In this document: in pieces, positions 1-64,000 of the stretch
How the letters are laid out: every line of letters starts with the position of its first letter
Position numbering within the stretch: position 1 is the stretch's first letter
NCBI GenBank assembly: GCA_020072565.1
Contig: JAIQGI010000009.1
Coordinates: forward strand, 1-64,000
Length of the DNA stretch: 64,000 nt
From: Terriglobia bacterium
Lineage (GTDB): Bacteria; Acidobacteriota; UBA6911
Reading direction: 5' to 3'
Program-made: the position numbers and the translations under genes
Notes under the pieces: model-generated
Database searches by the model: none
Seen by the model: only the letters and a program-made list of their open reading frames with translations
What the model was told of the DNA's origin: nothing

Positions 1-680
1 GACTTCCCCCCACAACCCCCTTCACGCCTTCGGCGTGGATGATATTGAGTCCATCTCCCGACTGTCTTCTCTAAACACCATTCTCAATCTGGATCACTTC
101 TGCAAAGCGGTAGTGGACTACTCTTGCCGAGCGCCGAAGTTGATGCGCCGTTATTTGCCATCCCAGGCCTCATCCTGCGGGTAATAAGCAAGAGTGAAGA
201 AGACGAGATGCTTTTCACCTTCCTGGTAGCGCAGATATTCGATGCAGTTGACGAGGCTCTGTACATCCTGGTACGCGATGGCGCTCAGGGCGGCGTAATC
301 GTCGAATTCCAGCCAGAGTGCGAAGGCGCGGGCTTTCTCCCGCTCGGCCGGAGTTCCGTTTAGGAAAAGCAGGAGCGGGGCCGCCCAATTCCAATCCGCT
401 TCCATCTGCTTTGCGGTCCAGTAACACGATCCTGCGGCAGGAGCGCGCTGCGCACGAATCGAATCAGGGCATCCATCGCCTTGAAGGGCGCCTGATGACG
501 CCCTCGCGCCATGAAGATCAGGAAAGTGCGCGCCGATTGCGGCGCGAGTTCGGCGGGGGGGCCAAATCCGGAGGTTTCGCGGTCTGGGCAGGAACGACAG
601 GGGCCGCGGCAAGTCTCTGGACAATGAAATGCCGGATCTCCTGCGGGCGACCGTCTTCGAAGATCCGGAAATCCTCCTGA
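1..680 (-). pseudogene. VWFA-related acidobacterial-type secreted protein, frameshifted remnant
   Basis: Reading leftward, three pieces of one protein family appear in different frames. Around 690-560 there is the N-terminal segment (EDFRIFEDGRPQEIRHF), around 540-460 the start of the VWA domain (ARTFLIFMARGR followed by LLPQDRV), and around 440-155 the later VWA part (FDDYAALSAIAYQD, then EYLRYQEGEKHLVFFT). These are typical landmarks of the secreted VWFA-related family common in Acidobacteriota. No single frame joins them, so at least two frameshifts are needed. Below about 150 the frame changes again and the end is not resolved; it may continue beyond the window. An intact relative lies at 15301-17454 and another truncated one at 51629-52597. 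Calling this a pseudogene is firm unless the assembly has several indels here. Confidence 0.72.
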
Positions 681-752
681 CAGCAAATATGCACTTTGCC
701 GCGTATCTTTTCGCGATCTCGCGCTAATAATAGAAGTACTCAAGAGGGGCCG

Positions 753-1349
753 ATGACGCAGGTCGATGAACATTCCGACAAGATCCTTCTAGACCGGATG
801 TCCTGCGGCGAAGAAAACGCCTTCCCAGAACTCTATCATCGGCACAAAGATGCCATTTTCCGCTTTGCATTTCGGTTGCTTGGGTCTTTGGAGCAGGCGG
901 AAGATGTGACGCACGACTGTTTTTTGAGCCTGATCAATCATCCTGCTCGATTTGATGCGCGCAAGGCGTCGCTTCGAACCTACCTGTATGCTGCTGCTCG
1001 GAATCTAGCCTGCGCACGGTTGCGCCGCTCCAGGTACGAAACCTGCTTATCTTTAAACGAAACGGGAATCGCTGCCGTTTCTGATGAGCCTTTGCTGCAT
1101 GTTCTCGGCGAGGAAATTGCCGGGGAGGTGCGCAAGGCCATTTCAAAAATGTCGCCGTTGCAGCGTGAAGTCGTGGTGCTGTTCGAATATGAGGAGCAGA
1201 GCCTTGAGGAGATTGCGGCAATTCTGAAGACTCATGCCGGGACGATTAAATCGAGGCTGCATCGGGGCCGGGAATGGCTCAGGCGCGAACTCGCCCCTTA
1301 TTTTAACGGAGGTGCAGGTAGGCGCAGGGGGAAATCGAACCATGAATGA
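753..1349 (+). CDS. ECF-type RNA polymerase sigma-70 factor
   Basis: A 198-residue sigma factor with region 2 at about residues 15-85 (FRFAFRLLGSLEQAEDVTHD, then LRTYLYAAARNLA) and region 4 at about 130-180 (QREVVVLFEYEEQSLEEIA, then TIKSRLHRGREWLR, the DNA-recognition helix). The ATG at 753 is preferred over an upstream in-frame start at 696 because a GAGGGG ribosome-binding site lies at 744-749. The gene overlaps the next one by 8 bases, which suggests translational coupling to a putative membrane anti-sigma factor, and a secreted protein follows. The operon layout suggests an envelope-sensing regulator; the signal and regulon cannot be read from sequence. Confidence 0.93.
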   Translation: MTQVDEHSDKILLDRMSCGEENAFPELYHRHKDAIFRFAFRLLGSLEQAEDVTHDCFLSLINHPARFDARKASLRTYLYAAARNLACARLRRSRYETCLSLNETGIAAVSDEPLLHVLGEEIAGEVRKAISKMSPLQREVVVLFEYEEQSLEEIAAILKTHAGTIKSRLHRGREWLRRELAPYFNGGAGRRRGKSNHE

Positions 1350-1875
1350 TGAACTAAGACAGAATGGTGACTTTGTAGAACCTTCTCCCGGGAAATCCGG
1401 AGTCGCCCATGATGAAGAGCTTCGATCGGTTCTGCAGGCATGGCAGGCGCCCGGCGCGCCGGAATCGCTCGACGCACGTTTGTGCGCAGCGTACCGCAAT
1501 CGGCTCAAGCGTACTTCGTTATGGAAACGAATCTTCACCGCCAAAATTCCAGTGCCGATCCCTGTCGCTCTGACGTTCATTGTTCTCTTGCTGATCGCGA
1601 CCGTTTCGGCCCTGCGCGCACCTCGCCCGGCGCCACTTCACGCCGGCCAAGATGTTGCCGCACTGGATCAAACTGCCCCGAAAGTAACGGCGGCCATCCC
1701 CAATCAATCCGTCAGTGGTGCAACCTCTTCAGCAAATCTGCCGAGAAATGTCTCTGCAATCGTTCTGCAGACAGAACAGGGGTCGATTCCGATTGTCACT
1801 GATACAAAATACCGGTTGAATCCGACTCCGAAAATCTACGTCGGGGGATTTTTTAATCCTTCATCAGAAAGGTGA
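1342..1875 (+). CDS. putative single-pass membrane anti-sigma factor
   Basis: A 177-residue protein with an N-terminal cytoplasmic part of about 70 residues, one clear membrane segment (IPVPIPVALTFIVLLLIATV, about residues 72-92) and a periplasmic tail. The cytoplasmic part contains DEELRSVLQAWQAPGAPESLDARL, a pattern seen ahead of the membrane helix in acidobacterial sigma-factor partners. No zinc-binding HxxxCxxC anti-sigma motif is visible, so the assignment rests on topology and on the 8-base overlap with the ECF sigma gene. The start at 1342 lies inside the sigma gene (ATG within CCATGAATGA), and its ribosome-binding site would be the GGGG run just upstream. Confidence 0.6.
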   Translation: MNDELRQNGDFVEPSPGKSGVAHDEELRSVLQAWQAPGAPESLDARLCAAYRNRLKRTSLWKRIFTAKIPVPIPVALTFIVLLLIATVSALRAPRPAPLHAGQDVAALDQTAPKVTAAIPNQSVSGATSSANLPRNVSAIVLQTEQGSIPIVTDTKYRLNPTPKIYVGGFFNPSSER

Positions 1876-1880
1876 ACACC

Positions 1881-2861
1881 ATGAACAAAAGACGCAATTT
1901 GGCTTTGTCTATCATGATTCTGGCGGTTCTGGTTTCGGGTTCTGCCTATGCCCAGACCGGTATTGTCGGCGCCAAGGGTGATGCTGGGGGCAATGCTTCA
2001 GCGAAAGCGTGGCTTCTGCTGAACCAGGAGCCCTTCCTATATCTGGAGATGAAAACGCAGGTCGTCGAAATCCTGGCGGGCGGCGTAAATGTCCTTGCAA
2101 CTTCGAACCAGCCGGACTTGGGCCCTTCTGCACATTCGGTCGAGTCGGTCCGTGCCCAGGCTGCGGGCAGCAATGGTCTGGTTGGATTGCGAGTGGATCA
2201 GGATATGATTATCATCAAAACCAATCTCCTGCAACTCAACGAGGACGGGATCGTACTCGACGTGGCCGTGCTGAATTCTGCGGGAACCACCCTCGCCACC
2301 CAGAAACTGACCATGAGAAATTACGAGGAAGCGATGGTGGAACTTGCAGCGGCTTCGAACGGCAGGAGGTTGGCAGTCCGTTTCCTGCCAACCATTAAGG
2401 AACTCGCCGCTCTTCAGGAATATCCCTCCCTGTTGCCACAATTTGGGTCCTACCGCGGATTGTTGATACGTAATAGCAAGGAAGTGGTCTCTCGCGGGGG
2501 AGTTGTCGGCAAGGTAGATGATCTGAACGGCACAAAACAGCAGTTCATAACTCTTGAGAACATCCGGTCGGGTCAGTTGATCCTATCCTACCGGCCCTTT
2601 CCCGGTGCTGTCGTAGCTGGATATAGTGTTGACAGGGAACTGCGCTTCGAGTGGAACGGGGACCTCTACGAGTGGATCTCATTGGACAAGCCTTTCCTTC
2701 CGGAGGGAAGGTGGGCTATCTTCGCTTGGCAGGCGAACCCGTCCTCGAGAGAGGGAGTGGCTTTTGGCGGTTTCGAAAGCAATCCGAATGATTTGCCCAA
2801 TTTCCTCAGGCAGATGGCAGACCAGAAGAAATTCGGGTTGGGAGGCGCCATAAAGAAATAG
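1881..2861 (+). CDS. secreted protein of unknown function, third gene of the sigma-factor operon
   Basis: A 326-residue protein starting with a typical Sec signal peptide (LALSIMILAVLVSGSAYAQ, cleavage likely after AYA). The ATG at 1881 is preferred because GAAAGG at 1866-1871 sits at good spacing; a GTG at 1872 would add three residues. The mature part has no domain I recognise; it is rich in beta-strand-like stretches, and no catalytic motif stands out. It begins 5 bases after the putative anti-sigma gene, so it is probably co-transcribed and may be a target or input of that sigma factor. A strong hairpin follows the stop codon. Confidence 0.7.
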   Translation: MNKRRNLALSIMILAVLVSGSAYAQTGIVGAKGDAGGNASAKAWLLLNQEPFLYLEMKTQVVEILAGGVNVLATSNQPDLGPSAHSVESVRAQAAGSNGLVGLRVDQDMIIIKTNLLQLNEDGIVLDVAVLNSAGTTLATQKLTMRNYEEAMVELAAASNGRRLAVRFLPTIKELAALQEYPSLLPQFGSYRGLLIRNSKEVVSRGGVVGKVDDLNGTKQQFITLENIRSGQLILSYRPFPGAVVAGYSVDRELRFEWNGDLYEWISLDKPFLPEGRWAIFAWQANPSSREGVAFGGFESNPNDLPNFLRQMADQKKFGLGGAIKK

Positions 2862-2882
2862 TAGGAAAAGGTAAAACGACGA

Positions 2883-2918
2883 CCGGGGACGCTCACTTCT
2901 GGCGTGAAGCGTCTCCGG
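2883..2918 (+). terminator. hairpin downstream of the sigma-factor operon
   Basis: The arms CCGGGGACGCT (2883-2893) and AGCGTCTCCGG (2908-2918) pair over 11 positions with one G-T wobble and a 14-base loop, starting 22 bases after the stop at 2861. No clear T-run follows immediately, so the intrinsic-terminator role is likely rather than certain. Confidence 0.45.
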
Positions 2919-3145
2919 GAATCCGAAATCACAGGTTATTTTCTACTATCACCTGCAAAATCGGAGCCGTTACTCGGCCCCAAAGGGCAGCCCCTACTTC
3001 ACCTCATTTCCGCATTTCGGTCAATGTACGAGTAGCCGGTTCGTCCAGAATGATAACGGCAGCAAACTGGCGACATGTGCGGCCCAGAAACTGAGGAGAG
3101 CTCCAACCGCAATGCCTGCCGCAACGCAGCCTCAGCCGAGCGACA

Positions 3146-3607
3146 TTACTCGTGCCGCAGCGCCACCATGGGGTCCACTTTCATGGCTCGCCGCGCGGGA
3201 ACGTAACAGGCAGCGAGGGCGGCGATCGTCAGAAAAATCGCCACGCCAACAAACGTCGCCGGATCCGTCGGCTCAATCTCGAAGAGCATGCTGCGCAGAA
3301 CTCGTGTCAATCCCAAAGCTCCTCCAATGCCGATGGCAATGCCGATAATGGCGAGCAGCATCCCTTCTCTCAGAATCATGTGGAGGATGTCCGTCCGCTG
3401 CGCACCCAGCGCCATCCGCACGCCAATCTCATGCGTCCGCTGGACGACGGAATAGGAGATCACGCCGTAGACCCCGATGATCGCCAGAGGCAATCCGAGG
3501 GCGTCGAACGATCCCACGAGCGCCGTCTGGAATCTCGGTTCTGCGGCGGAATTGGCGAGGATCTGATCCAGCGTCTCGATATGGCTGATTAGCGCATCCT
3601 GGTCCAC
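3146..3607 (-). pseudogene. 3' fragment of an ADOP-type ABC permease
   Basis: About 150 residues matching the C-terminal end of a duplicated FtsX/MacB-type permease. It has [32 protein letters not shown], then a second membrane segment and the terminal [17 protein letters not shown]. The same region of the intact permease at 48917-51628 in this window is very similar, down to the last residues. The N-terminal 700 or so residues are missing: at about 3608 the sequence changes abruptly to unrelated material. It is therefore a truncated copy, not a functional transporter. Confidence 0.85.
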
Positions 3608-3610
3608 GGA

Positions 3611-3710
3611 CCGAGATCAATGACGGAAGCCCGAGCGATTTGAAGTACGCATTGGAAAGCCCCATGGAGAGAGCCTTGGCCCGTGCGAGATACCAGGGAC
3701 CGCGCCCACG
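3611..3710 (-). mobile_element. possible tail of a group II intron reverse transcriptase
   Basis: Between the permease fragment and the bacterioferritin remnant about 33 residues read GPWYLARAKALSMGLSNAYF followed by KSLGLPSL. This resembles the C-terminal tail of group II intron-encoded reverse transcriptase/maturase proteins (a basic Trp-containing stretch, then a short helix ending in a LGLxSL-like motif). The match is from memory and short, so it may be something else. Confidence 0.3.
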
Positions 3711-4110
3711 TATCGCCATCTGGTTGATCTGATCAAGCTGCGCTTTCAACCAGTCGATGTGGGCTTCCTCGTCCTTCAGGATCGAGTCGAGTAGTTCCCG
3801 CGTTCCGTTGTCGCCTACTTCCACGGCAAGTCGGATACCCTCCTTGTCCGCCCTTATCGCTCCTGTCTCAGAAGCACAATCGATTTTGTGCTGAGTTTCC
3901 ACGCCGCCTCCCATGTTGATCTCATTCAGTTTGCTCACGATGGGCAATGCTTCGAGGACGATAATCCCCCGATCAGTTTCTCTGCATGCTTCATCTCATC
4001 AATGGCTCGCTTTTCTACTCCTTATGCAAGCGTTCGAATCCCCAGTTGGCGCACATTTCGGACCAAGCCATGTACTGGTCGATTACGGTGAGTTCGTCTG
4101 CCAGGACTTA
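3711..4110 (-). pseudogene. bacterioferritin, frameshifted and fused to debris
   Basis: Reading leftward from 4110, the segments LADELTVIDQYMAWSEM, CANWGFERLHKE, then EKRAIDEMKHAEKLIGG, then IIVLEALPIVSKLNEI, then EGIRLAVEVGDNGTRELLDS and ILKDEEAHIDWLKAQLDQI follow the order of a bacterioferritin four-helix bundle, including the diiron-ligand segments DEMKHAEKL and DEEAHIDWL. They lie in three frames, so there are two frameshifts (near 4020 and 3975), and the C-terminus runs into the intron-like tail at 3710. The iron-storage gene is dead unless the assembly is wrong here. Confidence 0.8.
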
Positions 4111-4382
4111 CAAGAAAATCGGAAGGAAGGATGATGAGAGATCCACACGCTGCTTGCAGTGTGGATGATACTGAGGCTCTCTCCGGCGATGCTTCAAAAA
4201 ACTACGTTTTCAGACGGTCGGGAACAAATGAAAATGCTGTTGCCGAAACCTTTGGAGTTGTCATGAATCAGAAAAAGAGGTAGAAGCATCTCGAACCAGC
4301 CAGGGGCGGGGAAAAGAACATGAGAACCCCTGGGGGGAAGCTCGTGAGAATCGACAGATTCCTGCAGGCATGAGGCTATCTT

Positions 4383-4856
4383 ATGCAAGGCAAGTACTTT
4401 AGTTTTGGTGCAACTTCTGCCGTCATTACAGGTCTTGCTGTGATTATAGGTCTAAGCCGCACTGCGAATCCTGTGGTTGGTATTACAACTGCTTTGGTGG
4501 TTATCGCTATTGCGGACAACATCTCGGATTCCTTCGGCATTCATATTCACCAGGAATCCCAGAAAGAATCAGTCAAAGAAGTCCGGAAGACTACCTTCAC
4601 TAATTTCGTATCCAGGGTTGCGGTTGTGTCTATCTTCGTTTTGCTGGTGATCCTCTTTCCAGTGAAAGCTGCAGTCGCTTTGTCAATATTTTTTGGCATG
4701 GCAGTCATCTCCATCATCAGCCACTTCATTGCGAAAGAGCAGAAAGCTAAACCCCATAGAATTGTCTTCCAGCATCTGCTGATCACAGCCCTGGTGATAA
4801 TAGGAAGTTATTTGCTGAGAGAAGCGAGCGCTGGATTGATCGCGAAATTTTCCTGA
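4383..4856 (+). CDS. VIT/CCC1-like small integral membrane protein
   Basis: A 157-residue, very hydrophobic protein with about five membrane segments. The N-terminal SFGATSAVITGLAVIIGLS followed by ALVVIAIADNISDSFGIHIHQESQ matches the first part of the VIT1/CCC1 family of iron and manganese transporters. In those proteins the acidic and His residues of the second helix (DNISDSFGIHIHQE) belong to the metal-handling region. It is shorter than the usual 220-240 residues, so it may be a compact relative. ATG at 4383 has GAGG at 4371-4374. Metal transport is an inference from the N-terminal similarity. Confidence 0.65.
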   Translation: MQGKYFSFGATSAVITGLAVIIGLSRTANPVVGITTALVVIAIADNISDSFGIHIHQESQKESVKEVRKTTFTNFVSRVAVVSIFVLLVILFPVKAAVALSIFFGMAVISIISHFIAKEQKAKPHRIVFQHLLITALVIIGSYLLREASAGLIAKFS

Positions 4857-4956
4857 TAACCGCAATGAAACATTTTAGTGGATTCATCTGTATGGTCAGA
4901 GCTGCTTCCTCGTGGCTGCGTTTAAACTGCACCGGGCGCATCATGAATGATGCGGG

Positions 4957-6213
4957 CTAAACCTCTTTCGCTCCCTTCAGTATCGTTGCGACATCTTTGA
5001 TTCCCACACCCGGACCGGCTGGAATGCTCATCCTGCCCTCTTTCACCTGTATGGGAGGATCGAACCAGCGGCCGTACGCCTCGGTCCCCAGCTTGTACTC
5101 CTGGTAGCGGCCGAGATTCGGTACGCACGAGGCGAAGTGCAGCATGTACACAAATCCGAATCCTCCTGAAATGTGGACCGCTACCGGCATCTTCGCGACC
5201 TGCGCCATCCGCGCTACCCGCATGGAGCGGATCATGCCGCCATAGTAGTACAGATCGGGCTGAACGATATCCGCGCCCCGGTTTGCGATCATCCACCGGA
5301 AGCGCCAGTGGCTGAATTCCTGCTCGCCACAGGCGACTGGAATCGTCAGTGCGTCCGCGACTGTTTTGGTCTCATCGAAGCGATCGAACTCGCAGGGCTC
5401 CTCAAAATGCACGGCCTTGATCTCCTCGAGCATGCGTCCGACCCTGATGGCCTCCGGCGGATCATAGGAGCTGTTGGCGTCGGCATGAATGTCGATGGCG
5501 TTTCCGAAGGTCTTGCGCACGAGCGGGATCAGGGCCTCCGAACGCCCGGGCATAGCATCCTCGTTATCGCTCATGCGTCCGCCCACTCGAAATTTCAGCG
5601 ACCTGGCGCCCGATTGCGCCAGCAGTTGTTTCAGATATTCGACCTCCTGTTGCGGCGAGGTATCCCTCCTGCCGCTGGCCACGTAAAATGGCACTTCCTG
5701 TCGCACGATGGCGCCCAGCAGCGCTCCGATCGGCTTGTTTGTAATGCGTCCCAGCATGTCGAGGATTGCGAACTCGACCCATGCCTGCGGGCACCAGAAC
5801 GCCAGTCCGTACATCTTGTAGTTGCTGTTCCAGCGGTAGAGCTCGCGCAGGAGGCGCTCGAGATCGCGCGCGTCCTTGCCGATAAAAAACGGAGCCACAA
5901 GCTGCTGCAGAATGTGGTCCAGGTACTCTGCGCGCGGTGGATTCGTCAGCGATATCCCTTCGGCCCCGTCTTTCGCACGCACGTGAACGAAATACTCCTT
6001 GTCCTTCTTCAGGAGCTTTATGGTCTCGATGATTACGGGCGACCTCAGCCCGTCCAGCTTCAGGACCGGGGCCGCTGCGGCGCTGTCCAGGTCCTTAAGC
6101 GCCGGCGCCGCGGCCGTCGCCTTCGACGCCTCCCTGCTTCCAAGCATGGTGGCACGGCCGGCGATCCCCGCTCCGATAACGCCAGTCAGGACACTGCGTC
6201 GACTCACTCGCAT
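4957..6213 (-). CDS. Tat-targeted mandelate racemase/muconate-lactonizing enzyme family protein
   Basis: A 418-residue enolase-superfamily protein. A twin-arginine leader (SRRSVLTG, residues 4-11) indicates export in folded form. The capping domain (about 55-170) is followed by the barrel with the expected catalytic places: K207-x-R209 (LKFRVGG), D245 (IHADAN), the FEEP acid at 271-272, E297 (CGEQEF), and a D320 (VQPD) / H347 (VHISGG) pair placed like the Asp-His dyad of mandelate racemase. The second residue of the KxK motif is Arg here but Lys in the neighbouring paralogue. ATG at 6213 is chosen because of GGAGGTGAAG directly upstream. The substrate is probably a hydroxy-acid or sugar acid, but this is not determinable. 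Confidence 0.88.
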   Translation of the reverse strand: MRVSRRSVLTGVIGAGIAGRATMLGSREASKATAAAPALKDLDSAAAAPVLKLDGLRSPVIIETIKLLKKDKEYFVHVRAKDGAEGISLTNPPRAEYLDHILQQLVAPFFIGKDARDLERLLRELYRWNSNYKMYGLAFWCPQAWVEFAILDMLGRITNKPIGALLGAIVRQEVPFYVASGRRDTSPQQEVEYLKQLLAQSGARSLKFRVGGRMSDNEDAMPGRSEALIPLVRKTFGNAIDIHADANSSYDPPEAIRVGRMLEEIKAVHFEEPCEFDRFDETKTVADALTIPVACGEQEFSHWRFRWMIANRGADIVQPDLYYYGGMIRSMRVARMAQVAKMPVAVHISGGFGFVYMLHFASCVPNLGRYQEYKLGTEAYGRWFDPPIQVKEGRMSIPAGPGVGIKDVATILKGAKEV

Positions 6214-6562
6214 GATCTTCACCTCCGGAAAAATCATAGGATCGATAAGCCGGACTGCAAATGCCGCTGGAAACAGACAGGCATCGCCCTCGGTTTGTCG
6301 CGTGTCACCGAGCTTGACAGAGGCCCAAAATCCGTCGCAAAGTACGTTCGCATCCGGTTCTCGCGTTGCCATTTGGGCAGAACGCGGCGGAGAAAGTACG
6401 TTCATAATCGCACATGTTTCAGGAAAGCGGAAGCTTGGTCGAGCCCATGGTCCGGCCAGGAGTATCCTGAAGGACTCGAGATCGCGCTGTATCGTCGTGC
6501 GGGCGCCTCGCCAGTGTACCTTGTCATACATACTGAACCGCGGATTGAGGGAGATCTGAGTC
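6214..6562. promoter_or_regulatory. divergent promoter region between the two enolase-superfamily genes
   Basis: 349 bases separate the two start codons and must hold promoters for both directions. Ribosome-binding sites are visible on both sides (GGAGGTGAAG for the leftward gene, GAGGGAG for the rightward one). I found no convincing -35/-10 pair or operator and no additional gene. Confidence 0.4.
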
Positions 6563-7867
6563 ATGAAAACCAATCGTCGCAAGTTCATTTCAACTGCCGC
6601 CGGTGCAAGCCTTGCCTTCACGCCGCTTTGCTCTCGCGGCGTTCGAGCCGCCGATCCGCATGCCGCCCCGCCCGTGGCTGCTTCGCCGGCCCTGAGTTCC
6701 CGTTATGCCAGGCTTGATGAAATACTGAAACAGCCGGTGCTGAAAAAGGAGTTGTTCGCAGCACCGGTAATCATCGAGAAGCTCGAATTGCTGCGTTTGG
6801 ACAACAGTTTCTTGTGCCGGGTGCGGTCCCGTGACGGGGCGGAGGGCATTTCCGTCGGTCACAGCGCGATGCGCACGCTCTTTCCGATTTTCCTCGACAA
6901 CCTACAGCCTTTTTTTATCGGGAAAGACGCGCGCGAGCTGGATCTGATCCTGGACAAGGTTTATATCTTCGGCTTCAATTTCAGATATAACGGCATGGCT
7001 CTCGGGCTCCCTCTTGCCACCATCGAATTTGCGATTCTCGACCTGCTCGGGCGTATCGCCAACAAGCCCGTCGGCCAGTTGATCGGCAAAATCCACAATA
7101 CGTCGGTCGGGGTGTACGTAGCCACCGAATGGCGTGAGAAACCCGTGGAAGAATCCATCGAACTCATAAAAAAAGCGGTGGCGGAATATGATGTGCACGC
7201 GCTGAAAATCAAGGTCGGCGGTCTCATGTTCATGACTACCGACATGTACGCCGCGGGACCTCCGGGCAGGACAGAAAGAATGATTCCGCTCGTGCGCAAG
7301 ACGTTCGGCGACGACATGGCTCTCTATGCCGATTCAAACAGTTTCTATTCCGTGGCTGAAGCCATCCGCGTCGGCAAGCTGCTGGAAGAGCATAAGTACG
7401 TATACTTCGAAGAGCCTGTCATGTTCGACCACGTCGATGAGATCAAACAGGTCGCCGACGCGCTCATGATACCAATTGCCAACGGCGAGCAGGACTACAG
7501 CTTTTACGGTTTTCGCTGGCTGATTGCCAACGAAGGTATCGAGATCGTGCAGCCCGACAATTATTACTTCGGAGGAATGATCCGGTCGATGAAAGTGGCG
7601 CGCATGGCGCATGCGTTTGGGAAGAGCTTTGTGCCGCACATGTCCGGCGGCGGTTTGGGATACGTCTACAACATTCAATTGGTTTCCGCTGTTCCCAACG
7701 CCGGCCTTCATCACGAATTCAAGGGATTGCGGACCAACGTGCCGTTTGAATGCAAGACATCACGCCTGCAGGTAGTCGATGGCAAGATAAAGGTCCCCAC
7801 GGGTCCGGGATTCGGTGTGGATCTGGATCCGGATTGGATCAAGAAGCACCAGGTGGTGAAAATGTGA
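6563..7867 (+). CDS. Tat-targeted mandelate racemase/muconate-lactonizing enzyme family protein
   Basis: A 434-residue paralogue of the divergently transcribed protein at 4957-6213. The leader contains NRRKFISTA (residues 4-12), a good Tat motif. Catalytic positions: K215-x-K217 (LKIKVGG), D257 (YADSN), FEEP at 282-285, E309 (NGEQD), D332 (VQPDN) and H359 (PHMSGG). This is the complete set expected for the mandelate-racemase subgroup, with a KxK motif. An insertion [11 protein letters not shown] after the KxK strand parallels the shorter MSDNEDAMPG of the paralogue. Both proteins are predicted to work in the periplasm. The exact dehydratase or epimerase activity is unknown. Confidence 0.88.
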
Positions 7868-7957
7868 CCAATCCTAGCCACTGCCAAGCAAGTCAATGGC
7901 CGTGGCCCGACCCCGATTCCCCAGGCAGTGCGCTGCACCGAACGATACTGTTGCGAC

Positions 7958-8578
7958 TCAGGGGTGCTGAAGCAGATAAAAAACGTACCCATAACTATCC
8001 TCGGAAGACTCGAAGATTTCAATCTCTCTTACGGTCTCCGCGGCAGAGTCCCTGACGAAAGCATCAGGGTGGCTGGCAAGCGATCTCGCCCGCGGCCCGA
8101 GAATGTCGTAGCTGCCGTCTACCCAAGCTTCGGAGGGAAGCGTATATGTCGCAAGCATCTTGTAGCCCAAATTTTCAGCAAGCCTGATGTTCTGCTGAAC
8201 AGATTGCATTACCGGGTAGCAGGAATCGAAGAATTTCTTTACCGGTTCGGGAACTTCGTCGCGCAGCCATGACAGCTCGCTGACCGCCGCGAATCCGCCT
8301 GGACTCATCGCCGACGCCCAAGTCCTCAGCGCGTTGGAAAAGCCAATGCTGTAAACCGCAGCTTCGGACCAGAGCAGATCGATCTGCCGAAAGATCTTCG
8401 GGATATCTGTCATGTCCATACAGCGCGTTTGTACGAAACCGTCGAATCCCATCAGCTTCGCGCGCCTCAGCAGGTCGTCCAGGAATGCACCGCACGAATC
8501 GACTGCGTGAATCAGCGTTCGCAGTTCCGCGGCGAGCGCCAGCGTCTGACGGCCGGTTCCGCAGCCCGCATCGACAAC
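7958..8578 (-). pseudogene. SAM-dependent methyltransferase, 5' truncated
   Basis: Motif I (VVDAGCGTGRQTLALA) is at 8578-8531 and is followed by a consistent Rossmann-type methyltransferase sequence. This includes an acidic residue after the second strand (IHAVDS), DLLWSEAAVYSIGF around motif IV and PGGFAAVSELSW around motif V, ending at 7958. Upstream of motif I the frame reaches a stop within about 40 bases and no start codon is available. A GrpB-like fragment on the opposite strand abuts it. About 40-60 N-terminal residues are missing. The small-molecule substrate cannot be inferred. Confidence 0.75.
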
Positions 8579-8581
8579 GAG

Positions 8582-8758
8582 GCGGAACTGTTCGCAGAAG
8601 AAAAGGCGCGCATTCTAGAGGCACTCGATGGACGGGATGTAGCGGTTGAGCACGTTGGCAGCACATCCGTGCCGGGATTGGCGGCCAAGCCGATCACTGA
8701 CATTATGGTAGTCGTGCCAGACCCTGCGACGGGAGAGAAAACAATCGCACGGCTCTAT
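8582..8758 (+). pseudogene. GrpB/UPF0157 family fragment
   Basis: About 58 residues (ELFAEEKARILEALDG, then VAVEHVGSTSVPGLAAKPI, then DIMVVVPDP) correspond to the N-terminal nucleotidyltransferase-like core of GrpB/UPF0157 proteins, including the HxGSTSVPGLAAKPxxD signature. The usual first residues and the C-terminal 100 are absent: the frame drifts into unrelated sequence after TIARLY and stops at 8800. It begins where the methyltransferase fragment on the other strand ends. Confidence 0.75.
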
Positions 8759-8984
8759 CGAAGCAAAAGCGCACCTGCTCAGCGATGTTTCCGAGAATAG
8801 CGGTTGTTACTTATGACGTGCCTCCTCCCGAAATTCTCCAGCACCGGCGTGCTCGTTTACAGCCTGCGATTTGGTGCTAATTTTCAAACTAAAATCATTT
8901 ACGGCCGCAGAATGCGGGTCCCAGGCTAGGAGCCCGTCTTATAGAACTATGCTTTCGGGTACGCGCTGGACCAAAGCAGATCGT

Positions 8985-9400
8985 CTATCCAGCCTGGGTG
9001 CTGGCGGAAAGCCGCTCGGCGAATTGCTCCAGGCGGTGATGCGCATCGCGGCCTACTCGCTCCTCCACTAGCTGGAACTGCTGGTACAGACTCTGCTGCT
9101 CCTCCATACTCAGGACTTTTTCGGTCATCGGGAACAGCAGGTAATCCTCTTTCCAGATGTGGTTGGGATACAGCGCGGCAATTCCTCTTAGACTCTTGAC
9201 CACTGCCCCCTTGGCAGCAGGCTCACCGCTTTGGCAGGCTTCTGCTGCTTCTGCTAATTCTTTCACGAGCACCCGGCCGAGCGTGTGCTCGGCAGTCAGC
9301 GCTCCCACCGGGCAGCCTTGCATTGGGATGCCCTTATGGGCCAAGGTTGGAAACAGCAGGTTCTCTTCTTTTGCCTGTCCTATACTTGTTTGCCCGATGT
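8985..9400 (-). pseudogene. hemerythrin-like (HHE domain) protein, 5' truncated
   Basis: The sequence KEENLLFPTLAHKGIP, then PVGALTAEHTLGRVL, then YPNHIWKEDYLLFPMTEKVL matches the second half of an HHE-type diiron four-helix protein, with conserved His and Glu in both KEENLLFP and H-x-x-KEDYLLFP segments. The first helix with its His ligand is missing. The frame opens in the last codons of ric, and the only internal starts are a TTG at 9344 and later codons. An AGAAGGAG sequence at about 9398-9405 is present but is followed by no ATG. It may be a truncated relic or be translated from a weak start. Diiron binding is inferred from the family. Confidence 0.55.
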
Positions 9401-9406
9401 CTCCTT

Positions 9407-10138
9407 CTATAGCTGTGCAGCCTTGGGGAAGAGGATGTTATTTTCAAGGTGTACGTGCTTGTGGAGGTCATCCTCGAACTCCTTGAGTTTCTGGTAAGTG
9501 ACCACGAAGGTATTGCAGACATCACCTAGTATAGCATATTCCTTTGCGAGATGGCGGATCGTATGAATCGCAGCGCCGATCTCCTCGTGCTCATGACCGA
9601 GCTTATTGAGTGAGTTCTTGATCGTTTCGATGTCTTTCGCTTCCGGTGCTGTGCCTGTCTTTCTCGTCGCATCGGCCCGTTTGATGGCTGGAAAGAGAAC
9701 CTCCTCCTCTTCGCGTAGATGGATCGCCAAATCGCCTGCAACCTTGTCAAAGATCGTGGCGATCTCGATTACTTCTGGATGGTGAGCACCGTGGGCAGCA
9801 GCGATTTTATGGGTGTAGGCAGCGATCTGCCCGGTATTCTCTTTGAGATAGGTATGGTGGGCGTTGATGATGTAGTCGGCCAGAAACGGCATCTCCCACG
9901 AAACATAATTCTGACTCCGCTCGACCGGTTCACTCTTTACCCTCTCGAGTTCCCCTGTGATCGCGGCAAGATCGATCCCTTTCTGGGCGCAGATTGCCGC
10001 GAGGGCAACATTGCCCCCGCAGCAAAAGTCGATTCCGTGGTTTTCGAAGACTTTTGCGCTTCGGTAATCATCGGCGACGATCTCGCCGATGGTTCTGTCT
10101 GAGGTGTTCATGGTCTGTGCTGTTTTTGATTCTTTCAT
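9407..10138 (-). CDS. ric: iron-sulfur cluster repair di-iron protein Ric (YtfE/ScdA family)
   Basis: A 243-residue protein with the two-domain layout of the family. The N-terminal ScdA_N domain (residues 14-70) has the HGIDFCCGG signature (C39, C40). The C-terminal hemerythrin-like four-helix bundle carries the expected His/Glu ligands (INAHHTYLKEN, GAHHPEV, LAIHLREEEEVLFP, LGHEHEEI, LHKHVHLENNILFP). It repairs iron-sulfur clusters damaged by nitric oxide or oxidants in the cytoplasm. The start at 10138 follows a strong GAGGAGAAG site. A second hemerythrin-like remnant lies directly downstream. No NsrR or FNR-type operator was recognised upstream. Confidence 0.95.
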   Translation of the reverse strand: MKESKTAQTMNTSDRTIGEIVADDYRSAKVFENHGIDFCCGGNVALAAICAQKGIDLAAITGELERVKSEPVERSQNYVSWEMPFLADYIINAHHTYLKENTGQIAAYTHKIAAAHGAHHPEVIEIATIFDKVAGDLAIHLREEEEVLFPAIKRADATRKTGTAPEAKDIETIKNSLNKLGHEHEEIGAAIHTIRHLAKEYAILGDVCNTFVVTYQKLKEFEDDLHKHVHLENNILFPKAAQL

Positions 10139-10571
10139 TTTCTTCTCCTCTTGGTGGCGGTAGATCTGACAGGTGCTTTAGCCAAGACAAACTATTGGGA
10201 ATAAATATTTTACATTGCCTGCCTTTCGACGGACAGTCCAAATAGCCTGCCTCTTTAGCATCTAAGCCTGCCAATCGGGGCGCTCCAGCTTCCTACTCGG
10301 CCAATCAGACAAGAGGGATCGCGGTCCAGATACGGCGTTCGAGGAAATGTGGCGTCGGCAGCCGGCCGCCGGCGCACGTTTCGCAGATCAGGACCTATGG
10401 GGAGTGTCGAGAATTTCATATCTATGGGTAGGGCGTCTCTCTGTCTGCGGGATAGATACGTGTCAGCCAAGAAATTCGTCTGAATATCTTCCCAATACCG
10501 CAGGGGAAATAGGCGGGGGCTTGGAAGGCAGCTAGCTGTTTCGAGCACTTCCCAAAGAAAAATCCGTCTCC
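10139..10571. other. intergenic region without recognised content
   Basis: This stretch holds the upstream region of ric on one side and the junction of the truncated amidohydrolase on the other. The missing first part of the amidohydrolase is not found here in another frame, so it was lost rather than frameshifted. No RNA gene or clear operator was seen. Confidence 0.4.
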
Positions 10572-11588
10572 GTGACATCCGGCGCGCCGTCCGCCACGAG
10601 TGGACGCACCATCGATGCCAAAGGCATGACTGCCATGGCAGGGTTCATCGAGGCACACCGGCACATCAATACCGGACCCAACGAGAAGGAGCAGATGCAG
10701 GCGCTTCTCGAAGCGGGCTACACGACCATCCTGTCCGGAGGCGGTCCGGCAGATGGAAACATCACGCTCAGGGATCACATCGAGAAAGGCCTCATCAACG
10801 GGCCACGCATCATCCCGTCCGGGTCACTGAGGCTTAACAATAGCACCCCGGAAACGGCCCGCGCCGAGATACGGAAGATGGCCGGCATGGGAATCAAGTT
10901 TACGGGCGAGATCGCCCTGACCCCTGTCCCAGGGCCAAGCGAAAAAGAATTGGAAGTCCGCAGAGCCGTGGTCGACGAGGCGAAGAAAGCCGGCGTTATC
11001 GTCCAAGTTCATGCCGTGAGTTCCCGGGCCATGGTAGCCGCCATCGATGCCGGTGTGCCTCTGCTGGTGCACCTCCCCAACAAAGACTGGATGAGCAAGG
11101 AAGACGCCAAGAAACTGGCTGCGTTGGGCACGAAGATTTTGGGAACGGTTGGCTTGGGCACGCCCGTTTTCGGAGTGTTTGCGAATGACAACATCGCGCG
11201 GTTCCGTGACGGTAAGCCGTGGCCCGAATCCATCGTCGACGGGGTCCGCCTCGGTAAGGAAGCTGGATATATGCCGGTGAATGCGCGTACCGCCTGGGAT
11301 GCGGGCGCAATTCTGGGCTGCTGCACCGATACTACCTATGACCCAAAGGCCGGGCTGGACCAGGAGCTAAAGACCCTCAATCCGATGTTCTCAATGCAGG
11401 ACATCATCAAAACGATGGGGCCTAATACGGCGTCCTACACGCAGATGAGCGACCAACTCGGAACGCTGGAGCAGGGCAAAATCGCCGACCTCATTCTTCT
11501 GGATGGCAATCTGCCGGAGGGCTATTGGAACATGCTGAAGACTAAATTGGTGCTCAAGGGTGGCGTGATCGTCGTCGATAAACGCTAG
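10572..11588 (+). pseudogene. metal-dependent amidohydrolase, N-terminally truncated
   Basis: 338 residues of an amidohydrolase-superfamily barrel are readable from a GTG at 10572. They contain the metal-binding HxH (EAHRHIN, H29 and H31), VQVHAVS for a later His ligand, LLVHLPN, GCCTDTTYD in place of the last Asp motif, and the C-terminal GTLEQGKIADLILLDGNLPEG typical of the closing beta domain. The usual signal peptide and about 60-80 residues of the first beta-sandwich are missing. Upstream the frame meets a TAG after about 45 bases, and no ribosome-binding site precedes the GTG. It is probably a dead 5'-truncated gene, although a shortened protein cannot be excluded. Its TAG stop overlaps the stop of the opposing gene. 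Confidence 0.65.
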
Positions 11589-13021
11589 CACTCGTGCGAT
11601 CCGCTCAGGTCGCGCAACCGGTCGAACTCCACGGCATGACCCGATTGAACCGTAGCCCACGGTTCCAGAAAAATGCGCAGATGCGCAGCGTCGACGCCTT
11701 GCGGGCGACCGGGCCAGTCTGCGAGCACGCCACCGTGTGCGGCGCGCATAGAAACGTCGCCAATTTGAAGTTGTAACGCAGAACGGTAGCGCGGCTCGTC
11801 GTAAGTTGAGAATCGAACCTGCGCTCCCGGCAAAATCGCGGAACTCAAGCGCTCCAGCATTTCCTGGACCGATCGTAATTCAAGAGAACCGGCAACCATC
11901 CAAGTCAAATCGAGCGCGTCGCTGATCCGGATGTCCTTCCTCGCCGTTCGAAAAGTCTGTTCGTCCGTGCTGCCTTGCAAGAGTTGGTAGATACTCTGCC
12001 CGGGCTCGTTATCCCTCAGATGCAGAAATGCGCGAGTCGCACGAAGGAAGGCTCCCGGGCGTCCTTCGGCAAAACCGGGCGGCAAGACAGCTTGCAGACG
12101 GTCGCGATGTTCACCCGTGAACGTCAAGAAACGCGCCGCAGCCTCGCCGACGTTGAGCGGCCAGTCTTGAAAATCCGGCAACACTTTCCGAATTGCAGTC
12201 GCTATCGAGCCTACGGGATGATTCGGGTCTGATGCTCGGTCGGAAGGACGCGCAAATCGCTCGGCTGTCTTGCGAACGAACTCTCGGGGGGCCATGCCGC
12301 CATTCACGGTTTGCGACTTACTTGCTGACGCCATTTGGCGCTGAATGAACAGACCGATTAACTCCTTCGGTGGGGGACGAAGCGCCAGGGACTCCCGAAG
12401 GGCCTGGTAGATCTCTCCATTGTCGATTAAATTCTTGAATCTTTGGATTTGGTGTTCTCGTTCCTCGTTCATTCGCTTGCTCCCCTGCAGAATTTGTTCG
12501 ACGGTGCTGCGGAGCTGCCTCCGGCCGTCGTGTAATCGACGTCGTAACGTGCCGGCTGGAATGTCGAGGAATCGAGCGGCGGCGTCCGAGTCGTAACCTT
12601 CGAAGTAGAAGAGCGCCATGGCCTCACGCAATCGATCCGGCAGCTGCCCCATTGCTCGTTGGATCAAGGCCCCCAGCTCCAGCCGCTCCAGTGCGTCGTC
12701 CTGTCGCTCGTTTTGATCGAACAGGTCTACGGGCAAAGCGCCCACGATGCGACGGTCGCTCTGGAGTCCCAGCCGGGCGTTGCGCACAACGATCGTCCGT
12801 AGCCAGGCTCCGAACCGATCCGTATCTCGCAGTGAATCCAAGCCGGCCAACGCCTGGCGGAACGCCTCGGCGGCTGCGTCCTCGGCGGCTGCGAATTCTG
12901 CGGTCACTCCAAATGCCGAAGCGCGCGCCGCACGCCAGTACCGCGAAAATAGCTCGCCAATCGCGGTTCCATCGCCCTTTCGGGCCAGTTCCACCAACTC
13001 TCGATCCGTGTGTTCGCTCAT
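11585..13021 (-). CDS. ECF-type sigma factor with a large C-terminal extension
   Basis: A 478-residue protein. Residues 1-185 are a complete ECF sigma factor: region 2 with FRQALAGLDSLRDTDRFGAW followed by LRTIVVRNAR, and region 4 with PDRLREAMALFYFEGYDSDA followed by GTLRRRLHDGRRQLR. After MNEEREHQIQRF (about 184-195) come roughly 280 residues that match no domain I can name. It is neither SnoaL-like nor a TPR array at sight, and contains PRYRSALQLQIGDVSMRAAH and other beta-like stretches. No anti-sigma gene is adjacent, so the extension may do the regulating. ATG at 13021 has no strong ribosome-binding site. Sigma activity is well supported; the extension is unknown. Confidence 0.85.
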   Translation of the reverse strand: MSEHTDRELVELARKGDGTAIGELFSRYWRAARASAFGVTAEFAAAEDAAAEAFRQALAGLDSLRDTDRFGAWLRTIVVRNARLGLQSDRRIVGALPVDLFDQNERQDDALERLELGALIQRAMGQLPDRLREAMALFYFEGYDSDAAARFLDIPAGTLRRRLHDGRRQLRSTVEQILQGSKRMNEEREHQIQRFKNLIDNGEIYQALRESLALRPPPKELIGLFIQRQMASASKSQTVNGGMAPREFVRKTAERFARPSDRASDPNHPVGSIATAIRKVLPDFQDWPLNVGEAAARFLTFTGEHRDRLQAVLPPGFAEGRPGAFLRATRAFLHLRDNEPGQSIYQLLQGSTDEQTFRTARKDIRISDALDLTWMVAGSLELRSVQEMLERLSSAILPGAQVRFSTYDEPRYRSALQLQIGDVSMRAAHGGVLADWPGRPQGVDAAHLRIFLEPWATVQSGHAVEFDRLRDLSGSHEC

Positions 13022-13900
13022 GTCATTGAGTATGTGTGGGCTGCTCTGTTGTTTGTTCGCCGAACCGTCAAATTAATTTTGAGAAGGGTAAACGCTAGAC
13101 GTTTGCACATGTTCAGAGAAGAATGGTCGTCGGAGTCCGTTCGTCTAACCTTGTGCAGCGACGCGGAAAACCGGAAATGCCGTCGCGATCTTTTCGAATT
13201 CCGCGAGGGGCGCATCCTTGTTCACGGGACGTGGGGTCGAGCCCCCGGTGCTCGCTGCAAGCAAGCCTTCAAGATCGGTGCCCGCTGGTCCGTTGGCGGA
13301 TAGGTCGAATAAGCTGCATCCTGCTTTGGAAATCGGCGTTTCGAGCTTCTGATAATTTATGTCAACTTGCGCCGTCTCCCGGCCGCTGCAAGCGATCATA
13401 ATCCAAGACGATGATGCAGGATACAGGATTTGGGCCCATTTCTGGCAGAAGGTTCGGTATTATCAGGCGCTTTCAGCGTGTATGTGCCATGATCTGAGCC
13501 TGCCACCTAAGCACGGAGATCATGAATGCGACCTGTTCTCTCATTGAAATGGAGAAAGCATCTCGCGTTTCTTGCTCTCATCGTGATACGCCTCATCGCA
13601 GTGTTGACTGTTGGCAGGAAAACGCAGCGGTTTCCACCTCAATCCTCCCAAGGTATCAGCCACGGGCGATGTAACGAGAGCAGTTCCGTGGCGGATTTGA
13701 GTGCAGCAGCTCCAAGTGCGCGCGGCGGTCCCGCAGAAACGAATCGGCCCAGTTTTGGGCGGACTACAGGATGGAGGCTCCTTGTCAATGTTGGCCGGGC
13801 AACTCGGAAGATCCTAAGGAGACGAACGGGATTAATCGTTGTCTTAAGTAGGGAGACGGTCCATGATAGCGGTGTAGTTATTGCTAAGGAGAGAAACACC
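13022..13900. other. long intergenic region
   Basis: About 880 bases with no convincing gene. A leftward reading frame at 13145-13399 (84 codons) looks faintly protein-like but matches no family I recognise, and an open frame upstream of the beta-barrel gene has no coding character. Promoters for the sigma factor (leftward) and the barrel gene (rightward) should lie here. Confidence 0.4.
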
Positions 13901-14518
13901 TTGAAAATACTTCGATCCACGATCGTATTGGCATCTGTGTTGTTTTTCTGCACTCCACTTGCGCATGCGCAGGGCCTTGATGCCTATTTCGGCATGGGGA
14001 CAGCGCGCGACGGCTCAACCAACCAGCTGGTCGACCTTCTCGGCACAGGGAATCCCATGCTGACAACCGCGATGGGCGGCGTCTTCGGCACACTGGGGGC
14101 CGGCTTGGTGATCAAACCGGGTTTTGGTGTCGGCGGAGAAGTATCTTTCCGCTTCGCCCAAGGCGACTACGCCAACACGGGGTACCGGCCGATCTTTTAC
14201 GATTTCAACGGAATCTGGACGCCAAGTCTCGGCACAAAGCGCATCATGCCGGAATTCCAGGGAGGCCTTGGGGGCGTGAATATGCGGTTTTACGGCGGCA
14301 CGCAATACTATGATTACTACACCGGAAGGTACAGCAATTTTGCCGGAAGCATCAACCACTTGCAGTTGCATGCCGAAGCCGGGTTGCGGATTTATATAAA
14401 GGAGCACATCTTCCTGCGCCCTACCTTTGATTATCACTGGGTGAGGAATTTCAATGAATTCATCAGCAATTCGGTGACCAAGTACAGCATCGCCATCGGT
14501 TACAGCACAGGCCAATAA
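13901..14518 (+). CDS. outer-membrane beta-barrel-like secreted protein
   Basis: A 205-residue protein beginning at a TTG with an excellent ribosome-binding site (AAGGAGAG, 13887-13894). Longer in-frame starts further upstream lack one. The signal peptide is LRSTIVLASVLFFCTPLAHA. The mature part has alternating, Gly- and aromatic-rich strands (AGLVIKPGFGVGGEVSFRF, FYGGTQYYDYYTGRYSN, LQLHAEAGLRIYIKEHIFL) as in small eight-stranded outer-membrane barrels of the OmpA/OmpW kind. The last residues (YSIAIGYSTGQ) do not end in the classical aromatic. Its role is unknown. Confidence 0.72.
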   Translation: MKILRSTIVLASVLFFCTPLAHAQGLDAYFGMGTARDGSTNQLVDLLGTGNPMLTTAMGGVFGTLGAGLVIKPGFGVGGEVSFRFAQGDYANTGYRPIFYDFNGIWTPSLGTKRIMPEFQGGLGGVNMRFYGGTQYYDYYTGRYSNFAGSINHLQLHAEAGLRIYIKEHIFLRPTFDYHWVRNFNEFISNSVTKYSIAIGYSTGQ

Positions 14519-14673
14519 ATTCGAGGCTGAGGTTCGCGGACAGGCGCGAATGGCGCCTAATTAAGGAAATAGGGTGCGACCCTGGCGGGCTCAGCCATTC
14601 CGGCGACCCATCGGTTGTTACAAGCTCCGAAGCTGTTGGCGGCCGCAAGCCCTGAAAGGGCGGCCGTAGTTTT

Positions 14674-14836
14674 CAGCCCAGGGCGCAAGCCCTGGGATAA
14701 GACGCAAATGATGGATGAGCCCTGTAAGGGCGATGCAGGAACGCCTGCAATGCCCCGATTACAAGGACCTGGCATCGCCCTTACAGGGCTCTCTTTGTTA
14801 ATGGCTCTCCATTCCCAGGGCTCACGCCCTGGGCTG
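14674..14836. repeat. nested inverted-repeat (REP-like) element
   Basis: Two nested pairs of arms are visible. The outer arms at 14674-14697 and 14813-14836 match over 24 bases with two mismatches (core CCCAGGGC-GCCCTGGG). The inner arms at 14717-14736 and 14772-14791 match perfectly over 20 bases (core GAGCCCTGTAAGGGCGATGC). A related short palindrome GCCCTGAAAGGGC lies just upstream at 14650-14662. Repeats with cores of this kind are dispersed in genomes of Acidobacteriota and related phyla and are often linked to REP-associated tyrosine transposases, but no such transposase is in this window. Confidence 0.8.
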
Positions 14837-14910
14837 CGGACTGCGGACACCCCTTTTGGGGCTTAAGCCCTTGCTCCTGGTGCGCTCAAGACGATTCAAA
14901 TCACCCTTAT

Positions 14911-15110
14911 CTAAACGCCATTCAAGCCTGTCCCCGATCTTCCATCATTTCGCGGCAGACGGTTTTGCGACCGGACGGTACCCCTCAGACAGGGATTTCC
15001 CCATCGACATTTAAACGCCATTCAAGCCTGTCCCCGATCTTATGTCATTTCGCGGCAGACGGTTTTGCGACCGGACGGTACCCCTTAGACAGGGATTTCC
15101 CCATCGACAT
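14911..15110. repeat. tandem direct repeat, two copies of 100 bases
   Basis: Copies at 14911-15010 and 15011-15110 differ at only a few positions (the leading base, TCCATC against TATGTC, and CAGAC against TAGAC). The unit contains CGCGGCAGACGGTTTTGCGA and CCGGACGGTACCCC. There is no open frame across it with a recognisable product. The copies stand head to tail without spacer, as expected from recent unequal duplication. Confidence 0.92.
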
Positions 15111-15300
15111 CATAATGTACCGCGCCCCGCGCCGAAGCAGGGGGCGGCCGCTCAGGTCGGTTCCAGAGCTTGAGGTGACACAGGATTCTCTCAACAACAC
15201 TGGGCGCGTCAATCAGGCTTACGATCTTCAGCGGGCGGCAACATCTGCGGCTGTGTGACGATCTTCCGTTGCCACCGCAGGGGCTGCCTCTGGCCGCGGC

Positions 15301-17454
15301 TTAGTAGCTTGCGACCAGGAATGAAACCTGTCTGGTTGCGGTGGCATGTGTGGATGGGTCGGTGACGGTAAGCTCCATAACATAGGCGCCGGGCCCAAGC
15401 TGCGCCAGCGGCAGGTCTCCCTTGATCTGGCTGAAGTCGGCGGTTGGAGCCGCTGGCTTCTCAATGGTCGCCGAATTCCGCATCACGATCCGGTTTCCAA
15501 GGTAAATCTTAAACTCCAGGTTCACAGGGTAGCTTGCCTCGTTATACATCTGAGCCACGAACAGCAGCCTCGAATCGGTCGTAAAGCGCCGTTCTGCGGC
15601 AAACAGGTCGAAGGAGTCAGCAGAAATCTCTGCAACCGGATCGCCCTCACGCCGTGCACGCACAAAAATGCTCCCCAATTGAATTTTCCTGACAGGCTGG
15701 GAAGCGTCCACGCGAGGCAGGTCTATCCATTGATGGTCGCTGCCGGTCAGACCGGTGTTCGGATCGTGCGCAGCCACGCGCACCTGGTAGATTCCGGGAT
15801 CGAGGGGAACCACCCAGTTGTGGGTGAAAGGCTTGGTCCCCGGCTTTGACGGCGATGCAGATTTGCCGGGCTCGGAGATGCTGTCTTTCAAGGTAATGAT
15901 TGCTTTACCATCCCTGTTGGCCACTACCGCCATCACTTCGACGGGCTGGTTTGCTCGAGCGCCCGCCTCGGCTGGTGGCCATTCCAGATCGGCCTGCATC
16001 GAAATGTTGACCAGATGCCCCTTGGCGGGATCGCGGATGTATCCCGCGTAGAGATGCGTAGGCAAAGTATCGATCGGCCATGGAAATTCGATGGCCTTTA
16101 CGATTGCGCTCTTTTCTTTGGGATCCGGTTTCGGTCGTTCAATACGAGCCGGTGGTTTGGCAATCAGCCGCGAGAGATCCATTTTGGTCTGTCGTGCCTG
16201 CAGTCTGAGGTCCGGCCGCCCTCTGAGCACGACACGGACGGAGCTGTATTGGCCCGGCTGCAATAACCTCGGATCTATGTGCCATCCCAGAAGGTAGTAT
16301 CGGGAAGCTTCCCCCAGACTCTGAACAATGGCGGCATCCAGAGCATTGGTGTTTTTCAGGAAACGCCCGCCGGTATCGGAAGCCAGCGCGTTGAGCCCGT
16401 CCTGGTTCGCGAACACTTCGTTCAAGCCGCTCAGACGCTCCAGACCGGCGTAGATGGGACCTGAGGATGCGTACGAGTATGCCACGAGACCGCGCGTGTC
16501 CAACGTGTAAATCACGACGCCAGATCGCACCGCCGCTTCGGACACAAGGCGTAAGCGATAGAATATATCCGATTTTTGCGGCTGCAGGACGAAGCCATCC
16601 GACAAATAGAAGAACAGCTTGCGCCCCGGCAGCGCAGCGCATGACTGCACGATCGCGGCCAGAACTGCGAGCGAATTTGTCGTTACCTGCGAGGAGAGGT
16701 GAGCCAGGGATGACGCTCTCTGTAGCACGATCTGGGTGGCCATCTCTCTGTTAAGGCCCTCTACCTTCATAGTCGCATCCACGAAATAGCCGAGAACATC
16801 CGGGTCCTTCTGTTCGATCGCTACGGCTTGAGCTTCATTCATGGGCGGCCGCTGGAGATCCTCGACGCATTCGTTGGTGAACCTCAGTCGCGTCAGCGCC
16901 TGTTTCAGGACGGTCTTGTTGTCGGTCAGTTGCTGCAGAAATCCCAGTTGCCGCGAGGCGGCGAAAATGGCGGCCCGGTCGTTGGGCCCCATGGCATTAT
17001 CGATGAGGTTGCCCAGCGCAGAACGCGTACGCATGAGACTGTCTGCAGAAAGGTGCCAATCGTCGAGAAAGAACAGAAGCGTGCGCCCCAGCTCCGAGCC
17101 CGAATCCTGAGCGCGCCCGGGCGGCGTGAACGGAGCCACGAGTCTGCCGCCGGCGTCCTTTCGTGCGGGCTCTCCTTCGGAGATCAGATCAAAGAAATCG
17201 ATTCTTTGCGGCTTACCATCGACACGTAACTCAAATTGATCCGGAGTAAGTTTGTCGACAAACCGTCCCTGGCGGTCAAAAACCATGACATCTGTTTGCA
17301 CCAGGCCCACATCGATCCGGATGGTGCCGTCACCGGCTGTCTGCTTGCGCGGCGCCTGCTGCGATTTCTCCTGGGAATAAAAAATGGATGGCGTCACACA
17401 AAGGAAGATCATCGGGATCAGGCGCAGGGGATAGCTGAAGAAGTGAATTCGCAC
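15301..17454 (-). CDS. VWFA-related secreted protein (acidobacterial type)
   Basis: A 717-residue exported protein. The signal peptide (LRLIPMIFLCVTPSIFYSQ) is followed by a short beta domain (VGLVQTDVMVFDRQGRFVDK, then PDQFELRVDGKPQRIDFFDL). A von Willebrand factor A-like domain follows at about 120-370 (TLLFFLDDWHLSADSL, GPNDRAAIFAASRQ, ALPGRKLFFYLSDGF, ASDTGGRFLKNTN, YYLLGWH). The DxSxS metal site is altered (DDWHLS), as in many members. After the VWA domain come about 330 residues of beta-rich sequence. Members of this expanded family are thought to be periplasmic or surface proteins of unknown function. The gene stands alone; the repeat-rich region lies downstream. Confidence 0.85.
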   Translation of the reverse strand: MRIHFFSYPLRLIPMIFLCVTPSIFYSQEKSQQAPRKQTAGDGTIRIDVGLVQTDVMVFDRQGRFVDKLTPDQFELRVDGKPQRIDFFDLISEGEPARKDAGGRLVAPFTPPGRAQDSGSELGRTLLFFLDDWHLSADSLMRTRSALGNLIDNAMGPNDRAAIFAASRQLGFLQQLTDNKTVLKQALTRLRFTNECVEDLQRPPMNEAQAVAIEQKDPDVLGYFVDATMKVEGLNREMATQIVLQRASSLAHLSSQVTTNSLAVLAAIVQSCAALPGRKLFFYLSDGFVLQPQKSDIFYRLRLVSEAAVRSGVVIYTLDTRGLVAYSYASSGPIYAGLERLSGLNEVFANQDGLNALASDTGGRFLKNTNALDAAIVQSLGEASRYYLLGWHIDPRLLQPGQYSSVRVVLRGRPDLRLQARQTKMDLSRLIAKPPARIERPKPDPKEKSAIVKAIEFPWPIDTLPTHLYAGYIRDPAKGHLVNISMQADLEWPPAEAGARANQPVEVMAVVANRDGKAIITLKDSISEPGKSASPSKPGTKPFTHNWVVPLDPGIYQVRVAAHDPNTGLTGSDHQWIDLPRVDASQPVRKIQLGSIFVRARREGDPVAEISADSFDLFAAERRFTTDSRLLFVAQMYNEASYPVNLEFKIYLGNRIVMRNSATIEKPAAPTADFSQIKGDLPLAQLGPGAYVMELTVTDPSTHATATRQVSFLVASY

Positions 17455-17671
17455 GACCAGGTTCCCTTATGAACTGAGCTTCGTATTTTGATCTTATCCC
17501 AAGTCAAATACTCAGATGCATATAGTTTACGTTTTGTTCAGAAAGTCTGTTGCATCTGTGCATCTGGGACTGACGGGACTGAGACGGCAACAGATTGAAC
17601 AGAAACTACTTAGGCAATTCTGCCCCATGCCAATGCCCACTTGGATCTAAAACACGGCGTCGCTTGGTGTT

Positions 17672-17923
17672 TTAAGGTCTTTCCCGGACCGGAAGGTCTT
17701 GAATGGACCTCCGTTCAGGATTAATGGTTATCTGCAAAATTGCGTGCAACAAGGTCATAAACTGCAGACCTCTCCCCAGGCGGTGCCGAAACCGCAGCCT
17801 GATCTGGGCCGGTTCCGGCTTGGGAATCGGGAAAGAGGAGCCGTCGGGCGCAAAGAGCCCGTCGGCAGCGAGACAGTGAACATGAGAGTGGAACCGGGTC
17901 CGGTCGTCGCCGTAGGATGGCAC
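17672..17923 (-). pseudogene. fragment of an IS91-like transposase
   Basis: About 80 residues in one leftward frame contain RTRFHSHVHCLAADGLFAPD. This resembles the HxH-hydrophobic-DG/GG segment of IS91/IS801-family replicative transposases, where the two His lie in the catalytic metal site. The remainder is unmatched and there are no visible element ends. A different piece of the same family, the N-terminal region, lies at 46848-46990. The call rests on one motif. Confidence 0.45.
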
Positions 17924-18014
17924 CGTTGTATCTTAGCCTTTAGGCCGATCGTCTTTATATTGGTGTAGTTCCTGTGGGAATGCACAGCACGATGTCCATT
18001 TGAGGAGGACAGGC

Positions 18015-18362
18015 ATGAGTTCAAAACAGGAATGCCAGGAAAATGCTCCTGCCGGATCTTTGCGGCATAGGCGGGGATCAATGCCGGCGGCAGCGACGCC
18101 GCAGCCGAGCCTGCACCATCTCATCCCTCTGGCTATCGTGATTGCATGCGGATGCGAGCCGTGCGCGCAGTCCGCCGTGATGCGCGCGGTGAAGCAGGGC
18201 ACTCCGACAGCAGATGTTGAGCAAACCTTGCGGATCATTGCCTATTTGAAGACGATGGAGTGTTTGATCCGGAATGTCGGCCCGGAGACCGTTGCGCGCA
18301 TGGAAAAACCTTTGTCGGCTGCGTTTGCGAAGCTTCGCGAGTTTTCGGCTGGTCCGGCCTGA
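18015..18362 (+). CDS. small AhpD/carboxymuconolactone-decarboxylase-like protein
   Basis: A 115-residue protein. ATG at 18015 is preferred over one 15 bases upstream because of the GGAGGA site at 18003-18008. The core CGCEPCAQSAVMRAVKQGTP followed by an amphipathic helix (VEQTLRIIAYLKTMECL) resembles the CxxC-containing helix of AhpD/CMD-fold proteins, in which the Cys pair does redox chemistry. The second, downstream His of AhpD is not evident. It converges on the ECF sigma gene at 18384-18953, with 21 bases between the stops. A redox or peroxide role is inferred only from the CxxC motif. Confidence 0.55.
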   Translation: MSSKQECQENAPAGSLRHRRGSMPAAATPQPSLHHLIPLAIVIACGCEPCAQSAVMRAVKQGTPTADVEQTLRIIAYLKTMECLIRNVGPETVARMEKPLSAAFAKLREFSAGPA

Positions 18363-18383
18363 TCCATGCCGCCGGGGTGGAAG

Positions 18384-18953
18384 TTATTTCGGATATCCCA
18401 TAAGCTCGCCGCGCTCATTGTAGTAGCAGCGGCAGTGAGTACGCAGTTCGTCGTACAGCTTTGCCCGTGCGCGGTGCAGACGCATCTTCACGGTTTCGAG
18501 CGGAAGCGAAAGCCGCTCAGATATTTCTTTATCAGGGAGTTCCTCGAACTCGCTGAGCGCATATACATCGAAGTAGTGCCGCGGCAGTTTTTTTACGAAA
18601 TCGAAGTAACATTGAAACATTTCACTGCGGGCGAGATTTTCTTCGGGAGTGCGCAACCTGGAATCGGGCAGGCGTTCCGCGGTTTCCTCGACCGGCTCCA
18701 CGACTGGAGACGAGGCGCGGTTACAGGCGGGCGCAGTCATCGGCGCCTTTCTCAGCCGGTCTCTGGCCGTGTTCAGCGCAATTTTGAAAATCCAGGAGGA
18801 CACCCTCGCTTCGTCCTTCAGGGTTCCCAGGCGGACACCCACTTTTATGAACACCTCCTGCGCGAGGTCTTCCGCTTCCGTATCGCCGACGATCCCTCTC
18901 AAATACTTCCGCACTCTTCTGTAGTACTGCGCGTAGAGATCATCATAGTTCAT
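18384..18953 (-). CDS. ECF-type sigma factor with Cys-containing C-terminus
   Basis: A 189-residue sigma factor: region 2 YYRRVRKYLRGIVGDTEAED, LAQEVFIKV and SSWIFKIALNTARDRLR; region 4 LPRHYFDVYALSEFEELPDK and ETVKMRLHRARAKLYDELR. The ATG at 18953 follows AGGAGGTGGGC, so an in-frame start 27 bases earlier is unlikely. The last residues RTHCRCYYNERGEL carry a C-x-C pair after region 4. Some ECF factors end in a similar Cys-containing tail that may bind metal or sense redox state. No anti-sigma gene adjoins it; the neighbour is a small CxxC protein. Confidence 0.92.
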   Translation of the reverse strand: MNYDDLYAQYYRRVRKYLRGIVGDTEAEDLAQEVFIKVGVRLGTLKDEARVSSWIFKIALNTARDRLRKAPMTAPACNRASSPVVEPVEETAERLPDSRLRTPEENLARSEMFQCYFDFVKKLPRHYFDVYALSEFEELPDKEISERLSLPLETVKMRLHRARAKLYDELRTHCRCYYNERGELMGYPK

Positions 18954-19031
18954 GCCCACCTCCTGAGATCGATGGGACATTGTAACCCGGAATCACGCGG
19001 AAACGATGTGCCGGCTCGGGCGCCTCGCTGG

Positions 19032-20297
<1,266 letters not shown>

Positions 20298-20300
20298 GGG

Positions 20301-20627
20301 CTAGGACTTATCGCCGACGGTGCCGGCGTTGTGAAGCGCACGGCTCGGATCCGTCGTCGACTTGCGCCTCGCCCGCGCGGTTGAAATCCCGAACGGAATG
20401 TACAGAGGGCAGATCCCGATGCCCGCCATAACCAGAACGACAATTCCCAGGATGGCCGCCAGCCCGCCGCCACGCCCCCGGCTCATCTGGAACAATCCCA
20501 CCAAGGCCAGTGCGATGCCTGCGCCAAACCGAACCAGCCGGTCGATGCCGCCCACGTTGCGACGAAAGATCCCACGCCCCGCTGTTTTGCCGTTCGCGCC
20601 GCCGCCTTTCTCACTTGCCCCGTTCAT
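20301..20627 (-). CDS. DUF2892 (YgaP-like) inner-membrane protein
   Basis: A 108-residue protein with two membrane segments (ALALVGLFQMS and the following AAILGIVVLVMAGIGI). The family hallmarks are RNVGGIDRLVRFGAG at the N-terminal side and GICPLYIPFGIST at the end. Such domains occur alone or fused to rhodanese domains in YgaP, a sulfur-related membrane protein; here the next gene is the cysteine desulfurase sufS, which fits a sulfur-handling context. GGGGAGG precedes the ATG at good spacing. Confidence 0.85.
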   Translation of the reverse strand: MNGASEKGGGANGKTAGRGIFRRNVGGIDRLVRFGAGIALALVGLFQMSRGRGGGLAAILGIVVLVMAGIGICPLYIPFGISTARARRKSTTDPSRALHNAGTVGDKS

Positions 20628-20912
20628 ATCCCGTCACCTCCCCTGCCACAATTTGAAACCTGCTACCAGTAATGACGGACCCGGTAACCAAAAAGATACA
20701 GGTTCGTGAAGATCCGACGGCCTCGGCAATGCTCCCCTGACAAATTCTCAGGAATAGCGGCGCGAGCGGACGAGCTGATATCCGATACGATTGTGATCGG
20801 AATCGAATTCGCATCATAACAAAACAGACAGATTCAGTTTACGTCGGTCCGATCCCGTGACCGACGGGCTGGGGAGCGTCTTGCGGCGCAGGGCGCGCCC
20901 GGGGATCGGGTT

Positions 20913-22691
20913 TTACAGCATGGGGTGCTTCAGATGCAAATCGGTGTGCTCCTGCAGCTGATGCGCAACCGACAGGATGACGTCGTCGGCGAACAGGTTG
21001 CCGACAATCACGGCACAGATTGGCTGAGGCTTGAGGTCGGGGGGCGGCTGCGCCTGGCCGCCCCGGCGGCCTCCCTGCTGCGGCACCTCGAATTTGTACG
21101 GAACCACCACGCACGGGTGCCCAGTCTGAGCGTTGGCCCCGACGTCGGCTTGGGGGCTGCCGATGAACAGATCGAGATCCTTCATGTAGTCAGCCCACTT
21201 ACTGATCAATATATAGCGCCGCCGCTGACTCTGCACATACTCGAAGGCACGCGTGGTGCGGCCGTTCACGAACCGGGGATTCCAGTCGGCCGGTGCCATC
21301 GGATTCGCCGGAGCGCCGCTCCCCACAGCGCCGCCGCGCCCCCCGCCGCCGCCCCGGCCCGTTGGCTCGGGGAGGTTCGCCAGATCCAGGCCGGTCTCCT
21401 TCGCCTTGCGCTGCACATATTCATCGAAGGCAGCTGCCCCTTCGGCGCCGAGGGCGCCGCCCCCAATCCCCGCAACTGTCGGCCGGGTGCCGACCTCCCG
21501 TGGCTTTGCACCAAGTTCGCGCAACTTGGCCACAAGTTCCTTGGGAGCATCCGGATCCACGCCGATTCTTACCGACGCCAGCGCGATATTGGGATCGAAC
21601 CGGAACGGCATCATGACGGTCGACGGGTCCTTCTCGTCCACGCCGTGAATCGCATTGAAGACCATCGCGCAGTCTTCAATCGTGCGGCATATCGGTCCCA
21701 CGCGATCCATGGACCACGCGAGCACCATGGCGCCGAACCGGCTCACCCTGCCGAAGGTCGGACGCAGTGCGCTCGCTCCGCAACGAATCGACGGCGAGAC
21801 AATGGACCCCTGGGTCTCGGTCCCGATTGAAAACGCCACGCAGCCGGCGACGGTCGCCGATGCCGGGCCGGCGGACGATCCGCTCGATCCCTGCGATGGG
21901 TTCCACGGATTGTTTGTGCGTCCCCGGAACCACTGGTCGTTCTGCGCAAACAGCCCGGTCGCGAGCTTCGCGATCAGCACGGCGCCCGCACTGCGCAACC
22001 GCACCGCGACCTCGGCGTCCTCGTCGATAATGCGGTTTTCGAAGTCCGCGGCGCCCCATGTCGTCGGTACGCCCTTGATCGAGAAGATGTCCTTCAAGCC
22101 GTACGGAAGGCCGTGGAGCGGACCACGGTACCTGCCTGCCTTGATCTCAGCGTCGGCCTTCGCCGCCTCCGCCCGGGCTTGTTCCTCCATGATCGTCACC
22201 GCACAAAGAAGCACGGGATTCAGGCGCTTCAGACGGGCGAGATAGATGTCGGTCAGCTGCAGGGACGACACCTTGCGCTCCTTCAGGAGGGCGGCGAGCC
22301 TGTAGGCCGGAAGAAACGCGATCTCGTCGGGGGATGTGGGAACCGGTCCGCGCCATGGCCCAATCGTAAACACGGAACGTTCGAACGCCGCGCGCCCCCG
22401 GTCCCGAGCGAGCTTCTCCATCATGGCGCCAGTGCCGCCGGGGTACGGCTGAAACTGCAGGGCCGGCGCTTCGCCGTTGCCGAGCGGAACGGGTGGCTGC
22501 TGCTGTTGCTGGGCCGGCGCACCTGCCCCTTGTGCGCGCGTCGAATCGATGCCTAGGGTGCCGGCCGCTGTGGCCGCGAGCGACAGGAGCATAAACGTCC
22601 GGCGGTCCACCCCGCGGGAAAGGGCCTCATCCGATTCCTCATGTTGCGATTCGCTCTGCTCCTGATCAACGGGGTTATCTGGGATGGTCAC
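20913..22691 (-). CDS. Tat-targeted amidase (amidase signature family)
   Basis: A 592-residue protein. The Tat leader VDRRTFMLLSLAATAAG lies about 28 residues in, after an unusual acidic and Gln-rich start. The amidase-signature core has the Ser-cisSer-Lys triad: Lys in GLPYGLKDIFSIKG, the Gly/Ser-rich loop SQGSSGSSAGPASATVAG with the cis-Ser, and the nucleophile in GTETQGSIVSP. Two low-complexity insertions are visible: a Gln/Pro run after the leader, and GRGGGGGRGGAVGSGAPANP in the C-terminal half. It would hydrolyse an amide in the periplasm; the substrate is unknown. It is not in an obvious operon. Confidence 0.88.
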   Translation of the reverse strand: MTIPDNPVDQEQSESQHEESDEALSRGVDRRTFMLLSLAATAAGTLGIDSTRAQGAGAPAQQQQQPPVPLGNGEAPALQFQPYPGGTGAMMEKLARDRGRAAFERSVFTIGPWRGPVPTSPDEIAFLPAYRLAALLKERKVSSLQLTDIYLARLKRLNPVLLCAVTIMEEQARAEAAKADAEIKAGRYRGPLHGLPYGLKDIFSIKGVPTTWGAADFENRIIDEDAEVAVRLRSAGAVLIAKLATGLFAQNDQWFRGRTNNPWNPSQGSSGSSAGPASATVAGCVAFSIGTETQGSIVSPSIRCGASALRPTFGRVSRFGAMVLAWSMDRVGPICRTIEDCAMVFNAIHGVDEKDPSTVMMPFRFDPNIALASVRIGVDPDAPKELVAKLRELGAKPREVGTRPTVAGIGGGALGAEGAAAFDEYVQRKAKETGLDLANLPEPTGRGGGGGRGGAVGSGAPANPMAPADWNPRFVNGRTTRAFEYVQSQRRRYILISKWADYMKDLDLFIGSPQADVGANAQTGHPCVVVPYKFEVPQQGGRRGGQAQPPPDLKPQPICAVIVGNLFADDVILSVAHQLQEHTDLHLKHPML

Positions 22692-23393
22692 GGTTCTCCT
22701 CCATATGCCGTCTTTCGGTTCATCGGATCCGGCATCGCCTCATGCATCAGGCGGCCGGATGAAGTCTTTATCCAGGACTTCTCCGACCATTTGCAAGAAA
22801 AATCAGACTGTGGTTTGTCAAAATCCCACATGGCTGTATTTTTGTCCCTGCCCACCAGAATTTTCTGGCACATTTGAGTTGTCCCCAACTTCGGATATGC
22901 AGACCATAGAAGTGACATGCAGTACAAATCGACTGCTCCAATTGCCAACCACCTTTCCGGTATACGGACTAATCAGGCAAGTGCCCGGAAGCAATTGCGC
23001 TGTATCTTCTCGGGATGGCAATGCGTGAGAGTGTGCTGCCGCATCGTTTTGAGCAACGATCGCTCTCACAGGCTGGAGAGACGGCGCAAGTGAACAGATA
23101 GCCCCATATCGGAAGCCGGGGATCGCATGCATGGGGACGTGCCTGGGAAAGCAGCCCAAGTCAGACAGCTTATTTCGCCTATCGTGCCGTCCTTCGTTTC
23201 TTCCTCTGTTTTTGATGATATTCTGCGCTTGCAGGAGGGACAACAAGGCTGGTGCCAAGATGGTGAAAATCAAAAATCGTTTGTATCTATGTTCAGGCGC
23301 TTTGCCCGTACCTGAGCATGCAGTAGAATTTCGCACCATTGGAGAGCGTTTGGGACATCCTTGATTTTATGATGTAGCGAACGAGGTGAAATC
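22692..23393. other. intergenic region without recognised content
   Basis: About 700 bases separating the amidase from the glycoside hydrolase gene. No frame shows family similarity and no tRNA-like or repeat structure was noticed. The AT content is somewhat higher than in neighbouring genes. Confidence 0.4.
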
Positions 23394-25049
23394 ATGATCA
23401 TACTTCGATTCACAAAATCCATGCTGTGTTCGTGCCTCCTGGTTCTGGGTCTGCCCTGCCTGCCGCCCCCGGCTCAGACGAAGAACGGAGGCGCCGCCCT
23501 CGACCTTCCCCGTCTGATCAAACACGGTACCGCAATCCAGCTTCTGGTGCACGATAGGCCTTTCCTCCTGATCGCCGGCGAGCTCGGGAATTCCAGTGCA
23601 TCCAGCCTCGAATACCTGAGGCCGATTTGGCCCAAGCTGGAGTAGATGCATCTCAATGCTGTGCTCGTGCCGGTATATTGGGAACTCCTGGAGCCAGTCG
23701 AAGGTAAATTCGATTTCTCACTGGTCGACGGCGCCATTGAATCTGCCAGGAAATACAACCTCAAGCTGGTCCTCCTTTGGTTCGGCACCTGGAAAAACAG
23801 CATGTCGTGTTATGCGCCCTATTGGGTGAAGACTGACTGGAAGAGGTTTCCGCGAGCCCGCAACAAAGATGGTCAGGCAATGGAAATCCTTACGCCATTC
23901 AGTGAAGAAAACAGGAATGCCGATGGCCGGGCTCTCGCAGCGCTGACGAAACACCTGCAAAGAACCGACGCCAGAGAGCAGACGGTGGTAATGACCCAGG
24001 TGGAAAATGAAATCGGCATGATTCCTGATGCACGGGATCACAGTCAGAAGGCGAACGAAGAGTATGCCGGCCTGGTTCCCGAAGAGTTCATGGCTTTCCT
24101 CCAGAATAACAAGAATAATCTGGCTCCCGAATTCTCTGAAATATGGCGGCAAAACGGTTATAAGACTTCAGGGACCTGGGAAGATGTATTTGGCAAGGGT
24201 CTCCACACGGAAGAGATCTTCATGGCTTGGCATTTCGCCGGATACGCGAACAGTGTCGCCGCGGCGGGGAAGAGGGAGTATGTCCTGCCGATGTATGCGA
24301 ACGCGGCTCTCATCCGCCCGGGGTACCAGCCCGGCCAGTATCCGAGTGCCGGCCCCCTGCCCCATCTTATCGATGTATGGCGCGCGGCCGCACCAGCCAT
24401 TGATTTCATCGCTCCGGATATCTATTTCAGGAACTTCTCCGAGTGGTGTGCGAAATTCGACCGTTCCGGGAATCCTCTCTTTATCCCTGAAGCCCAAAAC
24501 AGCCAGTCACTGGCGAATGCTTTTTTTGCCGTGGCCCAGCATAACGCGCTGGGGTACAGCCCGTTTTCCATCGAGTCGCTCGACGCGGACCGGACGCAAC
24601 ATGTTACAAGCGCGTACGGCGTGCTCCGTCAACTGGCCCCGTTGATCCTCGAGCATCAGGGGAAAGGAACCATGGCAGGCGTGCTGCTGGATGATGCGAA
24701 CCAGAAGACGCAACTGCAGCTCGGCGATTTTGTGTTCAATTTCGCACATGAGTACAGCTGGAGTTATGCCGTCCGATCTGAAGCGGAGCCCCCCAGGTTC
24801 GGCGGCCTGATCATTATGCTTTCCCGGGATGAATTCATCGTTGCCGGTACCGGGCTGATCGTGACTTTTGCGCCACGCTCCGGGGACGCCGTCGTCGGCA
24901 TTGCCAGCCTGGACGAAGGAGTTTTCGCAGACGGCAAATGGGTCCCAGGCCGCCGGATGAATGGAGACCAAAGCCATCAGGGGAGACATCTGCATCTTCC
25001 AGGAAATGCCTTCGGGATTCAGAAGCTCAGGCTATACTGGTACAAATGA
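23394..25049 (+). pseudogene. GH35-like secreted beta-galactosidase-type glycoside hydrolase with an in-frame amber stop
   Basis: One frame runs from an ATG at 23394 (site GAGGTG at 23383-23388) to 25049, interrupted by a single TAG at 23643-23645. Before the stop come a signal peptide and FLLIAGELGNSSASSLEYLR. Directly after it comes MHLNAVLVPVYWELLEPVEG, which continues the same domain without loss. The barrel acid/base is in VMTQVENEIGM and the nucleophile candidate in FIPEAQNS, as in GH35-like enzymes with a C-terminal DUF5597-type domain. A Lys codon changed to TAG would explain it. It is either a young pseudogene, a sequencing error or a readthrough case; the 467 residues after the stop lack a signal peptide. 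Confidence 0.8.
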
Positions 25050-25206
25050 GATCGCCATTTTGAATGGCCAAAGAAGGCTGGCGAGAAATGCGAGCCGGAC
25101 GAGGCTTGTGTCCTGTGTGCGTCAACATAACCCAGAATCAGAGCATCAGCCGGCAGGGTTAGGAGACCCCGCTTTGTCCTGATGACCGCGATGCGTGCCA
25201 CGGATC

Positions 25207-26679
25207 TCATGCCGGGCTGTCCCCGACTTGCTTCTGGAGCCTGTCCATTTCCGCTTTCAGCTTCTTTACGATGCCGGAGTACTTGGGGTCGTGGTAAAGG
25301 TTATGCATCTCGCGCGGATCTTTCTCCATGTCGAACAGCTCCCAATCGGGTTCGGTGTCCGGCGGGTTCGCGCCCTTCATGCCCAGCGGCTTGCCGTAGT
25401 AGTAAATTAACTTCCATCTTTTGGTGCGGATGCCATAGTGCGCCGGCACGTGATGGTCACTGGTATTGTGCATCCAGTAACGATAGTACATCGAAGTGCG
25501 CCAGTTTCTCGGCCTGTGTCCTTCGAGGATGGTGCGGAAGCTGCGTCCCTGCATTTCGGGCGGCGGTTTGAGACCTGCGTAGTCGAGAAACGTCTCGGCG
25601 AAATCAATGTTGAGAACCATAGCATCGCTCACCGAGCCGGGCCGGATGATGCCAGGGAAACGCACCAGGAACGGCATGCGCAGCGATTCCTCGTACATCA
25701 GCCTTTTGTCGAACCATCCATGGTCTCCGAGGAAAAAACCCTGGTCGGAGGTATAGATGACGATCGTGTTTTTTGCCAGACCCTCGCTATCGAGATAATC
25801 GAGCAGTCTCCCTACATTGTCATCCACGCTCCGAATGCAGCGCAGGTAATCTTTGATATAGAGCTGATAGGCCCACTTGCGCAGCGCATCCCCGGCAAGG
25901 CCGGCCGGCTTTTCTGTTTTCAGGTCGGTCTTGATGTCCATGTCCTCGCCGACCTTCATGGTCACGGCGCCCACGCTTTTCGGCTTTCCCTCGTAGTGAT
26001 CGTACAGATTATCCGGTTCGGGGATAGTCTGGCCGTCGAATAAATGAGCATACTTCGGACCTGGCTGCCACGGGCGGTGCGGCGCCTTATGATGCGACAT
26101 CAGGAAAAAGGGTCTCTTTTTGTCACGTTGCTTAAGGAACTCCAGGCTGAGGTCGCCGATGATGTCGGTACAGTATCCGCTGTACTTCTTTCTGCCGTCC
26201 TTGGCGATGAAATCAGGATCGTAATACACGCCCTGGCCGGGCAGGATGTTCCAGTAGTCGAATCCCGCCGGGTCGGTGCCCAGGTGCCACTTGCCGATCA
26301 TCCCCGTCTGGTAACCGGCTGTTTGCAGCTCCTTGGCCACGTTGTCGCGTTTTGGGTCGACCTGATCGTTGAGCGTGTATATCCCGTTCCGGTGGCTGTA
26401 TTGCCCGGTGAGGATGGCGCCGCGGCTCGGGGTGCAGATGGAATTGGTGCAAAAGCAGTTGGTCATCCGCATGCCGCCACCGGCGATGCGATCGATGTTC
26501 GGCGTCCTGTTGATGATGCTGCCATAAGCGGAAATGGCATGCGAGGCATGGTCGTCCGCCATGATGTACAGGATGTTGGGTTGTGCCGAGCCCGCCGTGT
26601 GCGCCTGAAGTAACCCGGCAGCCGCGGCGGCGCCCATCATTTCCAGGAACTGTCTGCGGTCGTAATCGGAAGTAGACAT
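25207..26679 (-). CDS. Tat-targeted sulfatase
   Basis: A 490-residue type I sulfatase. The formylglycine signature is SICTPSRGAILTGQ, with C82 the residue converted to formylglycine. Metal ligands are in NILYIMADDHASH (Asp pair) and VIYTSDQGFFLGDHG, and GMIGKWHLG supplies the Lys/His pair. The leader DYDRRQFLEMMGAAAAAG is twin-arginine-like, which is why the ATG at 26679 is preferred over an ATG at 26754 that would add 25 residues before it. It likely removes sulfate from a carbohydrate in the periplasm. It follows another sulfatase gene in the same direction, so the two are probably co-transcribed. A formylglycine-generating enzyme is not in the window. Confidence 0.92.
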   Translation of the reverse strand: MSTSDYDRRQFLEMMGAAAAAGLLQAHTAGSAQPNILYIMADDHASHAISAYGSIINRTPNIDRIAGGGMRMTNCFCTNSICTPSRGAILTGQYSHRNGIYTLNDQVDPKRDNVAKELQTAGYQTGMIGKWHLGTDPAGFDYWNILPGQGVYYDPDFIAKDGRKKYSGYCTDIIGDLSLEFLKQRDKKRPFFLMSHHKAPHRPWQPGPKYAHLFDGQTIPEPDNLYDHYEGKPKSVGAVTMKVGEDMDIKTDLKTEKPAGLAGDALRKWAYQLYIKDYLRCIRSVDDNVGRLLDYLDSEGLAKNTIVIYTSDQGFFLGDHGWFDKRLMYEESLRMPFLVRFPGIIRPGSVSDAMVLNIDFAETFLDYAGLKPPPEMQGRSFRTILEGHRPRNWRTSMYYRYWMHNTSDHHVPAHYGIRTKRWKLIYYYGKPLGMKGANPPDTEPDWELFDMEKDPREMHNLYHDPKYSGIVKKLKAEMDRLQKQVGDSPA

Positions 26680-26755
26680 TGGCTGCACTCGTTGGCGGTC
26701 CAATCGGGATCGGGTGCCGTCCAGCCGGCCGGCTGCGACAAACAGAGCCATCATA

Positions 26756-28222
26756 TCAAACGTTCTTAGCGGGGCGGATCTCCGGTTCTTTTTCTCCCGC
26801 CAACACCATCCGGCGCCTCAGCACGGCGCACAAGTCGGTTCTGACCTTGTCATAGCGGGCGTCGAAGACCAGATTATGGTGCTGGGCGGCGTCCGATTTG
26901 ACATCGAAGAGATACTTTTCCACATACACATCGCGGACTTCCTGGCTGTGATTGCTGTTCTGCAGCTCAACCGCAAAAGTCCAGTTCGCCGTCCGGATCG
27001 CCCGTCCCACTCCAGCTCCGCTGATCTGAACGAACACTTCCTGCTGCCAATCGTGGGTGGTACCGGCCGCCAAGTCCTGCAAGGCGCGGCCGCGCATCGT
27101 TGGCGGGGCTGTGAGGCCGGCAGCCGACAGGATCGTCGGCGGCAGGTCGATCAGGCTCACAAGCTCGTTAATCGTTTTGCCGCCCGTGAAGTTGGGACCG
27201 GAGACGATCAGAGGAATGCGGATCGAATTGTCATGGCAGGAGCGCTTGTACTCCCCCTCGTGAGTGCGAAAGTGGCAGGCGTGATCGCTGGTATAGACAG
27301 TCAAGGTATCGTCAGCGACGCCCATGAGCTTCAATTGGTCGAGGAGGCGGCCCAGGTTGGAGTCCAGGCTGTTACAGCATCCGAGATAATCGGGCAACTC
27401 CTCACGCCAGTCGCCTGGCATGGGGCCGTTCAGCAAGTCCGCTGGCACGCGGTAGTTTTTGAATTGCTCTCGCGAACCGCGAGGCCCCTCAAAGTGTTTG
27501 TGGTCGTTCTGGTGGTGCGGCTCGAGATAGGAGAGGAACAGGAAGAAGGGCTGGCTGCGGCCGCGCGTGCGCAGATATTCGATCGCGTAATCGGTGAGGC
27601 AGTCAACGCGGTACCGGCCGGGCGGGAAGTCCACACGCTGCATCTTGCCGTCGAACATGCACCCGTCATAGGCGTGCGAGGAAGTCTCCAGAATGTTGGA
27701 TGCGAGCCAGTACTGGTAGCCTCCCTGATACTGGGGTGGGACGGCATTCGCTTTGCCGTCCCCCGTGTCGTTGCTCGGCGGGCCCAGGTGCCATTTGCCG
27801 ATGTAAGCGGTTTGGTAGCCCGCGTCGCCCAGCCAGTGGGCGAGCGTCTTTTCGTTCGGGTCCAGGGGAATGTCATTACGGATGCAGCCTGTCTCCGAGG
27901 CCCAGCGCCCCGTTTGTAGTATCGACCGAGCGGGTCCGCACAGCGGCTGCGGCGTGAATGCGCGCTGAAGGCGCACGCCTCTTTGTGCCATCTGATCCAG
28001 GTTGGGAGTCAGCCCGGGAAACAGCGGCGCGCCGTAGCAGTCGACGGTGTCCCATCGCTGCTGATCGCTGAGGACGAAGAGGATGTTGGGCCGTCGTCTG
28101 CCGGCAGCTCTGGCGTGGGCAGACTCGGGAAGCACTGCACTTGCAGCCAGGCCTGCTGTCCCGGCAACCGCGGCGCCAAGGAACGTCCTGCGATCGATTC
28201 GACTGTATCTGATAGCTGCCAT
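26756..28222 (-). CDS. Tat-targeted sulfatase
   Basis: A 488-residue sulfatase, first gene of a two-sulfatase unit. The Tat leader is IDRRTFLGAAVAGTAG. The signature reads PLCGPARSILQTGR (C95), a C-x-P-A-R variant of the usual C-x-P-S-R that still fits formylglycine formation. Other active-site segments are NILFVLSDQQRWDTVDCYG, TAYIGKWHLGPP and LTVYTSDHACHFRTHEG. GGAGGATC lies directly before the ATG. Only about 27% of residues appear shared with the downstream sulfatase by eye, so the pair probably acts on different sulfated sugars. Confidence 0.92.
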   Translation of the reverse strand: MAAIRYSRIDRRTFLGAAVAGTAGLAASAVLPESAHARAAGRRRPNILFVLSDQQRWDTVDCYGAPLFPGLTPNLDQMAQRGVRLQRAFTPQPLCGPARSILQTGRWASETGCIRNDIPLDPNEKTLAHWLGDAGYQTAYIGKWHLGPPSNDTGDGKANAVPPQYQGGYQYWLASNILETSSHAYDGCMFDGKMQRVDFPPGRYRVDCLTDYAIEYLRTRGRSQPFFLFLSYLEPHHQNDHKHFEGPRGSREQFKNYRVPADLLNGPMPGDWREELPDYLGCCNSLDSNLGRLLDQLKLMGVADDTLTVYTSDHACHFRTHEGEYKRSCHDNSIRIPLIVSGPNFTGGKTINELVSLIDLPPTILSAAGLTAPPTMRGRALQDLAAGTTHDWQQEVFVQISGAGVGRAIRTANWTFAVELQNSNHSQEVRDVYVEKYLFDVKSDAAQHHNLVFDARYDKVRTDLCAVLRRRMVLAGEKEPEIRPAKNV

Positions 28223-28635
28223 GATCCTCCAGGATTATTTGCAGGTCGTGGAGTGGGCCGCGTTTCCAAATGTCTGGCGGCGCCTGGAGCCTCCAACCCA
28301 TCCTGAATTTCGTGGCACCACTCTATTGCGAATCCCTTGGGAAAAGCAAGCCGCAGGGAGGCAAAGGACGTGCGAACTATCAGCAAGACCCATTTCGCAA
28401 GCAGGCCTTGGCGTCTTCGTGTCTTGGCGTCCTGGCGGCTCAAAGAGCTGATACCAGGACGCCAAGCCGCCAAGACATCATGGAGATGGCCGTCTTCATG
28501 TGTGGCAGGGTCTCGCGTGACGAGATGGAGGAGTGATCAGGAATTCTGCCCACAACACTTATTGAACTCGAAACTATGCTCTTTCATCAGACCAAGCCCG
28601 TGCGTGACACGGTCAAACGTGGGCTTACCTCCCTT
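28223..28635. other. intergenic region with a 13-base inverted repeat
   Basis: Between the divergently or convergently placed sulfatase and kinase operons there is no gene. An inverted repeat CTTGGCGTCCTGG (28423-28435) / CCAGGACGCCAAG (28454-28466) forms a perfect 13-base stem with an 18-base loop. Similar CTTGGCGTC words recur around it (28405-28430, 28460-28475), suggesting a small dispersed repeat. Confidence 0.6.
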
Positions 28636-30321
28636 TTATTGAGTGCCCTTGTGCTTGCCGAGTGGGGCCAGGAGGGTAACCCGGACGCCGTGCCCCGGCG
28701 CAGTTTCGATCTGCACCGAGCCACCCAGATGAGTGAGCCGTTGCTGAATGCTGAAGAGGCCAAAGGTGGGGGTCTTTTTGCTGCGCGCCTTGAGCAGGGA
28801 CGGGTCAAAGCCTTTGCCGGCGTCGGCCACGGTGATCTTGATTCTCTTATCTGGCGTGTGCTCGACGGTCACCGCGGCTTGCGACTGGCCGGAATGCTTG
28901 ATTGCGTTGAGCAGCAATTCTCGCACGCACTCAAACAGCAGCAGGCGGACCTCCTCTTCGGCCGGTTCGGTGCCATTGTCAGATTCCACCTCGACCCGGA
29001 AGTGGCTCTGCTCCCGCACATGGTCTGCAAGCCACTCGAGGCCGGCGATCAAACCCACCTCGTGAAGCACCGGCGGGCTCAGCTCGACTGCCAGCGATCG
29101 GGAGGCTTCAATGGCTTCCGCGAGGATCGACTCGATCGCCTGCGTGAGAGGAGCCCCCCGCCCACCTGGGGTAGCCTCCAGCTTGAGAGCCCCTAGGTGC
29201 ATCTGGGCCGCCACCAGCAACTGCTGAATATGGTCGTGAAGGACCTTCGCAAGCCGTTTCCGCTCCTGCTGTTCGACACGGCTGAGATCGGCTGCCAGGG
29301 CGCGCAGCTTTTCGGCTTGATCCTGCACCTCCGCGGTACGCTCAGTGACACGGTGCTCCAAGGTCTCGTTTAACGCGCGGAGCTGATTCTCGCGGTCGCG
29401 GAGGGCCTCTTCGGCTTGCTTGCGTTCCGCGATCTCTGCGGCAAGACGGGCATTTCTGGCTTCGATCTCCTCCGTGCGTTGCCTGACCAGTTCCTCCAGG
29501 TGCTCACGGTAGCGGCGGAGTTCCGCTTCAGCACGCTCACGTTCGGTGATATCGATGCCCATCGCCAGTGTGAGCGTGGCGCCATCCGAGTCGGTGAAGG
29601 GGAAGTGAAAGATGTGGTAGTTGCGACCGTCCACTCCCGTCGCCTCCCACTCCAGAGGTGTTGAGGCCTTCTGGACCTGTTTCATTTCGCACACCCGGCA
29701 CGGCCGGTCACGGCGCGCCAGGAATTCGAAGCAGCGTTTTCCGTTGAATTCTCCGAAACGTTCCCGGAAGAGGCGGTTGGCAAAGAGCACGCTGTAATCC
29801 GGCGCCACCAGCATCACTCCGGCGGGCAACAACTCCAACACGTCATGGAACCGCCGGCGCTCGGCTTTCAGCGCCTCCTCGGCGCGCCGTCGTTCCGTGT
29901 TCCGATCACGGCGAACTTGCGCCTCGCGCAGTTCGCGCTCCACCGCCGGGATGAGCCGCTTGGGGTGATCTTTCATGACGTAGTCGTGGGCGCCGGCCTT
30001 CATGGCTTCGACGGCCGCATCTTCTCCAATGCGTCCCGACACGATGATAAAGGGCAGGTCGAGGCCCTTTTCCCTGAGGATGTCCAAGGCGGCCAAGCCG
30101 CTGAAGCGGGGCATGAAATAGTCGGCCAGCACCAGGTCCCACGGCCCCTGTTCCAGGGCAGTGCGCATCTCCTCCGGCGTATCCACTCGCTGATGGGTGA
30201 TCACGTAGCCGGCCCGCCTCAAAGTCTGGACCAGAAGCACCGCGTCGTCGGCCGAATCCTCGACGATAAGGAGGCGGAGCGGAATAGCCCTGGCAGAGAG
30301 GCGCTCGTCAGGCTGGTTCAT
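28636..30321 (-). CDS. hybrid sensor: receiver-PAS-HisKA_3 histidine kinase
   Basis: A 561-residue cytoplasmic protein, last gene of the signalling cassette. The receiver domain (15-135) has acidic residues E21/D22, the phospho-acceptor D67 (LADYFMP) and K117 (VMKDHP). A PAS domain follows (155-260) with Cys in PCRVCEMKQV, then long coiled coils (265-345). The NarL-type dimerisation domain has LHDHIQQLLVAAQ (H362), and the HATPase is recognisable by ECVRELLLNAIKHSG and VADAGKGFDPSLL. It has no membrane segment. An N-terminal receiver feeding a kinase suggests control by the upstream histidine kinase through the stand-alone receiver. It overlaps the receiver gene by 14 bases. Confidence 0.9.
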   Translation of the reverse strand: MNQPDERLSARAIPLRLLIVEDSADDAVLLVQTLRRAGYVITHQRVDTPEEMRTALEQGPWDLVLADYFMPRFSGLAALDILREKGLDLPFIIVSGRIGEDAAVEAMKAGAHDYVMKDHPKRLIPAVERELREAQVRRDRNTERRRAEEALKAERRRFHDVLELLPAGVMLVAPDYSVLFANRLFRERFGEFNGKRCFEFLARRDRPCRVCEMKQVQKASTPLEWEATGVDGRNYHIFHFPFTDSDGATLTLAMGIDITERERAEAELRRYREHLEELVRQRTEEIEARNARLAAEIAERKQAEEALRDRENQLRALNETLEHRVTERTAEVQDQAEKLRALAADLSRVEQQERKRLAKVLHDHIQQLLVAAQMHLGALKLEATPGGRGAPLTQAIESILAEAIEASRSLAVELSPPVLHEVGLIAGLEWLADHVREQSHFRVEVESDNGTEPAEEEVRLLLFECVRELLLNAIKHSGQSQAAVTVEHTPDKRIKITVADAGKGFDPSLLKARSKKTPTFGLFSIQQRLTHLGGSVQIETAPGHGVRVTLLAPLGKHKGTQ

Positions 30322-30739
30322 TGAGCACCATCCAGTAAAGACCTAATTGCTGTACGGCTTCGACGAACTGGTGGAAGTCGACCGGCTTTCGCACATAACT
30401 GTTGGTGCCGAGCCGGTAGCTCTCAACGCGATCCTTATCCTCGAGCGAGGAGGTCAGGACGACCACAGGCAGCAGCTTGGTGCGCTCATTGGACCGGATG
30501 CGCCTCAGAACCTCCAGCCCGTCCATTCTCGGCATCTTCAGATCGAGAAGGATCACCTCCGGCATGATGTTCAGGTCCCGACCGGCGTGTTTCCCGGTGC
30601 CGAACAGAAAATCGATCGCCTCAACGCCGTCCCAGGCGACCTGCACTTCATTGGCAAGCCGGCTGCGCTCAAACGCCTTCAACGTCAGTTTCACATCATC
30701 GGGATTGTCTTCGACGAGCAGAATCAATGTGGATTTCAT
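30308..30739 (-). CDS. single-domain response regulator (Rcp1-like)
   Basis: A 143-residue stand-alone receiver: acidic triad at VEDNPDD (E10, D11), phospho-acceptor D66 (ILLDLKMPRMDG), Thr/Ser in VVVLTSSLED, and K118 (YVRKPVDFHQF). The long alpha4 region and the terminal FVEAVQQLGLYWMVLNEP are typical of the Rcp1-like receivers that partner PAS/GAF histidine kinases. It sits between two kinases, overlapping the upstream kinase by 4 bases (ATGA) and the downstream hybrid by 14. It probably relays phosphate between them or acts by protein contact, having no output domain. Confidence 0.95.
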   Translation of the reverse strand: MKSTLILLVEDNPDDVKLTLKAFERSRLANEVQVAWDGVEAIDFLFGTGKHAGRDLNIMPEVILLDLKMPRMDGLEVLRRIRSNERTKLLPVVVLTSSLEDKDRVESYRLGTNSYVRKPVDFHQFVEAVQQLGLYWMVLNEPA

Positions 30740-31797
30740 TTCTCCTCCTCCGGCGGCCGGGGTATGGCAAAGTGCGCCGTCGTCCCATGACCCGTCGCTC
30801 CTTCGATCCAGACCCGGCCACCGTGGCGTTCGATGATTCGTTTGACGGTGGCAAGTCCGATGCCGGTCCCGGGAAATTCGTCCAACTTGTGCAGGCGCTG
30901 AAAGGGCTGGAACAATTTGCCGGCATAGGTCATATCAAGGCCGGCGCCGTTGTCCCTGATGAAACAGGCGATTTCCTCGCTGCTTGGTTCGGCTCCGAAT
31001 TCGATTCTGGCCGCCTCACGGTTCCGGGTGAATTTCCAGGCATTATCCAGGAGATTTTCGAGCACAACCATCAGCAGGCGCTCGTCGCCAAAGACGGTGA
31101 TGCCTGGGGCCACCACGGCTTCCACCGACCTTTCGGGCTGGGTGAGCCGGAGCCGGTCGAGGATCTTTTGCGCGATCCCGCTCAGGTTCACGCGGCCGCG
31201 TTCCATCGAGGCGCGCGACAACTGTGACAGTTTGAGCAGATCGTCGATAAGTCCGCCCATGCGTCCGGCCGCGGCCGCAATCCGTCGCAGGTAATCCTGC
31301 CCTTCGTCATCGAGTTTCTCGGAATAGTCCGCCAGCAGCAACTGGCTGAAGCCGGCGACGCTCCGCAGCGGTGCACGCAGGTCGTGGGACACGGAGTAGC
31401 TGAACGCCTCGATCTCGCGATTCGCCGCCTCGGTCGCCTCGTTGGCCTGCCGGAGGGATTCGAACGAGGCGCGCATTTCGCGGTTGGCCGCCTCCGCCTT
31501 GGACCGCTCGACGTCGAAGTCCTCGAGCAGGTTCAGCATCGCTCGTTGGGTCGCCTCGGCCATCGCTTTTTCTTCTGCAGAATCCTCGAGGATGTTGAGG
31601 AGGGCACGATGGGTCTCTTCCAGCCGCTCCTTTTCCCGGGCCGAATCCTCGAGAATGTTGAAGACAGCGCGCTGAGTCCTCTCGAGCCGCGCCTTCTCCT
31701 CGGCGAAATCCTCCTGAACAATGGAAGTAGCCTTCGAGAAGTCCTCGGCGTCGATCTCCGGCAGTGCCGGAGGGATCGGCCTGGAAGCGGAACTCAT
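30736..31797 (-). CDS. cytoplasmic histidine kinase with a triplicated 21-residue signalling helix
   Basis: A 353-residue soluble kinase. Residues 33-95 are three consecutive 21-residue units (each three heptads) ending in ILEDSA, ILEDSA and LLEDFD, forming a continuous coiled coil. The HisKA domain has SVSHDLRAPL (H138). The HATPase is complete (ENLLDNAWKFT, RDNGAGLDM, GTGIGLATVKRII). No sensor domain is present: its input very likely comes from the PAS protein encoded immediately upstream, whose gene overlaps it by 4 bases and also ends in a coiled coil. Together the two look like a split version of a multi-PAS kinase. Confidence 0.93.
   Translation of the reverse strand: MSSASRPIPPALPEIDAEDFSKATSIVQEDFAEEKARLERTQRAVFNILEDSAREKERLEETHRALLNILEDSAEEKAMAEATQRAMLNLLEDFDVERSKAEAANREMRASFESLRQANEATEAANREIEAFSYSVSHDLRAPLRSVAGFSQLLLADYSEKLDDEGQDYLRRIAAAAGRMGGLIDDLLKLSQLSRASMERGRVNLSGIAQKILDRLRLTQPERSVEAVVAPGITVFGDERLLMVVLENLLDNAWKFTRNREAARIEFGAEPSSEEIACFIRDNGAGLDMTYAGKLFQPFQRLHKLDEFPGTGIGLATVKRIIERHGGRVWIEGATGHGTTAHFAIPRPPEEEK
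31513..31701 (-). repeat. three 63-base coding repeats (21 residues each)
   Basis: Within the kinase gene, residues 33-53, 54-74 and 75-95 repeat with exact 21-residue spacing. Each contains an acidic-basic start, T-x-R-A near the middle and N-(I/L)-L-E-D near the end. A 21-residue period equals three heptads, so unit gain or loss would change coiled-coil length without breaking register. Confidence 0.9.
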
Positions 31798-34250
31798 AGG
31801 TCGGTCCTCTCCGGCGGTTTGGGGTTGCGGAGGAGATCGACCTCGGCTTTCAGTTCCGCGATCTCCTTCTTCAGTTCGATCATCTTGAGTTCGCGCCCGA
31901 CGGTCAGTTTCTGGAATCGTTCCAGTTCCGCCAGTCGCTCCAGTTCGCGAGCCCGTTGTTCTTCGCGCGCCCTCTGCTCGGCGACTTTCGCCTCGGCTTC
32001 CATCTGCGCGGTCACATCGCGCGCCGCCGCGAAAACACCGAGAACATTGCCGCGCGCGTCCCGATAGACTGAGGCGTTATAAAGCACGTACGTGAGGCGC
32101 CCCTCCTTGTGGCGGATGGTCAGGGGATAGTCGGTCACGAATCCTTTCGAGAAGACCTGTTCATACCCTCGGCGGGCATTTTCCGGTTCGGTGAAGTAGT
32201 CGGAGAAGTCCGTGCCGATGAGGAGTTCGCGCGCCATGCCCGTCACCTTGATGGTCGCTTCATTGACGTCGGTGATTTTTCCCTCCGGACTGATAGTGAC
32301 CAGCGGGTCGAGGCTGGCCTCGATCAAACTGCGGGCATACTGCGCCACTTGCCGCTGGGCGGTGACGTCGCGCGCCGCAGCGAAGACGCCCAGCACATTG
32401 CCCCTCAGATCCCGGTAGACCGAGGCGTTGTAGAGCACGTCCAGGAGCCGGCCGTCCTTGTGCCGGATGGTCAGGGGATAGTCGGTCACAAATCCCTTCT
32501 CAAAGACCTGGAGGTAACCCTCTCTGGCCTTTTCCGGCTCTGTGAAGTAGTTCGAGAAATCCGTGCCGATGAGTTGCTCGCGGGTCATGCCGGTGACCTT
32601 GATCGTGGCCTCATTGACGTCGGTTATCTTTCCTTCGGCGGAAATGGTGACCAAAGGGTCGAGGCTCGCCTCGATCAGACTCCGCGCATACTGGGAGGCG
32701 TAGCGCAGCTTCTCCTCGGCCAGTTTTTTCTCGGCGATGTCCGTGCTCATCAGCAGATAGCCGATCGGACGTCCGGAGGCGTCGTTGCGGCGCGTGATCA
32801 CCACGCTGGCCGCGAAACGGGAGCCGTCCTTGCGAACCCGCTGGAACTCGGCCTCCGCGAGCCCCTTTTCGTAGGCCTCCGCCAGCAGTCGGTCGACGGC
32901 CCCGGACCGGATGTCCTCGGGCGCGTGCAGCAGGCTGGAGTCTTTGCCGATGATCTCTTCCTGGGTATACCCGTAGTTCAGCCGTGCACCCTGGTTCCAC
33001 GAGAGGATGCGATGGTCGAGGTCCTTGCCGATGATAGAGTATTTGGTGGAACTCTCTAAAATGTTATCGAGGAAGTTCTTCGTCTCCGCGAACTCACGCA
33101 TCATGCGCTTGGATTCGGTCACATCGCGCGCGGCAGCGAATACACCCTGGACATTGCCGCCGGGATCGCGGTAGACGGAGGCGTTGTACAACACGTCCAC
33201 CAACTGGCCGTTCTTGTGCCGGATGGTCAGGGGATAGTCGGTGACGAATCCCTTCTCGAAAACCTGCCGGTATCCTTCTCTGGCCTTCTCCGGCTCTGTG
33301 AAGTAGTCCGAGAAGTCGGCGCCGATGAGCTGCTCACGGGTCATGCCGGTGACCTTGATCGTCGCCTCATTGACGTCAGTGATCTTGCCTTCAGGGCTGA
33401 TGGTGACCAGCGGATCCAGACTGGCTTCAATCAGGCTGCGGGCGTACTGAGAAGCCTGCCGCTGCTGGGTCACGTCTCGCGCGGCGGCGAACACCCCCAG
33501 CACCTTGCCGCTGAGATCCCGGTAGAGCGAGGCGTTGTAAAGGACGTCCGTCAGCCGGCCATCACGGTGACGGATGGTCAGGGGGTAGTCGGTCACGGCG
33601 CCTTGGGAGAAGACCCGCCGGTACCCGGCACGGGCCTTTTCGGGTTTGGTGAAATAGTCGGAGAAATCGGCGCCGATCAGTTGCTCGCGCGGCGTGCCGG
33701 TGACCTTGATGGTCGCTTCATTGACGTCGGTGATCTTGCCTTCCGGGCTGATCGTAACCAGCGGGTCGAGACTCGCCTCGATCAAGCTGCGAGCGTACTG
33801 GGACGTGGCGAGCACCTGTTGCTCGATCCGCTTGCGCTCCGAGATGTCCCTGGCAATGGAGGAAACCCCGATGAGCCGGCCGGCAGTGTCACGGATGGGG
33901 GAAACGGTGACGGAGACATGGACGAGGGCGCCGTTTTTGCGCCTTCGAAGCGTCTCGTAGTGCTCGACACGCTGGCCGTTGCGTATACGCTGGAGGATCT
34001 CCTGGATCTCGCCGTCCCGCTCCGGCGGTGACAGGATCGCCATGCTTTGGCCGATCATTTCTCCGGCGGTATATCCATACATCAATTGCGCGGCTCGGTT
34101 CCAACTTGTAATAACGCCATCCATCGTCTTGCCGATGATGGCGTCATCCGAGGATTCCACAATGGATGCCAGCAGCGACGAGCGCCCCGGGTCTGCCGAG
34201 GCAGGAAGCGTGTTGCGATCTTGCGTCTGTCTGCGCCTGGGTGTCCGCAT
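31794..34250 (-). CDS. multi-PAS sensor protein without kinase domain
   Basis: An 818-residue soluble protein with six PAS/PAC units: about 27-140, 151-262, 268-378, 392-508, 520-630 and 637-748. Units 2, 3, 5 and 6 are near copies of one another (SLIEASLDPLVTISPEGKIT, VNEATIKVTG, DYPLTIRH, LGVFAAARDVT); units 1 and 4 belong to a different PAS type (AIIGKTMDGVITSWN; SIIGKDLDHRILSWN). The C-terminus (750-805) is a charged coiled coil (EEQRARELERLAELERFQ). There is no kinase, GGDEF, EAL or HTH domain, so signalling must pass to the next gene product, overlapping by 4 bases. AGGAGGAGG precedes the ATG. No haem- or flavin-binding signature is certain. Confidence 0.92.
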   Translation of the reverse strand: MRTPRRRQTQDRNTLPASADPGRSSLLASIVESSDDAIIGKTMDGVITSWNRAAQLMYGYTAGEMIGQSMAILSPPERDGEIQEILQRIRNGQRVEHYETLRRRKNGALVHVSVTVSPIRDTAGRLIGVSSIARDISERKRIEQQVLATSQYARSLIEASLDPLVTISPEGKITDVNEATIKVTGTPREQLIGADFSDYFTKPEKARAGYRRVFSQGAVTDYPLTIRHRDGRLTDVLYNASLYRDLSGKVLGVFAAARDVTQQRQASQYARSLIEASLDPLVTISPEGKITDVNEATIKVTGMTREQLIGADFSDYFTEPEKAREGYRQVFEKGFVTDYPLTIRHKNGQLVDVLYNASVYRDPGGNVQGVFAAARDVTESKRMMREFAETKNFLDNILESSTKYSIIGKDLDHRILSWNQGARLNYGYTQEEIIGKDSSLLHAPEDIRSGAVDRLLAEAYEKGLAEAEFQRVRKDGSRFAASVVITRRNDASGRPIGYLLMSTDIAEKKLAEEKLRYASQYARSLIEASLDPLVTISAEGKITDVNEATIKVTGMTREQLIGTDFSNYFTEPEKAREGYLQVFEKGFVTDYPLTIRHKDGRLLDVLYNASVYRDLRGNVLGVFAAARDVTAQRQVAQYARSLIEASLDPLVTISPEGKITDVNEATIKVTGMARELLIGTDFSDYFTEPENARRGYEQVFSKGFVTDYPLTIRHKEGRLTYVLYNASVYRDARGNVLGVFAAARDVTAQMEAEAKVAEQRAREEQRARELERLAELERFQKLTVGRELKMIELKKEIAELKAEVDLLRNPKPPERTDL
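31992..32693 (-). repeat. two tandem 351-base PAS-module repeats (units 5 and 6)
   Basis: Residues 520-636 and 637-753 of the PAS protein align with a spacing of exactly 117 residues (351 bases) and are almost identical over long stretches. They are the same module as units 2 and 3. Confidence 0.9.
33099..33800 (-). repeat. two tandem 351-base PAS-module repeats (units 2 and 3)
   Basis: Residues 151-267 and 268-384 show the same 117-residue period as units 5 and 6. A different PAS unit (unit 4, 392-508) separates the two pairs, so the arrangement is 1-AA-4-AA, best explained by duplication of a module and then of a pair. Confidence 0.9.
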
Positions 34251-34725
34251 GACAATGCCTCCTCCTGATCTGACAACAATGGCAGATCCCCGGTTCCTCT
34301 TCAGCCTGGCCTACGGTTTGAGCGGCGGCCTGTCTCCCATATCCCGTTCTGCCCGCCGGTGGGAAACCAGAGCCGCGTCCAGAACGAAGATGAATTGAGG
34401 GCGGAACAGGTCGGCTCTCAGCCCACGCCGGCCCAGTCAGTTCAGGCGGCAATCCTATCACGAAGAGCAGGAAGGGGAGCGGAATTTCGAGATCCGGAAT
34501 AATCGTAGTGGATTCGCGGATATTCAAGTTCTCCGCACCCTGTGACTTTCACTCACTTGGGTTTCTCACCTGCCTCAGCGACTTCTTCCGTTCCCGCTAC
34601 AACCTCAGTCTCGAGATCTATCCGCACTATGATATCCTGCCGCCTGAACAACGAGGAGATTGTCCGCTGCTGTTCTTTCCGTCTTTGCAGCTGGAACAGT
34701 TCTGTCGAAAGGACGAAAGGCGGTC
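34251..34725. other. intergenic region without recognised content
   Basis: About 475 bases between the start of the leftward signalling cassette and the rightward GH2 remnant. It should contain the promoter of the cassette. No gene or strong repeat was seen. Confidence 0.4.
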
Positions 34726-35283
34726 ATGAGAACCCTGCGAATCCCCCTGCTTATCCTGTCTCTTACCGTTACCTCAGGTGCCGCCGGCCAACAGTGGACG
34801 CCGGCCGGCCAGACGCTACGCACGACCTGGGCCAGAGAAGTCAATCCCGGCAATCTCTGGCCCGAGTACCCGCGTCCCATCATGACCCGGGCTGCGTGGC
34901 TGAACCTCAACGGCCTGTGGGAATATGCAATCACTCCGATCGACCAGGGCTGGTGGCCGGACGGGCTCTACACCGCGCCCACCGATGCGGCGCTCCGCTA
35001 TGATCTGGAGCAGATCAAGGCACTGGGCTTCAACATGCTTCGCAAGCACGTCAAAGTCGAACCTGAGCGGCTCTATTACTGGGCGGACAAACTGGGTCTG
35101 CTCGTCTGGCAGGACATGCCCAGCAGCAACTTCAATCGCAATACTGTCGCTGCCGACGCCTTGGCCGAGGCGGACCGGCAGTGGGATGCCGAACTCAAGG
35201 CGATGATCGATCACCTGCATAACTATCCGTCCATCGTCATGTGGATCCCCTCACAACATCCGGAAATTGAAGACGTAGGCTGA
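34726..35283 (+). pseudogene. GH2-type glycoside hydrolase with internal deletion and lost catalytic end
   Basis: The 185-residue frame starts with a signal peptide (LRIPLLILSLTVTSGAAGQQ) and the first GH2 segment (YPRPIMTRAAWLNLNGLWEY). At about residue 71 it jumps directly to the central barrel segment (DQGWWPDGLYTAPTDAALRY, then ALGFNMLRKHVKVEPERLYY and LGLLVWQDMPSSN). In complete family members about 250-300 residues (sugar-binding and immunoglobulin-like domains) separate these blocks. The frame ends at MWIPSQHPEIEDVG, where the acid/base NEGWG motif should stand. It is therefore an in-frame deletion product with no active site. Confidence 0.8.
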
Positions 35284-35339
35284 CACCGATTTGTTGTTAT
35301 AATGTCGGCAGTGAGCTTGGGTGGAAGAAATCACAAATC

Positions 35340-36353
35340 ATGATTACAAAGACCGAAAAGACGCCGAGACGCGTCTTTCTGAAGTCGGGCCTGCTGGTTG
35401 GTTCGGCCCTTGCGGCCGGATGGCTAGACCATAGCGACAAGCCGCATGGACCGGGCGGCTCCCCGCCTGATGGGAAATCAAAAATCGTAATCGCACGCGA
35501 CCCGCAGCTCCGGGGAATGAGCTCCGGTCCGGACCAGAATTCCCTTCTGAAGATCCTGGATCGGGCCCTGCAGGGTTTCTACGATCGAGGCAGCCCGGTC
35601 GAAGCGTGGAAGCAGTTGGTGCGTCCCGGAGAAGTAGTCGGGTTGAAGGTGAATTGTCTGGCCGGCAAAGGGATGTCGACGAACCGGCAGCTGGTGGAGG
35701 GCATCTGCGAGCGGCTCCAGCAGGCGGGCATCCGCAATATTGTGATCTGGGATCGGCTGAACGCGGACCTCGAAAGCGCAGGCTATCGAATCGCCGAAGG
35801 GAATCGCGCCATTCGCTGCTTCGGCAACGACTCGGCCGGTTACGAGCAGGAGCTAACGATTTTTGGGAATGTCGGAAGTCTCGTTTCGACAACGCTTACG
35901 CGCATATGCGACGCCGTGATCAACCTGCCGATACTCAAGGATCATGGGATCACTGGGATCACCGGGGCACTCAAGAACATGTTCGGGGCCATCCACAACC
36001 CGAACAAATACCATCTCAATGTCGGGGACCCCTATGTGGCTGATGTCAATATGCTTCTTCCGATAAGACAAAAGGTCCGGCTGACCATTTGCGACGCCAT
36101 CACCGCACAGTATGAAGGAGGGCCTTCCTATATGCCCCAGTGGACCTGGCCTTACAATGGGTTGATCGTAGGCACGGATCCAGTGGCGCTGGACCATATC
36201 GGCTGGCAGATCATCGAGCAGAAAAGAGCCGAAAAAGGGCTGGAGCCTTTGCAGCGGCTGAAGCGCGAACCGACTTACATCGCTACCGCAGCCGACGCGC
36301 GGCACCGCCTGGGAACTTGTGATCCGGCGCGGATTCAGGTGTTGGAAATATGA
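35340..36353 (+). CDS. Tat-targeted DUF362 domain protein
   Basis: A 337-residue protein with a strong twin-arginine leader (TPRRVFLKSGLLVGSALAAG; R10-R11). The rest is a DUF362 domain (about 50-320), recognisable by VGLKVNCLAGKGMSTNRQL near the start, LPILKDHGITGITGALKNMF and NPNKYHLNVGDPYVADVN in the middle, and LIVGTDPVALDHIGWQII near the end. No ferredoxin-type Cys cluster is present, unlike some DUF362 proteins. The function of the family is poorly known. Its stop overlaps the start of the radical SAM gene (ATGA), so the two are translationally coupled and share the same predicted export route. Confidence 0.87.
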   Translation: MITKTEKTPRRVFLKSGLLVGSALAAGWLDHSDKPHGPGGSPPDGKSKIVIARDPQLRGMSSGPDQNSLLKILDRALQGFYDRGSPVEAWKQLVRPGEVVGLKVNCLAGKGMSTNRQLVEGICERLQQAGIRNIVIWDRLNADLESAGYRIAEGNRAIRCFGNDSAGYEQELTIFGNVGSLVSTTLTRICDAVINLPILKDHGITGITGALKNMFGAIHNPNKYHLNVGDPYVADVNMLLPIRQKVRLTICDAITAQYEGGPSYMPQWTWPYNGLIVGTDPVALDHIGWQIIEQKRAEKGLEPLQRLKREPTYIATAADARHRLGTCDPARIQVLEI

Positions 36354-37540
36354 GATTGAAAAATCCAAGGATGGCAAATCCTGAAAATCCGTATCCAGAT
36401 GAGAGCGCGCTGAATCGGCGCGACTTTCTTAAAGCTGCATCCATCCCATGTCTGGCCGTCGCTTGCGCAGGGGCGTATCGGGTCTCTTCCTCCGAGGTGC
36501 CACCTCTGGCCGGAAACGATTCCCAGTTTGTCGTGGAAGCGAGCTTTTACGAAAAGCTCTCCTTCAAAAAAATCAAATGCAGGCTTTGCCCCCGTGAATG
36601 CGTCATCGACGACCGTGAACGCGGCTACTGCGGCGTCCGCGAGAATCGCGGCGGCACGTACTACACGCTGGTTCACTCGCGCGTTGCGGCGTCCAACGTG
36701 GATCCCATCGAGAAGAAGCCGTTCTTTCATTTTCTCCCCGGAAGCTCGGCGTTCTCGATTGCCACGGCCGGCTGCAACGTCAACTGCAAGATGTGCCAGA
36801 ACTGGCAGATTTCGCAGGTCAGGCCGGAGCAGATCCAAGCAACTTACCTCCCACCCGATCAGGTTGCCGGCCTGGCTGGACAGTTTAAGTGTCCGGTCAT
36901 CGCATACACCTACACCGAGCCGGTGGTTTTTTGTGAATACATGCTCGATACGGCTGCGGCGGGACATCGAGCGGGTCTCAAGAGCGTGATGGTGACCGGA
37001 GGGTATGTTCAGCAGGAGGTCTTGAAGCAACTGTGCCACTCTGTCGATGCCATCAAGGTGGACTTGAAGGGGTTTTCGGAGAAGTTTTACAGGGAAGTGG
37101 TTAACGGCGAGCTGAAGCCCGTCCTCGACACACTCGTGACCATACGCAAACAAGGCATTTGGCTGGAAGTTGTGCAACTGGTGCTGCCGACCCTGAATGA
37201 TAGTGACGAAGAAATCAGGGGACTTGCCCGCTGGATCAAGGCGGAGTTGGGCCAGGAGGTCCCCATTCACTTTTCGCGCTTCCATCCGGAATACCTGCTG
37301 AAGAACCTGCCGCCGACGCCCGTCAGCACTCTCGAACGCGCCAAGGCCATCGCCGATGCTGAGGGACTTCGCTTTGCTTACGTCGGCAACGTGCCGGGCC
37401 ACCCCGCGGAGAGCACCTACTGCCCCAGATGCCGCCAGGTTGTGGTGCAACGAAACGGCTTTGTGTCGGTGACGGTCTTTCTCGAGAAAGGCAAGTGCCG
37501 CCACTGCCAGACTCCGATTGCCGGAGTGTGGAGCGCGTAG
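36350..37540 (+). CDS. radical SAM enzyme of the AmrS (AmmeMemoRadiSam) type with a Tat leader
   Basis: A 396-residue protein. The radical SAM cluster motif is GCNVNCKMCQNW (C142, C146, C149), preceded by a Cys-rich N-terminal domain (C77, C80, C84, C94 around KCRLCPREC and GYCGV), as in pyruvate-formate-lyase-activase-like AmrS proteins. Further family segments are YTYTEPVVFCEYMLD, VDAIKVDLKGF and HFSRFHPEY. A C-terminal zinc-ribbon-like pair lies at C358/C361 and C383/C386. Unusually, a consensus Tat motif (NRRDFLKAA, R23-R24) stands in the first 30 residues. Neither Memo nor AMMECR1 genes are nearby; the partner is DUF362. A later ATG at 36371 would keep the Tat motif. The substrate is unknown. 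Confidence 0.88.
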   Translation: MRLKNPRMANPENPYPDESALNRRDFLKAASIPCLAVACAGAYRVSSSEVPPLAGNDSQFVVEASFYEKLSFKKIKCRLCPRECVIDDRERGYCGVRENRGGTYYTLVHSRVAASNVDPIEKKPFFHFLPGSSAFSIATAGCNVNCKMCQNWQISQVRPEQIQATYLPPDQVAGLAGQFKCPVIAYTYTEPVVFCEYMLDTAAAGHRAGLKSVMVTGGYVQQEVLKQLCHSVDAIKVDLKGFSEKFYREVVNGELKPVLDTLVTIRKQGIWLEVVQLVLPTLNDSDEEIRGLARWIKAELGQEVPIHFSRFHPEYLLKNLPPTPVSTLERAKAIADAEGLRFAYVGNVPGHPAESTYCPRCRQVVVQRNGFVSVTVFLEKGKCRHCQTPIAGVWSA

Positions 37541-37716
37541 GACAAGGCACAGATTCAGGTTTGCTTCGGATTGACGATCATACGCGAGCAGGTTGAACTC
37601 ACTGCTCCGGTCTGTTCAGCAAATGGAATCTCGACAGTCGTCCGGGAACTCCGGACAAACGGTCTGGCGGCGGTACGAAAGAAGTGCAGAACACGACGCT
37701 TCCCAAGGAGGGAATC

Positions 37717-39489
37717 TTGATTTTTGCACATACGGCATTTCGCAGCCATCTGGTGGCCCAGGCCACCCGTGAGCTTGCTGGGACTCCCATGCATCTCTGC
37801 GGCTGGGTAGAAACTGTCAGAGATCATGGGGGAGTTCTGTTCTTCCATCTGAGAGACGCCACGGGCAAACTGCAGGTGATCCTGGACCCGGGGCGCCTGT
37901 CATCTGAAGTGGCCGAGGAGGCCCGGCGCATCCGTCCGGAATGGGTAATGAAGTTTTCGGGTACTTTGCGCCTCCGCCCGCCTGGAACCCAAGCCACCAG
38001 CCTCGACACCAAGGATATCGAACTTGAGGCCGGCGGATTTGAAGTGCTCGGGGTCGCCGCCAATTTGCCGTTTCGACCGCAGGAACGGGACAAGGTATCC
38101 GAGGACCTGCGGCTCAAGCACAGGACCGTGGACCTTCGCTCAGACACCATGCAGGCGAATCTGCGGCTGCGGCACAGAGTCGTCAGCTCCTTTCGATCTT
38201 TCCTCAATTCTGAAGGCTTCATCGAGGTGGAAACGCCGTGCCTGGCCAAGAGCACACCCGAAGGGGCTCGCGATTTCCTGGTGCCTTCCAGGCTGCAGCC
38301 GGGCACGTTCTTCGCGCTTCCGCAGTCGCCGCAGCTTTTTAAGCAGATTTTGATGGTGGGCGGCATCGAGAGGTACTACCAGGTGGCCCGATGTTTTCGC
38401 GACGAGGATCTCAGGGCCAACCGCCAGCCGGAGTTCACGCAGTTGGACATCGAGGCGAGCTTCGTGAATGAATCGGATGTGATGTGTCTCGTGGAAACCA
38501 TGATCCGCAGGGCGATGGAAGACGTGGGGCGGCCTTTGGATCCGAAGCCATTCCCGGTCATCAGCTATCAGGAGGCCATGAACCGTTACGGCACCGACGC
38601 GCCCGATCTTCGCTTCGATTTGCCCGTCGTCAACCTCACGGAGATCTTTGCCGACACGGAATTCCACCTCTTTCGGAAAATGCTGGATGCCGGAGGTCAG
38701 GTGCTAGGTCTGGCCATCCCTGGCTCGTTTCAGCTGTCACGAAAAGACATTGAGACGATCCGGGAACAGGCCGAAGAAGCGGGTGCCGAGGCACCAGCCT
38801 GGGGCCGCATCGAGGACGCAGTCTTTTCCTCGAGCCTCGCCAAATTCTTTTCAGAGAAGGAACGCAAGGCGATTGCCGTGGCCATGGGGAACGGCGAGCG
38901 CGACCTGATCCTGTTCCAGGCCGGCAAGGATCCCAAAACCCTGTGCCTGAACATGGGCCGCATTCGGCTGCTGGCGGCCGATCTCTTAGGCCTGACCGGG
39001 GAGCAGTCTCGTTTTTGCTTCGTCTGGGTCGTTCGGTTTCCTCTGCTGGAATACGATCCAAGCCGCGGCCGATACGTGGCCGTGCACCATCCATTTACGT
39101 CGCCCGTGGATCTTTCGGTTTTTCAGAGCGAAAAGAGGAGCGAACTCGAATCTGCCCTGGCCGCCTCTTACGATCTTGTGCTCAATGGGGAGGAGGTGGG
39201 CGGCGGCTCCATACGCATCCACAAGGCGGATCTGCAAGGCAGGATGCTCAGGATCCTGGGACTTAACGATGAGGAAATCGCGGCCCGCTTCGGGTTCCTC
39301 CTTGAAGCTCTTGCCCAGGGCGCGCCGCCGCACGGCGGCATTGCCTTGGGTCTGGACCGATTCACCTCCATTCTGGCCGGTAGCGAGTCCATCCGTGATG
39401 TTATTGCATTCCCAAAAACCCAGACGGGCACGTGTCCTCTAACCGGTGCGCCAACGCAAGTCGCGCGGCGGGGATATCTCAGGTTGTGA
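37717..39489 (+). CDS. aspS: aspartyl-tRNA synthetase
   Basis: A 590-residue class IIb synthetase that charges tRNA with aspartate in the cytoplasm. The N-terminal OB-fold anticodon-binding domain has MHLCGWVETVRDHGGVLFFH. Motif 2 is RYYQVARCFRDEDLRANRQP, followed by EFTQLDIEASF. The bacterial GAD insertion domain is present (about 290-420), and motif 3 is GGIALGLDRFTSILAGSESIRDVIAFPK. A TTG at 37717 preceded by AAGGAGGG is taken as start; a GTG at 37684 would add 11 residues but has no such site. The His in RDHGG corresponds to the position that distinguishes non-discriminating enzymes (often His) from discriminating ones (Leu), so Asp-tRNAAsn formation is possible. Confidence 0.96.
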   Translation: MIFAHTAFRSHLVAQATRELAGTPMHLCGWVETVRDHGGVLFFHLRDATGKLQVILDPGRLSSEVAEEARRIRPEWVMKFSGTLRLRPPGTQATSLDTKDIELEAGGFEVLGVAANLPFRPQERDKVSEDLRLKHRTVDLRSDTMQANLRLRHRVVSSFRSFLNSEGFIEVETPCLAKSTPEGARDFLVPSRLQPGTFFALPQSPQLFKQILMVGGIERYYQVARCFRDEDLRANRQPEFTQLDIEASFVNESDVMCLVETMIRRAMEDVGRPLDPKPFPVISYQEAMNRYGTDAPDLRFDLPVVNLTEIFADTEFHLFRKMLDAGGQVLGLAIPGSFQLSRKDIETIREQAEEAGAEAPAWGRIEDAVFSSSLAKFFSEKERKAIAVAMGNGERDLILFQAGKDPKTLCLNMGRIRLLAADLLGLTGEQSRFCFVWVVRFPLLEYDPSRGRYVAVHHPFTSPVDLSVFQSEKRSELESALAASYDLVLNGEEVGGGSIRIHKADLQGRMLRILGLNDEEIAARFGFLLEALAQGAPPHGGIALGLDRFTSILAGSESIRDVIAFPKTQTGTCPLTGAPTQVARRGYLRL

Positions 39490-39531
39490 AGCGGGATGAC
39501 AGGACCGCGGCCTGATTCGAAAATAGACAAA

Positions 39532-39624
39532 TCGGTATCGGAATTGGTATCGCAATCGGAACTCTTAGCCGGCAAAAGCCGATAGCGACCTCAATAGTGA
39601 TTGCGATGCCGATCCCGATACCGA
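39532..39624. repeat. long imperfect inverted repeat downstream of aspS
   Basis: Arms of 25 bases at 39532-39556 and 39600-39624 differ at three positions (two of them G-T compatible); the loop is 43 bases. The arms consist of the words TATCGG / CGCAAT and their complements. It begins 43 bases after the aspS stop and may serve as a transcription-end or mRNA-stabilising structure, or be a dispersed REP-like repeat. Confidence 0.8.
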
Positions 39625-39802
39625 CGTTCACCAACCGGATAACATGAGCTTTTCATGCGTTTTAGGGTGCACCCGAAGCGCATGAGAGACTGTTCTTGTG
39701 AATCGATTCCATCTTCCGAGGGTCGGCCGCAAAAACCACGTGTCCATGGCTTTCCAGCAGAGCACCGTCTCGAGGTCTTCACTTTTCTCAAACGGAAGCG
39801 GC

Positions 39803-40537
39803 ATGGAGGGGAGTTTTCGGAATGCGAGGGTATTATCAAACCAGGACAGCAACGTATTTCTGAAAACGATCAAGAGTGCCGCCCGGAGACTATCGTTGCT
39901 GGCATGGCTGGCTGCCACGCCGGCGCTTCTTTATGCGCAAGGTCCGCCTAAGGAGACCGGGGCCTTTCGCGCGCCGGACCTGGTTGAACTCACCACGCTC
40001 GACCGGACCATCCGGCTCGACATCCGCTATGCCACTGCCAATAATTTTCTGGGCCGTTCCGTTTACACTGAGGCGCGGGCATTCCTGCAGCGACCGGCCG
40101 CGCAGGCGCTGGTGCGCGCCAACAAGGAGTTGAGGAAACAGGGATATGGTCTGCTGGTCTTTGACGGCTATCGCCCCTGGTCTGTCACGAAGATCTTTTG
40201 GGATGCCACTCCTGCCGATAAAAAGGAGTTCGTGGCGGATCCGGCGCAAGGCTCGCGACACAATCGTGGCTGCGCGGTCGATCTCACACTGTTCGATCTC
40301 AAAACCGGCAAGGAAGTAGCCATGCCCGGCGCGTTCGACGAAATGAGCGAACGTTCGCACATCAATTACCGCGGGGGAACAGAAGATGCTCGCCGGCTCC
40401 GGGACCTGTTGCGCGCTGCGATGGAGGCCCAAGGCTTCGTCGTCTACGAACCGGAATGGTGGCATTACGACTACAAAGACTGGAAGAGCTACGCGATCCT
40501 GGACATCCCGTTTGCGAAAATCCGCGGGCGAAAGTAG
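39803..40537 (+). CDS. VanX/DdpX-type D-alanyl-D-alanine dipeptidase
   Basis: A zinc dipeptidase of the peptidase M15D group, acting in the periplasm. In the 244-residue version starting at 39803, the substrate-binding Arg is in FDGYRPW (R124), the zinc and His/Asp ligands are in SRHNRGCAVDLTL (H153, D160), and the catalytic Glu plus third ligand are in EWWHYD (E218, H221). This matches the SxHxxGxAxD / ExWH pattern of VanX. A signal peptide (RRLSLLAWLAATPALLYAQ) starts about 27 residues in, so the true start may be somewhat later than this ATG or use a non-standard codon. There are no vanHA-type neighbours, so cell-wall recycling is likelier than vancomycin resistance. Confidence 0.87.
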   Translation: MEGSFRNARVLSNQDSNVFLKTIKSAARRLSLLAWLAATPALLYAQGPPKETGAFRAPDLVELTTLDRTIRLDIRYATANNFLGRSVYTEARAFLQRPAAQALVRANKELRKQGYGLLVFDGYRPWSVTKIFWDATPADKKEFVADPAQGSRHNRGCAVDLTLFDLKTGKEVAMPGAFDEMSERSHINYRGGTEDARRLRDLLRAAMEAQGFVVYEPEWWHYDYKDWKSYAILDIPFAKIRGRK

Positions 40538-40652
40538 GCCCCGATGCAATCGGAAGAATTCTAAACCTTGTCGGGTGCCGCCTTGATGGTTATATGGTGC
40601 TCAATCTCTTTGCGGTGATTGGCAAGTCAAACCGGTGTCCGGCGGACTACAT

Positions 40653-40668
40653 TCAACCATATGGTTGA
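40653..40668. promoter_or_regulatory. perfect 16-base palindrome, candidate ArsR-type operator (orphan copy)
   Basis: TCAACCATATGGTTGA is a perfect palindrome and nearly the same as the one overlapping the ArsR start codon at 41376-41391. On the minus strand its central ATG would begin MVEC..., like the start of another ArsR gene, but no such gene follows. It may be the relic of a second ArsR-AHSA1 pair. Confidence 0.55.
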
Positions 40669-40679
40669 TAATAAGACAA

Positions 40680-41045
40680 ATTGGAATCTTCTCGTGCGTC
40701 AGGATAAGGTCGCTCTCGGACTCGTTGACTGCGAAGAACTCCACTGTTAACGAGCGTCGGGTGCAAATCCGTCGCCTCGGCGATCCACGTGAAGGCCAGC
40801 TTCGCGGGCCGGTCGATGATCGTGAATTCGTCCCGGTGTTCATAGGCTTTGTCCGGATCGCGCATGATGATGAGCAAGGATCCGCCGACCCGCAGATCCA
40901 TGCGGACATCGACGGAAACGATGTTTCCGGGACACATCCACGCACGCATGCCCTCGGAGTCGGTCCACGCGTCGAACAACTCCTCCCGTGTCGCCGTGAT
41001 TCGCCTGCGGATGACAACTTTGTCGGCATCGCCTTCCGCGCTCAT
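40680..41045 (-). pseudogene. AHSA1/SRPBCC-family protein, frameshifted
   Basis: The first 99 residues are a good AHSA1 (activator of Hsp90 ATPase-like) sequence: VVIRRRITATREELFDAWTD, RAWMCPGN, DLRVGGSLLIIMRDPD, YEHRDEFTIIDRPAKLAFTW. After TDLHPTLV (about 40749) the matching continuation (TVEFFAVNESESDLILTHEKIP) is in another frame. Beyond about 40690 similarity ends before the usual final helix. The start overlaps the ArsR stop by 4 bases (ATGA), the standard arrangement for ArsR-AHSA1 operons. The product is presumably inactive. Confidence 0.78.
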
Positions 41046-41383
41046 TGCCTTCTTCTTCGCTTGTCAGTGAGGTGACGTTCGAGCGCGTCGAGCCTCTCTT
41101 CCCAGAATGCGCGCGTCTCCTCGATCCAGGCCGACGCTTCCCGCAGTGGCTGCGCATTCAGGCTGCAGACGTGATCCCGCCCGCGAACCTCCCGCCTGAC
41201 GAGGCCGGCTTGCTGAAGCACAATCAAATGCTTTGAAACGGCATTCAAGGAAACCGGAAATTTTTTCGCGATATCCGTGACACGCGCCGGACTGCGCCCG
41301 AGCTGCCGGAGGATCGCTCTCCGCGTCGGATCGGCAATCGCGCCAAATACGCCGTCAAGCAAAGACTTGGACTGTTCAACCAT
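41042..41383 (-). CDS. ArsR/SmtB-family transcriptional regulator
   Basis: A 113-residue winged-helix regulator: LLDGVFGAIADPTRRAILRQ, the recognition-helix region FPVSLNAVSKHLIVLQQAGL and the wing VRREVRGRDHVCSLNAQPL. The usual ArsR metal-binding Cys box (ELCVCDL) is absent; this subgroup, paired with AHSA1 proteins, generally does not sense arsenic. The start at 41383 is inferred from alignment with the family and from a palindrome that covers the ATG, so it probably represses itself and the downstream AHSA1 gene. Earlier in-frame ATGs would add 59 unrelated residues. Confidence 0.92.
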   Translation of the reverse strand: MVEQSKSLLDGVFGAIADPTRRAILRQLGRSPARVTDIAKKFPVSLNAVSKHLIVLQQAGLVRREVRGRDHVCSLNAQPLREASAWIEETRAFWEERLDALERHLTDKRRRRQ

Positions 41384-41391
41384 ACGGTTGA
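41376..41391. promoter_or_regulatory. palindrome over the ArsR start codon, candidate autoregulatory operator
   Basis: TCAACC-ATAC-GGTTGA has 6-base perfect arms and covers the ATG of the ArsR gene (minus strand, 41381-41383). Palindromes of the CCATATGG kind at this position are frequent in ArsR-AHSA1 operons and are compatible with autorepression. A perfect copy lies at 40653-40668. Confidence 0.6.
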
Positions 41392-41672
41392 TGATACATT
41401 GGAGCTGCCGTCGTCGGCAAAACCCAATTTGTGTCGGGTGGGTCAGGCCAGGCATCAGCACGCAGGGTGTGCCAACCGCCGCGGCGCAGTGACGCATACC
41501 TCTGAAAAAGCGCATGCTGCCCACCTGCCGTTTTTCCCGTCCTGGCCGAAACCGAACCATATGACTATAAGGTTCGGGGCCTGAGGCCTCTTGTCAGAAT
41601 GATCCAAATGCAGCGTCAAGCCATCGCACCTTCAAGGACATGCTATCATGGGCCGTCACGTGAGGGATCTTC

Positions 41673-42899
41673 ATGCCAGCACTTTTGATTTTTCATCTCA
41701 GAGCCGGGGTCCGGATTGCGGTCCGCTCCTTTGCGCTCCTTTTTTCATGCATCCTGGCTTGGATTATGCTGGACATTGATCCCGCCGCGGCCGTTGCCGG
41801 CCTCGCGACCTCGGTTTTTGCCCGCCGTCCTGCGATCTCCGATCTCGCGCCGATAGTGATCCTTGCCTTTCTGCTCCCCGCCTTGGCGGCTCCCAGGCTG
41901 GCCCACGGACTCAACGGCTGGATCCGGCATCTGGCCTTTGACAGCGACGGCAACCGCAGAGGGATGGCCGCAGCGCTGGCCGTAGTGCAAACCCCGCTTG
42001 CCGTTTCATTGACCTGTCTCGCATTTGTGGCACGCGGGCAGGGTTTGAGCGTCGAATATCCTGCCCTTCGCCTGCTCCTGGTGATGGCCTCGGGAGTGCA
42101 GGCATCGTTGCCGGTCAAACGGAGATACATCACCATTCCCATTTCGCTGCTCTCCGTCGTGCTCTCAATCAGGGGAGACTGGGGTCAGATGCTGTTGGCA
42201 TTTGCTTTGCTCGCCGGAGCAGAAGCGAGCTCCGGTCCGCTGCGCGAGGATCGACGACGGGGTTCGTGGCGCAGCATAGATTCGTTCTTGAGCTTTCGCA
42301 TCGCCTGGCGCGCGCTGGGATGGCGGGTATCCGCGATTTATGCAGTCGCCCTGCTGCCGCTGGCAGCGACAGCGCTGTTCCTCAGAAACAACGATCTGCC
42401 GGCTTCCCCGGCCGCCGGCGCAGCAAGACTGGGCGGATCCATGGCGGTCGTGCTCGTGCTGGCCGGTCTGGCTAACAAGCTGGCCGAGCGGCGGCCGGCC
42501 TGGCCCCTGGCCAGGTCCTTTCCATGGTCTTCATCGCAAAGGGTTGCGAGCGATGCCCTGTTCCTGGGTGTCCATGCCCTTCCTCCTGTTCTCATTCTCG
42601 CTCTGCGCTACCCGGGCGGTGCGGCTTGTGTGCTGGGAGTCCTGCCGTTCCTCGCTTTGCGCGCGTCGGGATACATTCGGCTTGTGCCGGGGCTCCTCGC
42701 TGGAGCCAGACGCTTCCTGATCGAAGGTTTCAGTCTGGCGGCCCTGCTGGGATTGATTCCTTGGATGAGCCTTGTCTGCCTGGTCGCCACTCCGTTGTCT
42801 TTTATCGCGGCCAGAAGAAGCGAGCGTGCGCTCAAAGTGACCTGCTGGAGCGACCTCCACCACGCCGCCTTGGGTGACACGCTCTCCTGGAGCGAGTAA
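41673..42899 (+). CDS. polytopic membrane protein, permease of a two-gene ABC transporter
   Basis: A 408-residue protein with about ten hydrophobic segments and short loops, such as FALLFSCILAWIMLDID, IVILAFLLPALAAP and VLILALRYPGGAACVLGVLPFLA. No family is recognised in the sequence itself. It is assigned as a permease because its stop codon shares a base with the start of an ABC ATPase gene (TAATG at 42897-42901), so the two are certainly co-translated. A PadR regulator follows the ATPase. Drug, lipid or antimicrobial-peptide efflux would be typical for such pairs, but nothing in the sequence decides it. Confidence 0.68.
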   Translation: MPALLIFHLRAGVRIAVRSFALLFSCILAWIMLDIDPAAAVAGLATSVFARRPAISDLAPIVILAFLLPALAAPRLAHGLNGWIRHLAFDSDGNRRGMAAALAVVQTPLAVSLTCLAFVARGQGLSVEYPALRLLLVMASGVQASLPVKRRYITIPISLLSVVLSIRGDWGQMLLAFALLAGAEASSGPLREDRRRGSWRSIDSFLSFRIAWRALGWRVSAIYAVALLPLAATALFLRNNDLPASPAAGAARLGGSMAVVLVLAGLANKLAERRPAWPLARSFPWSSSQRVASDALFLGVHALPPVLILALRYPGGAACVLGVLPFLALRASGYIRLVPGLLAGARRFLIEGFSLAALLGLIPWMSLVCLVATPLSFIAARRSERALKVTCWSDLHHAALGDTLSWSE

Positions 42900-43636
42900 T
42901 GATCCATTTTAAGAATGTTCACTTTTCTTATCGACATGCCGAGCCTGTCTTGAAGGGCGCCGATCTCGATCTGGCAGCCGGCCTGACCCTGGTGCTTGGC
43001 CCTAACGGTTCTGGCAAGAGTACGCTGCTCAAACTCGCCGCCGGGATTGAACGCCCGGATCACGGCGTTGCTGCGATCGATGGCCACGACTTATGGCGGG
43101 ATGAAGTTGCCGCTCGTGCCAGACTTGCCTATGTCTCCGAGCAGCCTGACCTGACGCCCTACGCAACCATCAGGGATGTGGTTTATCTGGTGTGCCGTCT
43201 CCGCTCCGAGCCGCTCCGGCGCGGGCGCGAAGTCCTGGAGCAGGTTGGTCTGTGGGGAATCGCCGGCCGTTCCATTCGGGAACTGTCGTCGGGTCAGAGG
43301 CGACGGGCGGTTCTGGCAGCTGCCTGGATCGGGTCGCCGCGCGTGATTCTGCTGGATGAACCGCTGGAGTCGATGGATCGGACCATCCGTGATGAGATTC
43401 TCGCCTGGATCGATCGACTCCTGGCGGCCGGAGCCGTGGTTGTGATCGCGACGCACGAAATCGAGCCTTTCCTCGAGAAGGCCACTCGCGCCCTGGTTGT
43501 CGCCGGTGGAGCCAACAGGTTGTTTGAACCCCTGCCCACAGGCGCCGCAGACAGGCTGGCATTTCTGGAGGCGCTGAGCCGCGGCACTTTGCCCCTGCAG
43601 CGAGCAGAATCTCCCGTTAGCCCGGATTATTCATGA
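42899..43636 (+). CDS. ABC transporter ATP-binding protein
   Basis: A 245-residue nucleotide-binding domain: Walker A GPNGSGKST (34-42), Q-loop in YVSEQPDLTPY, signature LSSGQRRR (129-136, with Ser in place of the usual second Gly position), Walker B VILLDEPLESMD (149-160), and the switch His in IATHEIEPF. It energises the membrane protein encoded directly upstream. The short C-terminal extension after the switch region is unremarkable. It is a single-domain CcmA/DrrA-like ATPase. Confidence 0.95.
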   Translation: MIHFKNVHFSYRHAEPVLKGADLDLAAGLTLVLGPNGSGKSTLLKLAAGIERPDHGVAAIDGHDLWRDEVAARARLAYVSEQPDLTPYATIRDVVYLVCRLRSEPLRRGREVLEQVGLWGIAGRSIRELSSGQRRRAVLAAAWIGSPRVILLDEPLESMDRTIRDEILAWIDRLLAAGAVVVIATHEIEPFLEKATRALVVAGGANRLFEPLPTGAADRLAFLEALSRGTLPLQRAESPVSPDYS

Positions 43637-43667
43637 ATGTGCGACCACCATGCAGAGCGATTTCCAT

Positions 43668-43696
43668 TTGATATTTATGTCGGCTCACGCTATAGT
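43668..43696 (+). promoter_or_regulatory. candidate sigma-70-type promoter of the PadR-ADOP operon
   Basis: TTGATA (43668-43673) and TATAGT (43691-43696) are separated by exactly 17 bases, 45 bases ahead of the PadR start. A second -10-like TATAAT follows closely at about 43707. PadR proteins usually bind at such a site to repress themselves. Confidence 0.45.
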
Positions 43697-43741
43697 GTGA
43701 GGCGATATAATAATCCCTCGCTTCGGGGGATGGAGGTTTTC

Positions 43742-44110
43742 GTGACACCACAAGACGATAGGTTCGAACCCAGTCTGCCGCTCACGGCTGCCATGTTCCA
43801 GGTTCTGCTATCGCTGGCCGGCGGCGAAAAGCATGGCTATGCCATCCTCAAGGACGTCAACGAGCAGGCCGCGGGCGAAGCCAAACTGGGCACCGGGACG
43901 CTCTACGGGATCATCAAACGCCTGCTCGGCGAGGGCATGATCATCGAATGCGTGCGCCGGCCGGCCCGAGGCGACGATGATGCCCGCAGACGCTACTACC
44001 AACTGACCGACTGGGGTCGCCAGGTAGCCGCAGCGGAGGCGGAACGTATGGAAAAGCTGATCGCGATCGCACGGGGCAAACACCTGCTTAAGCGATTGAA
44101 GCCTGCTTGA
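43742..44110 (+). CDS. PadR-family transcriptional regulator
   Basis: A 122-residue winged-helix protein with the PadR core (FQVLLSLAGGEKHGYAILKD, GTGTLYGIIKRLLGEGMI, RRRYYQLTDWGRQVAAAEA) and a short C-terminal dimerisation helix. A GTG start at 43742 is preferred because GGAGG sits 5 bases before it; an ATG at 43730 would add four residues. It is followed after 15 bases by the ADOP permease gene, the standard acidobacterial pairing. It probably represses the operon until a ligand is bound. Confidence 0.9.
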   Translation: MTPQDDRFEPSLPLTAAMFQVLLSLAGGEKHGYAILKDVNEQAAGEAKLGTGTLYGIIKRLLGEGMIIECVRRPARGDDDARRRYYQLTDWGRQVAAAEAERMEKLIAIARGKHLLKRLKPA

Positions 44111-44125
44111 CAGGAGGTGCCGGAG

Positions 44126-46774
44126 ATGGATCAAGAACACCACTCGCAGCGTGGCCGGCTTTTCCGGAAACTTCTTCGCTTGCTGCCCATCGAATTCCGG
44201 GAAGAGTTTGGCGGTGAAATGGAAGAGGTTTTTCAGGATCAACTCACGGATGCAGAGCGCAAAAGAGGATTCACAGGATTGCTGAAACTCTGGGGAGAGA
44301 CCCTTGCGGACCTGTTCAAGACGGCTCCGCGGGAACATCTTGCCGTGCTCCGTCGGGACGTGGCCTACGCGCTGCGAATGATGCGCGGCGATCCCGGCTT
44401 TACCGGCGTTGCGCTTATTACCCTGGCGCTCGGCATCGGCGCCAACGTCGCCATTTTTTCGATTGTGAATGCGGTATTCCTGCGCCCTCTTCCATTTCCC
44501 GAACCCAGCCGCCTGTACCTGATCCAGAGGACTGGCAATCGAATAGGCGGTGTCTCGATTTCTCTTCCCATCTATCTCGCGTGGCAGCAGAAAAAGGATC
44601 TATTCGACTCCATGGGCGTGGTGCTCTTTACGGGCTCGAGGGCTTTGACGGAAGGAGGAGAGCCGATCCTGGTCCCCACTCTGGCGGTTACGCCCGGTGT
44701 GTTCTCTGCTCTGGGTGTGCAGCCCGCTCTCGGACGAGGGTTTCGCGAGGACGAGGGGATCGTGGGCGCGGCGAATACGGTAATTCTGTCAGATTCATTG
44801 TGGCGAGGCCGGTTCGACGCCAATCCCGGAATTCTCGAACGCCCCATTACCCTGAACGGGAGGTCCGTCACGGTGATCGGCGTAATGTCGAGAGACTTTG
44901 AATTGCCTCTCCCCCACATGGGTGACACACAAATCTGGTATCCGTACCAGACTCCGGAAACAAGCCGGAACCCAAGCAATGGAATCTGGTGTATCGGGCG
45001 CCTGCGCAAAGAGGTTACCCCCGCGCAAGCCGAAGCCTCGCTGACGCCACCGTTGGTCGCTCTCGCAGGCCAGTTCCCGAGCATGATTTTCCCGAACGAG
45101 AAAGCGCATCTCGCGCCCATGCGCGCATTCCTGAACCAGCATGCCGGAACCGCCCCGCTGCTTCTGCTGGGTGCGGTCGGATTCGTGTTGCTGATTGCAT
45201 GCGCGAATGTTGCAAACCTCCTGCTCGCTCGCGCCACGAGGCGTCGCCGCGAGATCGGGATCCGGGTGGCGCTGGGCGCCGGGCGGATCCGGATCGTGCA
45301 GCAGCTCCTGACGGAAAGTGTCATCCTGGCGCTGGCCGGGACTGTTGCTGGAGTCGGGGCGTGCTATGCCTGTTTTGACTTGATCCTCACGCTCGTACCG
45401 ACGGATCTGCCACGCGTCGGCGTTATTCGCATGGATGTCAATGTTCTGGCCTTTGCGCTGGTCTTGAGTTTGTTAACAGGATTGATTTTCGGCCTGGCTC
45501 CGGCCCTTGTTGTCTCCAAAGCGGACCCACACGTTGCACTCAAGGAGGGATCATCTCGCACAGGCATGAGCCGGGCTGGAGGTCGATTGCGGGCCGCCCT
45601 GGTCGTCGGAGAAGTAGGCCTTGCGCTGGTGTTGCTGGTCGGCGCCGCTCTGCTGCTCCAAAGCTTCCGTCGATTGGTGCTTGTAAAACCGGGTTTCGAT
45701 TCCGATCACCTGTTGATTTTCAACGTCTCTCTGCCGCGCGCAACGTATGATACTCCGGCAAAATCTCTGAACTTTTTCGACAATTTCGAGCAGCGGCTGG
45801 CGTTGTTGCCCGGCGTTCAACAGGTTGGTTGCATTGATGGGCTTCCTCTTGAAAGTCAAGGCGACCTGCTGTTCAGCATCGAGGGCAGGACGGACCCGGA
45901 GAATGCAAAGGGAGATGCCTCCATCAGAGCCACGAGCCCGAATTACTTCGCCGCCATGCGGATCCCGCTCGAACGCGGCAGAGTGTTCACCGCGGCAGAC
46001 CGCGGAGGCTCGGACCCCGTCGCCCTGATCAATCGCGCCCTGGCCCGACAGTTCTGGCCCCACAGCGATCCAATCGGCTCCCTGCTCTGGATCGGCAAAC
46101 CGATGGGGCCCTCGTGGGCCGAACCGGCTCCGCGGCGCATCATCGGCATAGTCGGGGACATTCGCGACCAATCGCTGGCGGAAGCGCCGGGAGCGATGAT
46201 TTATGAACCGGTGGCGCAGCAGAACAGCGGAACCAACTCGATCAACTTCGTCGTCCGCACGGCACAGAATCCGCTCGCGCTCGACCCGATGGTCCGCGGC
46301 ATGCTGCGTACCGCCTTGCCGCAACAGCCGATCGGCACAATTCGGACCATGCAGCAACTGGTTTCGAAGGCGGTGACGAATGAGCGCTTCTATACGATAT
46401 TGCTCGGCTTGTTTGGGAGCCTCGGCTTGCTGATCGTCGCCGTCGGAGTCTATGGGGTGGTCTCCTATTTCGTTGCGCAGCATACGCACGAAATCGGTGT
46501 CCGCATTGCGTTAGGGGCGACGCAAGGCAGCATCCTGCGCCTGGTGCTTTTGCGAGGCCTGCTGCTGACAATTGCCGGTGTTGCCGTTGGTGCAGGCGCC
46601 TCGTACGCTTTGACGAGCCTTCTCCGGGGCATGCTCTACGAGGTGCAACCGAACGATCCCGTGACGCTCGTTGTGATCGCGTCGGTGCTGGCCGCCGTAG
46701 CGCTCGCTGCCTGCTGGGTCCCGGCCCGCCGGGCGATCCAGGTGGATCCGATCGCGGCGCTGCGGCAGGAGTAA
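44126..46774 (+). CDS. ADOP-type ABC permease (duplicated FtsX/MacB domains)
   Basis: An 882-residue permease. An N-terminal cytoplasmic prefix (LLRLLPIEFREEFGGEMEEV) precedes the first MacB-type half: a membrane helix ([20 protein letters not shown]), a periplasmic core and the FtsX segment (VLLIACANVANLLLARATRR, REIGIRVALGAGRIR). The second half repeats this: RLRAALVVGEVGLALVLLVG, core, YGVVSYFVAQHTHEIGVRIA, and the terminal PARRAIQVDPIAALRQE. About eight membrane helices in total. Such proteins lack a linked ATPase and their role is unknown, possibly mechanotransmission as in MacB. AGGAGGTG precedes the ATG; the PadR gene ends 15 bases upstream. Confidence 0.92.
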   Translation: MDQEHHSQRGRLFRKLLRLLPIEFREEFGGEMEEVFQDQLTDAERKRGFTGLLKLWGETLADLFKTAPREHLAVLRRDVAYALRMMRGDPGFTGVALITLALGIGANVAIFSIVNAVFLRPLPFPEPSRLYLIQRTGNRIGGVSISLPIYLAWQQKKDLFDSMGVVLFTGSRALTEGGEPILVPTLAVTPGVFSALGVQPALGRGFREDEGIVGAANTVILSDSLWRGRFDANPGILERPITLNGRSVTVIGVMSRDFELPLPHMGDTQIWYPYQTPETSRNPSNGIWCIGRLRKEVTPAQAEASLTPPLVALAGQFPSMIFPNEKAHLAPMRAFLNQHAGTAPLLLLGAVGFVLLIACANVANLLLARATRRRREIGIRVALGAGRIRIVQQLLTESVILALAGTVAGVGACYACFDLILTLVPTDLPRVGVIRMDVNVLAFALVLSLLTGLIFGLAPALVVSKADPHVALKEGSSRTGMSRAGGRLRAALVVGEVGLALVLLVGAALLLQSFRRLVLVKPGFDSDHLLIFNVSLPRATYDTPAKSLNFFDNFEQRLALLPGVQQVGCIDGLPLESQGDLLFSIEGRTDPENAKGDASIRATSPNYFAAMRIPLERGRVFTAADRGGSDPVALINRALARQFWPHSDPIGSLLWIGKPMGPSWAEPAPRRIIGIVGDIRDQSLAEAPGAMIYEPVAQQNSGTNSINFVVRTAQNPLALDPMVRGMLRTALPQQPIGTIRTMQQLVSKAVTNERFYTILLGLFGSLGLLIVAVGVYGVVSYFVAQHTHEIGVRIALGATQGSILRLVLLRGLLLTIAGVAVGAGASYALTSLLRGMLYEVQPNDPVTLVVIASVLAAVALAACWVPARRAIQVDPIAALRQE

Positions 46775-46847
46775 CCCTTCAAAAAACGACCATGAAGGGC
46801 ACGGACGCCGTGCGTCGTCGTGCGCGGAAGCAACGGCGCGAAATTGA

Positions 46848-46990
46848 TGCGTTCATTCATACCTGTATCCCCTGGTCGAGGACAACTTTGACGAGCTCGA
46901 GCGCATCTGGGATGACCGCCGCGAAAAACAGCACGGTTTCCGGCGTCCCGTCATCCGGCATGTCGTGGAGCAGTACTTGACCTGCGGTAC
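46848..46990 (+). pseudogene. N-terminal fragment of an IS91-like transposase
   Basis: In one frame the sequence reads YLYPLVEDNFDELERIWDDR, then HGFRRPVIRHVVEQYLTCG. This is the segment that precedes the zinc-binding domain in IS91-family transposases (usually followed by the CPxC Cys motifs). The frame runs on to a stop near 47078 without the Cys motifs. A minus-strand stretch at 47006-47158 (IRAFIPFDFGSHVNSIAP, then FIDCASGEKKYIIAGM) looks like a piece of another, unidentified gene. The whole 46775-47322 gap is debris. Confidence 0.6.
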
Positions 46991-47322
46991 GACCCGGTTC
47001 CTACGCATTCCCGCTATGATGTACTTCTTTTCTCCGGAAGCGCAGTCGATGAAAGAGGTGCCTTCAGCTGTCTCTTGAGGCGCGATTGAATTCACGTGCG
47101 ACCCGAAATCAAACGGGATGAACGCCCTGATCTTTTCGAGTTGGTCCGGCACCAATCTTCCTATGGCGTTTCTTGCGGCAACTATACCTTGGGATAATTG
47201 TATAGGGCAACGGATTTGGCGGCGCGATCCCAGGGCGACAGGAGCGGGCCTAGAGTCAGGGTGGAACGGCGATCTGCATCCCCCCGTCCCGTTCTCGGTT
47301 CTCGGCTCTCCCGCGCATGCCG

Positions 47323-47889
47323 TTATCTTACGATATCGAACCTTACCGGCATCGACTGAGTCTCCGGCGGCAGGCACATGAACGGGTCACAGACTACATA
47401 GTGGATGACACAGACCAGGCTCCCAGGTCCGGTAGGCGCCCGCATGGTGATCCGCAATCTGCGCTGAATGGACAGGGTGTCCTCGTAAATGAGCCCTTCA
47501 CCGTCGAGAGGCTTGTGCGGCTTTGGCAAATCCCAGCCAGGCGCTGATTCGAGACCCGCAGGCAATGCGATTTCCAGTCGAGTCGGGAGGGCAAAGGCCG
47601 GCGCCGCGCCGGGGGCGTAGATATGCCAGCCCGGCGCGATCCTCAACGCCAATACCAGCGTGGCCGTCTGGCCCGGGCGCAGACGTGAAGGAGTCAATCC
47701 GGCGCGCGCAATTACTTTGCGGCTGGAGTCCGACACGCCGCGGAGCAGAGATTCCGCCAATTGGGCAGGCGTATCAGCGGTCTGGGTCGCGGGATCACCC
47801 TCGGCCATCTCCTGCGTCGAAGATGCAGTGCACCCTGCGGCCATCAACAACGCAACTATCGAAAGTGCCCGGGCATGATCGATACGCAT
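47323..47889 (-). CDS. lipoprotein with DsbD-alpha-like (thiol-disulfide interchange) domain
   Basis: A 188-residue protein with a lipobox (LLMAAGC, Cys about 20), so it is predicted to be lipid-anchored outside the inner membrane. The rest resembles the N-terminal immunoglobulin-like domain of DsbD: LRPGQTATLVLALRIAPGWH, LPAGLESAPGWDLPKPHKPL, and VIHYVVCDPFMCLPPETQ with its C-x4-C pair near the end. In DsbD the Cys pair passes electrons to periplasmic partners. Here the transmembrane and thioredoxin parts are missing, so it may work with an unlinked CcdA-like protein. The ATG at 47889 is preceded by GGGAG; a TTG 6 bases earlier is less likely. Confidence 0.72.
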   Translation of the reverse strand: MRIDHARALSIVALLMAAGCTASSTQEMAEGDPATQTADTPAQLAESLLRGVSDSSRKVIARAGLTPSRLRPGQTATLVLALRIAPGWHIYAPGAAPAFALPTRLEIALPAGLESAPGWDLPKPHKPLDGEGLIYEDTLSIQRRLRITMRAPTGPGSLVCVIHYVVCDPFMCLPPETQSMPVRFDIVR

Positions 47890-47995
47890 CAGCAACTCCC
47901 ATGGATATTGACTGTTGTCCTTGGAATAGGGTCATTATAATATCTGATCCTCAAAAATGCAGTTTTGGATGCGGCAAAACGCCGACCGACACCGT

Positions 47996-48150
47996 TTATT
48001 CGGTCTTGAGCGGCGCTATTCCCAAATTCTGGCTTTCCTGCAACGCGATCATGGCAGCAAGGGCAGCGTCTTTCAGGTCTTTTCCCCAAGGAGAGCCGAC
48101 AATCCTGCCGAGCGTCGTGACCTTTTTTCCCAAGCCGACCTGCTCATGAG
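47996..48150 (-). pseudogene. C-terminal fragment of an unidentified protein
   Basis: About 50 residues in a leftward frame (KVTTLGRIVGSPWGKDLKDA, then ALAAMIALQESQNLGIAPLK) end at a TAA at 47996-47998. They have protein-like composition, unlike the overlapping rightward frame. I cannot assign a family. It abuts the fragment that starts at 48146 on the other strand. Confidence 0.35.
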
Positions 48151-48439
48151 AGACCAACCGAATAAGGCAGATGCGTCCGGCAAGAAAGCCGGCGAGGCTC
48201 CGGTACTTTATGGCACGCTCACCGACGTGAAGGGGCCGATCGCAGACGGAATGATCTTTCTCCAGTCACTCAAAGACGAAAAGTGCGCCGCGCTGTTCAT
48301 AGGGCCACCTGGCTCAGCCGACGACATGAAGTATCTCAAGAACTGTGCCCAGGCCGTCAGTCAAGTCCGTCCCGATGAGCAAGGCTGCTATCGAATTCCG
48401 ATCGTACGGCCCGGCTGGTACAATCTCCGCTTCCTCTAA
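48146..48439 (+). pseudogene. fragment of a carboxypeptidase-regulatory-like secreted protein
   Basis: 97 residues, with VLYGTLTDVKGPIADGMIFL near the start and CYRIPIVRPGWYNLRFL at the end, have the strand pattern of a CarboxypepD_reg / Cna-B-like beta sandwich (GTLTD-x-x-G-P-I-A, then G-x-Y-x-I-P-x-V-x-P-G-W-Y). The signal peptide and the residues after the last strand are missing, and the frame simply stops. This module is common in secreted acidobacterial proteins. It may be a relic. Confidence 0.45.
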
Positions 48440-48568
48440 GCTAGTTAACGACGATGTCGCCCAGCAGGACCGCGCCTCCTCCTTGGTCGCTTTTTTATGC
48501 GTCATTCCCGTTGACTGGCGAATATGAGTGGGAGTAAGGTATGTTTACGACCGTCGACAGGAGAAATC

Positions 48569-48904
48569 ATGACGCAACTGAAATCCGAAGTGTTGCAAGG
48601 CACTCTCGATCTGCTCGTCCTGAAAACGCTGCAAACGATCGGCCCGATGCATGGCTGGGGCATATCGCGGCGCATTCAACAGATTTCGGGAAATGCCCTG
48701 CAACTCGGCCAAGGCACCATTTATCCGGCACTCCTCCGGCTTGAGCAGCGAGGCTGGATTGCCGCTGAATGGGGGATATCGGATCAAAATCGCAAGGCTC
48801 GTTTCTATTCGATCACGAAGGCCGGCCGCAAGCAGCTCCGCGAGGAAACCGAGAGCTGGGAGCGCATGATGGCGATCATCAACCGGGTGCTCGAAGGTTC
48901 ATAG
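48569..48904 (+). CDS. PadR-family transcriptional regulator
   Basis: A 111-residue PadR protein of the compact acidobacterial type: LQGTLDLLVLKTLQTIGPMH, GWGISRRIQQISGNALQLGQ, GTIYPALLRLEQRGWIAAEW, ARFYSITKAGRKQLREE. GACAGGAGA precedes the ATG at 48569 at good distance. It is followed after 12 bases by an ADOP permease gene, repeating the layout at 43742-46774, though the two PadR proteins are only distantly alike. A likely autorepressor of the operon. Confidence 0.95.
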   Translation: MTQLKSEVLQGTLDLLVLKTLQTIGPMHGWGISRRIQQISGNALQLGQGTIYPALLRLEQRGWIAAEWGISDQNRKARFYSITKAGRKQLREETESWERMMAIINRVLEGS

Positions 48905-48916
48905 TCGGAGGGAATA

Positions 48917-51628
48917 ATGCTGGCATCAATCCGAGCATTTTTCTGGCGGATCGTGCATCTCAAGCGTCGGACGAAATCAGAGGCCGCTCTTGGCGGCGAG
49001 CTGGAGTTCCACCTGCAGATGGAGATTGAACAAAACCTGCGGCAAGGAATGGCTCACGAAGAAGCACGCCGGCAAGCGCTCATCTCCTTGGGCGGCCTGG
49101 AGCAGACGAAAGAAGCGTGCCGGGAAACGTGCGCAGTTCGCTGGGCCGTGGAATTCGGGCAAGACCTCAGTTATGGATGGCGCATGATGCGCAAATCGCC
49201 GAGGTTTACAGCCATCGCCGTCCTGACACTGGCACTCGGCATCGGCGCCAACAGCGCCATTTTCAGCGCCGTGAATGGAATTCTCCTCGTTCCGCTGCCG
49301 TATGCCGACTCCTCGCGGCTGGTGACCGTTCAGCGGAATGTCATAACCTATTATATTACCTTCGCGGAACTGCGCGAGATCCAGCAGCAGTGCACCACGC
49401 TGGAAAGTATCATGATCTACAGTACCGGCATGCGCCTCCTTACGGGAGGCAAGGTGCCAAAGCAGGTGGAGGCTGCTTACGTACCCAGCGTTTTCTTCCC
49501 CCTGCTGGGAGTCAAGCCCTTGCTCGGCAGACCCATCCTCCCCGAGGACACGCAGCCCGGGAATGACCGTGTGGCAGTTCTGACCTATGGTCTCTGGATG
49601 GACACGTTCGGCGGTGATATGGGCATTGTCGGGCATGACATTTCCGTGGATCACAAGCCTTATACCGTCATCGGCGTGATGGCGAGAGAATTCGGTGCGG
49701 GCATTGGGGGGTATTATTGGGTCGGGAGTAATGACGGCAGTGGCGAAGATATGTGGTTGCCTCAGGTCCCTCCACCGCCAGGCGCGCTGAATCGCAGAGC
49801 CGGTCCTCTCGTCATCGCGCGGCTCAAGAAGGACGCCACGCTCGCGCAAGTCAATGCCCAGCTGCAACCGCTTTCCGCCCGTTTCGCAGCGTCATATTCC
49901 GCGGTTGTGGCAAAGCGCGCCGGGCCGGAAGGGCTGAATTTGTTCGCACAAAATTTTGACCTCGGAATCAATCCGCAAGTGCAAACCGGGCTGCTGATTA
50001 TCCTGGGCGCGGTGGGATTCGTGCTGTTGATGGCATGCGTGAACGTGACATCGCTTCTGGTGGCCCGGTCATGGACGCGCCAGCGGGAGCTGGCGATTCG
50101 CACGGCGCTCGGCGCGACCCGGCTGCGCATCCTGCGGCAATTTTTGGCGGAAAGCCTGTTGCTCGCGCTGGCGGGTGGCGCCGTCGGCCTGTTCTTTTCC
50201 ATATGGGGGATTGATCTGCTGCGAATGCTGGCCCCGCCGTACACTCCGCGGGTGGATCTCATCCGGCTTGACGGCAACGTGCTGTGGTTCACGATGGGGA
50301 TATCGCTTCTAGTGGCCGTCCTGGTCGGCCTGGCACCGGCCTTGCAGGCATCGTCCCGGCGCGCGGGCGCCGCCTTGAAAGGTGGTTTGGGCGGTTCGTT
50401 TGCCGCAATTTCGATGAGGCCGTCGCATCGGCTCCGAAGCGCGCTCGTGGTGCTGGAAGTGCTGCTGGCCGTCATTGTGGTAGTGGGCGGCGCGCTGATG
50501 GGGCGCAGCTTCTATAAACTCATGAACGTGAGCACCGGCATCAGCGAGAGCCACATCCTTACCATGCGTGTAAATTTATCTGGTTTGTTCGACAACGAGG
50601 AGGATTTGGCAACGAAGGATACGATGGTGGCTGAGGATGTTCTTGCTGGAATTCGGCCGCTTTCGGGAGTTCAGCAAGCTGCGCTCTCCAGCTACAATCC
50701 GTTGAATGGAGGATTGATCCTGATACCTGGCCCTAGAGGCCAAACCGGACTATACGTTGAGGGCCTGCAGGGTAATCAATTCTCTGCCGACCAGGAGATC
50801 TGTGTTCGTTCCGTCACCCCGGGCTATTTTGCCGCACTTGGAATCCGCCTTCTGGCGGGGCGCGATTTTGAACCGAGAGACAGGACTTCTCCAGTGGCTA
50901 TTGTCAGCGAGAGTTTTGCCCGCAAGTATATTCCGGGGGATCCGCTGGGGAAACGATTCAGCGCCGACGCGGCGAAGGACGGCCGGCGTTCGTGGATGGA
51001 AATCGTCGGCGTGGTGAACGACGTCCGGGACCACGCCGTGAAGGAACTCGTGGGACCCGTGTATTACAAGCCGATAAGGGCATACAATCAAAAATTCCAA
51101 ATCATCGCACGGACCTCCGCAAATCCCATGTCCCTGGTTCCTGCGATCGCGCGCGTGGTTCGGTCCGTGGCCCAGGACGCGCCGATTGAGAATATCCAAA
51201 CCGTGGATCAGATCATCGCTGATTCCGCCGCGGAACCGAAATTCTATACCGCGCTCGTGGGATCGTTCGGCGTCCTCGGATTGCTTCTGGCGATCATCGG
51301 GGTTTACGGCGTGATTTCCTATTCCGTCGTCCAGAAGACGCATGAGATAGGCGTGCGGATGGCGCTGGGTGCGCAGCGGAGGGACGTCCTCTGCATGGTT
51401 CTGAAAGAAGGGATGCGGCTTGCCGTCGCCGGCATTGCCTTCGGCATGGGAGGAGCTGTGGCGCTGACACGAGTTCTGCGCAGCATGCTCTTTGGAATTG
51501 AGCCGACGGACCTGGCGACGTTTGTGGGCGTGGCGGTTTTTCTAGCGCTTGCCGCCCTCGCCGCCTGTTACATTCCCGCCCGCCGGGCCGTGAAACTGGA
51601 CCCGATGGTTGCGCTGCGGCACGAGTAG
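48917..51628 (+). CDS. ADOP-type ABC permease (duplicated FtsX/MacB domains)
   Basis: A 903-residue permease. The cytoplasmic prefix has the acidobacterial pattern [40 protein letters not shown]. Two MacB/FtsX halves follow: [20 protein letters not shown] ... [20 protein letters not shown] ... [13 protein letters not shown], then [20 protein letters not shown] ... [20 protein letters not shown] ... [17 protein letters not shown]. The last 150 residues are very similar to the fragment at 3146-3607. CGGAGGG lies before the ATG. Directly after its stop the sequence becomes, on the other strand, a truncated VWFA-type gene. Confidence 0.93.
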
Positions 51629-52597
51629 TGTTTCCCGAATGTCGTTCGTGTCGTAGAAGGCCTTGCCACCGGTACGATCCGCGATAAGTTGCATAGTCTG
51701 CAGAGTTCCAGCGAAGTAGCTGGGGACGGCTGAAACAAGGCCAGGAATTTGCTCGGGACGGCGTCTCCAGCTGTTGGGGGTAAAACTTTCCAGGATATCG
51801 ATTGGATCCATCAAACCCCCGGCCTCCACGGGATAGATCGCCACGTTTGCGTTGCTCACTGTCCGGCATGTCTTCAGGAAATCCTCAAAATGTGCAGCCA
51901 CGGTCCCATAACCGCTCCCATAGTTAAATGGAAAACTGCCCGAAACCCAAATCAGGTTCTTACGCCCGGGAATCGAGGCGAAGTAATCGGCAATACTGGT
52001 AAGCGCGTCCAGAGTCCCGACAACGCCCCTCCCGCCGTAAAATTGGGCAACCGCTTGATTGGACTCTTCGAAAATGTCATCGAGGATGGGGTTGCCCGTC
52101 CGATAAGACTCAACGTTTGACGCGTCGACCTCCGCGTTCAGGCGTCCTTTATAATCCTGAATCGCCCGCACAAGGGAGCTGGAATCGTTGCTGAAATCAT
52201 GAAGAACACGGAGATTGGCGCCCAAGGTAAAAATTGCGATGCGGTCCTGCGGCTGGACTTGGCCGAGAAATTCGACGACGTTTCTTTTCGCATAAATTTG
52301 ATCTGCGTACTTTGTATTCAATGTGTCAAACAATATAGCGGTAAGACTGTTCGGAATCCCGGGCTGCAGAGCCAGTTGGTTGGAATACACGCCCGGCAGG
52401 AGAGACTCCGGCGAGACTTTGGGGATTGCCGCCGTTTCTTCCGAAAAGAAGCTGATCTCGCGCTTCTTTCCCCCCACCAGGAGTACGATATCATCCTTTG
52501 TGAGTCCGGTGATCGGTCGACCGTTGCCTGGCTTTCTTAGAATGCGACGGAGCGCCATCCAGATCTCATTCGGTCTTACATTGGCAGCGCAGTCCAA
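51629..52597 (-). pseudogene. VWFA-related acidobacterial-type protein, truncated at both ends
   Basis: The frame contains GRPITGLTKDDIVLLVGGKK, REISFFSEET, LTAILFDTLNTKYADQIYAK, VQPQDRIAIFTLGANLRVLH, SIPGRKNLIWVSGSFPFNYG and GGKAFYDTNDIRE, the landmarks of the secreted VWFA-related family. The N-terminus lacks the signal peptide and first strand (it begins in unrelated sequence with no ribosome-binding site). After TNDIRE the frame runs into the complement of the permease gene's 3' end, where the last 60-70 residues plus the C-terminal domain should be. It is a central fragment of about 310 residues. Confidence 0.8.
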
Positions 52598-52851
52598 TTT
52601 TGGACAGTCACGGGCGGATTGCGCGGATCTTCACCGCCGCTTGGAAAAGTCGTGGCCTCGAGGGGAGCGTCAATGGCCCGAATCAGCGAAAATCCCGCGC
52701 TCTTCCATTTCCAACTGGTTTTTGCCTCCTCCATGTGTTACCAACTTTGACGGACGATGCGTCGAGGCGGCCTCCAGGCCCGATCCCGGCCGCACCGTTG
52801 GGCAGAGTAACCACGTGTTTCACGATTCCATCAATCACGGGGTCAGTCAAA

Positions 52852-55800
52852 ATGACAAGAATGCGGATCTTCTTTATTTTGGTCTTGACGATCTTCACTG
52901 TTTCACCGGCATCTACAAAGCGCGAGAGGGCCCAAGGAGGCGACCAGTTTCTTGATGGGATCGGCGAAACCGCTCTCATTGCCCGTTATAGATTCAACGG
53001 CAACGCGGAGGATTCGTCCAGGAACACCTTGCACGCGGCGCTGCGCGGGTCCGGGGCCACCTTTGTCCAGGACAATCGGTTCGGCCGCGTCCTGAACCTG
53101 CCGGGCGATGGCAGCCACGTCCTGCTCCCGAGCGATGCACTGCACGGTGAAGACACGATCAGTGTCACGGGTTGGCTTTTCCTCAATGCCACCCTGACCG
53201 GACAGCGGCTCTTTGATTTCGGCCAGAACGTCTCCAGCAGTTTCTCCGCCGTTGTGACGGAAACCGGTCCCGACGCCGGCTTCCGCGTTTATGTCGGTAC
53301 CGGCGCTGCGGCGCGGGTCGGAACGAACGGCGTGACGATTCCCCCAAATCAATGGGTTCACGTCGCAGTCGTACTCGATCCGGTCAGGCGTACTCTGACC
53401 AGCTATCTTGACGGTGCCCGGGTTGGCCAGGCAACGAATGTCACGGTGAATGCGGCGCAGGTACTCAACCAGACCTCCGGAGATGCGAACCGCCTTTACA
53501 TCGGCCGCTCACAGAATGAAGCCGATGCCACTCTCAACGCCAGGGTGCGCGATGTCCGCATCTACCGCATTGCACTTAGCGACCAGCAGGTGGCGACGAT
53601 CCGCAACAACGCCTTATCGGGCCCTCAGGCCGCCGGCGCCGGTGGCGCTCAAGGCCGCGGAAACCGACCGGCGCCCCCGGTCATTGTGCCCCCGAAGGAT
53701 AACGTGCTGCCGACTGCAATCCCATTGGAAGCCGTCCCCGATATCAAGGCCGAGACGGTCCCAGGCGAGCTCCCCCGGCTGCCGTATGCCATCCCCGCTG
53801 TCTACCGCAACAAGACCGAGGGCCCCGATGTTCGCGTAGTCTGGCCGGCTCCTAAAGACAATAGCCAGTTTCTCAAGCCGGGAATCTACACCGTGATTGG
53901 CAAAGTGCCGGGCACTCAGTTCCAGCCCAAAGCCACGGTGACCGTGAAGCCGGCTTCCAAGGACGCGCCCGTTCCCACGCGCCAGGTCGAAGCCTTTTCT
54001 CTCGGCCAGGTCGTTTTAGACCAGGACACCAAGGGTCGTGACACGCAGTTTATCAAGAACCGCGACAAGTTCATCCGCACCCTGGCGACAACCAATCCCG
54101 ACAGCTTCCTGTACAATTTCAGAGACGCGTTCGGCCAGAAGCAGCCCGAAGGCGTCAAGCAGCTCCGTGGATGGGACGACCAGACGACCCGGCTGCGCGG
54201 CCACGCCACCGGCCACTATCTGTCGGCCATCGCCCAGGCTTATGCCGGCACAACCTACGACGCAGAGTTACGGGCGAATTTCCTCCAGAAGATGAACTAC
54301 CTCATCGACACCCTGTATGATCTTTCCCAAAAATCAGGCAAGCCCGCGCAGGAAGGTGGCAAGTTCAATGCCGATCCGACCGCCGTTCCGCCCGGCCCCG
54401 GCCGAACCGGCTATGATTCCAATTTCCGCGTCGAAGGCATTCGGACCGATTACTGGAACTGGGGTAAGGGATTCATCAGCGCCTACCCCCCCGATCAATT
54501 CATCATGCTCGAGCAAGGCGCCACATACGGCGGCCAGGACACCCAGATCTGGGCCCCTTACTACACCCTGCACAAGATCCTCGCCGGCCTGCTCGACTGC
54601 TACGAAGTCGGCGGCAACCAGAAGGCTCTGGAGATCGCCAAGAATATGGGCTCCTGGGTCTTTGCCCGGCTCAAGGTCCTCCCGCCCCTGACGCGCATCA
54701 GCATGTGGAACCGCTATATCGCCGGCGAATACGGCGGCATGAACGAAGTCATGGCGCGTCTCTACCGGCTCACCAAAGACCGGCAATTCATCGAGTGCGC
54801 CAAGCTGTTCGACAACATCAACTTCTTCTTCGGCAACGCCGATCACGAGCACGGCCTGGCCAAGAACGTCGATACGATTCGCGGCAAGCACGCCAACCAG
54901 CATATCCCTCAGATCACGGGGGCGCTGGAAACCTTCCGCGACACTCAGGAATTCCCCTACTACCGGATCGCCGACAATTTCTGGAATATCGTGGTCCACA
55001 GTTACATGTACAGCATCGGCGGCGTCGCCGGCGCGCGCATTCCGAACAACGCCGAGTGCTTCACCGCCGAGCCCGACACTCTTTTTGAGAACGGATTCGC
55101 GAGCGGCGGGCAGTGCGAAACCTGTTGCACTTACAATCTCTTGAAGCTGGACCGCCAGCTCTTCATGTTCGATCAGGCCGCCAAATACATGGACCACTAC
55201 GAGCAGGGGCTGTACAACCAAATTCTCGCTTCCGTCGCCGAGGACAATGCGGGAAACACGTACCATATCCCGCTCAATCCCGGCTCGCAGAAACAATTCG
55301 GCAACGCCAACATGGGCGGTTTCAGCTGCTGCAATGGCACCGCGCTCGAAAGCAGCACCAAACTCCAGGACTCCATTTACTTCAAAGGCGCCGACAACAA
55401 GACGCTCTACGTCAACCTCTTCGTTCCGTCCACGCTGAACTGGACCGAACGCAACCTGGTCGTGAAGCAGCGCACCGATTTCCCTTACGCCGACACAACC
55501 CAGATCGTTCTCACGGGCGGCGGCCAGTTCGACATCAAGATCCGCGTGCCGCGCTGGGCAACCCGCGGCTTCTTCGTCAAGATCAACGGCCGCGCGCAGT
55601 CGGTCAAAGCCGTGCCGGGCACCTATCTGACGCTCCGCAGAAACTGGCGGGACAACGACACGATCGAGCTTCGGATGCCGTTCCACTTCTATCTGGATCC
55701 GGTCGTGGATCAGCCCAATGTCGCCAGCATCTTCTACGGTCCGGTTTTGTTGGCGGCCGAAGAGTCCGGCCCCCGAATCGACTGGCGCCCCGTGGTTCTC

Positions 55801-55935
55801 GACGCCGGAGAAATCGGGAAGTCGATCACCGGCGATCCCGGCACCCTTCGTTTCAAAATCGGCGACGCTGCTTTCAAGCCGTTCTATGAAACGTACGGGC
55901 GATACTCGGTGTATCTGAACGTGACCTTGAAGTAG
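52852..55935 (+). CDS. secreted LamG-GH127 (DUF1680) beta-L-arabinofuranosidase-like enzyme
   Basis: A 1027-residue protein. The signal peptide is MRIFFILVLTIFTVSPAST. A LamG/concanavalin-like domain spans about 42-250 (LIARYRFNGNAEDSSRNTLH, RLYIGRSQNEADATLNARVR), then a Pro-rich linker and an Ig-like segment. The GH127 alpha-toroid catalytic region begins at about 385 (RGWDDQTTRLRGHATGHYLS). The zinc/thiol site typical of HypBA1 is present: E756 and C758 (QCETCCTYN), and C826-C827 (GFSCCNGTALESS), the first of which corresponds to the nucleophilic Cys. It likely releases arabinose or a related sugar from plant-type glycans. ATG at 52852 is chosen from the signal peptide; the ribosome-binding site is weak. 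Confidence 0.9.
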   Translation: MTRMRIFFILVLTIFTVSPASTKRERAQGGDQFLDGIGETALIARYRFNGNAEDSSRNTLHAALRGSGATFVQDNRFGRVLNLPGDGSHVLLPSDALHGEDTISVTGWLFLNATLTGQRLFDFGQNVSSSFSAVVTETGPDAGFRVYVGTGAAARVGTNGVTIPPNQWVHVAVVLDPVRRTLTSYLDGARVGQATNVTVNAAQVLNQTSGDANRLYIGRSQNEADATLNARVRDVRIYRIALSDQQVATIRNNALSGPQAAGAGGAQGRGNRPAPPVIVPPKDNVLPTAIPLEAVPDIKAETVPGELPRLPYAIPAVYRNKTEGPDVRVVWPAPKDNSQFLKPGIYTVIGKVPGTQFQPKATVTVKPASKDAPVPTRQVEAFSLGQVVLDQDTKGRDTQFIKNRDKFIRTLATTNPDSFLYNFRDAFGQKQPEGVKQLRGWDDQTTRLRGHATGHYLSAIAQAYAGTTYDAELRANFLQKMNYLIDTLYDLSQKSGKPAQEGGKFNADPTAVPPGPGRTGYDSNFRVEGIRTDYWNWGKGFISAYPPDQFIMLEQGATYGGQDTQIWAPYYTLHKILAGLLDCYEVGGNQKALEIAKNMGSWVFARLKVLPPLTRISMWNRYIAGEYGGMNEVMARLYRLTKDRQFIECAKLFDNINFFFGNADHEHGLAKNVDTIRGKHANQHIPQITGALETFRDTQEFPYYRIADNFWNIVVHSYMYSIGGVAGARIPNNAECFTAEPDTLFENGFASGGQCETCCTYNLLKLDRQLFMFDQAAKYMDHYEQGLYNQILASVAEDNAGNTYHIPLNPGSQKQFGNANMGGFSCCNGTALESSTKLQDSIYFKGADNKTLYVNLFVPSTLNWTERNLVVKQRTDFPYADTTQIVLTGGGQFDIKIRVPRWATRGFFVKINGRAQSVKAVPGTYLTLRRNWRDNDTIELRMPFHFYLDPVVDQPNVASIFYGPVLLAAEESGPRIDWRPVVLDAGEIGKSITGDPGTLRFKIGDAAFKPFYETYGRYSVYLNVTLK

Positions 55936-55951
55936 GGAGGTCAGCATAAGA

Positions 55952-56449
55952 ATGGCAATCATCGACGAAAAAGCCGGGACAATCCCGGACAACAAGATTC
56001 TGCTGCGAGAGATCGTGCATGCATGCGTCGTCGTCAGAAATGTGGAAAAGACGGCAAGGAACCTGTCCGACAAATTCGGCATCGGGCCATGGGACGTGCA
56101 CGTCAAGAGCTATCCGGAATCCCAGGCCAGCTTCAGGGGCAAGTCGACAGACTGCACATTTAAGTTCGCATATGCCAGGGTCGGCACGATCACTCTGGAA
56201 CTTGTCGAGCCGATAAGCGGCATGTCGAGTTACCAGGAATTCCTGGAGCAGCACGGAGAGGGGCTTCATCATCTGGGTTTCCCTGTGCCTCTTCCTTTCG
56301 ATGCAGAAATAGAGAAGTGGAAGCGGCAGGGCCTTCAGCCGGTGCAGGTAATGAAGCTGGACGATCCCGAAGAAGGGTGGGCCTACATGGACACCCAGGA
56401 CCTGGCCGGTTTCACGCTCGAAATCCTCAGCTTTAGGAAGTTTCAATAA
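55952..56449 (+). CDS. VOC-superfamily (glyoxalase/epimerase-like) protein
   Basis: A 165-residue protein with two beta-alpha-beta-beta-beta modules. Likely metal ligands are His in REIVHACVVVRNV, Glu in TLELVEP, His in GEGLHHLGF and Glu in GFTLEIL. The arrangement resembles methylmalonyl-CoA epimerase-like and other VOC proteins, with GIGPWDVH as in that branch. GGGAGGTCAG lies upstream of the ATG. It follows the GH127 gene after 16 bases, so the two are probably co-transcribed. A role in sugar metabolism, such as an isomerase or epimerase, is possible but not shown. Confidence 0.85.
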   Translation: MAIIDEKAGTIPDNKILLREIVHACVVVRNVEKTARNLSDKFGIGPWDVHVKSYPESQASFRGKSTDCTFKFAYARVGTITLELVEPISGMSSYQEFLEQHGEGLHHLGFPVPLPFDAEIEKWKRQGLQPVQVMKLDDPEEGWAYMDTQDLAGFTLEILSFRKFQ

Positions 56450-56579
56450 ATCCAAAACGAGCGCCGTAATCCCGGAACCGTCTCCGCGAAATTCGTTTTT
56501 GATATTGTCGTGGAGCCTCGCCCCGGGGTAGAAGAAGGTCCGTCGGGAAATTCGGGCATGTTTACCTAATTCGGTTCTG

Positions 56580-56999
56580 GTGGAGGACTTCTCAATCCAG
56601 CAGAGGTCTCTCGTTCAGGTATCGGCAGCGATCCCGAGCGAGGGTCTGGAAGGTCGGGCGTCGGCGCGCCAACTGAAAGGCATTGTGGCGGTCGGGGATG
56701 CGGCCGGGCATTGGCTGAAAGAGGAACCTGTTACCCTCATGGACCTTCCGGACGATCTTTCCGGCGGGCAGGAAATCCGCTACGTGGCTGGCGTTTATTT
56801 ACGCTCCGGCGAATATGTCGCCGCGGTTGCGGTCGATGATGCCACAGTCGGCAAACGCAATCTCTGGCGCGGGAGGATTCAGGTTCCCGAGCTGCCGAAT
56901 GGACTATTGGCATGGGAGGAGCATTTTCCACAAGTAGAAGGCGTGGGTTACTTCAGCCACGCGACTTTGATCTCGCCTTCGACGGCTTCGAAATCATGA
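56580..56999 (+). CDS. hypothetical protein, possibly a C-terminal fragment of a VWFA-related protein
   Basis: The 139-codon frame starts at a GTG without clear ribosome-binding site. The middle (VYLRSGEYVAAVAVDDATVG, KRNLWRGRIQVPEL) resembles the beta-rich C-terminal part of secreted VWFA-related proteins, and the last 17 codons run antisense into the pectate lyase gene. It has no signal peptide. It is most likely a displaced gene fragment, but short expression cannot be excluded. Confidence 0.35.
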   Translation: MEDFSIQQRSLVQVSAAIPSEGLEGRASARQLKGIVAVGDAAGHWLKEEPVTLMDLPDDLSGGQEIRYVAGVYLRSGEYVAAVAVDDATVGKRNLWRGRIQVPELPNGLLAWEEHFPQVEGVGYFSHATLISPSTASKS

Positions 57000-58453
57000 T
57001 CGCCCGTGACAAGTTCGGCGTTAGGAACCTTACGGGTATGCTGCCGTTCCCAGGCCGGATAATCCTTTTGGAGCAGGTCGGCCGCAAATGGTCCGAGATA
57101 GGTGTAGCCGGTGCGCCGTTCGTATTCTATATCTTGCAGCCGGGCCTTGACGATTCCGTCCCGTCCCACAAACATCGGACGGTTCGTGACGATGTCATAA
57201 AACCTGGCCCAGAGAAGAGGCGCCGCGGGATCCGCGACGACAACGTAATCGAACCCGCGAGGCTGCGAGGGGGCGCTCACTTTGTCGACTCGCAATCCCT
57301 TGATTGCCGCTGCACGGAACCATTCGACAGCATTATGAATTGCCAGGACGACCTCGGGTCCGGGATTGTCGACTCCCATGAGAAGCCGGACGATGCTTAC
57401 CGATTCACGGCCCGCGATCGAGGGCAGCTCGTAGGCCCTCGCCTTGCATGGTGCGAGCGTCACCGCGTCGTGCTGCGCGCACCAGCCGGTCGGCTTGCCG
57501 TTCACTTTGATCTGTGCCGCGATGATGAGCTGAACGCCACGGTCCCCGGCGCTGGATGCGCGTTTTCGGGTCGTCGGGTCGACGAAGGCGAAAGGAGGCA
57601 GGCCGCTTGCGACATCGCGGAGCAACAGCATGACGTTCACAGCCGCGTCGTCGTTAAACGTGATCTGCCGCGAATAGTCATCACGCAGAGGGTAGTACTG
57701 GGGCCATCCGCCGTTGGCGTACTGGGCCGCCAGCAGGAAGCGCAGGCCTTCGAGGATACTCGATCGGAATCGAGGCTGGTCCGCAGCTTCCGACACTCGG
57801 GCAAGAAAGCGGATTTGAGTGGTCGTGGCGTCATTATCGATGGTCGAATCCGTCAGGCGCTTGTCGAGCGCGACTCTGGAGCGGCCGGCCGGCGTGAGAG
57901 GCACGGCCATATCGATGTTTTTGGGCCAGCCGCCGGTGCCGCGTTGGTACAGCAGAACGTTGTCCGCGATGCGCACGGCTTCCGGCGTCGCATACCACGC
58001 CGCAGATTGACGCAGGCATTGCGACCATGGCACGGCGGGCTCAATGAGTTTTTGTGCGCCGGCAGCAGTCGTAAACCTCCACGTACGGCCGACCACCATG
58101 CCGGAGGGAGTCAGCTGATCGACACGCCAGTAATAGGTGGTGCCGGGCGACAGCGGGCCGGGCTGGTACTGCAGGCGTGTCATCTCTTCCCGAAACAACG
58201 GTGCCTCCGTCGGGCCGAAAAATATCCGCTGCCTTATGGCAGTGGGTTCAGGAGCCCAGCGAAGGACTACGTTCGACGCATCTACGAGCCGGGCACCGTC
58301 GGCAGGTTGGGGAAGGCCGGCCTGTTTTGCTGCGCCCGAAGGCACCGTGGCCTCCGGGCTTTGTGCTGCAGGCGCCGAGGCCGCAAATGAGGCAACGATC
58401 CACAGCAATACAGAGCCTAACCATGCAAATGGCCGGCTCAAGCGTGTGGGCAT
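56948..58453 (-). CDS. secreted family 10-type pectate lyase with Fn3-like N-terminal domain
   Basis: A 501-residue protein. After a signal peptide (PFAWLGSVLLWIVASFAASA) comes a fibronectin-III-like domain of about 90 residues (DASNVVLRWAPEPTAIRQRI, SPGTTYYWRVDQLTPSG). The catalytic PL10 (alpha/alpha toroid) domain has GGWPKNIDMA, STIDNDATTTQIRFLARV, NGGWPQYYPLRDDYSRQITF and the basic catalytic segment YELPSIAGRESVSIVRLLMG. It cleaves pectate by calcium-assisted beta-elimination outside the cell. The ATG at 58453 is preferred because earlier in-frame codons would precede the signal peptide. Its 3' end overlaps the hypothetical frame at 56580-56999. Confidence 0.92.
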   Translation of the reverse strand: MPTRLSRPFAWLGSVLLWIVASFAASAPAAQSPEATVPSGAAKQAGLPQPADGARLVDASNVVLRWAPEPTAIRQRIFFGPTEAPLFREEMTRLQYQPGPLSPGTTYYWRVDQLTPSGMVVGRTWRFTTAAGAQKLIEPAVPWSQCLRQSAAWYATPEAVRIADNVLLYQRGTGGWPKNIDMAVPLTPAGRSRVALDKRLTDSTIDNDATTTQIRFLARVSEAADQPRFRSSILEGLRFLLAAQYANGGWPQYYPLRDDYSRQITFNDDAAVNVMLLLRDVASGLPPFAFVDPTTRKRASSAGDRGVQLIIAAQIKVNGKPTGWCAQHDAVTLAPCKARAYELPSIAGRESVSIVRLLMGVDNPGPEVVLAIHNAVEWFRAAAIKGLRVDKVSAPSQPRGFDYVVVADPAAPLLWARFYDIVTNRPMFVGRDGIVKARLQDIEYERRTGYTYLGPFAADLLQKDYPAWERQHTRKVPNAELVTGDHDFEAVEGEIKVAWLK

Positions 58454-58540
58454 GGCAAGCCTGGCTGTATTGGAGTCACCATTGAGTCGACAATTGTCGA
58501 GTTTACGCCAACGTGGATAGTCCAAATTGAATCCCATCGT

Positions 58541-58569
58541 TTGATCCGTCGCCTCTGCGGACGGATCAA
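58541..58569. repeat. hairpin upstream of the pectate lyase gene
   Basis: TTGATCCGTC (58541-58550) and GACGGATCAA (58560-58569) form a perfect 10-base stem with a 9-base loop, about 90 bases before the pectate lyase start. It could be an operator or part of a dispersed repeat. The rest of the 58454-58852 gap shows no gene. Confidence 0.55.
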
Positions 58570-58852
58570 GGATTTGAGCGCCAAGAAGCTAAAGATTTTT
58601 TGGTCCCGTCTGTGCCGCTCCATGAAACTCGCAATTGCCTCCGGAGCTTCGCAAACCCAACGGAGCCCACGGGGAAACCTCCTCAAACCACCCGCTCCAG
58701 GGCTGGCACCCTAATGCATGCATCCGGAGACGCACTCGATTATACATCGGTATAGGGGGGGACAGCCGTGAACGGGGCCTGAAAATAATGTTACAGGTGA
58801 TGATTAGGGCAATGCGTGCCGGGTCATACTGCCCCTCCTGAACGCGGGGACA

Positions 58853-60097
58853 CTATAACCAGGCACCCTTTCCTACGGCGCGGGCGTAAATGATGATCAG
58901 CTGGGCGCTCAGGGAATACGAACGAATTCCGGCCGGAGCGCGGTTTGCTTTCAGGTAGGTGTCGATCGCGACAGCATTCGCATTGCTGACGAACCCGCGA
59001 TGCCGGTCCACAAACATCCTGTTGTACGCGATGTCCCGTTGGATGCCGCCGTTGCGTCGTGATGTGAATTCAACGACTTTATCCGGAGCGAGTCTTCTCA
59101 ACTCTCCCAGGAGCTGCTGCTGAGCAAAGAGATATCCGGAGTAACGAACGTAGGGATCGCGGGCATGAATGCAGGCCAGGAATCCGAAGAAATTGGCCTC
59201 GTCTTCGCTGGCAATCCCACGTTGGTGAGCTTTTTCATGAGCGATCGCCTGGGGCAGGGTGTGCGGAGGCAGCTCCCGGTTGAAATTTGCTTCCCCGGTC
59301 CACGGGCTGTAGACCCCGCCGATCAGCAATGAGTTCATGGCGAAGGATGCCAGCACAGCTTTGGCGCGGCCGCGATTGGCCCCCATGGAAGGATGAAGCT
59401 TCAAATTCACGGTGACCCTCGCATATGCCTCCTCAATGGAGGCGTCCATGATAGCGACGGGATTCGGGGGCGTGCTGGGTTTTCCCGGATCCCTGGAACC
59501 GATGGCGTTTTCAAATTCCCGATTCGCGAGTTCCACGAGGCGAGAGCAGTAGAGAGTCAGCTCGTCGCGGAGAGAGTCTGCCCCGGGCTGCATTTCAAAC
59601 CCTGACCAATGCTGGCGCGTGATGATATCCGCGCGCGCGAAATTAAATCCCCAGCTTAGATAAGCCGAGAAAAGGAGAACGCCCGTCGCCGCGGCAAACC
59701 AGAGGACTCCGCAGGCAGCCGCATTGAACAGGTGACGCCGTCTCCGTGCAACCTGAATCGCTCCCCGCGTTGCCATGAACAGCACCCACAATGCTAGGCC
59801 GATCGCGGCCGTTTCGGCGACGCTGAATGGCACCAGGTTCGAGACGCGCGTGAGGCATCGCGAGATGGGCAGGCTTATCCTCTCCGAGTATACATGTTCG
59901 ACCGCGTCCGGGAAATCAGCCAGGATCCACGCCAAGGGCGGCATGGCGCCACCCACCAGAAAAAGAGAAGCTCGGATGCCTGCACGAAGGCGCTGGTCGT
60001 CGGGCAGAGGCGCGTGGACGCCCAAGGCCGTGCGCACTCGGCTTCGCAACCCGGATCCATCCCCATTGGCTTTTGTCTTCATCAGGTTTGCGCGCAT
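58853..60097 (-). CDS. DUF3810 membrane protein with an HExxH metalloprotease-like motif
   Basis: A 414-residue protein with three membrane helices in the first 150 residues (FLVGGAMPPLAWILADF, AETAAIGLALWVLFMATRG, AAACGVLWFAAATGVLLFSA) and a large non-cytoplasmic domain. That domain contains AIAHEKAHQRG (H287-E288-x-x-H291) followed by an acidic segment (ASEDEANFFGF, E298/E300), the layout of a gluzincin-type zinc site. DUF3810 proteins have this motif but no assigned substrate. ATG at 60097 has GGCGGAGG upstream; a longer frame from 60250 has no support. A membrane-associated protease role is an inference. Confidence 0.85.
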   Translation of the reverse strand: MRANLMKTKANGDGSGLRSRVRTALGVHAPLPDDQRLRAGIRASLFLVGGAMPPLAWILADFPDAVEHVYSERISLPISRCLTRVSNLVPFSVAETAAIGLALWVLFMATRGAIQVARRRRHLFNAAACGVLWFAAATGVLLFSAYLSWGFNFARADIITRQHWSGFEMQPGADSLRDELTLYCSRLVELANREFENAIGSRDPGKPSTPPNPVAIMDASIEEAYARVTVNLKLHPSMGANRGRAKAVLASFAMNSLLIGGVYSPWTGEANFNRELPPHTLPQAIAHEKAHQRGIASEDEANFFGFLACIHARDPYVRYSGYLFAQQQLLGELRRLAPDKVVEFTSRRNGGIQRDIAYNRMFVDRHRGFVSNANAVAIDTYLKANRAPAGIRSYSLSAQLIIIYARAVGKGAWL

Positions 60098-60460
60098 GAT
60101 GCCTCCGCCGGCACTCTCCTCACTCACTCCCGCTTCGTGGCTGGATTTTTCCCATTCAATAGTGCAGATTATAGCTCCGTGAGACGGGCAAGACTTCGGT
60201 GGTCGAGACCTCTCTCTCCGATTGGTGCTGCTGGACCTCCTTAAAACCAAAATAAACGGCCAAAAACCGAGCGCAAGGCCGATTTTTCAGCCGGTCGTGA
60301 TGCTCATCGCTTTTGAGATGAACAGCTTCGCGTCGTCAGTCCCCATCCCACAGAGTAATGTATGCGCAGATGACCAAGCTCGGGTTGCCGAAGCGTTGCA
60401 GCTGCAATAATATGGCGCTGTGAATCCTTCGAAAGTGCTGCGTGGGTAGGATCTAATGCC
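60098..60460. other. divergent intergenic region
   Basis: The 363 bases between the leftward DUF3810 gene and the rightward TonB-C gene should contain both promoters. No further gene, RNA or strong repeat was recognised. Confidence 0.4.
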
Positions 60461-61924
60461 ATGGGACATATCAGAATCCGTCTTCTCATGATCATCATCG
60501 CAACGTGCACCATGGGCGAGGCTTCTCTCTCAGCACAAGCGGCACGGTCCGTCCATGAGATCGTGTCGGCTTTGCGCCGCTTCGAGGAAATCTCGGGACA
60601 TGATGTCGATGTGCCTCCGGCGGTGTCCGAAAATCTCACAGCCCTGAAGCACGCCTTGCGTGATTTGATTGTCGAGATCGCAGGGGCGCCGGAAACGGTC
60701 GCAACCGATCCGAATATTCTCGCCGCGAGGGTGGTCGAGCGTCTGGGAAGAGAGGATGTGCCTGTTGGAGATGAGGGAGGTTACGGGGCAATTGAGAGCA
60801 TAGAACTCAGACGCCCGAAGGAGTATCCGGATTGGCTTGTCGCAACGACCGGTCTTTCAATTCCATATGGTTTGGACGTGTCGCTTTACCTGTTTGAGAG
60901 ACAGGGCGGCACCTGGAAGCACGCATTGACCGTGGAATCGAACGGATATAAGACCATACGCGGCGCGCAGGGTTGGTTGAAGTATCGGGTCGCGCCGCCG
61001 ATTCCAGGCGCCAAACCATACCTGGTTACCGCAGAAGTGTCCCCAAGTGACGTCTCGGTCTGGCAGGCGCTCCGATTGAAAGTCTTCCGGGTCGGCGCGA
61101 AACCCGAAGCGCCGCTCATCCTTGCTAATCGGGCGCTCGGATACTGTCTCGATGAACCTTATTACCTCACGGTCCGTGCCACTGGCTTCGGGCTTATCTA
61201 TCTCGGAAATGTGGTCGATCTTGAACTCGCCGGCTGGCGCGGCGTTCACTACCTCGAGTACGCTGTTTCGGCCAGGCGGGCGTCAATCGTCCGGGAAACA
61301 GCAGTTGACCCTTATCGCCTGATCCAAAAGTGGGCCAGCGAGAGCTGGCCCGTCGCCTCGAGGTTGGCCGATCCCTCGGCAAAGGACGGCGTTCGCGCGT
61401 GGCACCAGCGTTTCCGGGAGTCAGGATGGGCGTGCGGCCTGGGGCAAATCCGATTGGGTCAGCGGCTCCAAGGTGACCACGAACAATTGCTGGCGGAGGC
61501 AGGGTGTGAAGAGGACGACAACAGATTTCCCTCCGCTCATGTCCTTCTGGCGCCTCAAAGCGACGGGTTCCACATCGCTTCCGTCTCGGGCACCGAAGCA
61601 ACCTTGCCCGAAACTGGGGGCTACACCGTTTACTCCGCGGGACGCCCAGGGTTGACAGACCCCATCCCTGAAACCGTCGTTCAACCAAAGTTGCCGGCCG
61701 ATACGCCGCCCGATGTCCCGAGTCCCGTGAGGCTCCGCCTCTCGATCACCGTCGATGAAGACGGCAACGTGGGTTCGGTAAGCGTCCTCGACTGGCCGGA
61801 GGACCGGCTCAAGATCGTCCTACCGGCAATCCAGGCGGTGCGAAAGTGGAAATACAGACCGGGCATGAAAGACGGTAAACCCGTGAAGGTGTCCCTTCAG
61901 GTCGAAGTGGTGTTTGAGCGATAA
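60461..61924 (+). CDS. secreted protein with C-terminal TonB-like domain
   Basis: A 487-residue protein. An N-terminal hydrophobic leader (IRLLMIIIATCTMGEASLSA) is followed by about 370 residues of unknown type and a C-terminal TonB_C-like domain (about 405-487: PVRLRLSITVDEDGNVGSVS, then IQAVRKWKYRPGMKDGKPVK and VSLQVEVVFER). In acidobacteria such domains often end stand-alone exported proteins rather than true energy transducers. Here there is no Pro-rich periplasmic spanner, so coupling to TonB-dependent receptors is doubtful. The central part has no motif I recognise. Confidence 0.75.
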   Translation: MGHIRIRLLMIIIATCTMGEASLSAQAARSVHEIVSALRRFEEISGHDVDVPPAVSENLTALKHALRDLIVEIAGAPETVATDPNILAARVVERLGREDVPVGDEGGYGAIESIELRRPKEYPDWLVATTGLSIPYGLDVSLYLFERQGGTWKHALTVESNGYKTIRGAQGWLKYRVAPPIPGAKPYLVTAEVSPSDVSVWQALRLKVFRVGAKPEAPLILANRALGYCLDEPYYLTVRATGFGLIYLGNVVDLELAGWRGVHYLEYAVSARRASIVRETAVDPYRLIQKWASESWPVASRLADPSAKDGVRAWHQRFRESGWACGLGQIRLGQRLQGDHEQLLAEAGCEEDDNRFPSAHVLLAPQSDGFHIASVSGTEATLPETGGYTVYSAGRPGLTDPIPETVVQPKLPADTPPDVPSPVRLRLSITVDEDGNVGSVSVLDWPEDRLKIVLPAIQAVRKWKYRPGMKDGKPVKVSLQVEVVFER

Positions 61925-62315
61925 CTCAAGCGCTCGATGAAAAATGCGTTGGCAATGGAGGACGGAGAGCCGTTCCCATGGCTGATCTGTCAACCACTGA
62001 GACAATTCTGCTGGGAATCGACGGCGATGGAGTGCTGCGATCAGCGGGACGCCAGTCAGCTGGCCAAGCTGGGCCATCGGCTGCATTTCGGCGAAGCCAA
62101 GGTGCTGGCCGGCGTCGCAACCGCGCGACTCGGCGACAAGAGCCGACACACGAGAGATTCTAGGGCGTCAATAAACTTTTTGTTTCCAGCCGGGCGTCCC
62201 TGGACTCCAGACTTCCGCGACTCAGCTGCCGGCATCGAATCCGGGCTGCGACTAATTGACTAACACGCTCGACGCACAATTCCTGGCAAGATATCAAATC
62301 GGCGGTTACGCATCG
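61925..62315. other. intergenic region without recognised content
   Basis: About 390 bases between convergent genes. Short open frames are present but none shows family character, and no terminator-like stem with a T-run was found. Confidence 0.4.
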
Positions 62316-64000
62316 CTACCGCAAGGACACGCTGCCGGCGACCAAGCTGAGGAACGCATCTACCCGGAGCCGGATCTGTTGGACGTCGGAAGGCGAATAA
62401 TCCGTGACGATTTTCAGGAAGGGGAGGCCGTGCTTTCTCTCGATGTGTCGCCTGAGGACTTCGGATTCCACGTCATAGGTGAGGCATGATTGCCAGACGA
62501 GGTCGACGATCCCTCCAGGCTTGAAGTCTTCGATCAGGCGGTCTACGTATTCCATCCGGCCGGCGTTCGGGGTCATGCACGAGCAGGGAAGGTGGAGGTA
62601 TTTCCGGGCGATCGCCTCGACAGGATCACCCTCCTCGGCGACGTCTTCGAGAATCGGCTTCAACCCGGTGCAATTCTCTTGGGCCACGACTGTCGCCCCA
62701 GCCGCTTCGATGATTTCCAATACTTTCTCGGCGCCTTGCGGCATCGGAACACCGGTCATCAGGATCCGCGGCCTTTTCCACTGCAGAGCGGATGCCGCGA
62801 TGCGGAGATGATCCTTCGGGTGGGAAGCCGCCGAGTCGGATTGGGCGATGATCATCTCATAGGCTTCGAGGTCCTCCGGAATCCCGGAGATCTGGCTCTT
62901 CGCGGCAAGGATTTCCCGCCCTGTGAGCGGGTTCCCGGCCCGACTGGCGATCTCCCGGCGGAGCGCCCTTTCCCGGTTCATCATCCGTATTGCCTCAGCC
63001 AGGCGCTCCCCGGTCACCGCGTTGCCCGTCAGCGCCTCCATCCGGCGGCAAAGGCCCTCGACTTCGGACTTCCAGCGGCCATAGGCGCCCACGTCATCCG
63101 GCTTCTGGGGAAGCTCAAGGACATGGATTGGCTTGAAGCCGCCCAGAAGCTCAAACATCTTTTTCTTCCCGTCGCAGGTCGTCTCGGCCACGACCAAGTC
63201 GCTCATCTCGAAAAAGGGGCTCGCCTTTTCGAGGGCGAAGCCGTAGCTCGACTTGATCAGGGGGCAGAGGCCGGCGGGAAGGTCACGCTCCGCATCGAGG
63301 GCGGCTTTGTGGCTCCCGCCGCAGGCGCAGACCGGAACGGCGCCGGCCGCCATGATGATTTCGCGCGGCGTGAATTCGCAGAAGGTCGAGACGATCTTCT
63401 TCCCCGCGGCCTTGGCCTCGCGGGCGAAATCCAAGGCATTCGCCACCGTTCGGTCGAATCGAGCGAGCGCGGGAACGGTGTGCAGGCATGCACTTCGTGG
63501 AGTCGCATCGATATGCCCGCCGCCGGCCGCAGACGCGTGGCAGCCCGCGCCCTGGTTCGGTACCGCGCCGTGTCGCGATTCGGCTCGGCTCGGCGCTTCG
63601 GATGCGTTGGCCATAACCGCTGTGTTGTCGCGATCCCTCCCTGGCCCGGCGCCGGCGCCGCGTGGAGGAAGGGGAACGGGACCCGAATCCAGTCCACACT
63701 CGCGCGGCGCGGATTCACCGGCCCGAAAGTCCGCGATCGTGACGTGTTTCGGCTCGGCTTCCGGAATCCCGCGCGCGACAGCGATCCCGGCCAGCCGCCC
63801 CTGATGACCGAGCCGCCTTGCGCCCACGAGCGCCGCGCCGAGCGCTCCCGTGATCCGGGGATCGGCCGGGACGATCAGCCTTTCTCGGAGCTCCCGGCCC
63901 AGGGCCGCAACCATCGCCTCGTTCAACGCCACACCGCCCGTAAAGGCGACCGGAGCGCGGACCCCGACGCGTTCGGCCAGCCCTGCCACCCGCCGGGCGA
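62316..64000 (-). CDS. fused activator / 2-hydroxyacyl-CoA dehydratase-like double-cubane protein (5' end beyond window)
   Basis: The frame is open to the window edge. The visible N-terminal part is the end of a BcrAD/BadFG-type ATPase activator (VAFTGGVALNEAMVAALGRE, DPRITGALGAALVGARR). A linker of about 75 residues rich in Gly, Pro and Ala follows, then a complete HgdB/FldC-like dehydratase-type domain of about 385 residues. Conserved Cys positions are in STFCEFTPREI, VPVCACGG, GLCPLIKSS, ETTCDGKKKMFE, ENCTGLKP, LPCSCMTPNAGR and WQSCLTYDVE. This matches stand-alone double-cubane cluster proteins and their reductases, here in one chain. It would use ATP to drive low-potential electron transfer to an unknown substrate. 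It is incomplete at its start. Confidence 0.85.
   Translation of the reverse strand, partial: ARRVAGLAERVGVRAPVAFTGGVALNEAMVAALGRELRERLIVPADPRITGALGAALVGARRLGHQGRLAGIAVARGIPEAEPKHVTIADFRAGESAPRECGLDSGPVPLPPRGAGAGPGRDRDNTAVMANASEAPSRAESRHGAVPNQGAGCHASAAGGGHIDATPRSACLHTVPALARFDRTVANALDFAREAKAAGKKIVSTFCEFTPREIIMAAGAVPVCACGGSHKAALDAERDLPAGLCPLIKSSYGFALEKASPFFEMSDLVVAETTCDGKKKMFELLGGFKPIHVLELPQKPDDVGAYGRWKSEVEGLCRRMEALTGNAVTGERLAEAIRMMNRERALRREIASRAGNPLTGREILAAKSQISGIPEDLEAYEMIIAQSDSAASHPKDHLRIAASALQWKRPRILMTGVPMPQGAEKVLEIIEAAGATVVAQENCTGLKPILEDVAEEGDPVEAIARKYLHLPCSCMTPNAGRMEYVDRLIEDFKPGGIVDLVWQSCLTYDVESEVLRRHIERKHGLPFLKIVTDYSPSDVQQIRLRVDAFLSLVAGSVSLR

Follow-up and report, generated by a model that had tools for sequence, protein, structure and literature searches.

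The window analysed here (i.e., the whole stretch of DNA, 64,000 nucleotides long) contains, at positions 11585-13021 of the minus strand, a single open frame of 478 codons that starts with ATG and encodes a protein of 478 residues, referred to as P0001. The gene and its recognisable domains are as follows:

11585..13021, minus strand: whole gene of an ECF sigma factor with a C-terminal extension (478-residue ORF with Pfam matches)
12764..12952, minus strand: sigma region 2, residues 24-86 (Pfam PF04542, Sigma70_r2, E = 1.6e-5)
12512..12667, minus strand: sigma region 4, residues 119-170 (Pfam PF08281, Sigma70_r4_2, E = 4.9e-11)

The Pfam models above or near their cut-offs are confined to Sigma70_r2, r4 and ECF, with no region 1.1 or region 3, which places P0001 among the ECF sigma factors, and the last Pfam match stops by residue 172. 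The sigma part also matches NCBIfam TIGR02937 (sigma70-ECF), scoring 60.2 bits where the cut-off is 42.9; among solved structures of ECF sigma factors, 5wuq is one of its matches (E = 1.5e-12). The original prediction of an ECF sigma factor with a large tail is borne out by the matches to regions 2 and 4 within a 478-residue frame, yet its figures (a sigma part ending near residue 185, followed by a tail of about 280 residues) have to be adjusted: the sigma part ends at about residue 178-183, and the tail has about 295 residues. GC contents at the three codon positions are 0.65/0.47/0.62 in the tail and 0.72/0.48/0.69 in the sigma part, and given this resemblance the tail looks like real coding sequence.

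The 3' neighbour of the gene is a convergent amidohydrolase gene (10572-11588, plus strand), and the upstream neighbour is a divergent ORF (13526-14518, plus strand) with no Pfam match. As had been claimed, no anti-sigma gene adjoins the P0001 gene, judging from the neighbouring ORFs and their Pfam matches.

The tail had been described as lacking a recognised family, and an HMM search of residues 186-478 had been proposed. This search returned zero families from Pfam and NCBIfam at E ≤ 1, with no clear match to a known ECF-associated domain, and again zero from Pfam at E ≤ 10, whether the tail was taken whole or as two pieces. Two PHROGs families were the only ones matched in that collection, both insignificantly (E = 0.15 and 0.25). 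The description thus stands as far as Pfam and NCBIfam are concerned, yet not in full, since the profile comparisons presented below point to a degenerate PheRS-alpha-like domain.

Relatives of the tail were scarce in the genome collections. Among the 38 genomes of its own class, the tail was found at E ≤ 0.001 in one, its own, and was absent from the other 37. In the phylum (396 genomes), 91 genomes, its own included, gave a match at E ≤ 1, and two other short places were found at E ≤ 0.001, one with E = 2.9e-4 and a stop inside it, the other with E = 6.6e-4. Five places from the phylum scan, the one at 2.9e-4 not among them, were re-aligned as possible kin of the tail and rejected, as they matched scattered parts of unrelated frames, one of which could be identified by eye as DNA polymerase IV. 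The two places at E ≤ 0.001 appear to show no sign of real kinship to the tail. Searches with P0001 found no relative of the tail in viral contigs or in genome contigs, nothing at E ≤ 5 in phages, and two matches in plasmids (E = 2 and 4). The plasmid match H1, which begins in sigW and continues into a zf-HC2 gene, was read as a sigma match and set aside as a tail relative. Among the matches listed elsewhere for the whole of P0001, those found were sigma matches, all of them ending by residue 226.

Regulatory extensions are known from other ECF groups, in which they inhibit or activate the sigma factor through domain or linker contacts (PMC8999054, PMC8103513). Table 2 of PMC8999054 lists 26 such groups, the tail domains not being named in the table. 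Like P0001, these proteins have sigma regions 2 and 4, a C-terminal tail and no adjacent anti-sigma gene; none of the extension types compared here, however, fits the P0001 tail. A SnoaL-like tail (ECF41/ECF56 type) and a TPR tail (ECF42 type) are both disfavoured by the absence of any Pfam match at E ≤ 10, in line with the earlier statement that the tail is unlike either. A cysteine-rich tail (ECF238/CorE type) does not agree with the single cysteine of P0001, residue 478. A zinc finger plus transmembrane tail (ECF48/52/53 type) disagrees with that same cysteine count, with the lack of Pfam matches, and with the absence of a membrane-like stretch, the highest 19-residue Kyte-Doolittle mean in the tail being 0.81.

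Many of the better sigma matches to P0001 carry large tails themselves, of the ankyrin, DUF1835, Polbeta and further kinds. Ankyrin-repeat tails are found in six acidobacterial ECF genes (L064 and L076-L080, with Pfam run on L064), DUF1835 tails, by Pfam, in L103, L105, L109, L112 and L072, and a Polbeta nucleotidyltransferase domain in an ECF sigma factor from Armatimonadetes (L102:3875-5455, plus strand). These proteins represent a neighbouring sigma lineage with large, exchangeable tails, which differ from the tail of P0001. The group ECF264, represented in PMC8999054 by a Saccharibacillus protein, perhaps has a tail of the DUF1835 kind. Two further loci, L101 and L123, also encode ankyrin-tailed ECF sigma factors, L101 encoding the same protein as L076, whose genome belongs, like the window's, to Acidobacteriota, so that the ankyrin set comprises Acidobacteriota and one Poribacteria contig. 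Separately, an ECF sigma factor from Fimbriimonas (L148:3944-5539, plus strand) has a weak ATP-synt_ab match, below cut-off, in its tail, and one from the same GTDB family as the window genome (L045:1471-2931, plus strand) has a hydrophobic-looking tail of about 290 residues with no Pfam match.

In a tree of 101 sigma parts, P0001 forms a long, unplaced branch beside a clade that holds the ankyrin fusions, most DUF1835 fusions and a set of ECF sigma factors with PheS-like tails. The tree left out tail-less rows below 47 bits, rows covering fewer than 120 positions, duplicates, L100 and L101. Constraining P0001 to group with the ECF-PheS sigma factors costs 0.07 log-likelihood units (AU p = 0.506), and constraining it to group with the six ankyrin-tailed ones costs 6.84 units (p = 0.324); neither placement is rejected.

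The ECF-PheS fusions are a small acidobacterial family in which an ECF sigma part is followed by an apparently intact PheRS-alpha-like (class II) core, matching PF01409 with E-values down to 3e-26. Complete loci are L041, L099 and L182-L186, while L100 and L188/L189 are incomplete or broken. Two of the fusions are located as follows, within their own loci:

L099, 1498-2763, minus strand: ECF-PheS fusion, sigma part plus PF01409-type tail
L041, 781-2055, minus strand: ECF-PheS fusion, sigma part plus PF01409-type tail

PF01409 was matched in all six relatives scanned. The tail of L041, which is from the same class as the window genome, matches it with E = 1.3e-16. Against the PDB, the L041 tail matches PheRS alpha chains from E = 7.1e-11, and a profile of six ECF-PheS tails matches them from E = 1.2e-21, along with SepRS and PylRS. 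The phylum search with L041 gave three of 396 genomes at E ≤ 1e-19, its own included, and in the class to which L099's genome belongs, eight of 193 genomes matched at E ≤ 1e-24; among these eight, the copy in G143 stops matching near a contig end and the copy in G648 lies in two pieces (i.e., its frame is broken). When genome contigs were scanned with the ECF-PheS alignment, using generic sigma patterns, none of the 80 loci kept showed a PheS-like tail; these loci supplied the other tail fusions. A profile search with P0001 and its relatives together in the class of G347 revealed no intermediate: 21 of 192 genomes matched at E ≤ 1e-16, namely the eight known fusion genomes and 13 others which, judged collectively by match extent, look like ordinary PheS. 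Inspection by eye of crude ORF lists around nine ECF-PheS loci made no conserved partner gene evident.

P0001 and the ECF-PheS fusions are built alike, with tails of a similar order of size behind an ECF sigma part. Alignment of the tails divides that of P0001 into three segments:

12317..12472, minus strand: linker without kin, residues 184-235 (a gap against the ECF-PheS tails in the alignment)
12155..12316, minus strand: PheS-like core start, residues 236-289, corresponding to ENPV...F in the relatives and HPL...F in ordinary PheS (HMM alignment, hhalign)
11588..12154, minus strand: putative degenerate class II synthetase-like core, residues 290-478 (weak collinear match)

Scored with a profile built from seven ECF-PheS tails, P0001 reaches 13.1 bits (E = 2.7e-6 for one target), and the highest of 5000 shuffles reaches 5.7. 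The 24 tailed relatives in the sigma tree set the number of trials, and are too few to cancel this E-value. Applied to 2252 frames, the same profile ranks the whole frame of P0001 as the best outside the family, with 11.8 bits, the next frame reaching 7.2. Its main signal lies in residues 236-289, aligned with the HPL...F helix that opens the PheS core, and it is on this segment that hhalign places its match to the whole tail (probability 27.9%, E = 0.00064, 38 columns aligned). A joint profile of ECF-PheS and ordinary PheS yields 10.5 bits over residues 266-412, which none of 5000 shuffles equals. On the same frame set, this joint profile gives 9.8 to a LysRS (recognised by eye), 7.3 to the window's AspRS and 7.6 to the whole frame of P0001, so that in sequence comparison P0001 scores like the true class II enzymes. 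Profiles of the ankyrin, DUF1835 and nucleotidyltransferase tails and of two other ECF tails do not match P0001, indicating that the likeness to PheS tails is not given by just any ECF tail.

Taken alone, the core of P0001 (profiles for which were built from six or seven complete tails, excluding the partial L100 and the broken L188/L189) scores much lower: 0.5 bits with the ECF-PheS profile, equalled by 167 of 5000 shuffles, 3.9 bits with the joint profile, equalled by 9 of 5000, and 0.65% probability with E = 0.088 in hhalign. A global alignment gives the core z = 2.7, which 28 of 3000 shuffles and 9 of 2556 real decoys also attain; when the first 30 residues are kept and the core is shuffled, 83 of 5000 sequences score as high as P0001. 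The rest of the core fits the PheS-like core only collinearly (p of about 0.002-0.03), running to its end with few gaps. PF01409 finds no match in the P0001 tail even at E ≤ 10. Pairwise scores between P0001 and the ECF-PheS tails do not exceed 11.3 bits, below the 20 best chance-like frames chosen by the phylum scan, so the case rests on the sigma part having pointed first to the ECF-PheS family. Structure prediction with AlphaFold, run twice without an alignment, produced no confident fold (mean pLDDT of 40.3 and 38.8); the model of the tail with pLDDT 38.8 places a helix, three strands and a helix across the last third, which is the expected order, but at this confidence it carries little weight. 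These values indicate that residues 236-289 are significantly similar, at the sequence level, to ECF-PheS tails, while the reading of the remaining tail as the same domain in decayed form is supported, not proven.

Two motif remnants in the core can be aligned with class II motifs:

11948..11959, minus strand: QTFR, residues 355-358, aligned with the YR of motif 2; the FHQxE that follows it is lost (alignments)
11660..11671, minus strand: FLEP, residues 451-454, aligned with the GLER of motif 3; the arginine is lost (alignments)

P0001 keeps 19 of the 62 columns that are invariant in six ECF-PheS tails, including the Pro-Val of the first helix, the LR before motif 2, the motif 2 arginine (Arg358), the P of LPG and the LE of motif 3. 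Neither motif 2 (R...FHQxE) nor motif 3 (GxGxGLER) is complete, as FHQxE and the motif 3 arginine and glycines are lost. FHQxE and the glycines and arginine of motif 3 have established catalytic roles in class II synthetases, and with these residues gone the tail is not expected to work as a synthetase. Compared with the PheRS alpha subunit (PheS, class IIc), the segment order, the HPL...F helix, the LR, the motif 2 arginine and the motif 3 LE are recognisable, whereas the catalytic motif set is missing and the domain is part of a sigma factor; a separate PheS-like frame is present in the same genome (G000:C2:206536-207195). The ECF-PheS tails differ from that of P0001 in matching PF01409 and in keeping both FHQxE and GLER, and P0001 has, in addition, the linker of about 50 residues.

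A further resemblance is found at the junction of sigma part and tail, where the P0001 gene has a Shine-Dalgarno-like sequence followed by a start codon:

12480..12485, minus strand: GGGGAG, Shine-Dalgarno-like, seven bases before Met184 (sequence scan)
12470..12472, minus strand: ATG of Met184, a possible internal start with a tail-only product of 295 residues (sequence scan)

Met184 is the only one of 14 internal ATG/GTG codons in the gene to be preceded by GGAG. In all nine ECF-PheS genes, region 4 ends with AAG GAG ATN GAR, followed by ATG (four genes) or GTG (five), so that a Shine-Dalgarno sequence stands six bases before a start codon where the tail begins; the GGGGAG of P0001 is weaker than this AAGGAG. 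Against a background of 23 window genes chosen from the ORF list and six of the nine relatives, AAGGAG precedes 6 of 134 internal ATG/GTG codons in the relatives, all at the junction, and 1 of 522 in the window genes. GGAG alone is commoner (17/134 and 14/522, respectively). Some of the relatives are closely related, which makes these counts non-independent, and a codon preference for AAG and GAG plays a part in them. A looser scan found a site one residue before the Pfam domain in four of five DUF1835-tailed genes (L103, L105, L109 and L112, from Paenibacillaceae; the partial DUF1835 frame L145 was left out), the signal in none of the six acidobacterial ankyrin-tailed genes, and sites near the junction stretch also in L123, L102, L045 and L148. 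The signal suggests either that the tail is also made as a separate product or that two genes once stood here, and the likely history is that a sigma gene became joined to a downstream gene overlapping it when the stop codon between them was lost.

Given this evidence, the most fitting interpretation of the tail is a synthetase-like domain that has degenerated and is no longer catalytic. The leading proposition derives the extension of the ECF sigma factor P0001 from a PheRS-alpha-like (class IIc) core, with loss of the catalytic motifs; we judge its chances to be evenly balanced. A less probable explanation, though one to be taken seriously, is that the tail is an unrelated orphan domain regulating the sigma factor, its likeness to PheS being due to chance or to a short segment shared at residues 236-289. 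The confinement of the strong match to this segment agrees with it, as do the lack of a PF01409 match, the near-chance result for the core alone (hhalign and 167/5000 shuffles) and the absence of an orthologue from the other 37 genomes of the class. Nevertheless, in the relatives the matching segment opens the PheS-like core, at the position of HPL...F in ordinary PheS, and the core that follows is collinear to its end with few gaps and beats most shuffles and decoys.

It is improbable that the tail is decaying without function while the sigma part works alone, as the loss of catalytic residues, the presence of the tail in a single species (in the own-class search) and the broken frame in one relative (G648) would suggest; 295 codons have stayed open with coding-like composition. 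A fused zinc-finger or transmembrane anti-sigma factor activated by proteolysis, as in ECF48/52/53, would account for a large tail where a separate anti-sigma gene is absent, and the junction signal could then reflect the fusion of formerly separate neighbours, but with one cysteine (residue 478), no membrane-like stretch (maximum 19-residue mean of 0.81) and no Pfam anti-sigma domain in the tail, this explanation is very improbable indeed.

If the tail does descend from a synthetase-like core, it is best taken as a regulatory extension of a type new to ECF sigma factors. By analogy with other ECF extensions, it would control the sigma factor from within the same protein and fill the role of the absent anti-sigma factor. 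It would do this either by folding back onto regions 2 and 4 or by forming dimers via the synthetase-like core, until a signal relieved its control. The retention of motif 2 and motif 3 residues in the intact relatives suggests a small-molecule or tRNA signal there, which might be an amino acid, an adenylate or a tRNA; in P0001, where the synthetase site has decayed, another ligand or a protein partner or contact would have to be assumed. The start signal at the junction may also yield a free copy of the tail acting in trans.

Synthetase-like domains are known to serve sensing or allostery in the HisRS-like part of GCN2 and in HisZ, a role that the domain of P0001 may share, although both belong to another subclass and are not placed on a sigma factor. 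In the open-licence literature, no paper was found on ECF sigma factors fused to PheRS or other tRNA synthetase, ankyrin or DUF1835 tails, nor on internal translation in them; an ECF sigma factor with an on-board regulator is known as such, and the PheS-like variant is apparently undescribed. A wider and rather doubtful proposal is that there is a class of ECF sigma factors with an on-board synthetase-like sensor, in which the fusion and a free sensor, made from the internal start, set sigma activity by amino acid or tRNA state, P0001 being a catalytically dead offshoot that has kept the scaffold and the two-product layout. If true, ECF sigma factors would gain a new kind of sensor, in which the fold of a translation enzyme is coupled directly to promoter choice, and a single protein would suffice to test whether the state of an amino acid or tRNA is linked to sigma activity. 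The distribution of the junction signal (in PheS-tailed genes and 4/5 DUF1835-tailed ones, but 0/6 ankyrin-tailed ones) suggests, moreover, that some one-component sigma factors may in fact be made as two products, which would escape annotation.

Elsewhere in the window, a second ECF sigma factor (696-1349, plus strand), with Pfam matches to regions 2 and 4, is overlapped by an ORF with no Pfam match (1234-1875, plus strand) that may be its partner. In addition, an 818-residue protein with six PAS stretches is encoded at 31794-34250 (minus strand), near a response-regulator/histidine-kinase hybrid at 28636-30321.

Follow-up and report, generated by a model that had tools for sequence, protein, structure and literature searches.

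AmmeMemoRadiSam systems bring together three protein families, AMMECR1 (TIGR04335), Memo (TIGR04336) and a radical SAM enzyme (TIGR04337), of which Memo and AMMECR1 are conserved as far as humans. Radical SAM enzymes are generally placed in the cytoplasm, since SAM and low-potential electrons are found there, and the glycyl-radical activases are likewise cytosolic. Memo-Ammecr1 systems were surveyed by Burroughs et al. in 2019, as cited in PMC7159879. The DUF362 family (PF04015) is placed in Pfam clan CL0471 together with LarA (DUF2088) (PMC11770544), and the Tat pathway is known to export complexes that carry a signal on one partner, as in the NiFe hydrogenases and formate dehydrogenases (PMC10924467). 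In the open-access literature, we found no description of an AmmeMemoRadiSam module, or of any radical SAM enzyme, that is exported, the main 2019 survey of Memo-AMMECR1 systems lying outside that search.

We analysed a window of 64,000 nucleotides from a Terriglobia bacterium of the phylum Acidobacteriota (contig JAIQGI010000009.1, positions 1 to 64,000), in which a DUF362 gene is followed by a gene for an AmrS-type radical SAM protein. None of the families AmrS, Memo, AMMECR1 and DUF362 is new. As in the described systems, the radical SAM protein belongs to TIGR04337 over its full length and has the usual Cys4, C-x3-C-x2-C and Zn-ribbon motifs, and relatives of the pair have Memo and AMMECR1 beside the radical SAM gene. 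The locus and its relatives differ from those systems in that the radical SAM protein carries a Tat leader, Memo and AMMECR1 are fused and leader-bearing, and the relatives add DUF362, a membrane spermidine-synthase-like protein, a NapGH-like polyferredoxin and DUF6599. We hold with moderate confidence that the pair is the core of a predicted exported, extracytoplasmic variant of AmmeMemoRadiSam.

The DUF362 and AmrS gene pair

Both genes lie on the forward strand and begin with ATG. The DUF362 gene (35340-36353) encodes 337 amino acids and the AmrS gene (36350-37540) encodes 396, and the four shared bases, ATGA (36350..36353), are the stop of the first and the start of the second. These are the boundaries and the overlap given in the original prediction, which was made by reading the window alone.

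Against the NCBIfam model for the AmmeMemoRadiSam radical SAM enzyme (TIGR04337), AmrS scores 375 bits (cut-off 220) over model positions 2-334 of 349. The radical SAM [4Fe-4S] motif C142-x3-C146-x2-C149 (36773..36796) is intact, as had been predicted, and is invariant among the 94 exported-type and 20 cytosolic AmrS that we compared. The residues T-Y-T-E-P (187-191, 36908..36922) presumably sit where the "GGE" motif of radical SAM enzymes, the SAM-binding turn, falls, and both E190 and P191 are kept in 94/94 exported-type proteins. Because the cluster cysteines and the Glu-Pro pair are kept in all 94, selection appears, from these alignments, to maintain the exported-type AmrS as a radical SAM enzyme. 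The prediction had also regarded an "extra" Cys4 domain and a zinc-ribbon-like tail as unusual, a point that has to be dropped: the N-terminal motif C77-x2-C80-x3-C84-x9-C94 (36578..36631) and the C-terminal Zn-ribbon-like cysteines C358, C361, C383 and C386 (37421..37507) fall inside the TIGR04337 match, are kept in cytosolic AmrS too and are ordinary features of the family. The sole solved relative found by sequence was the glycyl-radical activase PFL-AE (PDB 3c8f; E 5e-4 over 150 residues), yet AmrS scores far under all activase cut-offs, reaching 49.3 bits against the 231.75 demanded by the PFL-type model TIGR02493.

The partner protein matches Pfam DUF362 with 83.7 bits (E 2e-23, cut-off 24) over residues 100-289 (35637..36206), a domain with a LarA-N-like predicted fold. 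Its structure model has a pLDDT of 89, with residues 1-40 disordered, and aligns with malate/lactate racemases and LarA-like proteins at Z 14-15.6 over about 205 residues (rmsd 3.0-3.4, VIA-align), whereas the next unrelated folds reach a Z of about 5. The modelled fold matches the LarA N-domain, although a shared fold shows no function. Clan and N-domain fold are common to the two families, but the protein has 337 residues against 393-480 in the matched LarA structures; the DUF362 profile failed to match, by sequence, the one LarA-like protein it was compared with and matched no chain among the PDB sequences. Across 60 DUF362 homologues, K103, W137, K200, D201, H202, K212, N220, P221, N222, K223 and H225 are invariant together with others, none of them a cysteine, and conservation is almost complete around KDHG and IHNPNKYH. 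On one acidobacterial contig (L127, 5095-6396), a LarA-like-looking gene directly follows the DUF362-AmrS pair; as DUF362 shares the LarA fold, this may or may not be chance.

Leaders and neighbouring genes among relatives

For comparison, we drew 80 loci from a scan of genome contigs; these are the query's best matches, which biases the sample towards near kin. Almost all of them belong to metagenome-assembled genomes, of Acidobacteriota, Aminicenantes and Zixibacteria, while KSB1, Deferribacteres and Clostridiales bins contributed a single locus each. DUF362 stands immediately upstream of AmrS in 64 of the 80; the prediction had proposed to look for such adjacency in other genomes. In the phylum of the window, 68 of 297 drawn genomes hold an AmrS at E < 1e-115 to that of the window, a figure that counts near relatives and not leaders.

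A twin-arginine motif can be read directly in both proteins of the window, NRRDFLKAA at AmrS residues 22-30 (36413..36439) and TPRRVFLKS at DUF362 residues 8-16 (35361..35387), each positioned between the annotated ATG start and the conserved domain. The claim that both carry Tat motifs stands to this extent, but the profile models divide the two: the AmrS leader passes the NCBIfam Tat-signal model TIGR01409 (20.8, cut-off 16.7) while falling below the cut-off of Pfam TAT_signal (PF10518), and the DUF362 leader matches no Tat model of Pfam or NCBIfam at E 1 and is supported by its motif and its relatives. A TatC gene is present in the genome.

Among the relatives, 85 of 87 AmrS have the pattern RR.[FLVMIA] in their N-terminal region, where shuffled sequences lead one to expect 17 (maximum 26), and the fuller pattern RR.F-hydrophobic-[KRQ] fits 67 of the 87. 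By contrast, 20 AmrS of the same phylum from outside the module have RR.[FLVMIA] in 4 cases against 3.8 expected by shuffling, which is the chance level. In a tree of 90 AmrS, the window protein falls in a clade of 68 rows (support 96/90), of which 65 scored as Tat; two of the other three have no RR in the N-terminus as read and the third has RR with a weak h-region, and one leader-bearing AmrS (L183) falls just outside the clade. Judged from this tree, the AmrS leader is a trait of a deep, multi-phylum clade, and the conserved RR-x-hydrophobic motif and h-region make the protein a predicted Tat substrate.

The DUF362 leader has a narrower distribution, occurring mainly in Acidobacteriia-type loci and a few others. 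In about 40 loci of Aminicenantes, Zixibacteria and related groups, the DUF362 frame starts a few residues before the domain and leaves no room for a leader, although these partners are about 36-44% identical to that of the window and conservation between both forms is strong. The original prediction had looked to conservation of the RR motif in both proteins across species and had named homologous pairs without Tat leaders as evidence against it; the AmrS motif is so conserved, but the DUF362 motif is not, and such pairs exist for DUF362 and not for AmrS.

Some leaders have further features. After the RR, 19 AmrS of the clade have a lipobox-like LA[AG]C, MAAC or LSGC. Such residues recur in the leaders of many relatives (L048, L052, L053, L057, L073-L084 and L102-L105), the corresponding region of the window being 36440-36469, and LPC is frequent in Acidobacteriia leaders. 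In these lineages, the exported AmrS may, from these residues, be a Tat lipoprotein. Some RR matches in upstream reading frames (the AmrS of L157 and the DUF362 of L095, L114 and L119) were discounted by eye as chance.

The genes around AmrS were collected by iterated profile searches and then identified with Pfam and NCBIfam, and flanks of up to 5 kb were fetched around leaderless AmrS as a contrast. DUF362, Memo, a spermidine-synthase-like membrane protein, a polyferredoxin or DUF6599 lies within the flank of 87 of 91 leader-bearing AmrS, against 4 of 26 that scored as leaderless. All four of these (L063, L067, L068 and L117) have a truncated or weak leader, so that none of the 22 genuinely leaderless AmrS has a module neighbour. 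Fisher's test, which ignores relatedness, gives p = 5.5e-16 for this contrast; the contrast follows the AmrS tree and may reflect one or a few evolutionary events.

Several of these neighbours are themselves membrane proteins or have leaders. In Acidobacteriia, AmrS is directly followed by a Memo-AMMECR1 fusion whose leader is hydrophobic and often lipoprotein-like; in the whole set, 51 of 53 Memo genes encode a hydrophobic leader and 49 an AMMECR1 fusion. A multi-spanning membrane protein of about 720 residues, with a spermidine-synthase-like domain between two hydrophobic blocks, comes directly after AmrS in Aminicenantes and Zixibacteria and stands inverted after Memo in Acidobacteriia. Its domain keeps GGG (the glycine-rich loop), VELDP and DGR. 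Spermidine synthases carry a D-x-x-D-P motif and, because this position mostly reads N-L-P-E-P here, the protein is probably not a polyamine synthase; we read the domain as a candidate SAM-type binding domain. Hydropathy and charge gave no clear topology for this protein. A membrane polyferredoxin resembling NapH fused to NapG, together with DUF6599, lies upstream or divergent in part of the set, and in two Zixibacteria loci (L110/L119) Memo-AMMECR1, DUF362, AmrS, the spermidine-synthase-like membrane protein and the NapG+NapH-like polyferredoxin lie together in a single stretch. In 12 loci, nearly all from Aminicenantes, HdrB/HdrC-like iron-sulfur genes come after the spermidine-synthase-like gene, about 2.3-2.9 kb beyond AmrS (within L085-L126).

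Where the enzyme may act

If the pair is the core of an exported variant, AmrS would gain its iron-sulfur clusters in the cytoplasm and then cross the membrane folded, through the Tat pathway. DUF362 would be co-exported, in Acidobacteriia by its own Tat leader and in Aminicenantes and Zixibacteria, where it is leaderless, probably as a hitchhiker bound to AmrS. Such hitchhiking would reconcile the leader-bearing and leaderless forms of DUF362. The Tat-exported complexes mentioned above offer an analogy and no more: the Aminicenantes and Zixibacteria pairs resemble them in having the signal on one partner only, but in the window both DUF362 and AmrS carry a leader. Once outside, the two proteins would act with the exported Memo-AMMECR1 fusion. 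The NapGH-type membrane polyferredoxin is a candidate source of electrons and would carry them to the outer face from quinol. Supply or handling of SAM, or of its product, may fall to the spermidine-synthase-like membrane protein; the substrate is probably membrane-associated or an envelope molecule. This fuller reading, of a radical SAM enzyme active beyond the cytoplasm, exported by Tat with or beside DUF362, reduced from quinol via the polyferredoxin, provided with SAM (or relieved of product) by the spermidine-synthase-like membrane protein and acting with Memo-AMMECR1 on an envelope molecule, is put forward tentatively, as a possibility that we rate below even chances. To our knowledge, SAM has not been reported to be available outside the cytoplasm.

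In the main competing explanation, AmrS is a true Tat substrate and its radical chemistry takes place before export: it would modify DUF362, or another bound partner, once in the cytoplasm, and the folded complex would then be exported and act outside by other chemistry. Both SAM and low-potential reductants are cytosolic, and AmrS resembles the glycyl-radical activating enzymes, which modify a partner protein. The DUF362 proteins that stand beside AmrS without a leader in about 40 pairs also agree with this account, being as compatible with a DUF362 that stays in the cytoplasm as with one that hitchhikes. However, a Memo-AMMECR1 protein with a Sec-type or lipoprotein-like leader would not be expected to meet folded AmrS inside the cell, and in some loci the linked NapGH-like donor would serve the outer face. 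We consider chemistry before export unlikely.

It could also be that neither protein is released, the leaders acting as signal anchors or chaperone-binding segments that keep both at the cytoplasmic face of the membrane, and the leaders indeed have no obvious universal cleavage site, in addition to the failure of the AmrS leader to reach the Pfam TAT_signal cut-off. Against this, RR is conserved far above chance in the module clade only, the lipobox-like residues that follow it in 19 members would be senseless inside the cell, and the partners are membrane proteins or have Sec-type or lipoprotein-like leaders. We regard retention at the inner face as improbable, and rather more so than chemistry before export.

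The pair in its own genome

In the window, DUF362 and AmrS are linked to no other module gene. A gene for aspartyl-tRNA synthetase, aspS (37684-39489), lies directly downstream, and the contig yielded no gene for Memo, the polyferredoxin or the membrane spermidine-synthase-like protein. The prediction had described the usual AmmeMemoRadiSam partners as absent, which is correct for the window but not for the rest of the genome or for its relatives. Close relatives (L048-L084) and another contig of the same genome (C20) have Memo and AMMECR1 beside the radical SAM gene, an exported Memo-AMMECR1 directly following AmrS in the closest relatives, and what the window presents is a local loss of linkage. 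On contig C20, a second Tat-type AmrS is followed by a lipoprotein-like Memo-AMMECR1 fusion and by the same spermidine-synthase-like membrane protein. Contig C11 holds an apparent operon (L134, 1862-5609) of a Tat-type DUF362, a NapGH-like membrane polyferredoxin and a lipoprotein-like DUF6599, which suggests, from gene order, that the pairing of exported DUF362 with electron-transfer partners is a more general pattern. Contigs C2 and C3 carry leaderless AmrS and Memo copies.

The second AmrS of this genome (L135, 2433-3671 on C20) belongs, with L175-L180, to a second Tat-type lineage that also has Memo-AMMECR1 and the spermidine-synthase-like membrane protein downstream, and in which a conserved C-x2-C-H (DCLKCH, DCLACH or ECVQCH) sits between the leader and the Cys4 domain. 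To judge from its residues, this motif may be a c-type heme site or a metal site; a c-type heme site, if true, would itself favour a location outside the cytoplasm.

Other features of the surroundings can be noted in their own right. The genome has two aspartyl-tRNA synthetase genes, the second (at C1:88839) encoding a protein 42% identical to that of the window, and several relatives also have two. Upstream of the pair, a short ORF (34660-35283) has a partial match to a glycosyl hydrolase family 2 TIM barrel (E 4e-4, below the cut-off) and is probably a gene remnant. Farther upstream, on the reverse strand, the protein encoded at 31794-34250 has four nearly identical repeats (YARSLIEASLDPLVTIS...) that look like PAS-type sensor repeats; its translation shows no output domain. 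We found no consensus promoter ahead of the pair, and terminator-like sites are at about the chance level. Mis-binning of the contig was considered and is unsupported, given a tetranucleotide correlation of 0.92-0.97 with other contigs of the genome and paralogous stretches common to this contig and to contigs C5 and C21.

That the pair is a relic of the module, or a piece of it gained by lateral transfer, and has no present function is very unlikely: aspS directly next to it, the missing module genes, the partial glycosyl hydrolase match upstream and the occurrence of this close AmrS type in this genome only, among the 15 searched of its family, would all suit such a history, but both ORFs are intact with every checked conserved residue present, the composition of the contig fits the genome, and possible partners are encoded on contigs C20 and C11.

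The reading of the pair as the core of an exported AmmeMemoRadiSam variant bears on a general assumption about radical SAM enzymes. A conserved, multi-phylum clade of AmrS with Tat leaders, exported partners and a plausible electron donor for the outer face amounts to a concrete, testable exception to the rule that these enzymes are cytoplasmic. If the chemistry proves to be cytoplasmic after all, the split between leader-bearing and leaderless DUF362 would still make Tat hitchhiking testable. Moreover, the exported form occurs with DUF362, membrane spermidine-synthase-like and NapGH-like proteins, and the roles of these proteins could reveal the substrate of AmmeMemoRadiSam.
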